A stretch of DNA of 35,879 nucleotides from a virus. This document shows positions 1 through 35,879 of this stretch, one piece after another (the stretch's first letter is position 1; every line of letters starts with the position of its first letter). The notes beneath the pieces are model-generated. The model had not been told where the DNA came from, did no database searches, and saw nothing but the letters and a program-made list of their open reading frames with translations. A program made the translations under genes and the position numbers. The stretch lies in IMG/VR virus record IMGVR_UViG_3300027969_000235, positions 1-35,879 of that record; one strand, written 5' to 3'.

Positions 1-353
1 TTGGACCGAGCCTCTTCTTCACGATCGTGATACGCCTCAAGAATCTCCGCTTGCTGCTTTTGCTGTTCGCGCTGCTCGATTAGCTTAATTGCTTTGGCTT
101 CTGCGTAAGCATCAACCGAATCAAACTGATCTACAGGCGGGACATCAACTGCAACGTGCGGCGGTGCTTGACGCTCACGCTCCCACTTTCGCTGCTCTCT
201 TGCGAGGCGTTTCTGAATCGCGGCATCAAGTTCTTCTTGGGAGAAGGTCTTGGGCGCAACTTCCGGCGTATCTACAGGTTCCGGGGCCGCCGTGGCTTCC
301 AGTTCCGGCGCGGGCGCTACTTCCGCTTCAATCGCTACTACTTCTTCGGACAT
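1..353 (-). CDS. Scaffolding protein, 3' end cut by window edge
   Basis: The reading frame opens with ATG at 353 behind an AGGA ribosome site and runs off the left edge after about 117 codons with no stop. The first 35 residues are rich in Glu, Ala, Pro and Val. They are followed by a highly charged helical stretch starting around KTFSQEELDAAIQKRLAR and continuing through Lys/Arg/Glu/Gln-rich sequence. This acidic head plus charged helix is typical of internal scaffolds of P22-like heads, which direct coat assembly and then leave the shell. It is the last gene visible in the terminase-portal block, where P22-type phages place the scaffold just before the coat gene. The identification rests on composition and position, and the coat-binding C-terminus is outside the window. 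Confidence 0.75.
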   Translation of the reverse strand, partial: MSEEVVAIEAEVAPAPELEATAAPEPVDTPEVAPKTFSQEELDAAIQKRLAREQRKWERERQAPPHVAVDVPPVDQFDSVDAYAEAKAIKLIEQREQQKQQAEILEAYHDREEEARS

Positions 354-403
354 TTTGAATCCTGAGATTCCCTGGTGTGCCGCGCCAGTACGGTTATCTT
401 ACA

Positions 404-1312
404 CTACGAGATTCTGAGAAACAAGGTCATGCTGGTGGTGCTATCTAAATAGCCCATGCAACGCCACGTTCCGCTTAACGCAGTGGTGTATGAGAGGTTA
501 TTGTAAGTGCTTGTTGGAATCAGATATGAACCGGCAATATCGTTGCCCGGTTGGATTGCGCCAAACGGGAATGACGTGGCCCGACAAAAACAATAAGTTC
601 CAATAGCCAGCGCCGTAGACGACACGGTGCTTGGAGCGCTTGTCCAAGTCGTACCGTTGCTGGTCAGTACGTTTCCAGCCGTTCCCGGCCCGACAAACGA
701 AATGGGGTCGCCGGCGTTGCCGATCATTACCGCGTTTGCGGTCAAAGACGTTACGCCAGTACCGCCGTTAGGGATGGTGATTGGAACGCCAGAAAACGCC
801 AGCGCAATGGTTCCGGTCGTGGTGACCGGACTACCCGTGACGGTAAAGTTATTAGGCGCAGTGACCGCAACCGAAGTAACCGTACCGGCACCCGAACCGC
901 CAGTTGTGGCCGACAATGTGCCGCCAACAAAACTTAAGTTAGACCCGATCACTACGTTATTGAACCCTCCGCTACCGTTGCCCGATAGCAAAGACGTTCC
1001 GCTGGTCAGCCCGCTAACAGTCCCGATGCCAGGGATGTCATCGTAGGTGGCAATCGTAACGCCGCCAGAATCCTTGAGAACAAACTTGTACGTCAAAGTG
1101 GACGTAAGCCACACTTCGCTATCCAGTCGCCCTGCTGAGTTCAGAACGATTGGATTGCTGTTGGCCGTTGTGCCAGCGGCAGTTGTGTAGGTGGTCTGCG
1201 GCGTGGTTGTACCAGCCGCATAGGAGTACAACAGACCGCCCGACAACGGAGCGCCGCTGTTGGTAAAGAACTGCTGCGCAGCCCCCGCTACGGGCGATAA
1301 GTTAAACGGCAT
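404..1312 (-). CDS. Tail fibre or tailspike-like protein (302 aa)
   Basis: The N-terminal 90 residues read like the head-binding domain of podoviral fibres: a PFNLSPVAGAAQQFF start, a TPQTTYTTAAGTTANSNPIV segment, then LNSAGRLDSEVWL and YKFVLKDSGG. The middle is low-complexity Gly/Ser/Thr/Val beta sequence with the fibre motif PNGGTG near residue 182. A C-terminal domain of about 80 residues with more aromatic residues and Cys may contact the receptor. It overlaps the preceding gene by 11 bases. The ITIPNGGTG and TTTGTIAL motifs also occur in the 884-residue fibre and in the 246-residue protein encoded at 31794-32534, so the phage appears to carry several related adhesion proteins. The tail-adhesion role is inferred from these motifs; the receptor is unknown. 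Confidence 0.7.
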   Translation of the reverse strand: MPFNLSPVAGAAQQFFTNSGAPLSGGLLYSYAAGTTTPQTTYTTAAGTTANSNPIVLNSAGRLDSEVWLTSTLTYKFVLKDSGGVTIATYDDIPGIGTVSGLTSGTSLLSGNGSGGFNNVVIGSNLSFVGGTLSATTGGSGAGTVTSVAVTAPNNFTVTGSPVTTTGTIALAFSGVPITIPNGGTGVTSLTANAVMIGNAGDPISFVGPGTAGNVLTSNGTTWTSAPSTVSSTALAIGTYCFCRATSFPFGAIQPGNDIAGSYLIPTSTYNNLSYTTALSGTWRCMGYLDSTTSMTLFLRIS

Positions 1313-1643
1313 TATTTACAACCCAAGAAGTTGTTGGTTCATCCCAAACGTAACGCTGACCGTCAGTTGGCATTGGCACTGGTGTATTCCACAGGCAAGT
1401 ATCTTCGTTCAGAACCCAAGACGGAAACGGTTGTGGCGGGATGAAAGCATCACGGGTTGCGTCATATGTGTAGCCAACGCCAGCGTAGTTCTTACGAAAC
1501 CCGTCTGTCCGTGAACGCTTGCAGACTTGTCCACGGAATTCACCGTACCATTGCTCCCAATCGGTGTTGTCTGAACCTTGGTCTTTACCTCCAATAACTT
1601 CAGTCACAACATTATTTTCATCAAGGAATGCGTAGTAATCCAT
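1302..1643 (-). CDS. Conserved phage protein of the fibre cluster (113 aa)
   Basis: The product starts MDYYAFLDENNVVTEVI and contains a WEQWYGEF-like motif, then KNYAGVGYTYD and a Trp/Pro-rich C-terminal half (FIPPQPFPSW, WDEPTTSW). Small proteins of this kind, with a short beta-hairpin start and repeated Trp-Pro patches, are common beside fibre genes in marine and freshwater phages. No function is established that I can name. An in-frame TTG at 1655 would add four residues. I chose the ATG at 1643 because the start lies directly next to the stop of the glycine-rich gene. It probably acts as a minor virion or fibre-associated protein, which is an inference from position. Confidence 0.7.
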   Translation of the reverse strand: MDYYAFLDENNVVTEVIGGKDQGSDNTDWEQWYGEFRGQVCKRSRTDGFRKNYAGVGYTYDATRDAFIPPQPFPSWVLNEDTCLWNTPVPMPTDGQRYVWDEPTTSWVVNNAV

Positions 1644-1648
1644 GATTA

Positions 1649-2599
1649 TTACCAAGAAATTGTTCCAGTACCGGCAGTAAACTTATAAACCCGATAACCA
1701 GCCCTTGTTGTAGTATCAACAGTGTAGGTAAGACCTCCACCAATTGATGCCAATGCGGTAGAAGTAGACGGGTAAGCAATAATTACAACGCCAGAACCAC
1801 CTGCGGCTCCGTTTGCACCTGTGGAAGAACCACCTCCACCGCTACCAGTATTTGTAGCACCTGCTGTTGGAGAGGGGCCTCCAGATCCATTTTGAGCGCT
1901 ACCATTTCCACCAACTCCGCTTCCACCGGCCACTGCATTACTTCCCGCCCCTCCGCCACCTGTGGAAGTGCCATAGTTACCACCGCCACCGCCACCAGCG
2001 TAGAACAGCGACGTTCCTGTGATAGATGATGCCAATCCAGCGCCACCCAAACCATTACCACAAGCAGCAACTGTTACAGAAGATCCAACACCGCCAGCAC
2101 CACCACCACCAGCACTGGAAAGATCAGGGTATCCAGAACTAAGTGCGGCTCCGCCAGCACTGCCTTGCCCAGTAGTCCCCGTTGCCGGAACTGCTGATGT
2201 ATTTGCACCTGATCCCCCGCCGCTTCCTCCTGTATTACCAATGCTGTTTGGTTTGCCGCCGCCGCCGCCGCCAACAGAAGTAATTGTTCCAGTGGTTGCA
2301 GCGGAATTAGTTACTGTTCCCGTTCCAAAAACAGAGTTGCTTCCGTTCGTTCCGTTAGTTGACGCTGCGCCTCCAGCCCCTTGACCGCCTACGGTTACGG
2401 TGTATGACGTTGCTGCTGCTACAACGTATGAAGTGTTTGTTAACAATCCTCCTGCACCGCCTCCGCCAGAAGTCAAAGAGGCCGAACCGTCACTACCACC
2501 ACCGCCTCCACCTGCAACAACAAGGTACTGGACAGTTGATGGTGCTGTAATAGCAGCAGCCCCTTTTCCCCCCAACACCGCAAGCATAATCCCACTCAT
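1649..2599 (-). CDS. Glycine-rich tail-tip or adhesin-like protein (316 aa)
   Basis: After a short leader (MSGIMLAVLGGKGAAAITAP) comes YLVVAGGGGGG, the usual opening of the glycine-rich domain of phage fibre-tip proteins. About 200 residues of Gly-Gly-X repeats broken by Ser, Ala, Thr and Asn follow. The last 45 residues are ordinary beta sequence ending YKFTAGTGTISW. Such domains are thought to form polyglycine-II-like bundles at fibre tips and, in T-even phage gp38 adhesins, determine host range. That is family knowledge and has not been shown for this protein. It overlaps the upstream gene by 4 bases (ATGA). Complementary-strand open frames in this region are by-products of the GGX codons. 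Confidence 0.75.
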   Translation of the reverse strand: MSGIMLAVLGGKGAAAITAPSTVQYLVVAGGGGGGSDGSASLTSGGGGAGGLLTNTSYVVAAATSYTVTVGGQGAGGAASTNGTNGSNSVFGTGTVTNSAATTGTITSVGGGGGGKPNSIGNTGGSGGGSGANTSAVPATGTTGQGSAGGAALSSGYPDLSSAGGGGAGGVGSSVTVAACGNGLGGAGLASSITGTSLFYAGGGGGGNYGTSTGGGGAGSNAVAGGSGVGGNGSAQNGSGGPSPTAGATNTGSGGGGSSTGANGAAGGSGVVIIAYPSTSTALASIGGGLTYTVDTTTRAGYRVYKFTAGTGTISW

Positions 2600-3009
2600 G
2601 ACACGTTGCCCGTCAAGACGCAGTTGGTCGCGTCAATAAAGAGAACGGTTGCAACACCTCGAATTGCCAGCGTAGCGGAAGTAACGGTTGTATCACTTCC
2701 AGCAATTTTGGTAGTTACCGCAGAACAGGTAATTGCCTTGGTGCTTGCCGAATTGTTGTACAGAGAGATTGCATCCCCTGCCGCAAAAACGGAAGCAGGA
2801 ATTGTTATCCCAGCAGACAAAGATACAACCTTGCCAACGTCTGCGGCTGCCAACGTAGTAGCTGTAGAACTAATGGGGATGTTCAAATAGCCAATCGTAG
2901 CGCCATCCAAAGTGGGTAGCGTCTGAGTAAGCGTAAGAGCGGTATTAGCAGACTGTAAAACCGAAGTTCCAGCACCACTAGAATTGCCTTGAAGTTTGAT
3001 TGCGCTCAT
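2596..3009 (-). CDS. Small virion or fibre-associated protein (137 aa)
   Basis: The protein starts MSAIKLQGNSSGAGTSVLQ behind an AAGGA site. It is almost wholly Ala/Thr/Ser/Val beta sequence, with TLAAADVGKVVSLSAGI in the centre and FIDATNCVLTG near the end. This pattern (KLQGN..G.G...L near the start, then a beta sandwich) is frequent in phage decoration or fibre-associated proteins, often in several copies per genome. The proteins encoded at 34816-35229 and 35277-35684 are similar in style. It sits between the long fibre gene and the glycine-rich gene. The structural role is an inference from composition and neighbours. Confidence 0.65.
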   Translation of the reverse strand: MSAIKLQGNSSGAGTSVLQSANTALTLTQTLPTLDGATIGYLNIPISSTATTLAAADVGKVVSLSAGITIPASVFAAGDAISLYNNSASTKAITCSAVTTKIAGSDTTVTSATLAIRGVATVLFIDATNCVLTGNVS

Positions 3010-3019
3010 GATTGATCCT

Positions 3020-5674
3020 TTAGGCAGCGATGAGCCAAACTTGGCCCGTAGGTACAGTTACGGCAACGCCCGTCGCCACAGACACAGGCCCAACGCTAAA
3101 CGCATTAGAACCAGCAGTTACAGAATAATTAGAACTAATTGTTTGATAAGACTCAAGAACTGGCCCAGAAGACCCACCGCCAGACGCAGCAATCGTAATT
3201 GAACCAGCGCCGTTAGTAATAGTAACGTTTGAGCCAGCGGTCAGCGTGGTACGGGTAAATCCAGTCCCGTTACCAATGTCAATTTGGCCGTTTGTAGGTG
3301 TTGCAGTTAATCCTGTACCGCCGCTCGCAACAGCAAGAGTTGTAGACAGACCCGCAGCAGTTCCAGTTGTGTTCTGGTTAAGCGTTGGAATATCAGCAGC
3401 AACGATTGCTCGGAACGTGGGTACACCAGCCGATCCGTTAGGCGCAGCTAAAATGTAGTTTGCAGTTTTACTTGCAAATGGGTTTTGCGTATCTCCATAT
3501 CCTGTGGCAAGTGCAATCGTAGTTGCTGCGTTACCGTTAAAACTAGTCCCACTTAACGGACTGCTAATTGTCAGAGTATTTGCTACTGAACCAGCAGAAC
3601 CCGTCGTGTTTTGATTTAGCGTTGGAATGTCAGCCGCAACAATCGCCCTAAATGTAGGAACCCCTGCTGTTCCATTGGGTGCGGCCAAAATGTAATTGGC
3701 CGTTTTGCTTGCGTAAGGATTAAGAGTGTCACCATATGCGGTATTTAGACTAATTGCTGGAGTTGTGCCACCGCTTGATGCAATCGGAGAAGTGCCTGTA
3801 ACGCTAGTAACGCCGCCTCCACCCCCGCCTGAATACTGAGGAATGTTGAGTGTGTTACCAACAAACGTAGCCGCACCGCTAGTGCCGCTTGTGGTCAGCG
3901 TAATTGGAGCCTGATAATCCGTACCTGCGGCAGCCGCAGTAAATGCGCTTGTACCGCTGCCTTTAATAATTCCGGTCAGCGTCGTTGCGCCTGTACCACC
4001 GCTTGCAACCCCAAGGGTTCCGGCAAGCGTAATTGCGCCAGTTGACGATGAATTTGGCGTTAAACCAGACAAACTAGTCTGGAATGACGAAACACCGCTT
4101 CCGCCGCCACTTGAGGGTTGCCAAGACGCAGTAGTACCGTTTGTCGTTAATACATAACCAGATGTCGTGCCAATCGCCAACCGAGTTGCAGTATTGGTTC
4201 CGTTACCAATAATCAGATCACCAACGCTAGTGATCGGCGACAACGCATTAAAAGCGTTGGCTTTGCTGTTCTGACCCGTACCACCGTTGGCAATCGCAAC
4301 CGTTCCGGTCACGTTGGCAGCGTTACCGGTCGTGTTCTGGTTCAGAGTTGGTACATCCGCCGCCTGGATCGTAGACATTGACACATTTGTGCCGTTGCCC
4401 CGCAAAAACGATCCAGACGTTGTAGCGCCAGCCAGCGCATTGAGTGCGCCTTGCCGCGAGTTTGAACCCGTACCGCCGTTAACAATGGCGACCGTTCCAG
4501 ACGTAATCTGCGAGCCGGAAATTGCAATGCTGGTGTTCGTTGCCGAGGTCAGTTGACCGCGAGCGTTGACCGCAAACGTAGCAACCTGCGAGCCGCTACC
4601 GTAGCTGCCAGCCGTTACTGCCGTGTTGCTGATGCTGAACTGATTTGTCAGCAGCGACAGGCCGGTGCCAGCCGTGTACGCAGTAGCGCCAGAAGAGAAC
4701 TGCGCAAACACCAGACTGGTCGTGCCAACCGTGATTGGCAACGCAGTGGTCTGCACCCAAGAGGTGTTGGTGTTGACCGTACCTGCCGTGATTAAAAAGT
4801 AGTTACCAGCATTGATCTGGTTGTAACCGCTGCCCGACGTATTCATGTCGGTCGCGCGGGTCAACAAGAATGGGGTAGACCCATCGCCAACCGTAGTTAC
4901 AGTATAAACACCGTTCTGTAGCGCAGATGCTTGATCTTTAACAAGAATTCTATTGCCAGCCGTAGCTGCAACAGAGTCAACTGTCAGCGCACCGTTAGCC
5001 GTTGCCGTCAGCGTTGCACCAACACCGCTTGAGCCGTTGCTGTACGTTACCGTTGGCAATGCGGCAGTCGTTGCCAGATTACAAGCGGTATGGAACGTCA
5101 AGCCAGCAGCAATTGAGTCAACGTAAGACTTGTTGACCAAATCGTTTGCACTGCTAGGTGCAGTTGTAATCTGACCAGTAGATGTTGTGAGCGTCGTGAA
5201 AGCACCTGTAGCTGGCGTGGTAGCCCCTACAGTTGCATTGTTAATCGTGCCTCCAGTAAACGCGCCACCTGTTACCGTTTTGCCCGTAAACGTCAGCGCA
5301 GCGGGCAGCGACAGCGTAATGTCTGACGATCCGCTAGATGTAATCTCATTAGCAGTGCCGGTTACGCTATTAACCGTAGACGTACCAGCAGACGCAGCAG
5401 TGATGCGCCCGTAAGCGTCAACCGTCAAATTGGTGTTGGTGTAACTACCTGGGGCAACCGAAGTTGCCGCCAAACTAATCGTGCCGCTGGTGGTAATCGG
5501 GCCACCAGCCAAACCAGCACCCGTTGCAATGCTGGTTACCGTACCAGATCCGCTGCCACCAATATTGCTGACCGCAACTTGTTTGGTTACACCGCCTTGG
5601 ACAATAGGAACGACTTCAGTCCCCGCGAGCGGGGTAGTCGCCGCCGGTAAACCTGTAATCGTCGTATTTGCCAT
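3020..5674 (-). CDS. Long tail fibre protein with internal repeats (884 aa)
   Basis: This is the largest gene of the window. The product is Ser/Thr/Gly/Ala/Asn-rich, with few charged residues. The N-terminus (MANTTITGLPAATTPLAGTE, then VPIVQGG.TKQV) is the common opening of phage fibres. Residues about 35-60 match GTVTSIATGAGLAGGPITTS. The middle holds a globular segment with LVNKSYVDSIAAGL and HTACNLATTAALP. The fibre motif NGGTG or SGGTG recurs at least four times. Near the C-terminus a block containing NYILAAPNG and GVPTFRAIVAADIPTLNQ occurs twice. A role in host adsorption is strongly suggested by this architecture. No chaperone or catalytic domain was seen at the C-terminus. Confidence 0.8.
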   Translation of the reverse strand: MANTTITGLPAATTPLAGTEVVPIVQGGVTKQVAVSNIGGSGSGTVTSIATGAGLAGGPITTSGTISLAATSVAPGSYTNTNLTVDAYGRITAASAGTSTVNSVTGTANEITSSGSSDITLSLPAALTFTGKTVTGGAFTGGTINNATVGATTPATGAFTTLTTSTGQITTAPSSANDLVNKSYVDSIAAGLTFHTACNLATTAALPTVTYSNGSSGVGATLTATANGALTVDSVAATAGNRILVKDQASALQNGVYTVTTVGDGSTPFLLTRATDMNTSGSGYNQINAGNYFLITAGTVNTNTSWVQTTALPITVGTTSLVFAQFSSGATAYTAGTGLSLLTNQFSISNTAVTAGSYGSGSQVATFAVNARGQLTSATNTSIAISGSQITSGTVAIVNGGTGSNSRQGALNALAGATTSGSFLRGNGTNVSMSTIQAADVPTLNQNTTGNAANVTGTVAIANGGTGQNSKANAFNALSPITSVGDLIIGNGTNTATRLAIGTTSGYVLTTNGTTASWQPSSGGGSGVSSFQTSLSGLTPNSSSTGAITLAGTLGVASGGTGATTLTGIIKGSGTSAFTAAAAGTDYQAPITLTTSGTSGAATFVGNTLNIPQYSGGGGGGVTSVTGTSPIASSGGTTPAISLNTAYGDTLNPYASKTANYILAAPNGTAGVPTFRAIVAADIPTLNQNTTGSAGSVANTLTISSPLSGTSFNGNAATTIALATGYGDTQNPFASKTANYILAAPNGSAGVPTFRAIVAADIPTLNQNTTGTAAGLSTTLAVASGGTGLTATPTNGQIDIGNGTGFTRTTLTAGSNVTITNGAGSITIAASGGGSSGPVLESYQTISSNYSVTAGSNAFSVGPVSVATGVAVTVPTGQVWLIAA
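3363..3738 (-). repeat. Two 138-base direct repeats inside the long fibre gene
   Basis: Bases 3363-3500 and 3601-3738 encode nearly the same 46 residues, 238 bases apart. The DNA copies differ at many third positions while the protein barely changes. A partial third copy of the DIPTLNQNTTG part lies near 4321-4370. This looks like an intragenic duplication kept under selection for protein sequence. Confidence 0.85.
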
Positions 5675-5677
5675 GCT

Positions 5678-5953
5678 TTACTCGAAAAACACCGTTGCAG
5701 CGACAGTTCCGCTGATCACAATGTACAAGCCAGAACTGAAAGACACCCCGCCTTCATCGCCCGTAAACGTGTAACTAGTAGCTGCGGTTGGTGTAAACAC
5801 ACCCAACAGCGTGTCGGTCGTGGTAGCAGCAGCGCTGTTATAGACCGTAATCGTTGGCGTTCCGCTAGCGGCAGACACAAAAATGCCTTTTAGCTTGCCC
5901 GCCATCGTCTTCACGTTGGCCGAAGCCGTTAGATATTTGTATGTCGCAGCCAT
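5678..5953 (-). CDS. Small virion-type protein (91 aa)
   Basis: The product starts MAATYKYLTASANVKTMAGK. It then forms a predicted all-beta domain with ITVYNSAAATTTDTLLGVF and GVSFSSGLYIVISG. There is no Cys and little charge. It is separated by only a few bases from the Dps-like gene upstream and the long fibre downstream, so it belongs to the same transcript. Small beta proteins with a K.LKGIFVS..SGTPTI core are widespread in phage structural clusters. I cannot name a function, and a decoration or fibre-accessory role is a guess. Confidence 0.65.
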   Translation of the reverse strand: MAATYKYLTASANVKTMAGKLKGIFVSAASGTPTITVYNSAAATTTDTLLGVFTPTAATSYTFTGDEGGVSFSSGLYIVISGTVAATVFFE

Positions 5954-5960
5954 AATTACC

Positions 5961-6323
5961 TCACGCCAAAAAGCGCAGTTTGTAGAGGGTTCTGAGATAG
6001 ATTTCGATGATGTTGTCGATCAACTGCTGCAAAGACATATCAGTCTTGTCAACAACTTCGTATCGGTTGGCTTCAATCTCAGCCAACTGAGTTTCCAAGA
6101 ATTCTATGATATTAGTCGTTTTCTTGGCTGACATCAACGTAATCGGGCCAATCAGACCGTGCCGGCCTTGGTACGCTTCAGCAAAATCGTCCGCAGCCTC
6201 AATAATCAGTTCGTAGAACTTCTGCAACGCCTTGTGCTTGCTGTAGCTGCGGGTATTCAGGTGTACGCTATGGGCTACATCACGCCCCAAGAATAGCAGA
6301 CCTACGAAATCACAGGCTTTCAT
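5961..6323 (-). CDS. Dps/ferritin-like helical protein, DUF5856 type (120 aa)
   Basis: An almost all-helical protein. The N-terminal half contains GRDVAHSVHLNTRSYSKHKA, then LQKFYELIIEAADDFAEAYQ and GRHGLIGP. The second half is two more long helices. The His/Asp/Glu spacing (AH..H, then D-x3-E on the next helix) resembles starvation-induced ferritin-like proteins, and similar proteins in cyanophages and pelagiphages are annotated DUF5856 or Dps-like. It overlaps the portal gene by 4 bases. A DNA-binding or metal role during infection is possible but unproven, and its place between portal and fibres would equally suit a virion-associated protein. Confidence 0.65.
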   Translation of the reverse strand: MKACDFVGLLFLGRDVAHSVHLNTRSYSKHKALQKFYELIIEAADDFAEAYQGRHGLIGPITLMSAKKTTNIIEFLETQLAEIEANRYEVVDKTDMSLQQLIDNIIEIYLRTLYKLRFLA

Positions 6324-8488
6324 TGTGGTGCTCCGTACTCAGCCGATTCTGGCATCATTTCATTCGTTTCCCGTCCGGGCATTTCACTAACCAGATCGCC
6401 AGAGGTGATCATGCCGTGCAGAGTACCCATGACAATATCTTGGATCTGCTCTTCGGACATTCCAGCCTGAACCGCAGCGATACGCTTAGTCTCAGCGTCA
6501 AACGCTTTAATCTTGGCTTCGTAGTCCTTGCGCTCCATGTCCTGCGCTTCCATTGACTTTCCAACATTCTGCAACATCTGGTGCATTTGATCCAGTTCTG
6601 CCGCCATCGCTTGCATTTGCTGGTTGGCAGCTTGCAATTGTGGATTGTCCTCGGCGTCGCCCATCAGTTTGGGGTCAATCGTCTTGGCAAACCGCTTTGC
6701 CATCTCTTGAGCACCCGGCCAGTCCATGTTCTTAACGAACAAATCGCCCGCCACGGTCCACAACTGCGGGTTACCCTGTAGCAACTGCGCCATTGCCTCA
6801 AGAGCCTCTTGGCGCTTGGTTGCATAGCCAGGGCCGGTCGCCACAACCACGTCGTACTTGCCAACAGACGGATTGTAGATCTTTTCGATCACAATCCCTT
6901 CTTGGTTTTGGATCTTACGCACAGGTTCTTGCTGCGTAGGGTCAATCTTGACCATCTTCGTCTCGCCATCCAGCCCGATAATGCGGGCGATGCGCTGCGT
7001 GTCGTAAATTTTGGGGATCAGGTCAACCAACTGGCGACCGATGTGCCGTACACCACGCGCTAGGTTGTCTTGGTAGTGGTAAGTGCCAACATCGCCCTCA
7101 CGTTGGCGGGCTAAAATAGCCTTGCCAGAACGTTCGTTGGATGTTTGCCCAAGTGATGCGTTGTACTGCCCCGTGGCGCTCTTAATGTCCTCTGAGGCCC
7201 CCATTTTGGCTTGAATCAAGCCAGTTTGGGCCATTGGCGGCAGCGCACGTTGGGGCAACGGCAAAACCGCACCCTGACCGTCCGTCACATCTGGATTGAC
7301 CTCCAAATAAGGCCAATTCTGGGTGTTTGCGGTCTTCCACTGGGTCTCATACCCCTCAAACTGACCGCCATACCCAATAAACGGGGCTTTTGGAGCCAGC
7401 GCCAGCATTTCTGCTTCTTGGCTAGTCCAATAGTTGTACATCCGTTGCGCGTCTTTGGCATTACGCACTAGCCCGCTGATGTAAATCCGACCCTCAACCT
7501 CGTATTCGTTGCCGATAATACGAACAACAGGGATATAACTACCGGCCCACTCTTGTTCTTCAAGGATTTCGTAGCCGTTGATCTTGCACCACTTGATCTT
7601 CTTGATCTCTGCGTTGCGCGACTTCTTTGGCGTGCCGTAAACCGCTTTTAACTGCTTGTCTTCTGGCGTACCTTCAAACGCAGTGACGTTGCCAGGGTAC
7701 AAATTCAGCTTTTTGCGCTCGTAATCGCAGTAAAAATACTCGGCGATACGGATTGTGTCGGTGTTAAGCCACTGACTTAGGTTTTGATCCCCAACACCAA
7801 GCGTTTCCAGCGTGGACAAAGGCGACGCATTCGGGAAAAGCCTTGCGTACTCGTCTTTAGACAGATCCTCGGTGATAAAACACCACTTGGCGTCACTGCC
7901 GCACGGGTCTTGAATCAGCGGGTCCATGTAGACGCTGAAACTGTTCCTCACCCGCGCAATTTTGATGTCCTGATCAAACGTATCGTTGTCGCAATACTCA
8001 GTCAGAACCCGGATGTAACCCTCGCCATAGGCGACTTGGTTCTCGCAGGCCGTGTCATAGGCCACATCTGCGTCAGAGATGTACTCAATGTGACGCACCA
8101 TGCCGTTGAAAATCTCGGCAACCTCAACGTCAGCATTATCATCAACCGGAATGACCTTAACGCTAGGCCGGTTCTGGCGCTGATCGTTGGTAATCTGGTG
8201 GACGTGCTGCGGCAGCTTATTTATAGTCAAGCATGGCCGCGCGTTAATCGTCTGCCCCTGCACCGCACCACGGGTCGCCAGCACATCTGCCGGCCACTGC
8301 CACTGGTTATCGGGCGATCCCGCGTAGAAACGCAGATCATCTAACTCATCTTCACGCGATTCGGAATACGCCGAGATAGCCATCGACAGGCGATCCCGCG
8401 CCGTTGACAACACATCCGAGTCGCTCTTGAGTGGTTTGCCACCCAGTGCAACGTTGCCAACAGCGTTAATCCCGGTGTAGTCACTCAC
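6320..8488 (-). CDS. Portal protein, P22 gp1-like (722 aa)
   Basis: The portal forms the dodecameric channel through which DNA enters and leaves the head and on which scaffold and coat nucleate. The length matches P22-type portals. The N-terminal domain has RPCLTINKLPQHVHQITNDQ and NRPSVKVIPVDD, both typical of the family. Then come YGEGYIRVLTEY, FSVYMDPLIQDPCGSDAKW, the wing and stem region with YNASLGQTSNERSGKAIL, and a long charged C-terminal helical barrel segment (about 600-690, many Gln, Met and Lys). Translation starts with GTG at 8488, overlapping the stop of the 49-residue gene. It is the third functional element after terminase, as expected for a packaging module. Confidence 0.93.
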   Translation of the reverse strand: MSDYTGINAVGNVALGGKPLKSDSDVLSTARDRLSMAISAYSESREDELDDLRFYAGSPDNQWQWPADVLATRGAVQGQTINARPCLTINKLPQHVHQITNDQRQNRPSVKVIPVDDNADVEVAEIFNGMVRHIEYISDADVAYDTACENQVAYGEGYIRVLTEYCDNDTFDQDIKIARVRNSFSVYMDPLIQDPCGSDAKWCFITEDLSKDEYARLFPNASPLSTLETLGVGDQNLSQWLNTDTIRIAEYFYCDYERKKLNLYPGNVTAFEGTPEDKQLKAVYGTPKKSRNAEIKKIKWCKINGYEILEEQEWAGSYIPVVRIIGNEYEVEGRIYISGLVRNAKDAQRMYNYWTSQEAEMLALAPKAPFIGYGGQFEGYETQWKTANTQNWPYLEVNPDVTDGQGAVLPLPQRALPPMAQTGLIQAKMGASEDIKSATGQYNASLGQTSNERSGKAILARQREGDVGTYHYQDNLARGVRHIGRQLVDLIPKIYDTQRIARIIGLDGETKMVKIDPTQQEPVRKIQNQEGIVIEKIYNPSVGKYDVVVATGPGYATKRQEALEAMAQLLQGNPQLWTVAGDLFVKNMDWPGAQEMAKRFAKTIDPKLMGDAEDNPQLQAANQQMQAMAAELDQMHQMLQNVGKSMEAQDMERKDYEAKIKAFDAETKRIAAVQAGMSEEQIQDIVMGTLHGMITSGDLVSEMPGRETNEMMPESAEYGAPQ

Positions 8489-8634
8489 TTCTTTTTCGCC
8501 GTCTTAGCCGATTCTTTAAAGTCTTTAGCCGTTGGCGCATTCTTGCTGCCAACCTTGTTCATCTTTTCGCCAGAACCAGCAGCGATACGCGCTTGTTTAG
8601 CATGAATATTGGCGTACAAGCCAGGTTTACTCAT
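8485..8634 (-). CDS. Conserved basic phage microprotein (49 aa)
   Basis: The product reads MSKPGLYANIHAKQARIAAG, continues with SGEKMNKVGSKNAPTAKDF, and ends in a Lys/Ala tail. It starts four bases inside the upstream microprotein gene (ATGA overlap) and ends in the portal GTG start (GTGA), so translational coupling is likely. The KPGLYANIHAK and AAGSGEKM words are recognisable in tiny proteins placed next to terminase or portal genes of many phages. They have no established function that I know of. Strongly positive charge would suit DNA or RNA binding or a packaging accessory role, which is inference only. Confidence 0.8.
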   Translation of the reverse strand: MSKPGLYANIHAKQARIAAGSGEKMNKVGSKNAPTAKDFKESAKTAKKK

Positions 8635-8762
8635 TTTTTCTTTGCCGCCGCGCGTTTCTCAGCGTAGGCAATCGCAACTGCTTGCTTGACTGGCTTACCA
8701 GCTTTAACTTCAGTCTTGATGTTTTCTTTAAATGCTTTAGGTGAAGCAGATTTCTTGAGCAT
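8631..8762 (-). CDS. Conserved basic phage microprotein (43 aa)
   Basis: The product starts MLKKSASPKAFKENIKTEVK and continues AGKPVKQAVAIAYAEKR before a run of Ala and Lys. About one residue in three is Lys. It begins within the last codons of the terminase large subunit gene and overlaps the next microprotein by 4 bases, so it is held tightly inside the packaging operon. The pattern SPKAFK.N...E..AGKP.KQAVAIAY recurs in small phage proteins. Function is unknown. Conservation of both position and basic character argues for a packaging or head-assembly accessory. Confidence 0.8.
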   Translation of the reverse strand: MLKKSASPKAFKENIKTEVKAGKPVKQAVAIAYAEKRAAAKKK

Positions 8763-10285
8763 TATGCACCCATCCAAGATCCAGACATTGTAGCCCTATT
8801 GGAAACAATCGTGCGCGCTTTTTCCGTGTACTCACGATGCGCTACAGGATAGGCAAACGTCACCGCCAGCGCGTCGGCTGCGTCAGGTGATGCCAATCCT
8901 CTAGACTTCATTTCTTTCTTGCCTTCCAGAAAGATCGTTCCCGCTGAGTTGGGCTTTTTCATCGGCCCAACCAAATCGTCTTTAAGCATCTTGTCCTGCG
9001 GGATGCTGGCTGACCGTAGCCACTCGCGCATCGCGCCCCACATTTCAGCCCGCTTGTTGCCCCACATTACAGGGTTCTTGGCTTTCCAACCAAAGTTTAC
9101 CCCTCGTACCTTATACCGTTGTTCGGTCAATCTGTCAAGTATACCGTAGCCCAAACCACCTTCGTCAATCACAGTTAGCGTTGGTTTGTATTCGTCAATC
9201 GCGTCAATGACACGCCCGACAATCGACATCGTATCCTCGCCCTTATAGCGCTTGATTGCTACGATGTCCCGCCCACGTCTGACAACAATCACAGTTGAGT
9301 CCAGTCCACCCCTTGCCGGGTCGACCCCTATTACTATAGGCGCGGTCTCATCCTTGTACTTAGGCCGCTTGAATGCGTCCTCGACAATCATTGGCGAAAT
9401 GAACTGATCCTCGCCCGCGCTTGGGAAGTCGCCGTACACCTCAACGCGCGCTTGGATCGAATCCTCGCCGTACTCCGCGATGATCTGCTCGTAGACCTGC
9501 TTATCCGTCCCTTCGACCGTCCGGGCATCAATCTGGCGCGTTTGCCAGAAGTTACGCTTACTATTAAACGTCTCGAAGAAGTACCCGCTGTTACGCCGTG
9601 GGTTGCTAAACGCAAACCAATAGCGGTCTAGGATGTTCTCGGTAAAGAACCCGGCACCCACCGCCCAGATCGCGTCGGCGATACCGCTGGCCTCGTCGAA
9701 GATCAACATCATGCCGTCGTGGTTGTGTACCCCGGCGTAAGCGTCTGGGTTTTCTTCGCTCCACAACTTGCCTTCCGCTGCCCAATAGCGCGTACCTTTC
9801 TTTAAGTCGCGCTCGACCAGTTCGGTCAGCCACGCCGCCGGTACAATCTTAGTCGCGCTGATCTCCCACCAGTGGCTGTTGATAATCATCGCTTGCCACT
9901 TGGTCAGTTCGCCCCAGGTGACAGACCGTAACTGCGCCTCACTGTTGGCGCTCACAATGACCGTCGAGCCGATGCGCGTGGATAGCATCCACAGGATCAG
10001 CCAGCTAACTAACGCCGACTTACCAATACCCCGACCGCTGGACACCGCCTCGCGTAGCGTGTCCATGTTGACCTTGCCTTCGTTGGCTTTGATGTGCTTA
10101 CTAATGTCGCGCAGGATCTCGCGCTGCCATTTGCGCGGGCCTTGGAACTTAGCTAACGGTGTGTTCGGTTGCCCCCAGGGAAACGCGAACAATACAAACG
10201 CTTCAGGATCGTTCGCTATCGCGGGTGACCACAACCGCGTCATCAACGTCTGCTCTTCGGCTGATGTATAGATCGGTTTTTGCAT
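8762..10285 (-). CDS. Terminase large subunit (507 aa)
   Basis: This is the ATPase and nuclease that translocates DNA into the prohead and cuts it. A Walker A motif SSGRGIGKSAL lies at residues 82-92 and Walker B MMLIFDEAS at 192-200 (catalytic Glu198). The RNase H-like nuclease contributes Asp312 in VIGVDPARGG, Asp364 in TVIDEGG and Asp458/Asp461 in SPDAADAL. Length is typical. The ATG at 10285 lies inside the small-subunit frame, giving an 83-base overlap. An in-frame ATG at 10243, behind a GAAGAG site, is an alternative start that would remove 14 residues. TerS lies directly upstream and the portal downstream after two microproteins. Confidence 0.95.
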   Translation of the reverse strand: MQKPIYTSAEEQTLMTRLWSPAIANDPEAFVLFAFPWGQPNTPLAKFQGPRKWQREILRDISKHIKANEGKVNMDTLREAVSSGRGIGKSALVSWLILWMLSTRIGSTVIVSANSEAQLRSVTWGELTKWQAMIINSHWWEISATKIVPAAWLTELVERDLKKGTRYWAAEGKLWSEENPDAYAGVHNHDGMMLIFDEASGIADAIWAVGAGFFTENILDRYWFAFSNPRRNSGYFFETFNSKRNFWQTRQIDARTVEGTDKQVYEQIIAEYGEDSIQARVEVYGDFPSAGEDQFISPMIVEDAFKRPKYKDETAPIVIGVDPARGGLDSTVIVVRRGRDIVAIKRYKGEDTMSIVGRVIDAIDEYKPTLTVIDEGGLGYGILDRLTEQRYKVRGVNFGWKAKNPVMWGNKRAEMWGAMREWLRSASIPQDKMLKDDLVGPMKKPNSAGTIFLEGKKEMKSRGLASPDAADALAVTFAYPVAHREYTEKARTIVSNRATMSGSWMGA

Positions 10286-10664
10286 TCTCTAGCACTCTGG
10301 TTTGCGCGGCTTCTAAGGCTTGGGTAATGCTGATCCGCTGATACACGTCAACGCTGACTTCTTGCTTGGCTGTCCATTCGTGCCGGTGACGCAGGATCTC
10401 TAGCGCCGCTTTGGAGTCGCCACCCAACGCCGCGTCGTGCAGCACTTTTGAGATTTCGCGTTCGTTATCTGCGCGACCTTTCTTTTCAGCCATTTCCGCA
10501 ACTGGGTCTAGCTGACACAGTTGCCGATACTCAGCGGGCAGCATACCAGCGGCCAGCGCCAGCGAGTCACCTTTTAGACCTAACTTCGCCGCGTCATAGA
10601 TGGACTGAAGACGCGCCTCTGTTGCCCGGACATCACGAACTGTTAGTGGCAAAGATTTGAACAT
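10203..10664 (-). CDS. Probable terminase small subunit (153 aa)
   Basis: A helical protein opening MFKSLPLTVRDVRATEARLQ, followed by a possible helix-turn-helix (KLGLKGDSLALAAGMLPAEY) around residues 28-50. Further helices include KVLHDAALGGDSKAALEILR, and the end of the gene overlaps TerL by 83 bases. Small terminase subunits recognise the packaging site and stimulate TerL. Position, size and an N-terminal HTH support this role, though no single residue proves it. The frame stays open to an ATG at 10781, but the extra segment is Arg-rich and crosses an A/T tract and the first 19-base repeat, so I start at 10664. No Shine-Dalgarno sequence is visible there. Confidence 0.75.
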   Translation of the reverse strand: MFKSLPLTVRDVRATEARLQSIYDAAKLGLKGDSLALAAGMLPAEYRQLCQLDPVAEMAEKKGRADNEREISKVLHDAALGGDSKAALEILRHRHEWTAKQEVSVDVYQRISITQALEAAQTRVLENAKTDLYISRRADVDDAVVVTRDSERS

Positions 10665-10756
10665 GGCTGGATTGTAACAAAAAAATTTTAAAAAATGTTT
10701 GCGGGGGGTGCGTTTCCGTGACCGGTCGGGCCAAGGCCCTACCCGGCCCCCTCTTT

Positions 10757-10775
10757 TGTACCCGGACATTGCCAT
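10757..10775 (+). repeat. 19-base repeat, copy 1
   Basis: The sequence is TGTACCCGGACATTGCCAT, identical to copy 2 at 10888-10906. It lies about 90 bases upstream of the TerS start. The reverse complement faces TerS, so it could be a leftward promoter or regulator-binding site. Confidence 0.85.
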
Positions 10776-10843
10776 GGGCACAACAGCCGATCGGCCATTG
10801 CGCCAGCTAGCTGCCAGCGTTCAGGCCATCGCGTGCGCGTGCC

Positions 10844-10882
10844 CATGTGTGCGCGTGCGCGTGTGTGCGCGTGTGCGCGTGC
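10844..10882. repeat. 39-base alternating pyrimidine-purine tract
   Basis: Every step from C844 of this kilobase to C882 alternates pyrimidine and purine (CA, TG and CG dinucleotides). A second 12-base alternating run lies just left at 10831-10842. Such CG/TG tracts readily adopt left-handed Z-DNA under negative supercoiling. Two imperfect copies of GTGCGCGTGCCCA bracket the tract. Confidence 0.85.
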
Positions 10883-10887
10883 CCAGG

Positions 10888-10906
10888 TGTACCCGGACAT
10901 TGCCAT
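10888..10906 (+). repeat. 19-base repeat, copy 2
   Basis: Exact match to copy 1, 131 bases further right and directly after the alternating pyrimidine-purine tract. An exact 19-base match in a non-coding stretch of this size is very unlikely by chance. Confidence 0.85.
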
Positions 10907-10944
10907 CCGCTAAAGTTGTGCTAAAAACTAGAAATGTACCCACT

Positions 10945-10962
10945 TGTACCCAGCATTGCCAT
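10945..10962 (+). repeat. Degenerate repeat, copy 3
   Basis: TGTACCCAGCATTGCCAT has one base deleted and one changed relative to copies 1 and 2, and lies 57 bases beyond copy 2. A half-site TGTACCCA also occurs at about 10935. The preserved ends TGTACCC and CATTGCCAT suggest two contact blocks. Confidence 0.75.
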
Positions 10963-11188
10963 CCTAAAAAATCGCGCCAGGAAAAACGCGCGCGGATCTG
11001 TGGCCGTCGTACAGCAAAATCCCCTATATTTATACATCCTTCAAACTTGAAAGTTAGACATGGCTATTCTGGGGTACACCCCGCAAACCCGCGCCGTTAT
11101 GCGGTTTTGTGTGCCCACTCGCCCCGCGTTTGACGCTTACATTTCGCTCACACAGTGACAACAAGGGTTTCCCCTAGTCAAAAAGTTA

Positions 11189-11217
11189 TTGACACGCCAT
11201 GATCGACTGTGTACAGT
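11189..11217 (+). promoter_or_regulatory. Sigma-70 promoter of the early cassette
   Basis: A perfect -35 TTGACA (11189-11194) and a -10 TACAGT (11212-11217) are separated by 17 bases. The expected start of transcription is near 11224, about 43 bases before the first ATG at 11267. This is among the best host-type promoters in the window and points to immediate early expression. Confidence 0.85.
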
Positions 11218-11266
11218 ACTTACATGGCGCAGTACAACGCAGCGTCAACAACCCGGAGAGCACAAA

Positions 11267-11452
11267 ATGAACAAGTCGGAACTTCGCGAAATCGTGTTTG
11301 TGATCCAGTACCACAAACTTGGAATGCGTGACACGGCCGCGCGCGCATTGTCCGCGCTGATCCGCGCGGCGCGCACTAAACGATCATCGGCCGCGCTGTG
11401 GGAATACGCAACGATGCTGCAGCTTGACACTCACCCTGACTTTATCGCCTAA
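11267..11452 (+). CDS. Early hypothetical protein (61 aa)
   Basis: ATG at 11267 follows a GGAGAG ribosome site at 11255-11260 and is the first gene behind the strong promoter. The product is a basic helical protein: MNKSELREIVFVIQYHKLGM, then an Ala/Arg-rich helix (ARALSALIRAARTKRSSAAL), ending in LDTHPDFIA. No cysteine or membrane segment is present. I do not recognise the family. The Ala/Arg helix could bind nucleic acid or a host protein. Being the first early gene suggests a host-takeover or regulatory role, which is only an inference from position. Confidence 0.7.
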   Translation: MNKSELREIVFVIQYHKLGMRDTAARALSALIRAARTKRSSAALWEYATMLQLDTHPDFIA

Positions 11453-11493
11453 CATCAGACGGGGGGCGCAAGCCCCCGACACAGGAGAGCAAC

Positions 11494-11718
11494 ATGACCA
11501 AGACTGACAAATATAACCTTGTATGCGCGTACAAGAATGCGTGGATTGCCGTGAAGGGTACGAGTGTCGACGTCGATTTTGAGAACGGGAATCTTTACGC
11601 GATCCGCAAACAGCGCCCGTCCGGTTCGTGGAGTGAGCCAGAATTGATCAATACGTCGGCGTTGATCGAACGTCTCGGGATTCTGGCCGGTCAATTGTCC
11701 GCGCGCGTCAACAATTAA
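11494..11718 (+). CDS. Early hypothetical protein (74 aa)
   Basis: The start at 11494 is preceded by AGGAGAG, a strong ribosome site. The product is compact and mixed alpha/beta: YNLVCAYKNAWIAVKGTSVD, VDFENGNLYAIRKQRPS, then a C-terminal helix (LIERLGILAGQLSARVNN). It lies 41 bases behind the 61-residue gene and just before a hairpin terminator. The family is not recognised. It is small, neutral and soluble, like many phage proteins that act on host enzymes, but no target can be read from the sequence. Confidence 0.75.
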   Translation: MTKTDKYNLVCAYKNAWIAVKGTSVDVDFENGNLYAIRKQRPSGSWSEPELINTSALIERLGILAGQLSARVNN

Positions 11719-11725
11719 AATTCCA

Positions 11726-11761
11726 GCGAATGCGTCTTCGGGCGCATTCGCGGGCGTTTTG
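11726..11761 (+). terminator. UUCG-loop hairpin, probable partial terminator
   Basis: GCGAATGCG (11726-11734) pairs with CGCATTCGC (11743-11751), extended by T-G and C-G pairs around a UUCG tetraloop. The tail is GGGCGTTTTG, a short T-run, so it may only attenuate transcription before the Cys-rich gene at 11795. Confidence 0.7.
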
Positions 11762-11794
11762 TCCGGTAACACTTCACTACACTACGGAGAACCT

Positions 11795-12469
11795 ATGATT
11801 CACTTCGTCGCAAAATCATCCAACACAAAAACCGGGCCGATCCCGATTACTTACAGCGCGCGCGATACGTGCCCCGCTAGTTGCGGGCAGATGAAAGCTT
11901 GTTACGCCGATGCGGGGTTTCACACTCGTTTGAATTGGGACAAAGTCCCGACGCGCGGAAAAGATATCGCAACGGTCGCGGCCAAAATTCGCGCGTTAAA
12001 ACCCGCGACGCTGTGGCGGTTTAACGTCGCGGGCGATTTACCGGGCATCGGTGAGGATATTGATGGCCCCGCGTTTGCGCAGCTAATCGAAGCAAACCGC
12101 GGGCGTCGCGGGTTTACGTACACTCACAAGCATTCGGACCGCGCGATCAAATTCGCGCGTTTCGCGACCAAACGCGGGTTTACCGTAAACCTATCGGCCG
12201 ACGACGCGGGTCACGCTGACAAGTTAGCGGAAACCGGTTTACCTGTCGCAGTCGTCGTGCCATTGGGTACGCCCGAACGCACGACGACACCCGCTGGTCG
12301 CGCGATCGTCGTGTGTCCCGCGCAAACGAAAGATGACGTTACCTGCTTTACCTGCGGACTATGCGCCCGCGCGAACCGCAAGGTTATCGTCGGGTTTCTC
12401 GCGCATGGCACGCGCGCCAAAGCGGCCGACGCAATCGCGCGTCGTGTCATTCCACTTGTTAAGGCTTAA
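11795..12469 (+). CDS. Cys-rich conserved phage protein, DUF7227-like (224 aa)
   Basis: ATG at 11795 follows ACGGAGA. The N-terminal signature is a KSSNTKTGPIPITYS stretch followed by three cysteines (C26, C30, C36) in CPASCGQMKACYA. The middle alternates strands and helices: TLWRFNVAGDLPG, GFTYTHKH, GFTVNLSADD and LPVAVVVPLG, a periodicity that fits a TIM-barrel-like fold. The C-terminal part has C174, C184, C187 and C190 (CFTCGLC). Seven cysteines in two groups suggest zinc or iron-sulfur sites. The N-terminal spacing (CX3CX5C) is not the radical SAM CX3CX2C pattern. Proteins with this opening occur in many phages without a known function. It has heavy GCG/CGC codon use and CGCG-rich DNA. 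Confidence 0.8.
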   Translation: MIHFVAKSSNTKTGPIPITYSARDTCPASCGQMKACYADAGFHTRLNWDKVPTRGKDIATVAAKIRALKPATLWRFNVAGDLPGIGEDIDGPAFAQLIEANRGRRGFTYTHKHSDRAIKFARFATKRGFTVNLSADDAGHADKLAETGLPVAVVVPLGTPERTTTPAGRAIVVCPAQTKDDVTCFTCGLCARANRKVIVGFLAHGTRAKAADAIARRVIPLVKA

Positions 12470-12471
12470 TC

Positions 12472-12570
12472 ATGAAACTCGAAACTTACGCTACTCTCGC
12501 GCTGGCGCTGTGGTGTTTCGTCGCGGGCGTCATCCTCGCGGATGGCATCATCGCGGCGTTGTGTCGTTAG
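12472..12570 (+). CDS. Single-pass membrane microprotein (32 aa)
   Basis: The frame starts two bases after the Cys-rich gene's stop. The product is MKLETYATLALALWCFVAGV followed by ILADGIIAALCR, with one hydrophobic segment spanning about residues 6-30. The only ribosome site is a weak AAGG inside the previous gene, so it would depend on coupled translation. It is followed by a strong terminator and closes the early cassette. Tiny membrane proteins in early phage operons can alter host membranes or exclude other phages. There is no direct evidence for this one, and the gene could be spurious. Confidence 0.5.
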   Translation: MKLETYATLALALWCFVAGVILADGIIAALCR

Positions 12571-12618
12571 TCATCGCGGCGGTTCTCGCCGCGATCCTAG
12601 TGATCATCCTAGACTTAT

Positions 12619-12646
12619 AAAAAAAGCCCCTAACGGGGCTTTTTTT
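12619..12646. terminator. Bidirectional intrinsic terminator
   Basis: AAGCCCC and GGGGCTT pair around a TAAC loop (12631-12634), with an A-run on the left and a T-run on the right, so it works on both strands. It separates the rightward early cassette from the convergent primase gene, whose last codons touch it. Confidence 0.92.
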
Positions 12647-14879
12647 ATACTTCAACCATTCGCCTTAATTCTGAGGCGCTGGCGCTTGCCATGTCGGGCG
12701 CGCAGTACACGTGACGCTTAGTCTCTAACCCGCGCGCAGCTACCCGCCCGCAGTCGATCCAACCCGCTTCCTTGATCGCCTGCAGTAGCGCTTGCTGGTA
12801 CAGTTTCATGCCTGCTGGCGCGCTACGGGCTAACTCATCCAACACGGCCTGCAGGGGCGCCGCGATCACGCCACGGGTAAAGACACCGCGTCGCCCGCGC
12901 ATTAATTCGAGAATGTAAGACTCAGCCCCGGAGAGCGAATTCTCCGTCATGGTCTGTTTAAATTCCGTCATGGGCGGGGCAGCGCCAGGATTGAATCGGG
13001 ATACGTCGCGGGCGTGCAACCATGCCGCCACGGCCGCGCGGCCGCCGGTTTTAAGCCACTGCCATATAGCGGCCCCATCCGCATCACTCATGCGCCCCAC
13101 GCGCGACCATATACAGAACCAACGGCGATCTTGGGCGCTGATCGATATAGGTAACAGATCATTAGAAAACGCGAGCACGAAGCCCCTATTGGCCATCATA
13201 TAGGGGTGTAACCCTTTCCGATTCACGGCCAACACTTCGGGCGGGGCCGCAATAATTGGTTTCAATTTATTGGCCAGAACCCGGCGATCGGCCGCAAGCG
13301 CTTCCTTCAACTCATTAATAACTAGAATCTCCGACTCTAGCTGGTAACCCCACTGCGACGTCAGCGACTCATTGTCAACCAAGCCATAGTTATGCTTATT
13401 TTCGCCACACACGGCCCATATGAACGGGTCGTACATCGTATCCTTACCCGATCCTTCATCCGACGCGTGTAGGATCGCATGGTTGATCTTAACGCGTGGA
13501 TTCTGGACCTTATAGGCCATCACGTCCCATATATGGTCTAACTCTGTTTGCACCGGCACTAGCTTGCGACAGTGATCGACCCATGCCTGTATAGGCCCCG
13601 CCATAGGCGTGGGGCGCGCGTCGACCCAACGGTTGGCATAAACCATACCATCGCGCGCCGTTAGCACCGACTCGCCCGCAGCATAGGTCAAGCCCGCGAG
13701 CACCTGCCCGCCCGCGACTGTACGGTTCTCATCAAACCACATAGACGCGCTAATCAAGCGCGCGCGCCCCGTAGGGCCTGAGTGCATAGAATGGCAAGCA
13801 ATCCCGCGATAGGTCGCGTCGAACGCGCGCCGGGACACCAGCACACGGTCTAATAGGTCGAAATAAGAATCGTCCGATTGGACATAGGCGAAGCGCTTAA
13901 ACCAGTCGGTCCGCTCGACCCGCGACCGCTCGCGCGCTTCAACCTGGGCGATGATCGAATCGGCATCCTCGCTAAACATATCGGTCTTCTTGACCTTCGA
14001 TAGCGCACCGCCCACAACGGACGCGAGCAGTTCTTCACGCAGGCCATAGGACCGTTTAGGGCCGCCCTCCTCTTCAACCCACGCCAAAAACCGCGACGAA
14101 TCCCATTCGGTGCAATGCGAATGCAAACAGCAGTACGCCCGCGAAGCGGGCATATAGCGGCCTTCTAGGTTACCGTCGGAGTGCTCCGCATGGTTGGGGC
14201 ATATCACGCCCCACCAGCCCGCAGGGTTACCCGCCTGGGTTACTTCTTTACGCTCAACCAGCCACGCCAGCACGTCATCCGACCCGTCATCCTTCAGAAC
14301 ACCGGGTCGGAAGTTGTTGGTCTCCGCTTCACCCGGCACGACCGATAAGGCGTTGCAAATCTCTTCAAGGCTAAACTCACGCGACGGGTTGAACTCAACC
14401 AAACGCGCGGCGAACCGCCCGCGTCCGGGCTTTAGATTGATCGAGCCAGGGATGCGGATGTTGCGCACTGGATTAATAGCGCCAGGGTCCGTATAGCCCG
14501 CCGCTGCTATAGCCTTAATCGCCGCGCTATAGACCGACTTATGGGGCTGATCGTCTAGCCGGAAGACATAGGCCCACTGGTAGTTGTCCTTGGACGTTTC
14601 AATGACCCATGTAGGGCGTATAGGCGGGGTCTTGCTTTTGGTCCCGACGTCATCCAACACCAGACACCAGACGTTTTCACAGAACGCCGCTCCTGCCGAT
14701 ACTCTTTGACCGTCGAATCGGTTCTCGATGAACGAACCAATGTTGACGTACCACGCGCCTTCACCGCGCGGCTTACGGTATGCGGGATAGGCGTAACCGC
14801 CTTCCCGCTCGACTTGTTTAGTGAATAGTACAACTTCACCCTCAGGCGCGAGGGCTATGATATGATCCACCAGTTCCAT
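12645..14879 (-). CDS. Primase-helicase, AEP plus D5/SF3-like ATPase (744 aa)
   Basis: A bifunctional replication protein that would prime and unwind DNA. Residues 1-180 resemble RepB-like or archaeo-eukaryotic primases: WCLVLDDVG (Asp76, Asp77) and a later RNIRIPGSINLKPG segment. A zinc-binding patch sits at about 227-256 (Cys227, His230, Cys250, Cys251, His253, His255, Cys256). The helicase part has a P-loop SDEGSGKDT at 473-481, in which Asp follows the invariant Lys, Walker B-like ILVINELKEA near 518-527, and FVLAFSNDLLP and DRRWFCIW further on, matching DUF5906-type phage and plasmid ATPases. RBS GAGGAG. It lies downstream of the DNA polymerase on the same transcript. Confidence 0.82.
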   Translation of the reverse strand: MELVDHIIALAPEGEVVLFTKQVEREGGYAYPAYRKPRGEGAWYVNIGSFIENRFDGQRVSAGAAFCENVWCLVLDDVGTKSKTPPIRPTWVIETSKDNYQWAYVFRLDDQPHKSVYSAAIKAIAAAGYTDPGAINPVRNIRIPGSINLKPGRGRFAARLVEFNPSREFSLEEICNALSVVPGEAETNNFRPGVLKDDGSDDVLAWLVERKEVTQAGNPAGWWGVICPNHAEHSDGNLEGRYMPASRAYCCLHSHCTEWDSSRFLAWVEEEGGPKRSYGLREELLASVVGGALSKVKKTDMFSEDADSIIAQVEARERSRVERTDWFKRFAYVQSDDSYFDLLDRVLVSRRAFDATYRGIACHSMHSGPTGRARLISASMWFDENRTVAGGQVLAGLTYAAGESVLTARDGMVYANRWVDARPTPMAGPIQAWVDHCRKLVPVQTELDHIWDVMAYKVQNPRVKINHAILHASDEGSGKDTMYDPFIWAVCGENKHNYGLVDNESLTSQWGYQLESEILVINELKEALAADRRVLANKLKPIIAAPPEVLAVNRKGLHPYMMANRGFVLAFSNDLLPISISAQDRRWFCIWSRVGRMSDADGAAIWQWLKTGGRAAVAAWLHARDVSRFNPGAAPPMTEFKQTMTENSLSGAESYILELMRGRRGVFTRGVIAAPLQAVLDELARSAPAGMKLYQQALLQAIKEAGWIDCGRVAARGLETKRHVYCAPDMASASASELRRMVEV

Positions 14880-14898
14880 GTGTGCTCTACTCCTCGTT

Positions 14899-14928
14899 GA
14901 TCCCGCCCTAGCCGGCGGGATTTTTTTT
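14899..14928 (+). terminator. Plus-strand terminator within the leftward replication operon
   Basis: Stem ATCCCGCC (14900-14907) and GGCGGGAT (14914-14921) with a CTAGCC loop, followed by T922-T928. The T-run follows the stem only on the plus strand, so it would stop antisense transcription. On the sense mRNA the same hairpin lies just upstream of the primase ribosome site. Confidence 0.8.
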
Positions 14929-14929
14929 G

Positions 14930-16786
14930 CTACTTACCGTAGCGGGACATCTGCTTAACTTCTGCCTTCAGGGGCAGTCCGACCGCCCAAGGCGGTGACG
15001 TACACATGACATTCTTTAATACGTCAGCGTCACCGTCCTCTAGGACGATTTCATCGTGTACGTGGAGCACTACGTTATCTAACTGGCGTAGCGCGTGGCG
15101 CAGGACATCGTTGGCGACTGCCTGGGTGATGTTCTCGCAAGCCAGACCTTTCCATAGACGCGCGCGGGGCCATTCTTTAGCGTCAGCGGCGGGCTTCCAA
15201 GCGGCTTTACAGTATGAAATGCCATCGTCTTCCAGTTTTGCATACGGGTAACACAGAACGCGGCCCGAAGGAAGAATGTACCAGAGATGCTGGCGATCGA
15301 ACAGGTAAGTAACCCGACCCGCGCTAAACTCCGCGTTGGGCGTATGCATAGCTGATGTGTATGCGCGCTCCAACTCAGACCAGAACCGCACGGCCCACTG
15401 ATTGCTGCGCCGCCACGCGTCAACCATGCGCTTAGCATCGGCCTCTGGCATATGAATGCCATAAGCGCGCCCCATAGCGGCGAACGCGCCTACGCCTCCG
15501 GCGTACCCGCACGACAACTCCTGAACCTTCCCGATCTGGCGCTGATCGTCGGTGACTTGATCGACCGTACACCCGAAGGTAGCAGCGGCGTTGATCTTGT
15601 AGATGTCCTGGCTGAATTGCTTTAGCTTCTCGTCGCCCATGCCCGACATCCACGGGTTAACGCGCGCCTCGATAGCCGACCAGTCGGCGACGGTAAAGTT
15701 GCCAATCAATGCGGGTCGGAGCATCCCCTTGAGCACATCCGTAACTCTTCGTCCGTGAACAGGGACAATTGCTCGCCCGCTGACGATATCGTCACGCACT
15801 CTAGCCGGATTTTTGGCGGTCTTGCGGGTGAAATTATGGACTTGTGCTCCGTAAGCAGAGGCTCGCCCCGTCGCAGATCCGCCAGCAAAAACAAATGCGC
15901 CTCGTACGCGGTCATCTTCAACATCGGCCAACTCCTGTAGACGTTTGAACTTCGCAATCGAGGACGCCCATAGATCATCGGCGCACTGCACAACCTCGCG
16001 CACGTCAGGATCTAGGTCATCACACGCCAATAGATTAGCGCGAACGGCCTTGTCGATGCTGTACTTCTCGCCGACCCACATCAGTTTCTTCTGCTCGTCC
16101 GTGACGCGCGCCAGTACCCACTCACGCATCTTGGACGACCGCACCGCCAGCCCGCCGGTGATGTCCGACACGATAGCTTGGATCTCCTCGACTTCCGCGT
16201 CAGCGTAGCGGATGGCGGCTTTGCACAGCGCGATATCCACCTTCACGCCGCGATCATTGATGCGCTCGTTAACGTGGTAGTCGAGCAGTTCATCGTCCGA
16301 TAGTTGACGCATGGCGAGGCTTACGGCGCGCATAGCGCGCACGTCTTGCTCGCAGTATTCAATGAGTTCTGGGATAAGTTTGTCGTTATACGGCGGCACA
16401 CAACACTGCCGCACAAGGTAATCACCGCGTCGGTCCTTCTTCATGTCAGCGCCAGCAAAGCGACCGACATCCTCAAGCGAACCCGGCGCGCAGTTGGCGC
16501 GGGCTTGTGTTGCGGTGCAGTAAAACTGCTCAAGATCGAAGTTGATCTGAAGCACATACCAGAAGATCAGACGCTCAAACGCGGCGTTATGCGCGCGGAT
16601 CTGACCTTTGTGGTTTAACACATCAGACGGAAATGTTAAATCTGGGGTCCAAGTTTTAACATTTCCGTCGTCGAATGCGTAGGACATACAGATGACTTCC
16701 GTCTTTAAGTCCTGCGCGTAATTGTAGACACCCGCGACCCGAAGGTCGCAGGTGCTACGGGTCTCGAAGTCAACCCAAAGGATCAC
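14930..16786 (-). CDS. DNA polymerase, family A with 3'-5' exonuclease (618 aa)
   Basis: The replicative polymerase. Proofreading motifs are ExoI VDFET (Asp6, Glu8), ExoII AHNAAFERL (Asn67) and ExoIII YCEQDVRA (Asp148). Polymerase motif A is VADWSAIEAR (Asp368, Glu373). Motif B is RQIGKVQELSCGYAGG (Arg416, Lys420, Tyr428). Motif C is HVHDEIV (His577, Asp578, Glu579). There is no 5'-nuclease domain, as usual in phages. Translation starts with GTG at 16786, directly after the stop of the upstream gene, which implies coupling. The length is at the compact end for exonuclease-plus-polymerase phage enzymes. It is the central gene of the leftward replication operon. Confidence 0.95.
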   Translation of the reverse strand: MILWVDFETRSTCDLRVAGVYNYAQDLKTEVICMSYAFDDGNVKTWTPDLTFPSDVLNHKGQIRAHNAAFERLIFWYVLQINFDLEQFYCTATQARANCAPGSLEDVGRFAGADMKKDRRGDYLVRQCCVPPYNDKLIPELIEYCEQDVRAMRAVSLAMRQLSDDELLDYHVNERINDRGVKVDIALCKAAIRYADAEVEEIQAIVSDITGGLAVRSSKMREWVLARVTDEQKKLMWVGEKYSIDKAVRANLLACDDLDPDVREVVQCADDLWASSIAKFKRLQELADVEDDRVRGAFVFAGGSATGRASAYGAQVHNFTRKTAKNPARVRDDIVSGRAIVPVHGRRVTDVLKGMLRPALIGNFTVADWSAIEARVNPWMSGMGDEKLKQFSQDIYKINAAATFGCTVDQVTDDQRQIGKVQELSCGYAGGVGAFAAMGRAYGIHMPEADAKRMVDAWRRSNQWAVRFWSELERAYTSAMHTPNAEFSAGRVTYLFDRQHLWYILPSGRVLCYPYAKLEDDGISYCKAAWKPAADAKEWPRARLWKGLACENITQAVANDVLRHALRQLDNVVLHVHDEIVLEDGDADVLKNVMCTSPPWAVGLPLKAEVKQMSRYGK

Positions 16787-17410
16787 TTACCCTGCGCGGC
16801 GGCGACGCGTCGGCGCGGGGCTTTCTTCCTCTTCGACGGGGCCGTCCATCGACACAAACTCTACAATCTCGAACACGGGAGTGTAGATACGGCCATACGA
16901 CTTATGCTGGTAGTGCTCCTTTTTGAGCAACACAACCGGCACGGGCTTCGATTCGTCCTGGCTCACTTGATTAGCAAACGCAGACGCAATCGCCTCGAAA
17001 CCTTTCTTTCCACCCACCGAAGTAGCGGAATAGCGGGCTTCAAGACCCTTGTCTTCACCAGTCAAACACTTCAAGCTAAACCCAACCTGACGCTCCCAAC
17101 CACGCGTAGCGTTAGGAGGCGCGTCGTCCATTTCTGGCAACGGGTCGGTCAACGCAACCATCTTCTCGCCCAACACAACCCCATCACCCCATGCGATCAC
17201 GCCATGCACGAATGAGAAAGGGTTTATCGCCCACTTACTATCAGGCTCAACTTCAGTCTGATCAGCACCGTAGACCCAGTGGCCAGTCTTATCCATTTTC
17301 AGGATGACCGAGCCAGCGGAAGCGGCGGGAGCAGCAACAGTCTTGATGGCCGTTGCGATTGCTGCGAGTGCTGGCAAGCCAGCTTTGTTAAACGCGACTA
17401 GATTTGACAT
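16787..17410 (-). CDS. Probable single-stranded DNA-binding protein (207 aa)
   Basis: A soluble beta-rich protein. After a Lys/Ala leader come SVILKMDKTGHWVYGADQ, KWAINPFSFVHGVIAWGD, GWERQVGFSLKCLTGEDKG and VVLLKKEHYQHKSYGRIYTP. The tail is mixed acidic then Arg-rich (EEEESPAPTRRRRAG). It lies between the exonuclease and the polymerase, the usual position of phage ssDNA-binding proteins, and the aromatic-rich beta core fits an OB-like fold. The Arg-rich last residues differ from bacterial SSB acidic tips. The assignment rests on context and composition. Confidence 0.6.
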   Translation of the reverse strand: MSNLVAFNKAGLPALAAIATAIKTVAAPAASAGSVILKMDKTGHWVYGADQTEVEPDSKWAINPFSFVHGVIAWGDGVVLGEKMVALTDPLPEMDDAPPNATRGWERQVGFSLKCLTGEDKGLEARYSATSVGGKKGFEAIASAFANQVSQDESKPVPVVLLKKEHYQHKSYGRIYTPVFEIVEFVSMDGPVEEEESPAPTRRRRAG

Positions 17411-17414
17411 TACC

Positions 17415-18539
17415 TTACCTTAGTTTAAGAAGAGCAGTTTTCATTTGCTCGGGGAGGAACACAGTCGCTGACCGGGAGTCACCTTCCGGGGCGATTGTGG
17501 TTCCCGACGACACCGCAACCACGATGTCATCGGGGAGACTCAGTTTACGCGCTTTCAAAAGTTTTTCAACCTTTGCGGGCGACAGCATGACCGTTTCCAC
17601 CAGTTTACCCGGCGGGATGTCCATGTTGATCAGCGTGTTCAACGCCTTGTTTTCATCAATCCACTGGCGCGTAGCGCGCTTGTTGACCAACTTGTAACCC
17701 GGCACTGGCTCACCAGACTCTAGGATCTGGTGCGCTAGGTCACGCAGGTCAGTCACCCATCGCTCGATCAGATCGGCAGTCGCCAGATACTCGCCGATCT
17801 GCGCGGGGTTCAGTTCCTTTATCTGCACCTTCAGCGCCCGCTCTGCCGCGCCGGTCATCTGCGGGCAGATCGGCTTGGCAGGGCAGTAGCGGCAATGTTC
17901 ACCAATGTTCAACGGTGCGTAGGAGTGCTGCGAGGTTGTGACCGCCGCGACTAGATCACGCTCGAACTGTTTGACGCGCGCGACCGTGGTTGTCCACCGC
18001 TTGACCGCTGGCGGTTGGACGATGACGCACTCGATCTCTTGGACATCTTTAAACGCCCAATCCAGCCCTTTGGTTCGCATCGCAGCAGCGGCATAGAAGA
18101 GCAACTGCTCGTTGTCTTCCACGTCCACTTCACCGCGCCCGAATTTCCAATCGAGCACTACAGCGTGCCCGTTGATGCGCCCGATTAGGTCAGCAGACCC
18201 AAACACTCCGGGAAGCAAGGTGCCGAAGTTGACATGAGACTCGACCCGATACTCCATATCGGCGTCTGGGTCGATCTCATTTAAGGCCAACATCGCGGGG
18301 ACAATCTTCTCGTCGATCATCTCCTCGGTCATGACCTGATCGTTGTACTTCATGCCAAGCACACTACGCACTTCCAGCGACGGGTCTTCGAGAAGCGCGG
18401 CCATCGCGTTATGGCACAACGTGCCCATGTCGGCGTCTTTACCCCCCAAACGCGGGGGCATCTTCTGCACCAGCGCTACCGAGCCTGGGCAGTTGATGAC
18501 GCGCTTGGCGGTCGATCCCCCTACGATATTAGAGTGCAT
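17415..18539 (-). CDS. RecB/Cas4-like PD-(D/E)XK exonuclease (374 aa)
   Basis: A DUF2800-type phage exonuclease. The nuclease core is GSADLIG (Asp117), VVLDWKFG (Asp130, Lys132) and EDNEQLLFYA (Gln145, Tyr149). Cys17 near the N-terminus and C216-X2-C219-X5-C225 near 220 reproduce the split four-cysteine pattern that holds a 4Fe-4S cluster in Cas4, AddB and related nucleases. The C-terminal 140 residues are helical. Such enzymes process DNA ends for recombination or replication. It overlaps the upstream 52-codon gene by 11 bases and is followed after four bases by the ssDNA-binding candidate, which suggests they work together. Confidence 0.85.
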   Translation of the reverse strand: MHSNIVGGSTAKRVINCPGSVALVQKMPPRLGGKDADMGTLCHNAMAALLEDPSLEVRSVLGMKYNDQVMTEEMIDEKIVPAMLALNEIDPDADMEYRVESHVNFGTLLPGVFGSADLIGRINGHAVVLDWKFGRGEVDVEDNEQLLFYAAAAMRTKGLDWAFKDVQEIECVIVQPPAVKRWTTTVARVKQFERDLVAAVTTSQHSYAPLNIGEHCRYCPAKPICPQMTGAAERALKVQIKELNPAQIGEYLATADLIERWVTDLRDLAHQILESGEPVPGYKLVNKRATRQWIDENKALNTLINMDIPPGKLVETVMLSPAKVEKLLKARKLSLPDDIVVAVSSGTTIAPEGDSRSATVFLPEQMKTALLKLR

Positions 18540-18687
18540 CTTTTTCGCGCTCCTCTAGCATTTCGTCGGCTTGTTTATACGCGACTTCGGCGATGTCTGT
18601 GCAACTCCAATCTTCAATATTAGCGGCTAACAGACCTTGCATCGCAAGCGCGGCAAAGTAGTCGCGCAGACTCAAGTTAGATGGCAT
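18529..18687 (-). CDS. Small conserved phage protein (52 aa)
   Basis: The product begins MPSNLSLRDYFAALAMQGLL and ends with a charged helix (YKQADEMLEEREKDAL). The LRDYFAALAMQG motif is common in small phage and prophage proteins located next to recombination or replication genes; their role is unknown. The gene overlaps both neighbours by 11 bases, so it is clearly part of the operon. Confidence 0.8.
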   Translation of the reverse strand: MPSNLSLRDYFAALAMQGLLAANIEDWSCTDIAEVAYKQADEMLEEREKDAL

Positions 18688-18964
18688 AGCTTTTCCTTGC
18701 GATAAAGTTGCGTAGGCTGTCCTGCGACATCATTGTAGGGTTGTTGCGCCCCAAGAGCGCTTTAACCCACCCCCGCGCCCAGAGCGCCGAGATGCTTACC
18801 TTTGCACCACGGTCAAGCAATTCTTCGGTCGTGAAGGTTTGCCCGCCAACGGCAACCCAGTGGTTTTTCTTGACGTAGTGCGGGACGAACATGAAGTTGC
18901 CGATGTAGAACACTGGCTGGATCTCGCAGGATTCGTAGTCGCGGTCTTTGGTGTAGGAGTTCAT
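18677..18964 (-). CDS. Hypothetical protein (95 aa)
   Basis: A basic mixed alpha/beta protein. MNSYTKDRDYESCEIQPVFY leads into IGNFMFVPHYVKKNHWVAVG and then TTEELLDRGAKVSISAL; the C-terminus is ARGWVKALLGRNN plus a helix. The centre, with two aromatic strands and a turn, could be a small SH3-like barrel. I do not recognise the family. It shares an ATGA overlap with the first gene of this operon and overlaps the next gene by 11 bases, so expression with the replication genes is expected. Confidence 0.75.
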   Translation of the reverse strand: MNSYTKDRDYESCEIQPVFYIGNFMFVPHYVKKNHWVAVGGQTFTTEELLDRGAKVSISALWARGWVKALLGRNNPTMMSQDSLRNFIARKSYAI

Positions 18965-19119
18965 TCTGGCTTCTCCTCGCGGAAGATGTCAGCGCCCTGG
19001 AAGTAGCTGTACGAACTGCACTTGAGTTCGCAGGCGTTGAAGTTGCCGTTGGGCATGAGGCTGTTCAGGTATTCAACGAGGATGCGTTGAACTTCGGCGC
19101 TGTCTAGGGTGACTTTCAT
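18961..19119 (-). CDS. First gene of the leftward replication operon (52 aa)
   Basis: ATG at 19119 follows an AAGGA ribosome site (complement of 19127-19131) and a good promoter. The product is MKVTLDSAEVQRILVEYLNS, then LMPNGNFNACELKCSSYSYF and a charged end. The opening helix followed by a beta hairpin resembles small phage proteins of unknown role encoded at the head of replication operons. It has two Cys four residues apart but no obvious metal site. Confidence 0.75.
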   Translation of the reverse strand: MKVTLDSAEVQRILVEYLNSLMPNGNFNACELKCSSYSYFQGADIFREEKPE

Positions 19120-19148
19120 TGAAGTGTCCTTGAGTGGTTGGAGTCGTC

Positions 19149-19177
19149 ACTCTACCCACACAGAAACCACTTGTCAA
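19149..19177 (-). promoter_or_regulatory. Sigma-70 promoter of the leftward replication operon
   Basis: On the minus strand, TTGACA (19177-19172) and TAGAGT (19154-19149) are 17 bases apart. Transcription should start near 19142 and leave a leader of about 23 bases before ATG 19119. Confidence 0.88.
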
Positions 19178-19199
19178 CAACTTTTTTGCAGTGTAGGAT
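19171..19199 (+). promoter_or_regulatory. Rightward promoter of the nuclease-helicase operon
   Basis: TTGTCA (19171-19176) and TAGGAT (19194-19199) are 17 bases apart. The -35 lies on the same bases as the leftward -35. The predicted start is at or next to the ATG at 19206, so the transcript may be leaderless. Alternatively the AGGA inside the -10 serves as ribosome site for a longer transcript. Confidence 0.6.
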
Positions 19200-19205
19200 G
19201 ACGGC

Positions 19206-19523
19206 ATGAAAGAAAGCGAGATCGAACGCCACTTCGTCTGGACCGTCGAGACGATGGGCGGCAAGACTTGGAAGTTCACTAGCCCCGGCATACGGGGCGT
19301 GGCCGACCGGATCGCCTGCCTGCCAGACGGGTCGACGTGGTTTGTAGAACTCAAAACCAAAGGGGGCAAACTAAGCAAACTACAAAAACACTTCGGCGCA
19401 ACCATGCGCCAACTCAACCAAAACTACACAGTAATCTGGAACCTAGAAGGAATAGCACAATGGTCCTTAGACCTTACCAAGAAGTCGCTGCCGACTTTCT
19501 CTACGAACGCGACCGCGCGATGA
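19206..19523 (+). CDS. VRR-NUC domain nuclease (105 aa)
   Basis: A minimal PD-(D/E)XK nuclease of the VRR-NUC family, which cleaves branched DNA such as Holliday junctions. MKESEIERHFVWTVETMGGK gives the N-terminal acidic residues, GVADRIA carries Asp34, FVELKTKGG carries Glu48 and Lys50, and Gln60 follows in KLSKLQ. The last 20 residues are encoded in the 64-base overlap with the helicase gene and look less conserved. It is first in the rightward operon and precedes a SNF2-type helicase, a pairing seen in many phages and suggestive of joint action on replication or recombination intermediates. Confidence 0.88.
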   Translation: MKESEIERHFVWTVETMGGKTWKFTSPGIRGVADRIACLPDGSTWFVELKTKGGKLSKLQKHFGATMRQLNQNYTVIWNLEGIAQWSLDLTKKSLPTFSTNATAR

Positions 19524-20776
19524 TCCTCGCGCCCGTCGGCGCTGGCAAGACGGCAATCACGTTAACCGCGCTATCGGGCTTACTGAAGATCAAACGCAAC
19601 GCCTTGGTCGTTGCACCCAAACGCGTCGCTACTAGCGTCTGGCCGGTCGAAGCCGCGAAGTGGGCACCTGACCTGACCGTCGCTGTTGCCGTGGGTACAC
19701 CTAAGCAACGCCAGAAAGCGTTCGACTCCGGCGCGCAGGTGATCGTGACCAACTACGACAACATTCCGCCACACGGGAACTTCGACTGCATCATCTTCGA
19801 CGAACTGACGCGCCTCAAAAACCCAGGCGGCGCGCGGTTTAAGGCGCTGGATAGTTTGATTAAGAACGTCCCGATCCGTTGGGGCCTGACCGGATCATTC
19901 ACCAGCAACGGGCTAGAGGATGTCTTCGGTCAGTGCAAGATCATCGACCAGACGCTGCTAGGGCGCTCCAAGGGCGCGTTTATGCAACAGTATTTCATCC
20001 TGCTTAACCCAGAGTTTGGCCAGTGGGTCCCCCGCGCCGGTAGTTTGAAGCAGGTCATGGAGAAGATCCAACCGGCAACCTATGTGCTAGACCCAGGCGA
20101 GTACAAGGATAAGCTGCCGCCCGTTCATACGGTCCACGTCAACTGCCAGATGCAGATGGATCACTACGACAAACTTAAAAAAGACTTCATGTTGGAGTAC
20201 GACAGTGCCAACATCATCGCCATGAACGCTGGCGTGGTGACGGGCAAGCTGCAACAGATGGCATCTGGGTTTGTGTACGACACATCACATACGCCCGACC
20301 GTGTTGTGCCGGGTAAGTTCATTACCAAACAAACGCCGATCTGGTTTTCCAAACACAAGTTTGACGCGCTGGACGATCTTCTGACCGAGAACCAACACGC
20401 CAACACCATCTTGGTCTACCAGTATCAAGAAGAGTTGATGGAACTGCATCGGCGCTACTCCAACTTGGTTACGCTTGACGATGACCGCGCGATTGAGCGC
20501 TGGAACGCTGGCGAGATTGAACTGCTGGCGGTCCACCCTAAGTCTGCCGGTCACGGGTTGAACCTTCAGCATGGCGGCTGCAAGATGGTCTTTGTATCGC
20601 TGCCGTGGTCGCTGGAGTTGTTTGAGCAGACAGTCGGGCGGCTACACCGTAGCGGCCAACGCCACGACGTCTGGGTCTACATTATGTCAACTGAGAAGAC
20701 AATTGACGAAAAAATTTGGAGCGCGCTTCAGGACAAACGCGCGGTATCGGAAATTGCTATGGAGGCGCTGAAGTGA
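19460..20776 (+). CDS. SNF2-family DEAD/DEAH-type helicase (438 aa)
   Basis: A superfamily 2 DNA translocase. MVLRPYQEVAADFL is the Q-like start, Walker A is APVGAGKT (24-31), motif Ia VVAPKRV, motif II FDELTRLKN (Asp114, Glu115), motif III GLTGSF, and the second domain ends with motif VI QTVGRLHRSGQ. In motif II, Leu-Thr follows DE instead of Ala-His. I start at ATG 19460, behind AGAAGGAA, because the upstream extension is translated from inside the nuclease gene in another frame and matches nothing. The phage enzyme is a core lacking accessory domains. Likely roles are replication fork restart or recombination together with the VRR-NUC nuclease. Confidence 0.9.
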   Translation: MVLRPYQEVAADFLYERDRAMILAPVGAGKTAITLTALSGLLKIKRNALVVAPKRVATSVWPVEAAKWAPDLTVAVAVGTPKQRQKAFDSGAQVIVTNYDNIPPHGNFDCIIFDELTRLKNPGGARFKALDSLIKNVPIRWGLTGSFTSNGLEDVFGQCKIIDQTLLGRSKGAFMQQYFILLNPEFGQWVPRAGSLKQVMEKIQPATYVLDPGEYKDKLPPVHTVHVNCQMQMDHYDKLKKDFMLEYDSANIIAMNAGVVTGKLQQMASGFVYDTSHTPDRVVPGKFITKQTPIWFSKHKFDALDDLLTENQHANTILVYQYQEELMELHRRYSNLVTLDDDRAIERWNAGEIELLAVHPKSAGHGLNLQHGGCKMVFVSLPWSLELFEQTVGRLHRSGQRHDVWVYIMSTEKTIDEKIWSALQDKRAVSEIAMEALK

Positions 20777-21042
20777 ACAAACCAATATCTCGCGCTGAGA
20801 TGAAGGATTGGGTCAACGACACTTGGCAGAAATGCCTAGATGAAGCATGGAATGAAAAAATGAAATGCTGTGATGGCCAATGCAACCAAGGCCGCGACTG
20901 CCCCAACAAGAACATCAACTGTCAGCAGTGCCGCATCCGACAGGCTACGCACAAGGTTGCCATCCTTAAAGGCGTCGGGTTTCGTTGGAAGTGCCAGACG
21001 TGTTTCGACAAATCCAGACCAAGCGGGTTCAAGAATGACTAA
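20773..21042 (+). CDS. Small Cys-rich, probably zinc-binding protein (89 aa)
   Basis: GTG at 20773 overlaps the helicase TGA stop and follows GGAGG at 20761-20765. Eight or more cysteines cluster in two parts: KCCDGQCNQGRDCPNKNINC with QQC directly after, and a CQTC near residue 77. This suggests one or two zinc sites. The charged N-terminal helix (MKDWVNDTWQKCLDEAW) may mediate contacts. It is translationally coupled to the helicase and could be its partner, which is inference. No family name is assigned. Confidence 0.78.
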   Translation: MNKPISRAEMKDWVNDTWQKCLDEAWNEKMKCCDGQCNQGRDCPNKNINCQQCRIRQATHKVAILKGVGFRWKCQTCFDKSRPSGFKND

Positions 21043-21172
21043 GTACGGCATCCTTGACGATGAGGGGCGCGTCGTGCGCTGGGTGTGGGATAAGCCACCG
21101 TACCCGCACATCGTGCAGAAAATTAAGAAACCAAAGCTAGATCTATCCAACGTACCGGAGGCATTATTTTGA
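21035..21172 (+). CDS. Hypothetical protein (45 aa)
   Basis: ATG at 21035 overlaps the previous gene by 8 bases. The product starts MTKYGILDDEGRVVRWVWDK, continues PPYPHIVQKIKKPKLDLSNV and ends PEALF. Short phage proteins with the YGI.DDEG.VVRW.W..P motif are common and form a beta hairpin plus basic tail; function is unknown. Confidence 0.75.
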   Translation: MTKYGILDDEGRVVRWVWDKPPYPHIVQKIKKPKLDLSNVPEALF

Positions 21173-21339
21173 TTATCAACGGCAAGATCGTCCCAGACTG
21201 GGACAAAAGCAAAATCTCAACCGCTTACCAGAAACCAAACCAGTTCAAGATCATCACCTGGGACATGGGCCGGGTGCAAGGTTGGCTGTTGGGGCAGACG
21301 CCGTTGGCGAGAAATTTTATTGAGAAGGTGATCAGATGA
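21169..21339 (+). CDS. Hypothetical protein with TTG start (56 aa)
   Basis: TTG at 21169 overlaps the preceding TGA stop and is preceded by GGAGG at 21157-21161, seven bases away, which supports this start. The product is MIINGKIVPDWDKSKISTAY then QKPNQFKIITWDMGRVQGWL, and ends FIEKVIR. It is basic and aromatic with no recognisable domain. The end overlaps the next gene by 4 bases (ATGA). Confidence 0.7.
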   Translation: MIINGKIVPDWDKSKISTAYQKPNQFKIITWDMGRVQGWLLGQTPLARNFIEKVIR

Positions 21340-21623
21340 AAGAGATTGTTGATTTTCTACGCGAGAACGGCGAGTCCACCCTGCTGGATATGGACTTCCC
21401 AGGCGTAGACCGGCGCACGTTGTCCAGCAGGCTCATGCGCCTGTACGAAACCCGTGTGATAGACCGTCGGATGTCAATCACCGAACGGGGCGACTTCTGG
21501 GCGTACAGCGCGGTCGATGGCCCGGATCGCCCGTATCAGTATCGCAACGAACCCGATCCGGTTTACTACCTCAGAAATTTACCGCGTGATGAATTTCTAG
21601 AACTAGCGTTGGAAGAACTATGA
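21336..21623 (+). CDS. Winged-helix DNA-binding protein (95 aa)
   Basis: Residues 1-55 fit a winged helix: KEIVDFLRENGESTLLDMDF, GVDRRTLSSRLMRLYETRVI as recognition helix, then a beta wing (RRMSITERGDFWAYSA). The remaining 35 residues are acidic and Tyr-rich. Such small proteins may regulate phage or host promoters. It is the only clear DNA-binding regulator candidate in the window and could act on the divergent promoters at 19.2 kb or on the 19-base repeats, which is a hypothesis. Confidence 0.75.
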   Translation: MKEIVDFLRENGESTLLDMDFPGVDRRTLSSRLMRLYETRVIDRRMSITERGDFWAYSAVDGPDRPYQYRNEPDPVYYLRNLPRDEFLELALEEL

Positions 21624-21838
21624 AACTAGTACGAGCCAAACTAATCGCCGCGCGGGAAGAACTTATAATTCGCCAGCGCGAGTTAGCCGCAGCGCAGCGC
21701 AACTACAACCGGGTACTTGAAACCCTTAAAGACTTAGAGGTACGACTTGAATCACACTTGGCGGGGCTTGAACGCAGCCTTGAGGACTCTGGACGAACAG
21801 ACTGTGCTGGAGATGTTGAACCACGAACGAGCGACTGA
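21620..21838 (+). CDS. Coiled-coil hypothetical protein (72 aa)
   Basis: Starts at ATG 21620 in a 4-base overlap with the winged-helix gene. Residues 5-55 are one long charged helix with heptad-like spacing (KLIAAREELIIRQRELAAAQ, then LETLKDLEVRLESHLAGLER). The last 20 residues are unstructured and come from the 92-base overlap with the next gene. Probably a dimeric accessory protein; no family known to me. Confidence 0.7.
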   Translation: MKLVRAKLIAAREELIIRQRELAAAQRNYNRVLETLKDLEVRLESHLAGLERSLEDSGRTDCAGDVEPRTSD

Positions 21839-21938
21839 AGGGCGCGCCAGCATCCTTCGGCGCATCCACCAACGCTACAACACGCTGCGCGTATCGCGCG
21901 AGCGGATTGAACTACTTCAAGAGGCTAAACAACCATGA
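21747..21938 (+). CDS. Small helical phage protein with TTG start (63 aa)
   Basis: TTG at 21747 lies six bases after GAGG (21737-21740). The helical product contains LNAALRTLDEQTVLEMLNHE, ASILRRIHQRYNTLRVSRER and IELLQEAKQP. The LHQRYNTLR.SRER.ELL style is frequent in small proteins of phage early operons. It overlaps the upstream gene by 92 bases. A shorter start at ATG 21813 would keep only half of the first helix, so I prefer TTG. Function is unknown. Confidence 0.7.
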   Translation: MNHTWRGLNAALRTLDEQTVLEMLNHERATEGRASILRRIHQRYNTLRVSRERIELLQEAKQP

Positions 21939-22144
21939 CCAACTTCGCAACGTGGCGCTACGAGAACCTTGTCCAGTTCGCCAAAGAATCGACCGAACGT
22001 ATGAACTTGCTCAACGTCGAGATCGAGGCGCTAAACGAGGATCTCAAAACTGCGATAGAAGCGTACCGCTGCTTACTTCGCAGCGACTCCCTTGCTCTTC
22101 TCAAAGGATCGCATCCCGCCGAAACCGAGAAGGCCGGACAGTAG
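21935..22144 (+). CDS. Small helical phage protein (69 aa)
   Basis: ATG 21935 overlaps the preceding stop by 4 bases. The first 48 residues are a conserved-looking helical unit: MTNFATWRYENLVQFAKEST, then IEALNEDLKTAIEAYRCLL. The last 24 residues are translated from the strand opposite the holin gene's 3' end and look like a read-on tail. It closes the rightward operon, with no terminator visible. Confidence 0.75.
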   Translation: MTNFATWRYENLVQFAKESTERMNLLNVEIEALNEDLKTAIEAYRCLLRSDSLALLKGSHPAETEKAGQ

Positions 22145-22510
22145 CACCATCAGTTGATCAGTTTGCAGATCGGGCGGCGGGGCTAGACCTTTTGGAATGA
22201 TGTCTACGCCCTGCCCAAACGCCCAGATCCACTGCATCAGCGGGTAGCCTAGGAACTGGTAAGCCAGACCTGCAACCCCAACCCAACCAACAGCAGGACG
22301 CCAGCCAGCGACAAATACGCTAGCGCTTCCAGCTTCAATCTTATTAATTTCGACTTGGGCCAAGTCCGTTGCCTGATCAATTTTTTTTTCTTCGAGATCA
22401 AGTTTTCGGTTTTCCAACGCCATTTGAAGGCGTTCCTTGTCCGTTGTGATGAGGTCACCGGCAACCTTTCCCACGCCTTCAATGATGCTCCCTATACCGA
22501 TAAGATCCAT
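22073..22510 (-). CDS. Holin, GTA-type three-transmembrane family (145 aa)
   Basis: Begins MDLIGIGSIIEGVGKVAGDL, has a charged helix (ERLQMALENRKLDLEEKKID), then membrane segments at about 75-110 (FVAGWRPAVGWVGVAGLAYQ, then FLGYPLMQWIWAF) and about 122-138 (LMVLLSGLLGFGG), ending in basic residues. This matches the GTA_holin_3TM family, which makes pores that release the endolysin. It is the last gene of the right-hand block. Start and upstream stop share one base (TAATG), so it is coupled to the lysozyme. Its last 72 bases overlap a gene on the other strand. Confidence 0.88.
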   Translation of the reverse strand: MDLIGIGSIIEGVGKVAGDLITTDKERLQMALENRKLDLEEKKIDQATDLAQVEINKIEAGSASVFVAGWRPAVGWVGVAGLAYQFLGYPLMQWIWAFGQGVDIIPKGLAPPPDLQTDQLMVLLSGLLGFGGMRSFEKSKGVAAK

Positions 22511-23022
22511 TACTTTAGTCCGGACAATGTACGGTTGATCCAGCCGAGGAGGAACTTGGACTGGCTGCGGTCTTTGTTGCAGATGTTGGCGTAGCGCTGG
22601 ATTTTGGCGATGGCGTAGAAAGAAACGAACTTCTCCGGCGCGCATTGATTAAGGAGTTCAACAGTCTTAGGACCGATACCGCCATCTGGTGTTGCCCCTA
22701 CAATGACCTGCGCCAGCTTGATCGCTACTGAGGTGCCTGTGTTGACGCCGAAGTTGAAGATGTTTTCCGCGATAACTTGCTCTTTAATCTCATCGCCTCT
22801 AACCACGTTCCAAAAGCGTTGGCGATAAAATCCCCGCACCATATCAGTGAGCGGTCCACCAAACTCCTTGCGGTCGACCAGAGGCCACCCAGCCCAGTCA
22901 GGATTCGGGTTGCGAGCGATGCCAGCATAAGTCATTCCTCCCCGGTCGCCCGGTATGTCTGTCAGTTGAAACCCACCTTCGTCGTGGATCATTTTTACAA
23001 AGGCGGCGTTGAAATCAGCCAT
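22510..23022 (-). CDS. Endolysin, glycoside hydrolase 108 lysozyme (170 aa)
   Basis: Cleaves peptidoglycan glycan strands at lysis. The GH108 N-terminal motif is MIHDEGGFQL with catalytic Glu15, then GDRGGMTYAGIAR. The C-terminal half has the peptidoglycan-binding domain 3 features NFGVNTGTSVAIKLAQ and TPDGGIGPKTVELLN. There is no signal peptide, so release should depend on the adjacent holin. Length is usual for the family. Confidence 0.93.
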   Translation of the reverse strand: MADFNAAFVKMIHDEGGFQLTDIPGDRGGMTYAGIARNPNPDWAGWPLVDRKEFGGPLTDMVRGFYRQRFWNVVRGDEIKEQVIAENIFNFGVNTGTSVAIKLAQVIVGATPDGGIGPKTVELLNQCAPEKFVSFYAIAKIQRYANICNKDRSQSKFLLGWINRTLSGLK

Positions 23023-23333
23023 TACTTCCTCGCCATTCGGTCTTCGATAATGCTGATGTGTTTCTGATTCTCGTGGATCATATCGCGGTTGTGCTGAATT
23101 TCTTTTTCCATGTCTTGCCGCAACTTCTCCCGCGCCAGTTCAGCCCCGGAGTTGGCGGCTTGCTTGTTGTCTGATGTGACCACCAGACTGATTTTTGCGT
23201 TCAGGACCGTCACATCGTGGCTAAGTTTATCCAGCGACGACATCAGGTAGACAACACAAGTGAACAGAATCGGCAAGACCGCAAACGCGGTTTTCTCAAT
23301 GAGTTGCGACTTGGCTTCTAACTTTTCAGTCAT
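23022..23333 (-). CDS. Membrane coiled-coil protein, spanin- or holin-like (103 aa)
   Basis: One transmembrane helix at residues about 15-33 (TAFAVLPILFTCVVYLMSS) is followed by a long charged coiled coil to the C-terminus (AREKLRQDMEKEIQHNRDMI and beyond). That topology resembles inner-membrane spanins, which help disrupt the outer membrane. Small accessory lysis proteins with the same layout exist. It abuts the lysozyme gene (one-base overlap) and overlaps the phosphoesterase gene by 4 bases. No outer-membrane lipoprotein partner was found nested in it, so the spanin call is tentative. Confidence 0.6.
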   Translation of the reverse strand: MTEKLEAKSQLIEKTAFAVLPILFTCVVYLMSSLDKLSHDVTVLNAKISLVVTSDNKQAANSGAELAREKLRQDMEKEIQHNRDMIHENQKHISIIEDRMARK

Positions 23334-24289
23334 AGTTTGCTCACATCTATTAGTGACCCACGAAAGTCAATCACGCCTTCCGAGTTCTTGCTAACCAGTT
23401 CCGGCCACAGAAGTTTGCCGTTCCGCATGGTTAGCACCGCAAACCCAGAACGCCAGTTGACCGGCCCGTCTTCCAGATAGTCCATAAACTGCGGGCCATC
23501 TATTTCCGCAAGTGTACCCGTGTCCACGCCCCAACGGGTACCATTATAGTCTCCAAACGGGGTGCATTTTAGAGAATGCAGGTGGCCTGTGACAATTGAG
23601 GTTCCAGCCGAAACAGTGTTCTGGTGTGTTGCGTGAATGCCTGACTTGTAGCGGTGTTTGACCACTACGTCATCTGACAACCAGCACGTCCAGCAGGTTT
23701 TCCATTTGGGAAAATGATCCTTGAGTGCAGTGCCACCAACGCCTTCAAATTGAGGTGCTGCTTGCGAAAGGCGCGATTCAAACCGCGAGTCGTGGTTACC
23801 CAACGGCCAAATCAACTGAGTGTGGTGGCGTACCTTTTCGCAAGCGTCTTCGATTTCTTTTAACGCCGACTGGCAAGCGTCAAGTTCCTGCTTAACGTTT
23901 GGGACGTTGCTCCAACCGATTCTAGGATGTCTGCTGATCGCGCTGCCATCGAAGGCGTCGCCGTTGTTGATGACAACGTGCGGCTTTAGTTCGTTAATCG
24001 CCCAAAGCAGACCTTTAAACGCGGTGGTTCTGATCCCAGGCCAGAAGTGAGCGTCAGAAAAAACCAGCGCTATGCCGTCAGTTAAACCAGCCTTGTGCCT
24101 AGATTTTTGAATGTGTGATTGAGCGCCAGTGGCAGCAAGTTGTATCTTGAGTCTGCCTTCGATCGCTCTTCGTTTGGTGTGGATATATCTTTCAGAAAAT
24201 CCGGTAAGTTGCGCTATTACTGCTGGAGATCTATGCTGCTCCCACAACTCCAAAAATTCTTTGTCTGACAACCGTGGAACTGGTGACAT
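23330..24289 (-). CDS. Metallophosphoesterase with N-terminal HTH (319 aa)
   Basis: A calcineurin-like hydrolase. Metal-binding motifs are VFSDAHF (Asp79, His81), NNGDAFDG (Asp111), PLGNHDSRF (Asn165, His166), a later His pair near 219-222 (IHATHQN) and GHLHS (His236, His238). Residues 7-45 form a helix-turn-helix-like module (SDKEFLELWEQHRSPAVIAQ, then LTGFSERYIHTKRRAIEGRL), which may bind DNA. Possible substrates are nucleic acid ends or nucleotides. In this family the substrate cannot be read from motifs. It lies between structural and lysis genes, a location also found in other podoviruses. Confidence 0.88.
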   Translation of the reverse strand: MSPVPRLSDKEFLELWEQHRSPAVIAQLTGFSERYIHTKRRAIEGRLKIQLAATGAQSHIQKSRHKAGLTDGIALVFSDAHFWPGIRTTAFKGLLWAINELKPHVVINNGDAFDGSAISRHPRIGWSNVPNVKQELDACQSALKEIEDACEKVRHHTQLIWPLGNHDSRFESRLSQAAPQFEGVGGTALKDHFPKWKTCWTCWLSDDVVVKHRYKSGIHATHQNTVSAGTSIVTGHLHSLKCTPFGDYNGTRWGVDTGTLAEIDGPQFMDYLEDGPVNWRSGFAVLTMRNGKLLWPELVSKNSEGVIDFRGSLIDVSKL

Positions 24290-24343
24290 TATTCATCCTT
24301 TTGGAACGAACCCACCAGATACCACGGTTGTGTTGCTGGAAGA

Positions 24344-24544
24344 TTACTCGTCAGTCTGTTCGTCGATTTCTTCAGCAGCGTCAGCGACTTGGAAGTGCGC
24401 GTCAACCGTTGACGAAAACAATTCATTCAAAGTAAACCGCTCAACGCCGTTTTCTGCGGCAACAGCGTACACAACAGCAAACAAGGCCTGAAGCGCATCA
24501 ACCGGTTCCGAACCGTCAATAACCTCAATAATTGCGTCTTTCAT
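24344..24544 (-). CDS. Acidic hypothetical protein (66 aa)
   Basis: The product is MKDAIIEVIDGSEPVDALQA, then LFAVVYAVAAENGVERFTLN, ending in an acidic Asp/Glu tail. It is helical with a hydrophobic middle. The open frame continues back to 24652, inside the neighbouring gene, but that extension has no coding look, so I use ATG 24544. The ribosome site is weak (GGA). Role unknown. It may be an acidic partner for a virion or host protein. Confidence 0.6.
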   Translation of the reverse strand: MKDAIIEVIDGSEPVDALQALFAVVYAVAAENGVERFTLNELFSSTVDAHFQVADAAEEIDEQTDE

Positions 24545-24600
24545 GTCAGTGTCCAAAAAGGGTAGTAGGAAACCGTATCTTATGAACAGACGGTGAAAGT

Positions 24601-24792
24601 TTAGTGACCCCTGGTCAGTATGGTCAGCAGCAACATAATGATTGCCCCGCACCCCGTAACCAGAATCTGCTCTAAACGCTTGATCCTAGCGTGTACCCCG
24701 CGCATCTCTTTCTCAATACCTTCGTATCGAACCGCGCAGATGTCGACGTGGGCGTCAATTTTGTGATCGACTTCAGATAAAGTAACCATCAT
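24601..24792 (-). CDS. Tail-anchored small membrane protein (63 aa)
   Basis: A charged N-terminal helix (EVDHKIDAHVDICAVRYEGI, then EKEMRGVHARIKRLEQI) precedes a C-terminal membrane helix (LVTGCGAIIMLLLTIL) that leaves only a few residues outside. The start codon is inside the stop of the upstream ejection-type gene. Proteins like this are common near phage lysis cassettes and are sometimes called holin-like. The topology fits an accessory lysis role, but this is not proven. Confidence 0.7.
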   Translation of the reverse strand: MMVTLSEVDHKIDAHVDICAVRYEGIEKEMRGVHARIKRLEQILVTGCGAIIMLLLTILTRGH

Positions 24793-27275
24793 GGAGCCAG
24801 ATTGTTTTCAGATTGCGGGGCAAGAGCGTTACGTTTTGCCGCGCGAGTCTTTGGACCCTGCGGGCTAGGCGTTGGGCGCGGTTGAGCGTATTTGGATTCT
24901 AACGTTTCAAGCAGATCCTTCAATTGATCACGCTTGGTGATAGCGTCACGCTGCGTTTGAATATCTGCGTCACGAGAAGCCTTACGCGCCGCAATTTCTT
25001 CAAAACCTTTGATCTGCTCTTTAGCTTTTTGGATCGTATTGGCAACCCATTGCCGGTCTGTCATTCTTTCAAAAATTTCAACCGGCGATAGTTTACCGTA
25101 AAAGTTTGTTGGGTATACTATATCTAGACCAGTTCTAGTCGATGGGTTTGATAGACCTTTTAAGGCAACTTTTTCTTCCGCGTTAAGAGTAGCTAGTTCG
25201 TTTCGTTTTGCTTTGGCTATAGCCGATTCAAGAGTAGTTTGATAACCCGGTAAAACATTAGGGCTGGTTGGTTGCGTAATGTTTCGTAGACCAGACGGCG
25301 GCGTAAATTCTCCCGAATATTCAAAACCTCGCGCCGTACTGCCGGTTTGCTCCAGTGGAGCAAAAGTCTCAGTACCCTTTACTTGCTGACCAGCAGGGCG
25401 CAGTTTGCCCGTGAATGGGTCAAGTTCGTAAAGCATCCCGCCCGCTGCTGGCTGGCGCGGTCCTGCACTTTGCGCGGCGGCGGCTTCAGCAGCGGCCCTA
25501 TCGCGGGCGTATTCGTAACCGCGCGCTTGAGCAACGCCTTCCATTCCTGGCGCTGGCAATTGCGGCGGTACGCCAGCAGGTTGCATTTCTGGGCCTAAAC
25601 TACCTGTGCGCTGTAGACCTTGTTCCCGCAACGCTTGCTGCGCGGCTTCATACGCAGACCTAGGCTGTTGCGGTTGCCCCGGCATCGTAAAGTTGGGTGT
25701 GTACTCGGGCGGCAACACAGCGTTTTCAGGATTAAAAATCGCCAAGTTAGACGATCCCGGCGTTACGGGGCGCATCATATTGACCGGCGGGCGATAATCT
25801 GGGGGCATAGCGTGAGCGGCTTGATACGCGGGCGACATCATTCGCCGCGCCATTAATGCGTTAGTTAATCCTCCACCAACACCACCAACAATAGATCCTA
25901 AATAGGGCGCGCCTACTATAGAACCAAGACCGAAACCTATCGCAGCGCCAGGGCCTGTTCTTGCCAACGTAGGAAGGATAGGGCCAGCGCCGGGTTTTAC
26001 TTCAGCAATGGTTGGAAAGTTTGCGGCTACTTTGGCAATGTCCGACGCTGTGCCGGTCAATGGCTTTTGTTCTGCCATCGCAGCCAACTTAGTTGGATCT
26101 ACGCGGCCAGTGTTAAAGTCGGTAGCGCGTTCGTAATCGTAAGTCTTAGCCAACAAAGTTCTGGCATTTTGAAACGCCCGCGCTTGAGTTCCGGTTAGAT
26201 TTTGTGCCGCAAGTTCTTCAAGTTGATTGGCAATCGCCATACTTGCGTCAGCAACCGCGATAGATTCTGGCGACGGTGCGGTGATACCTTTGCGTTGCGC
26301 GTTGTATATTGTCTGCGCTGATTGACGAAGGTTTCTAATGTTTGTCAGCGCTTCGCTGCCAGACAACCCAAGGTTTAAATTTTCTACCGTACTATCAATT
26401 AACCCAGACACGGCGCGCGCGCTGGCTTCGCCGCCAATCAACGCGGGGGTACGCAATCCTTCAATAACGGACAACGTTTGTTCGTCTGGTGTCAGTCGTG
26501 CAATACTGCCGACTGCTTCGTAAGGCTTAGTAATTTCTGGCGCTGACCTCGCTTTATCAAACGCCGCTTTATCAAGCGTCGTATTAGGTGTCAGCCCCAT
26601 GTCTTTTTTAGCGGCTTCAGTCCATTGCGGTTCGTTTTTACGCGCCATTCTTGTTTCTGGACTACCAGTTAGCGCGGCAACAATCTTGTTAGCTTTGGTA
26701 GGGTTTGATATGGCTGGCGGGATCGCCACGCCAATACGCTGTGCTGCTTGCGCGGCCTCAATCTGCGGCGCATTTTGAAAACTTTGCGTAACGCGCTCTT
26801 GTTGCAAACGATTAGCGCGTTCAATAAACGGGCTTCGCAGCGCGTTAGTTGCTGGTCTAATACCCTCAAGGTTAAGCCCTTCCGTAATGATCGGAGGCAC
26901 TTTAAAAAATTCAGCGGCATTGCCTACGCCGGTCAATATATCTTGACCAGTTTGAGTGCGCGGCTGGTATTGAATGCCGCGCATAACCCGTCCGGTCACA
27001 TCTTGGTTTGGCTGACCCATCTTGCCGGTCAAGATGCCAGCGCCCGCCGCGATAGGAACAGCCGCCAAACCTGTCACGGCAGACAACGCCGCTTCTGGCC
27101 CACCTACGATGTAATCAAGAATGCCACGATCGGTCGCCATAGGTGTCGGTTGTTCTACCGAGCCGGGAATGTCTGCTGGCGTGGCTTCGCGCGGCGTAAA
27201 ATTAGGCTGTTGTAACCGCAACCGCGCTCTTGCCATAGCAATCGCGCGCTGTTGGTCAAGCGTCATTTCGGCCAT
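24789..27275 (-). CDS. Putative ejection protein, gp16-like by position (828 aa)
   Basis: A long Ala/Gln/Pro-rich protein. Residues 1-90 are helical with hydrophobic runs (AALSAVTGLAAVPIAAGAGI). The centre (about 130-420) is helical with Gln/Ala/Asn. A Gly-rich membrane-like segment (AAIGFGLGSIVGAPYLGSIV) lies about 445-475. The C-terminal 350 residues are Pro/Gln-rich then charged. It is third in a trio of 256, 491 and 828 residues, which parallels P22 gp7, gp20 and gp16, proteins ejected with DNA to cross the cell envelope. The glycine-zipper segment fits membrane insertion. No lytic transglycosylase motif was seen. The function is inferred from order and composition. Confidence 0.62.
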   Translation of the reverse strand: MAEMTLDQQRAIAMARARLRLQQPNFTPREATPADIPGSVEQPTPMATDRGILDYIVGGPEAALSAVTGLAAVPIAAGAGILTGKMGQPNQDVTGRVMRGIQYQPRTQTGQDILTGVGNAAEFFKVPPIITEGLNLEGIRPATNALRSPFIERANRLQQERVTQSFQNAPQIEAAQAAQRIGVAIPPAISNPTKANKIVAALTGSPETRMARKNEPQWTEAAKKDMGLTPNTTLDKAAFDKARSAPEITKPYEAVGSIARLTPDEQTLSVIEGLRTPALIGGEASARAVSGLIDSTVENLNLGLSGSEALTNIRNLRQSAQTIYNAQRKGITAPSPESIAVADASMAIANQLEELAAQNLTGTQARAFQNARTLLAKTYDYERATDFNTGRVDPTKLAAMAEQKPLTGTASDIAKVAANFPTIAEVKPGAGPILPTLARTGPGAAIGFGLGSIVGAPYLGSIVGGVGGGLTNALMARRMMSPAYQAAHAMPPDYRPPVNMMRPVTPGSSNLAIFNPENAVLPPEYTPNFTMPGQPQQPRSAYEAAQQALREQGLQRTGSLGPEMQPAGVPPQLPAPGMEGVAQARGYEYARDRAAAEAAAAQSAGPRQPAAGGMLYELDPFTGKLRPAGQQVKGTETFAPLEQTGSTARGFEYSGEFTPPSGLRNITQPTSPNVLPGYQTTLESAIAKAKRNELATLNAEEKVALKGLSNPSTRTGLDIVYPTNFYGKLSPVEIFERMTDRQWVANTIQKAKEQIKGFEEIAARKASRDADIQTQRDAITKRDQLKDLLETLESKYAQPRPTPSPQGPKTRAAKRNALAPQSENNLAP

Positions 27276-28738
27276 AGCTTCCTCTCTTCTGGCGTCATAA
27301 CATTCCAGACATCTTGCGGAACACCTGCGGGTGCTTTAGACGCGGCGGCAGATCTGGCAGCGGCAGGTGCGGCAGCAGCAGGGCGGTTAGCGCGATACTC
27401 GTAAGTCAAATCATACTTATCGCGCAGAATCTGTTTAGAATTTCTAAGTTGAGAAACCGCATCATCGAGCGCGTTTTGAATGCTTGGCGCGTCTTGAACT
27501 CGATCAATTGCAGCAAACGAAGCATCTAACTTACGACCTTCTTCGTTTGACACGCTGCCCAGCGCGCTGCCCGTTTTGGACTGGTTTTTGAGATCCTGAA
27601 TGGCCTGAAAGCCACCTTTAGCTTTAATTTTGTCGTACAGGGCTTTTGCTTCTCTACCTTCAGAAGTTATACCGCCAATACGTCCAGCTAAAATTCCAGA
27701 TATTTGAGACAACCCAGGATGGTTCCGAAGTTTCTCCATATCTTTTATGAAGTTATCGCTTTGCGCTTCAAAACTTTTTATCGTAGACGTCGCAGCAGGA
27801 TAGTCAGCCTCGCGTTTCTGCTGGTCTTTAGGCGAAAGACCCGTAAATTCAGACGCGGGGGTTTTTCCTATCGCTTGCGAAGGCGTAACGTATTTTACTT
27901 TCCCCGTTGCTTCATCTATGATTTTTACTGGGGCGGGCGCTTCCGGCGCTAAACCTTGAGCGATTACTTTGCCTTTTGAATCATACAAAGTTTCACCGCG
28001 CGATACACCGACCGGCGGGCGCTCTGCTGACGGCAGCGTAAACGGCTCTTGCCCAGGCACATAAACCGTTTGTCCTTGGCTGAATGCTTGAGGTTCACGC
28101 AGTTTAGCAATCTGCCGCGACAGTTCCGCAACCATAGGCGTAATTTGCGGATTCTCTGCCGCCAGCATAATTAAACCTTTTCGCTGGCGCTCAAGTTCTT
28201 TAATTTGCCCAAGTACGTTATCGCCAAAATTAGTCGGAAATCCAGATGGGGTAAGCGCATTTGTAGCTGCGGGCGCTGTTTCTGGCAACAAAGGTCGTAC
28301 TTTAACGCCCGTACCGCCGCCGCTCAAATTTTCCACCGACATAACCGGCCCCTGCACAGGCGCAGTGGTTGCCGTTGGGATTTCTGTTGGGGCAGGCGCG
28401 CCGCCGCCCATTGCAAGTTCAAAATTCTTTTGAAAATCCCGCTTTTGTTTTATCTTGAATCCGACATCCATAACGTGAGGAATGCCAGTACCAATCATTG
28501 CTTCCGCAGCAGCGTCAAGATCAGTAGATTGACCTTTTGACGCAAGCACTTCTTTCATTTTATCTAACGCTGCGTTGTCTCGTTGAAGTTGCGCTAACTG
28601 CTGTTCGTGCAACTGCCGCGATACGCGCCCAGACTTGATCTGCTCAAGCGCGGCCACATCCTGCAAAGGATCTGGCATATTAATCTTAGGCGGCTGATAA
28701 AAATTGACGATTGACGGGTCAAGAGGTCGAAGTGCCAT
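27263..28738 (-). CDS. Putative ejection protein, gp20-like by position (491 aa)
   Basis: Starts MALRPLDPSIVNFYQPPKIN followed by a long helical segment (ALEQIKSGRVSRQLHEQQLA) and a Pro/Thr/Val linker. The C-terminal half is Lys/Ala-rich helix (RKLDASFAAIDRVQDAPSIQ, then NALDDAVSQLRNSKQILRDK). No membrane helix or enzyme motif is seen. It overlaps the larger downstream gene by 13 bases and follows the 256-residue gene. Size and order match P22 gp20, an internal protein released with the DNA. The homology itself is not visible to me by eye. Confidence 0.6.
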   Translation of the reverse strand: MALRPLDPSIVNFYQPPKINMPDPLQDVAALEQIKSGRVSRQLHEQQLAQLQRDNAALDKMKEVLASKGQSTDLDAAAEAMIGTGIPHVMDVGFKIKQKRDFQKNFELAMGGGAPAPTEIPTATTAPVQGPVMSVENLSGGGTGVKVRPLLPETAPAATNALTPSGFPTNFGDNVLGQIKELERQRKGLIMLAAENPQITPMVAELSRQIAKLREPQAFSQGQTVYVPGQEPFTLPSAERPPVGVSRGETLYDSKGKVIAQGLAPEAPAPVKIIDEATGKVKYVTPSQAIGKTPASEFTGLSPKDQQKREADYPAATSTIKSFEAQSDNFIKDMEKLRNHPGLSQISGILAGRIGGITSEGREAKALYDKIKAKGGFQAIQDLKNQSKTGSALGSVSNEEGRKLDASFAAIDRVQDAPSIQNALDDAVSQLRNSKQILRDKYDLTYEYRANRPAAAAPAAARSAAASKAPAGVPQDVWNVMTPEERKLWPK

Positions 28739-28747
28739 GATTACCTC

Positions 28748-29518
28748 TTAGTATGGACGTCCAACGCCGCCGGGTAGCACGTTGTATGTATTAGCCAGCG
28801 CGTTTGTACGGTTGTTGTACAAATACGCATTCCCGGCGGTGCTAAGCGCGCCAGACAATGCATTACCCGACCCAAGATAACCAGACGCGCGGGCGGTTCC
28901 GATGTCTTGCAAATTTTGACCCGTCTGCGTACCAAAATTCTGCGCTGCGGTAGACGAAGCGGAAGTTGCCGACATACCAGGGCCGCTGGCGTAACCCAAC
29001 AGCGGGTTCAATTGATTGGCGCGGTTGGTGTTATAGCGTTCATACGCTCTTTGGTATTCATCGGATGCCAACCCTTGATTGTAGCGTTCCGCACCTTTAA
29101 GAGTAGCGCCAGACAATAACCCGCCGCGCGAAGCAGCGGTGCGATCAAGTGCTTTCATGCCTTCGGACAACCGGAAAGCGTAACCGGGGTCGGTTTGAAA
29201 ATCTGACGCACCAAAATCGCGCGCGTATTTACCAAAGTCAGGTGAGTTTGGATCGGTTACAAATTCTGAAGGTGTGCCGCCCGCTGCGGCGGTTGGTGAT
29301 CTAATCCCCAACAACTCCATTAAACGATTATTAGTCGCAACACCAGCTAACCTAAACGGTTCGTTTAGTTGAACTTGCTTCTCATACATCCGCTCTTGGG
29401 CATCTTGCGCGGCTTTAGTCGCGTCAGCTTGAATGTTTCCCGCCCTTCTGGACGCATCAGAAGCTACAACGCCGCCAACCACCGCGCTTCCAACAACCGC
29501 AGTTGCTACCCAAGTCAT
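28748..29518 (-). CDS. Putative ejection/DNA transfer protein, gp7-like (256 aa)
   Basis: The N-terminus MTWVATAVVGSAVVGGVVAS is a Gly/Ala/Val membrane-like stretch followed by a helical Ala/Gln region (RRAGNIQADATKAAQDAQER). This architecture is common to phage DNA transfer proteins. The middle contains DFQTDPGYAFRLSEGMKALD and a Ser/Ala/Gly/Asn-rich C-terminus (YLGSGNALSGALSTAGNAYL). It is the first of the three putative ejection proteins and is preceded by a cupin gene. The DNA-transfer assignment rests on the distinctive start and sequence style. Confidence 0.7.
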   Translation of the reverse strand: MTWVATAVVGSAVVGGVVASDASRRAGNIQADATKAAQDAQERMYEKQVQLNEPFRLAGVATNNRLMELLGIRSPTAAAGGTPSEFVTDPNSPDFGKYARDFGASDFQTDPGYAFRLSEGMKALDRTAASRGGLLSGATLKGAERYNQGLASDEYQRAYERYNTNRANQLNPLLGYASGPGMSATSASSTAAQNFGTQTGQNLQDIGTARASGYLGSGNALSGALSTAGNAYLYNNRTNALANTYNVLPGGVGRPY

Positions 29519-30021
29519 GATTTTTCCCCTTCCAACAATTTTTCAGTCGAGCCAATCAACCCCATTTCTTCGTAAGTAGGGGAGATCACTTCTTGTTCAA
29601 TTTGACCAAGTTCCGCTTCGTTATCAAACTGAGTCAGATGAACCGTAGTCCAAACGGTATCTTCTTCAACGTACACGGCGCGCTTTAGGCCTACTTCGGA
29701 GACAAACGTACACGGCGCTTCAAGATACTTTTCACCAAACTCAGTTATGACTTTTACTTTACCTTTGCTGATAAAGTTCAAATGCTGGTGTCGGTGAATC
29801 TTACCGATGACGACGCTGCCTTTGGGTAGAAAAATTTCTCTGGCGTAAGTGCAGCACCCGTACTTTTCGTCTTTAGGTGTGAAGTAGTGTTTAAGCGTAC
29901 ATTGTTCCGCAGCCGACTCAACATGACCAGCAGCGATCAACTCTTGCAGACCATTTTGAACAATCAAAATGTCTTGCCGAAATTTTACTTTGGTGGGGTC
30001 ATTTTGAACTGTTAAGTCCAT
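29515..30021 (-). CDS. Cupin-fold protein (168 aa)
   Basis: Residues 70-140 form a small beta barrel: LPKGSVVIGKIHRHQHLNFI with a His-X-His-X2-His-like cluster (HRHQH), then SKGKVKVITEFGEKYLEAPC and VYVEEDTVWTTVHLT. The N-terminal half is helical (ILIVQNGLQELIAAGHVESA). The cupin family ranges from enzymes to binding proteins; the clustered His could hold a metal ion. The gene sits in the virion block, overlapping its neighbours by 1 and 4 bases, so a virion-associated or late-infection role is plausible. The substrate is unknown. Confidence 0.78.
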   Translation of the reverse strand: MDLTVQNDPTKVKFRQDILIVQNGLQELIAAGHVESAAEQCTLKHYFTPKDEKYGCCTYAREIFLPKGSVVIGKIHRHQHLNFISKGKVKVITEFGEKYLEAPCTFVSEVGLKRAVYVEEDTVWTTVHLTQFDNEAELGQIEQEVISPTYEEMGLIGSTEKLLEGEKS

Positions 30022-30356
30022 TATGTAATCTCCCGTCCGTTAGCCCGGATGTTAATCGCTGATGCCGTCCCCGCGATGGTGCTGATAAACCCGCTTGGGT
30101 TAAGTGCCGCGCCAGTAATTTCGGGGAAGGTATACGTCTCTGACGGTTGCAGCGTCTTGGTCTTGACGATCAGGTTCTGGTTGCCCGCCGCGTCTGCTGC
30201 CGTAACCAAGTTGACGCTGATCGTTGCCGCCGAAGCGCTGAAGTTGGTCGCCGTAAACTTGTCAATCAGCGTCACGACACCGTTGGCGGTGTACTGCGTG
30301 GTTTGGTTGGGTTCAGCCAACTTCGCCGGAATCAAGACTTTAACGGTTACAGTCAT
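30021..30356 (-). CDS. Small beta-rich virion-type protein (111 aa)
   Basis: The product starts MTVTVKVLIPAKLAEPNQTT. It is an all-beta domain with a VTLIDKFTATNFSA core, LQPSETYTFPEITG and a C-terminal INIRANGREIT. The pattern resembles minor virion or decoration proteins that form immunoglobulin-like sandwiches. It overlaps the upstream gene by 4 bases and the cupin gene by one. Role not established. Confidence 0.65.
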   Translation of the reverse strand: MTVTVKVLIPAKLAEPNQTTQYTANGVVTLIDKFTATNFSASAATISVNLVTAADAAGNQNLIVKTKTLQPSETYTFPEITGAALNPSGFISTIAGTASAINIRANGREIT

Positions 30357-30718
30357 GGTTGCGCTGCCTTGTAAGCCAAAACCAGCGCTTCGTAGTTGTC
30401 GCCGATCTGAGCCTTGAGAACGTCCCTAATCCTGATAGACTTACTTTGCTCTGCTTTCTCGGTCCTGACCAGCGAACGCAGACGGTCACGATACTGGTAG
30501 TCGCTAATTGCCTGGGCATCGTCATCAGACAACGAATGCGGCAATTCCTCGACCTTAACGCCCTTGAACGCTACCCAATCCTGCGGCCAATCTTCAGATG
30601 GCAACGCAAGTAGCATAGCAGAATAGTTCTCAATGTTCACCTGATACGCGTGGATTTCCATCTCGCGGTAATAGGCGTTCATGATCGCCGAGGCTAGTTT
30701 TTCGTCGTTAGTAATCAT
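30353..30718 (-). CDS. Hypothetical protein of the virion block (121 aa)
   Basis: A helical acidic/basic protein: NDEKLASAIMNAYYREMEIH, YQVNIENYSAMLLALPSEDW, DDDAQAISDYQYRDRLRSLV, and a C-terminal IGDNYEALVLAYKAAQP. It has no membrane segment. It lies between the propeller protein and small virion proteins with 4-base overlaps on both sides. Small helical proteins in such places can be fibre assembly chaperones, which I offer as a possibility only. Confidence 0.65.
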   Translation of the reverse strand: MITNDEKLASAIMNAYYREMEIHAYQVNIENYSAMLLALPSEDWPQDWVAFKGVKVEELPHSLSDDDAQAISDYQYRDRLRSLVRTEKAEQSKSIRIRDVLKAQIGDNYEALVLAYKAAQP

Positions 30719-31797
30719 CTTGATTGGTTAGAGAAGGCCACGGCCAAGGCGGTAGTAGGAAGCGTTGCGGGGTTTGAATATTTAGTACCAAATCCACCAG
30801 ACCAAGGATACACAGAGGTGTACGGGGTTGTTGTATTGCCAGCCGTCACAATACTATCAGCAGTGCTTGACCAATCCATTGAGGTTGTCGCCGTCGATGG
30901 CAACGTAGATGGGTTGGAATACTTTGACCCAAAACCAGAAGACCAGTTCCAAACTGTGATGTAAGGCGACGCAGCAGAACCCGCGCCCAACAACGTGCCG
31001 GTTGACGCAAACTTTAGCGAGTCCGTTGTGCCTACCGGCAGCGATGACGGGTCAGCGTATTTGGTGCCAAATCCGCCGCTAGTCACCGGGTACGCAGTGA
31101 TGTACGGAGACACGGTGTAACCAATGGCTACGTCGTTTGTTATCGGGTTAAAACCTACGTTTACACCGCTAGGAGGCCCTGCACCCGCAGTTGGCGCTCC
31201 TGTTGGCAGCGTTGCCGGATTGCTGTACTTGGTGCCAAACCCGCCAGACCATGGGTACATGGAGATGTACGGGCTACCGGCGTGGGACACGACAACCTGC
31301 GTCCCGGCAGCATTCATGCTAATGCCAGCACCCAAACCAGCAACGTTTGAGCCGTTGGAATACTTGCTGCCAAAGCCGCCCGACCACGCCCAGGCTTGCG
31401 GGGCGCTGTTGGGCGATGCAATGTTAATGGTCAGAAACGCGTCTGTTGCCGGCGTCCAAGTATGGCCCGACGTACCCGCGCCGGTTGGCGATAATGCGCT
31501 AGATGGGTTGCCATACTTAGTTCCAAACCCAGACGATGACCAAGGCCAAACGTGTACAAACGCGCCGGTTGTGTTGCTGAAACTAAACAGCGAGTTGTCC
31601 TTAGTAAAAGACACCCGCGAGGCTTCGTTGGTTAGCGCGTTGATAGACGCGGTGGTGCTGAAGATTGTGCCAAACCCAGACGCATCAGACCAAGGATACG
31701 CAGACACTCGACGCCCGACGATTGCCGTGGAATAGGCGATGTACTCCGAGGGCGTGGCTGCGCCGCCGTAGGTGAACATACCCAGAAAGCCACTCAT
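30715..31797 (-). CDS. Seven-repeat beta-propeller-like virion protein (360 aa)
   Basis: Seven repeats carry an aromatic strand and a GFG(T/S)KY-like loop, typified by YPWSGGFGTKYSNPATLP. GFG triplets lie near residues 41, 80, 141, 186, 232, 278 and 325, mostly 45-47 apart. Each is preceded by a Tyr-Pro-Trp-like strand and followed by Ser/Thr-rich strands, the spacing of a seven-bladed WD40-like propeller. ATG at 31797 overlaps the upstream stop (ATGA). I prefer it to the in-frame start at 31824. It sits near tail-joining and fibre genes, suggesting a surface or tail part that binds a ligand. I do not recognise a named family. Confidence 0.72.
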   Translation of the reverse strand: MSGFLGMFTYGGAATPSEYIAYSTAIVGRRVSAYPWSDASGFGTIFSTTASINALTNEASRVSFTKDNSLFSFSNTTGAFVHVWPWSSSGFGTKYGNPSSALSPTGAGTSGHTWTPATDAFLTINIASPNSAPQAWAWSGGFGSKYSNGSNVAGLGAGISMNAAGTQVVVSHAGSPYISMYPWSGGFGTKYSNPATLPTGAPTAGAGPPSGVNVGFNPITNDVAIGYTVSPYITAYPVTSGGFGTKYADPSSLPVGTTDSLKFASTGTLLGAGSAASPYITVWNWSSGFGSKYSNPSTLPSTATTSMDWSSTADSIVTAGNTTTPYTSVYPWSGGFGTKYSNPATLPTTALAVAFSNQSR

Positions 31798-32534
31798 GTC
31801 ACACCCAGACCAAAGACGTACCAAGTGTCGGTTGCGACCTTGATCATGGTGGCGACACCGTTAGACGCGACAGATCGGTTGCCGGTAGACGTTGAGTTAG
31901 CCAACTTGAGCGTGACGCCTGATCCTGCTTGAATGACCAGCGCCGTGGCGTTACTCACCACGCTGATAACCGTACCGATCTCAAAAGCCACGCTGCTGTT
32001 GGGCGGGACGGTGACGTTGCCGGTCAGGTAAAGATGTTTGGCGCTATCAGACAAAACCAGCGTTCCGCTAGTATTGCTCGACTGCGGCATGGTCCGAAAG
32101 CCAAACCCGTACAGATTGCCGGCGCTGTCTTTGACTGTTGACCCGCTGGCAAGACCACTGAGGGTCTTGTTGGTCAGCGTTTGTGTACCTGTTAGCGTTA
32201 CAACCGTGTTGTCAATGCTGATCGTGCCGCTTGAAACGATTGGACCGCCCGTTAGACCCGTTCCGGTGTTGACCTGGACAACTCCGCTATCAAACGCTGG
32301 TTGACCAACCGGGCCGAGTTCCAGCGTGTTGACCATGCTGTAAAGTTCAGTTACTTGCGACCCAATCGGGTCGTAGTTAAAGTCTTCAATTGCGGTCGCG
32401 TTTGCGCCAGATCCGGTCAGCGTAAACAGGTTCAGAAAGAAACGATACCATTCACGCGACATCAACCCGGTGCGTTGGTCAATAAAATCAACCCTAGGCG
32501 CGGGAATCTGCGTGATGTTATTGATAACGGGCAT
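31794..32534 (-). CDS. Tail/fibre-like virion protein in the gp26 position (246 aa)
   Basis: The N-terminus (MPVINNITQIPAPRVDFIDQ, then RTGLMSREWYRFFLNLF) is a conserved phage module. From about residue 85 it turns into Gly/Thr/Ser beta sequence with NTGTGLTGGPIVSSGTISID and TLTGTQTLTNKTL, close to text in the long fibre gene. The C-terminal 80 residues form a beta domain (VAFEIGTVISVVSNATALVI). It directly follows the gp10-like gene, where P22 has the tail needle gene gp26 of similar length, yet it does not look like a coiled-coil needle. A fibre-anchoring or tail-tip role is plausible. Confidence 0.65.
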   Translation of the reverse strand: MPVINNITQIPAPRVDFIDQRTGLMSREWYRFFLNLFTLTGSGANATAIEDFNYDPIGSQVTELYSMVNTLELGPVGQPAFDSGVVQVNTGTGLTGGPIVSSGTISIDNTVVTLTGTQTLTNKTLSGLASGSTVKDSAGNLYGFGFRTMPQSSNTSGTLVLSDSAKHLYLTGNVTVPPNSSVAFEIGTVISVVSNATALVIQAGSGVTLKLANSTSTGNRSVASNGVATMIKVATDTWYVFGLGVT

Positions 32535-34063
32535 TACGAAGAAGTCCCGCTAGCGTGGAGTTCAGCCCCTATAATGGCGATCTTGACCGGATCTGTACCG
32601 GACAACTCATACACTCGGTCGCGCAGTTTGAGCGTCATGCCAAGGCGACGCCAAAACACGCGCTGTTGGTAAACGCCTATCTTGCCAAGCGTCGCCCAAT
32701 GTTCATTTGACCAAGTGTGGCCGCCATCATCTGACCAACGCAGCATAACTTGCGGGTCAGATCCGACCGTTGGTGCGCCTTCAGCCACGCTTACCAAGTA
32801 ATCGCCGCCTTCGGTCGTAAGGTACAAACCATCTTCGGTCAACAAATACGTTGGGTCAGTTCCACCGCTGTTGTTGATTCCGACACCGCTTTGGCAATCC
32901 AGTTGCAGACTATGATGCGCGGTGCGGGTCAGGTTGTTCTGCCCGCTTGGGAGCGCCCGCCAGGAGCGTAGCCACTTTTGGGCGCTACCGTTGTCAGCAT
33001 AAACATCTAGGTCAAACGCGTACAGGTTGCCGTTTTCAAAGTCGCCAACAACGATCTCGCTGTTAAACGCCATCTGGCAATTGCTGCGGTGCCGCAAGAA
33101 CAGACCGTTAGAGAACGCCGCTCGCTCATGCCACGCCTGTGTAGATACGTCGTACACCCAGGTGGCGTTGGCCGATGGGAACGTCAGAACGTAGAACGCG
33201 TGGCCTTCTTGCTGGTATGTGTACGCGACCGCATCGCTGATGATCGGATACTGAGCAATCGCGTATTCAATCGCGTGGGTGCTGATTCGCTGGCCGGTGT
33301 AGCCGTTGGCGCGGTAGACGATGCCTTGCCCGCGAGCGTCAGCGCCCAACCAGAACAAACCATTGTCCAGTTTGGCAACCGAGAATGTTGCAGCGCAACC
33401 GATTTCGTTATAAGCGCCTTGAATGCGTTGTAGCGGAAAGTCTGCGTTGCCGGCGTCGTACCAGACTTCAACCGAGTTAGTGCCATACAACCACACTTCG
33501 CGGTGGTCAACGATCATGCTGACCAGATTATCTGGTGAACCTTCGGCGCTTGCAAAATCTAGCGGGTCAACTGATGTTCCTTCCAGCAGCGCCGTCACCC
33601 AAAGTTTTTGGGTGTTTGGCTGGATAAAAACAAAGTATCCATCCAGATATCCAACGGTCAACGCGCCGGGGAAGTCTACGTCAGTAATTTGTACAAATAC
33701 GTTTGTCAGCGAGTTGTAGATGTAGCTTGGGCCACCGCAAGCAATAAAGAGTTGGGTTCCATTGTCAGCCATGCTGACCGGCCCGGTGCCAGACACCGTA
33801 CCCAAAAACGTCGCAACGTAGCTACTAGATATGCTGTAAAGACTTAACCCGCTAACAACGTAACCAACACCGTTAAACGTCCACAACCCACGGATGGGTC
33901 CAGTGCCAACGGTAGAAAGCAACGTCAGGCCAGGGGCGCGGTTTAGGAACGCTGGTTCTTTGCCGCCTTCGGGGATAATCTCCGGGAACAAATTTACCAT
34001 TCTGTTGTCCGCAGCATTGATGCTGCGAGCAACATACGCCGATCCCAGAATCGGCGTTTTCAT
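32534..34063 (-). CDS. Packaged-DNA stabilisation protein, P22 gp10-like (509 aa)
   Basis: The gp10 family seals the portal after packaging and forms part of the tail hub. The N-terminal signature is MKTPILGSAYVARSINAADN with MVNLFPEII shortly after. A beta-propeller-like body follows (LWTFNGVGYVVSGLSLYSIS; FVFIQPNTQKLWVTALLEG; GVGINNSGGTDPTYLLTEDG) and a conserved end region with RWSDDGGHTWSNEHW and RVFWRRLGM. Length is close to P22 gp10 (about 470). It overlaps the gp4-like gene by one base and comes right after it, as in P22. Confidence 0.88.
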   Translation of the reverse strand: MKTPILGSAYVARSINAADNRMVNLFPEIIPEGGKEPAFLNRAPGLTLLSTVGTGPIRGLWTFNGVGYVVSGLSLYSISSSYVATFLGTVSGTGPVSMADNGTQLFIACGGPSYIYNSLTNVFVQITDVDFPGALTVGYLDGYFVFIQPNTQKLWVTALLEGTSVDPLDFASAEGSPDNLVSMIVDHREVWLYGTNSVEVWYDAGNADFPLQRIQGAYNEIGCAATFSVAKLDNGLFWLGADARGQGIVYRANGYTGQRISTHAIEYAIAQYPIISDAVAYTYQQEGHAFYVLTFPSANATWVYDVSTQAWHERAAFSNGLFLRHRSNCQMAFNSEIVVGDFENGNLYAFDLDVYADNGSAQKWLRSWRALPSGQNNLTRTAHHSLQLDCQSGVGINNSGGTDPTYLLTEDGLYLTTEGGDYLVSVAEGAPTVGSDPQVMLRWSDDGGHTWSNEHWATLGKIGVYQQRVFWRRLGMTLKLRDRVYELSGTDPVKIAIIGAELHASGTSS

Positions 34064-34779
34064 CAGTAGTTACCGGCGTAGACGTTAAAGCGCTGGCGAG
34101 TCGCAACCAGCGAGTACGGCATTGCCATCACATCGTCAGGGTTGTTGATACGCTTCAGATTGCGCTTGCTGGTCATGGCGATCCGCTTGACCTGCTCTGA
34201 CGGTTCAACGCCAAACTCAGGCGCGATTTCCATCGCCAGATTGTAGGTAAACGCCCGCAGGTAACCCGGCGGGTAAGCCATGATTGTTGCCAACGTAGCT
34301 GGCTTATCCAACTCTTCAACGCTGATGAAATGCCACTCCAAAACCCGCGTAGGCTTGGGGTAAATCGTCATCGTGATGTTGGGGTACTCCATGTTTATCC
34401 ACATCACTTGTGGATAAGTGGAGGTCACGGTCTTGACCGCGATCCCGTCATACTGCTGCTGATTGATGAACTTGATGCCGTAAGACACGTTTGTAGACGG
34501 GTCACGGAAGTACGTCGCGTCATCTAGCAGAACTGGACGATTGCCCACAAAATCGCCAGACGGACCGAGCGTCTGAGTAATCAGACCTGGGGTCCAAAGG
34601 TACGTTTGGTCTTGTGTGTTGTAGGTTGACAGTTTTTCTGTGTTCCAACTGTCAATCATCTGATTCATTGCAGTCAGTGAATCTTGCATCACTGACGCCG
34701 ATGACGTTTCACCTTCTGCCAGTACACCAAGCAAACGCAAGGCGCGGTTGATCTGCTCACCAGCGGAATATGTTGCCAT
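34063..34779 (-). CDS. Head completion/tail accessory protein, P22 gp4-like (238 aa)
   Basis: The P22 gp4 family (tail accessory factor) binds the portal and extends its channel. Diagnostic features are the helical start ATYSAGEQINRALRLLGVLA, EGETSSASVMQDSLTAMNQM and a IDSWNTEKLSTYN segment, then LPxG-like aromatic beta regions (YPNITMTIYPKPTRVLEWHF) and the C-terminal helix (YLRAFTYNLAMEIAPEFGVE; KRIAMTSKRNLKRIN). Length is greater than the 166 residues of P22 gp4, with an extra middle part. The next gene is gp10-like, the same order as P22. Confidence 0.85.
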   Translation of the reverse strand: MATYSAGEQINRALRLLGVLAEGETSSASVMQDSLTAMNQMIDSWNTEKLSTYNTQDQTYLWTPGLITQTLGPSGDFVGNRPVLLDDATYFRDPSTNVSYGIKFINQQQYDGIAVKTVTSTYPQVMWINMEYPNITMTIYPKPTRVLEWHFISVEELDKPATLATIMAYPPGYLRAFTYNLAMEIAPEFGVEPSEQVKRIAMTSKRNLKRINNPDDVMAMPYSLVATRQRFNVYAGNY

Positions 34780-34796
34780 CGTAAACCTCAGTAGGA

Positions 34797-34810
34797 GGGG
34801 CCGAAGCCCC
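34797..34810 (-). other. GC-rich hairpin with UUCG loop
   Basis: On the minus strand GGGGC-TTCG-GCCCC forms a very stable five-pair hairpin between the stop of the 137-residue gene and the start of the gp4-like gene. No U-run follows, so it is more likely an mRNA stabiliser, processing signal or pause site than a full terminator. Confidence 0.7.
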
Positions 34811-34815
34811 GCCGT

Positions 34816-35229
34816 TTAGCTTGCGCCGTGAATGATTGCGAAATTGATGATAACGGCTTCAGAGTATGAAGTCGCGCTCAAGTTACGCAACGTAATCGAA
34901 GCAGAACCAGAAGTCATGTTGGAAACGTAACTGGTATACGCTCCAGCACTACTACCAGTGGTAACGCTAGAAACACACACAATGATTGTGTCATTGGTGG
35001 AAATCAGCGAGTTGTTCAGGGTAAACGAAACAGCAGTAGACCCAGCCAATGCCGCGTTGTTCATTGTGATGCGACCAGCAGACTTGTTCAACGTTACCGC
35101 TGTTGACTTGTCTGTTGCTTGCGTAACCGTACCTTGAGCCGCTGCGCTATAGCCAATTTCTTGGCTTGCATACATTGTCGTAAACTCAGGATCGGAATAC
35201 GCGACCCCAACTGCTTGCGTATTAGGCAT
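34816..35229 (-). CDS. Small virion protein (137 aa)
   Basis: Almost all beta, with Ser/Thr/Ala: MPNTQAVGVAYSDPEFTTMY, ATDKSTAVTLNKSAGRITMN, NDTIIVCVSSVTTGSSAGAY, and SYSEAVIINFAIIHGAS at the end. The KSTAVTLNKSAGRITMNNAA element resembles small phage structural proteins that coat heads or tails. The gene is bounded by hairpins on both sides, which suggests its expression level differs from its neighbours. Role inferred from composition and position near the head genes. Confidence 0.65.
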   Translation of the reverse strand: MPNTQAVGVAYSDPEFTTMYASQEIGYSAAAQGTVTQATDKSTAVTLNKSAGRITMNNAALAGSTAVSFTLNNSLISTNDTIIVCVSSVTTGSSAGAYTSYVSNMTSGSASITLRNLSATSYSEAVIINFAIIHGAS

Positions 35230-35240
35230 AATAATTCTTT

Positions 35241-35270
35241 AAAAAAGGGGAAGGCTTGTGGCCCTCCCCC
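35241..35270 (-). terminator. Leftward intrinsic terminator
   Basis: On the minus strand GGGGAGGGC pairs with GCCTTCCCC (one G-U) around a CACAA loop, followed by TTTTTT. It lies between the 135-residue gene and the 137-residue gene, so it would cut or lower expression of everything downstream relative to the head genes. Confidence 0.88.
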
Positions 35271-35276
35271 TTAGAC

Positions 35277-35684
35277 TTAGACGCGGTAAACGACGTAAGT
35301 CGAATCGCCCGTGCGACGGAACAGGAACCGACCGCTGGCCGTAACAGCAACTGCCACAAGAGCATTGCCGCCATCAGACACGCCAGTGCCAACAGCCAAA
35401 GTTGCCGTACCCGAAGACGTGCCAAGGTTCACCAACACCAATTCAAAGGTGCTGTTAACTTTGGCGCTAGACACTAGGGCGTCCAAAGACGCTCCGGTGG
35501 GCAGCGTGTACGTCTGGGCAGCGGTAGCACCCGAACCAACCAACAGGACGCCAGAGGCGACTTGAGCGGCGGTCAGAGTTGCAGTAGCAGCAACGGATTG
35601 AGGAGCGGCTTGATAACCAAGAACGACTTCGTTCAGGTTGCCATCGCCAAGCTGGTAACCACCAGCACCATTAGGAAGAGCCAT
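35277..35684 (-). CDS. Small virion/decoration-like protein (135 aa)
   Basis: Starts MALPNGAGGYQLGDGNLNEV behind an AAGGA-type site, continues with LTAAQVASGVLLVGSGATAA and TYTLPTGASLDALVSSAKVN, and ends FLFRRTGDSTYVVYRV. Proteins with a PNGAGG.Q.GDGN..E opening and a beta sandwich are typically found right after coat genes and are thought to decorate heads. It ends a few bases before a strong leftward terminator, as expected for a highly expressed head gene. No biochemical role can be read. Confidence 0.7.
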   Translation of the reverse strand: MALPNGAGGYQLGDGNLNEVVLGYQAAPQSVAATATLTAAQVASGVLLVGSGATAAQTYTLPTGASLDALVSSAKVNSTFELVLVNLGTSSGTATLAVGTGVSDGGNALVAVAVTASGRFLFRRTGDSTYVVYRV

Positions 35685-35697
35685 GATTCAAGATCCT

Positions 35698-35879
35698 TTA
35701 AGGGAGATTTGCGTCAGTCAACGTGCTATCAGGACGCGCCACCAAGCAGGTATAAACCTGCGAGGCGGTCGGGGTGATAGACGATCCAGTAAAGTTGCCA
35801 AACGTGATTGCCATCGTGTTAGCAGCAGACACTCGGGCACCCACAAGCCCAAGGCCCGCTTGGGCCGTGGGTTTGTTAA
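35698..35879 (-). CDS. Beta-rich hypothetical protein, start cut by window edge
   Basis: The frame is open from the right edge to TAA at 35698-35700, giving 59 visible residues. The visible part contains GLGLVGARVSAANTMAITFG and TPTASQVYTCLVARPDSTLT, ending DANLP. It is Ala/Thr/Val-rich beta sequence like its downstream neighbours. The tail does not look like a coat protein end I can recognise. It is probably another small head-associated protein, encoded between the missing coat gene and this point. A stop-to-start gap of only 13 bases separates it from the next gene. Confidence 0.65.
   Translation of the reverse strand, partial: NKPTAQAGLGLVGARVSAANTMAITFGNFTGSSITPTASQVYTCLVARPDSTLTDANLP

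Follow-up and report, generated by a model that had tools for sequence, protein, structure and literature searches.

The operon between the terminase and primase genes of the podovirus-type genome studied here occupies a conserved slot in which a constant frame encloses variable cargo genes. The genome is a 35,879-base IMG/VR virus record (the window), and we consider it probable, at about 0.7, that this region serves a podovirus lineage as an operon of accessory cargo genes, most likely expressed early. Under this explanation, host RNA polymerase would probably initiate at the fixed promoter of the cassette and transcribe swappable small genes, with a movable hairpin between some of them; a membrane peptide of 19-25 amino acids would nearly always close the operon in front of a bidirectional terminator, which would insulate the cassette from the convergent primase/polymerase operon. 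The main cargo of the present copy, g3, is predicted to modify, in the course of takeover, a molecule of either host or phage. New here are the constant terminal micropeptide and the layout of fixed frame and variable cargo; a standardised slot closed by a near-universal micropeptide, presumably located in the membrane, is of greater interest than the four genes to which a preceding sequence-only reading had drawn attention.

Podovirus-type genes recognizable in the window encode portal, terminase, head closure, exonuclease, helicase, primase and family-A DNA polymerase proteins. The cassette (positions 11189-12646) forms a single isolated operon between TerS/TerL and the primase gene (Table 1), and its description as an isolated unit running opposite to both neighbours was correct. 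All of the four small genes listed by the sequence-only reading are present, but the operon has five in total, the 19-amino-acid g5 having been overlooked. Ribosome-binding sequences (GGAG or AGGAG) precede g1, g2 and g3, in agreement with the strong sites that had been claimed for three of the genes, and g4 is without one; none of the cassette genes is a recognized virion component, in line with the statement that the unit carries no structural gene. A DNA-level search of isolated phages gave no match. At positions 10820-10890, in the gap that separates the terminase genes from the cassette promoter, lies a low-complexity stretch of the GTGCGCGTGTGCGCG type.

Table 1. Features of the cassette, its flanks and cargo genes found in the same slot of relatives (positions refer to the window unless a locus is named).
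Feature	Position	Strand	Remarks
TerS/TerL terminase genes	8762-10781	-	Flank of the cassette
Sigma-70-type promoter, TTGACA-17-TACAGT	11189..11217	+	Part of the constant frame; TTGACA at 11189, TACAGT at 11212-11217
g1	11267-11452	+	61 aa; first gene in many, not all, relatives
g2	11494-11718	+	74 aa; rare cargo gene; homologue in L086
Intercistronic hairpin, UUCG loop	11726-11751	+	5' A-tract, 3' GGGCGTTTT; movable boundary element
g3	11795-12469	+	224-aa DUF7227 protein (Pfam PF23872); largest gene of the cassette
g4	12472-12570	+	32 aa; single-TM peptide (predicted)
g5	12561-12620	+	19 aa, hydrophobic, VSLVIAAVLAAILVIILDL; GTG start; constant last gene of the slot
Bidirectional intrinsic terminator, A7-GCCCC-TAAC-GGGGC-T7	12619-12646	.	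From sequence and fold; common to the convergent primase operon
Primase gene	12645-14879	-	Convergent flank of the cassette
Sliding-clamp-like gene	L073:3510-4106	-	Equivalents in L075, L077, L080, L082, L083, L086, L103, L107
phrog_2554 protein gene	L147:5172-5885	-	Homologous to DUF7227; same slot

The frame of the slot begins with the promoter, in which 10 of 12 positions match; the perfect -35 sequence and the 17-nt spacing that had been reported are both there, but the -10 sequence (TACAGT) matches at four of six positions only. The combination of a perfect -35 sequence with TANNNT occurs at just two sites in the 35.9-kb window (11189 on the plus strand and 19177 on the minus strand), and simulation put the chance of one such site in the cassette stretch at about 0.2%. 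Of the 16 close relatives examined, 15 have a perfect TTGACA at 75-82 nt upstream of the start codon of the first gene, although the first gene itself varies. The promoter is not universal, since L004/L023, L022 and L015 have no recognizable promoter of the cassette type. Early expression of the cassette is suggested by the host-type promoter together with the replication-type cargo of related slots.

Further elements of the frame are structured. The claimed internal UUCG hairpin and strong bidirectional terminator could both be confirmed by sequence and fold. The hairpin folds into an 11-bp stem and recurs upstream of g3, of a gene for a 104-amino-acid protein, of the clamp-like gene and of one further gene. 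Among its six distinct versions, a small set, 96.7% of the pair cells are kept paired, and at two pairs both partners have changed in a compensatory manner; sliding the partner by one to three columns as a control lowered the paired fraction to 13-55%. An equivalent, terminator-like hairpin is found at the place of the terminator in most relatives.

Between these fixed ends the genes are exchanged among relatives, as revealed by the comparison of the same locus that the sequence-only reading had proposed as a check. The slot keeps its position between TerS/TerL and the primase gene in those DUF7227-bearing loci that are long enough to show it, and it has the same position in the isolate DSL-LC05, where the DUF7227 gene lies among a run of small genes. 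DUF7227-bearing relatives contain g1 in some cases and g2 in almost none, with other small genes in their stead, and g3 itself is missing from several of the closest relatives. In the closest relatives without DUF7227, the slot encodes a 198-amino-acid protein that matches PF02767, the DNA polymerase III beta clamp central domain, with an E of 6.5e-10, and we regard it as a sliding-clamp-like cargo. The cargo of 27 complete slots selected by the terminase comprises clamp-like genes in 11, DUF7227 in three, phrog_2554-type genes in two, a clamp-like gene plus phrog_2554 in one, and none of these types in 10. A more distant relative (isolate record MW202483) carries a cytosine methyltransferase gene and a gene with a DnaA-type HTH in the slot. 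The statement that the cassette has no replication gene is thus true for the present genome but not for its sister phages with their sliding-clamp-like gene. This swapping of genes matches what an accessory slot would be expected to show. PHROG 3007 names the clamp-like family 'RusA-like Holliday junction resolvase', a label that looks misplaced.

Small-gene clusters with a DUF7227 or phrog_2554 member likewise occur in early accessory regions of other phages, namely in Pseudomonas phage PAK_P4, where an annotated promoter immediately precedes the g3 homologue and the surrounding region is rich in promoters, and in the mycobacteriophage Zimmer, where the homologue (phrog_2554, gene 88) is found among genes near the right end. 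These regions are long arrays, unlike the compact promoter-to-terminator frame described here; the fixed terminal micropeptide and this compact frame were seen only in the present podovirus lineage.

The exchange of cargo bears directly on the notion that g1 to g4 act together as a dedicated anti-defence or host-takeover cassette. The resemblance to cassettes of this class noticed by the sequence-only reading is plausible, as judged from a self-contained operon with a host-type promoter and strong gene turnover; further points in its favour are the accessory location, the small genes for which no structural match was obtained, and the DNA methyltransferase in the slot of MW202483. The four genes do not, however, form one coherent system: they are not inherited as a set, g2 is nearly unique to the present phage and missing from almost every relative, and g1 and g3 are each found in some relatives only. 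PADLOC yielded no convincing defence-model match for any cassette gene, which counts against such a cassette to a limited degree because the PADLOC models are mainly of defence proteins and cover anti-defence poorly. We therefore hold a jointly acting cassette to be unlikely. That the slot supports replication, its cargo mainly aiding phage DNA synthesis and DUF7227 replacing a clamp-like function, is in our estimation distinctly improbable. It would fit with the adjoining primase/polymerase operon, with the DnaA-HTH gene of other relatives, and with the finding that complete slots of the closest relatives contain either DUF7227 or a clamp-like gene, never both and never neither, a pattern that is partly due to sampling because DUF7227 itself was the query that retrieved most DUF7227 loci. 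Among the wider relatives, however, 10 of 27 slots have neither gene and one combines the clamp with the related phrog_2554 protein; moreover, DUF7227 does not resemble a clamp and occurs in unrelated phages. An accessory cargo operon remains our preferred reading of the region.

The constant last gene of the slot is g5. Its reading frame overlaps the end of g4, including the g4 stop codon, and stops where the terminator begins. When close relatives were compared pairwise, 504 codon differences were synonymous and 108 non-synonymous, changes between GTG and ATG start codons being counted among the non-synonymous ones, and pN/pS was 0.39 over 67 distinct versions, a set somewhat biased towards conservation because it had been collected with a residue pattern. 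A survey free of this bias used 80 relatives gathered by their terminase alone, 27 contigs of which span the region from terminase to primase. We searched for a hydrophobic frame of 16-26 amino acids with an acidic residue followed by L, I, V or M at its end, located at most 320 nt from the end of the primase gene. Such a frame was found in 25 of the 27 slots but in only three of 4812 random stretches of the same contigs; the two misses were L131, whose candidate is 294 nt away, and L133, for which there is only a doubtful one. All 25 peptides end in D-L or D-I and have lengths of 19-25 amino acids. A separate pattern scan covered at least 77 newly fetched loci (L291-L367), some on contigs already covered; among the matches listed, the peptide lies close before the convergent primase gene in 70 of 77.

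These data establish that g5 is a coding gene, and it is more constant than any cargo gene of the slot. Its size is below the usual limits of annotation and gene calling; such constancy in a gene that escapes these thresholds makes it a strong candidate for a function that has been overlooked. Translation of the terminal peptide is probably coupled, in many of the relatives, to that of the preceding gene. It is very doubtful that the g5 frame serves only to hold ribosomes on the mRNA as far as the terminator, without yielding a functional peptide, since the position directly before the terminator, the frequent overlap with the previous stop codon and the simple composition of g5 would suit such a role, but the near-fixed length, the constant C-terminal D-L or D-I and the mostly silent codon changes would not. 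The peptide was not found in the more distant isolate DSL-LC05, and tblastn (20 amino acids) found none in isolated phages, the query being too short and too low in complexity for a real test.

Among the other small genes, g4 is found close to the operon end in almost every close relative, and both g4 and g5 probably reside in the membrane. As a very short, single hydrophobic helix g4 resembles the hydrophobic type I toxins of the Ldr kind; Ibs is another such toxin. The match of g4 to Ldr is below threshold (14.6 bits versus a cut-off of 27; E 0.036). The genes considered here differ from type I toxins in lacking a match above the Pfam cut-off or the RNA-family threshold and in lying within a phage operon, and the Rfam search returned only sub-threshold chance matches. 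No Pfam or PHROG match was obtained for g1, and a PADLOC match to AbiEi (E 0.027) was rejected as due to chance. The codon differences between g2 and its L086 homologue are 22 synonymous and four non-synonymous, those of g3 are 62 and five, the latter indicating strong purifying selection; by this codon pattern both g2 and g3 are real coding genes.

The g3 protein matches DUF7227 over residues 2-215 (E 4e-73, 246 bits, cut-off 27) and GP88 (PF17338) marginally (E 1e-6, 29.0 versus a cut-off of 24.4 bits), so that DUF7227 is the better assignment. Homologues are present in 186 records of isolated phages, mostly of Pseudomonas, plus cyanophages and a roseophage, and to speak of an undescribed system was therefore too strong; g3 rather belongs to a known but uncharacterised family, whose member gene here occupies an exchangeable slot. 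The searches made for DUF7227, GP88 (PF17338) and PHROG 2554 uncovered neither a function nor a structure nor a dedicated paper, apart from one article in which GP88, radical SAM and phage occur together; in the literature covered, no paper mentioned DUF7227 or PF17338, or DUF5131 in connection with phages, and a search of viral contigs with the GP88 seed retrieved a single contig. DUF7227 homologues also exist in bacterial genomes. In alphaproteobacterial genomes, the chromosomal gene lies directly beside a phage integrase gene (L172, L173) or a resolvase/recombinase gene (L169); the bacterial copies checked are therefore probably part of mobile elements or prophages. The Variovorax neighbours tested had no family match.

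Residues invariant in 33 aligned DUF7227 members, g3 included, are S8, N10, K12, C26, C30, C36-Y37, R75, G80-D81, H111, S134, C174, C184, C187, C190 and H204-G205, and the cysteines thus form a group of three and a group of four. The phrog_2554 family is homologous to DUF7227 (hhalign 98.2%, E 6e-14) and retains this 3+4 cysteine plan with different spacing; the two share N-x-K-T-G, C..C..CY, GD, Y-x-H and C-C-x2-C-x2-C. AlphaFold models of g3 and phrog_2554 are confident (pLDDT 93.8 and 92.2) and match no PDB fold at E ≤ 0.001. Searching the PDB by sequence yielded only meaningless thioredoxin reductase tails (E about 0.08).

We infer from these features that g3 is an alpha/beta-barrel enzyme with a metal cluster (iron-sulphur or zinc). 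The idea of a radical-SAM-like chemistry derives from the cysteine positions and the following G-D element: the three-cysteine cluster would sit in a loop after an early barrel strand, with G-D after the next strand, and the four-cysteine site resembles an auxiliary cluster. This chemistry is a guess because the models match no solved structure and the profile comparison with DUF5131 (Gp37/Gp68), which we take to be a radical-SAM-like phage family, was not significant. An assignment of g3 to DUF5131 or to radical SAM was accordingly rejected. In contrast to the CX3CX2C motif of radical-SAM enzymes, the spacing is C-x3-C-x5-C in g3, wider in other DUF7227 members and C-x2-C-x11-C in the phrog_2554 relatives; viral structure models named Radical_SAM match g3 at E 0.14 or worse.

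Phage accessory slots are places where new counter-defence and takeover genes turn up. We give a small chance to the far-reaching possibility that the g5-type peptide is an unrecorded, near-universal early effector and, at the same time, that the DUF7227/GP88/phrog_2554 proteins are new phage metal-cluster (radical-SAM-like) enzymes directed against host functions or defences, all in a standardised exchangeable slot. Because the ends of the slot are recognizable by the perfect -35 sequence, the hairpin, the micropeptide and the terminator in front of a convergent primase gene, an inventory of its cargo can be drawn up from many environmental phage contigs. The phrog_2554 family extends to mycobacteriophages (Zimmer gene 88) and to Gordonia and Klebsiella phages; with members of DUF7227/GP88/phrog_2554 in phages of Pseudomonas, Klebsiella, Mycobacterium, Gordonia and cyanobacteria, solving one of these proteins would annotate many genomes. 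In the Klebsiella phages OY978784 and OY979426, the phrog_2554 match falls on stretches labelled tail sheath, baseplate hub or virion structural protein, labels that are probably misplaced or wrong.
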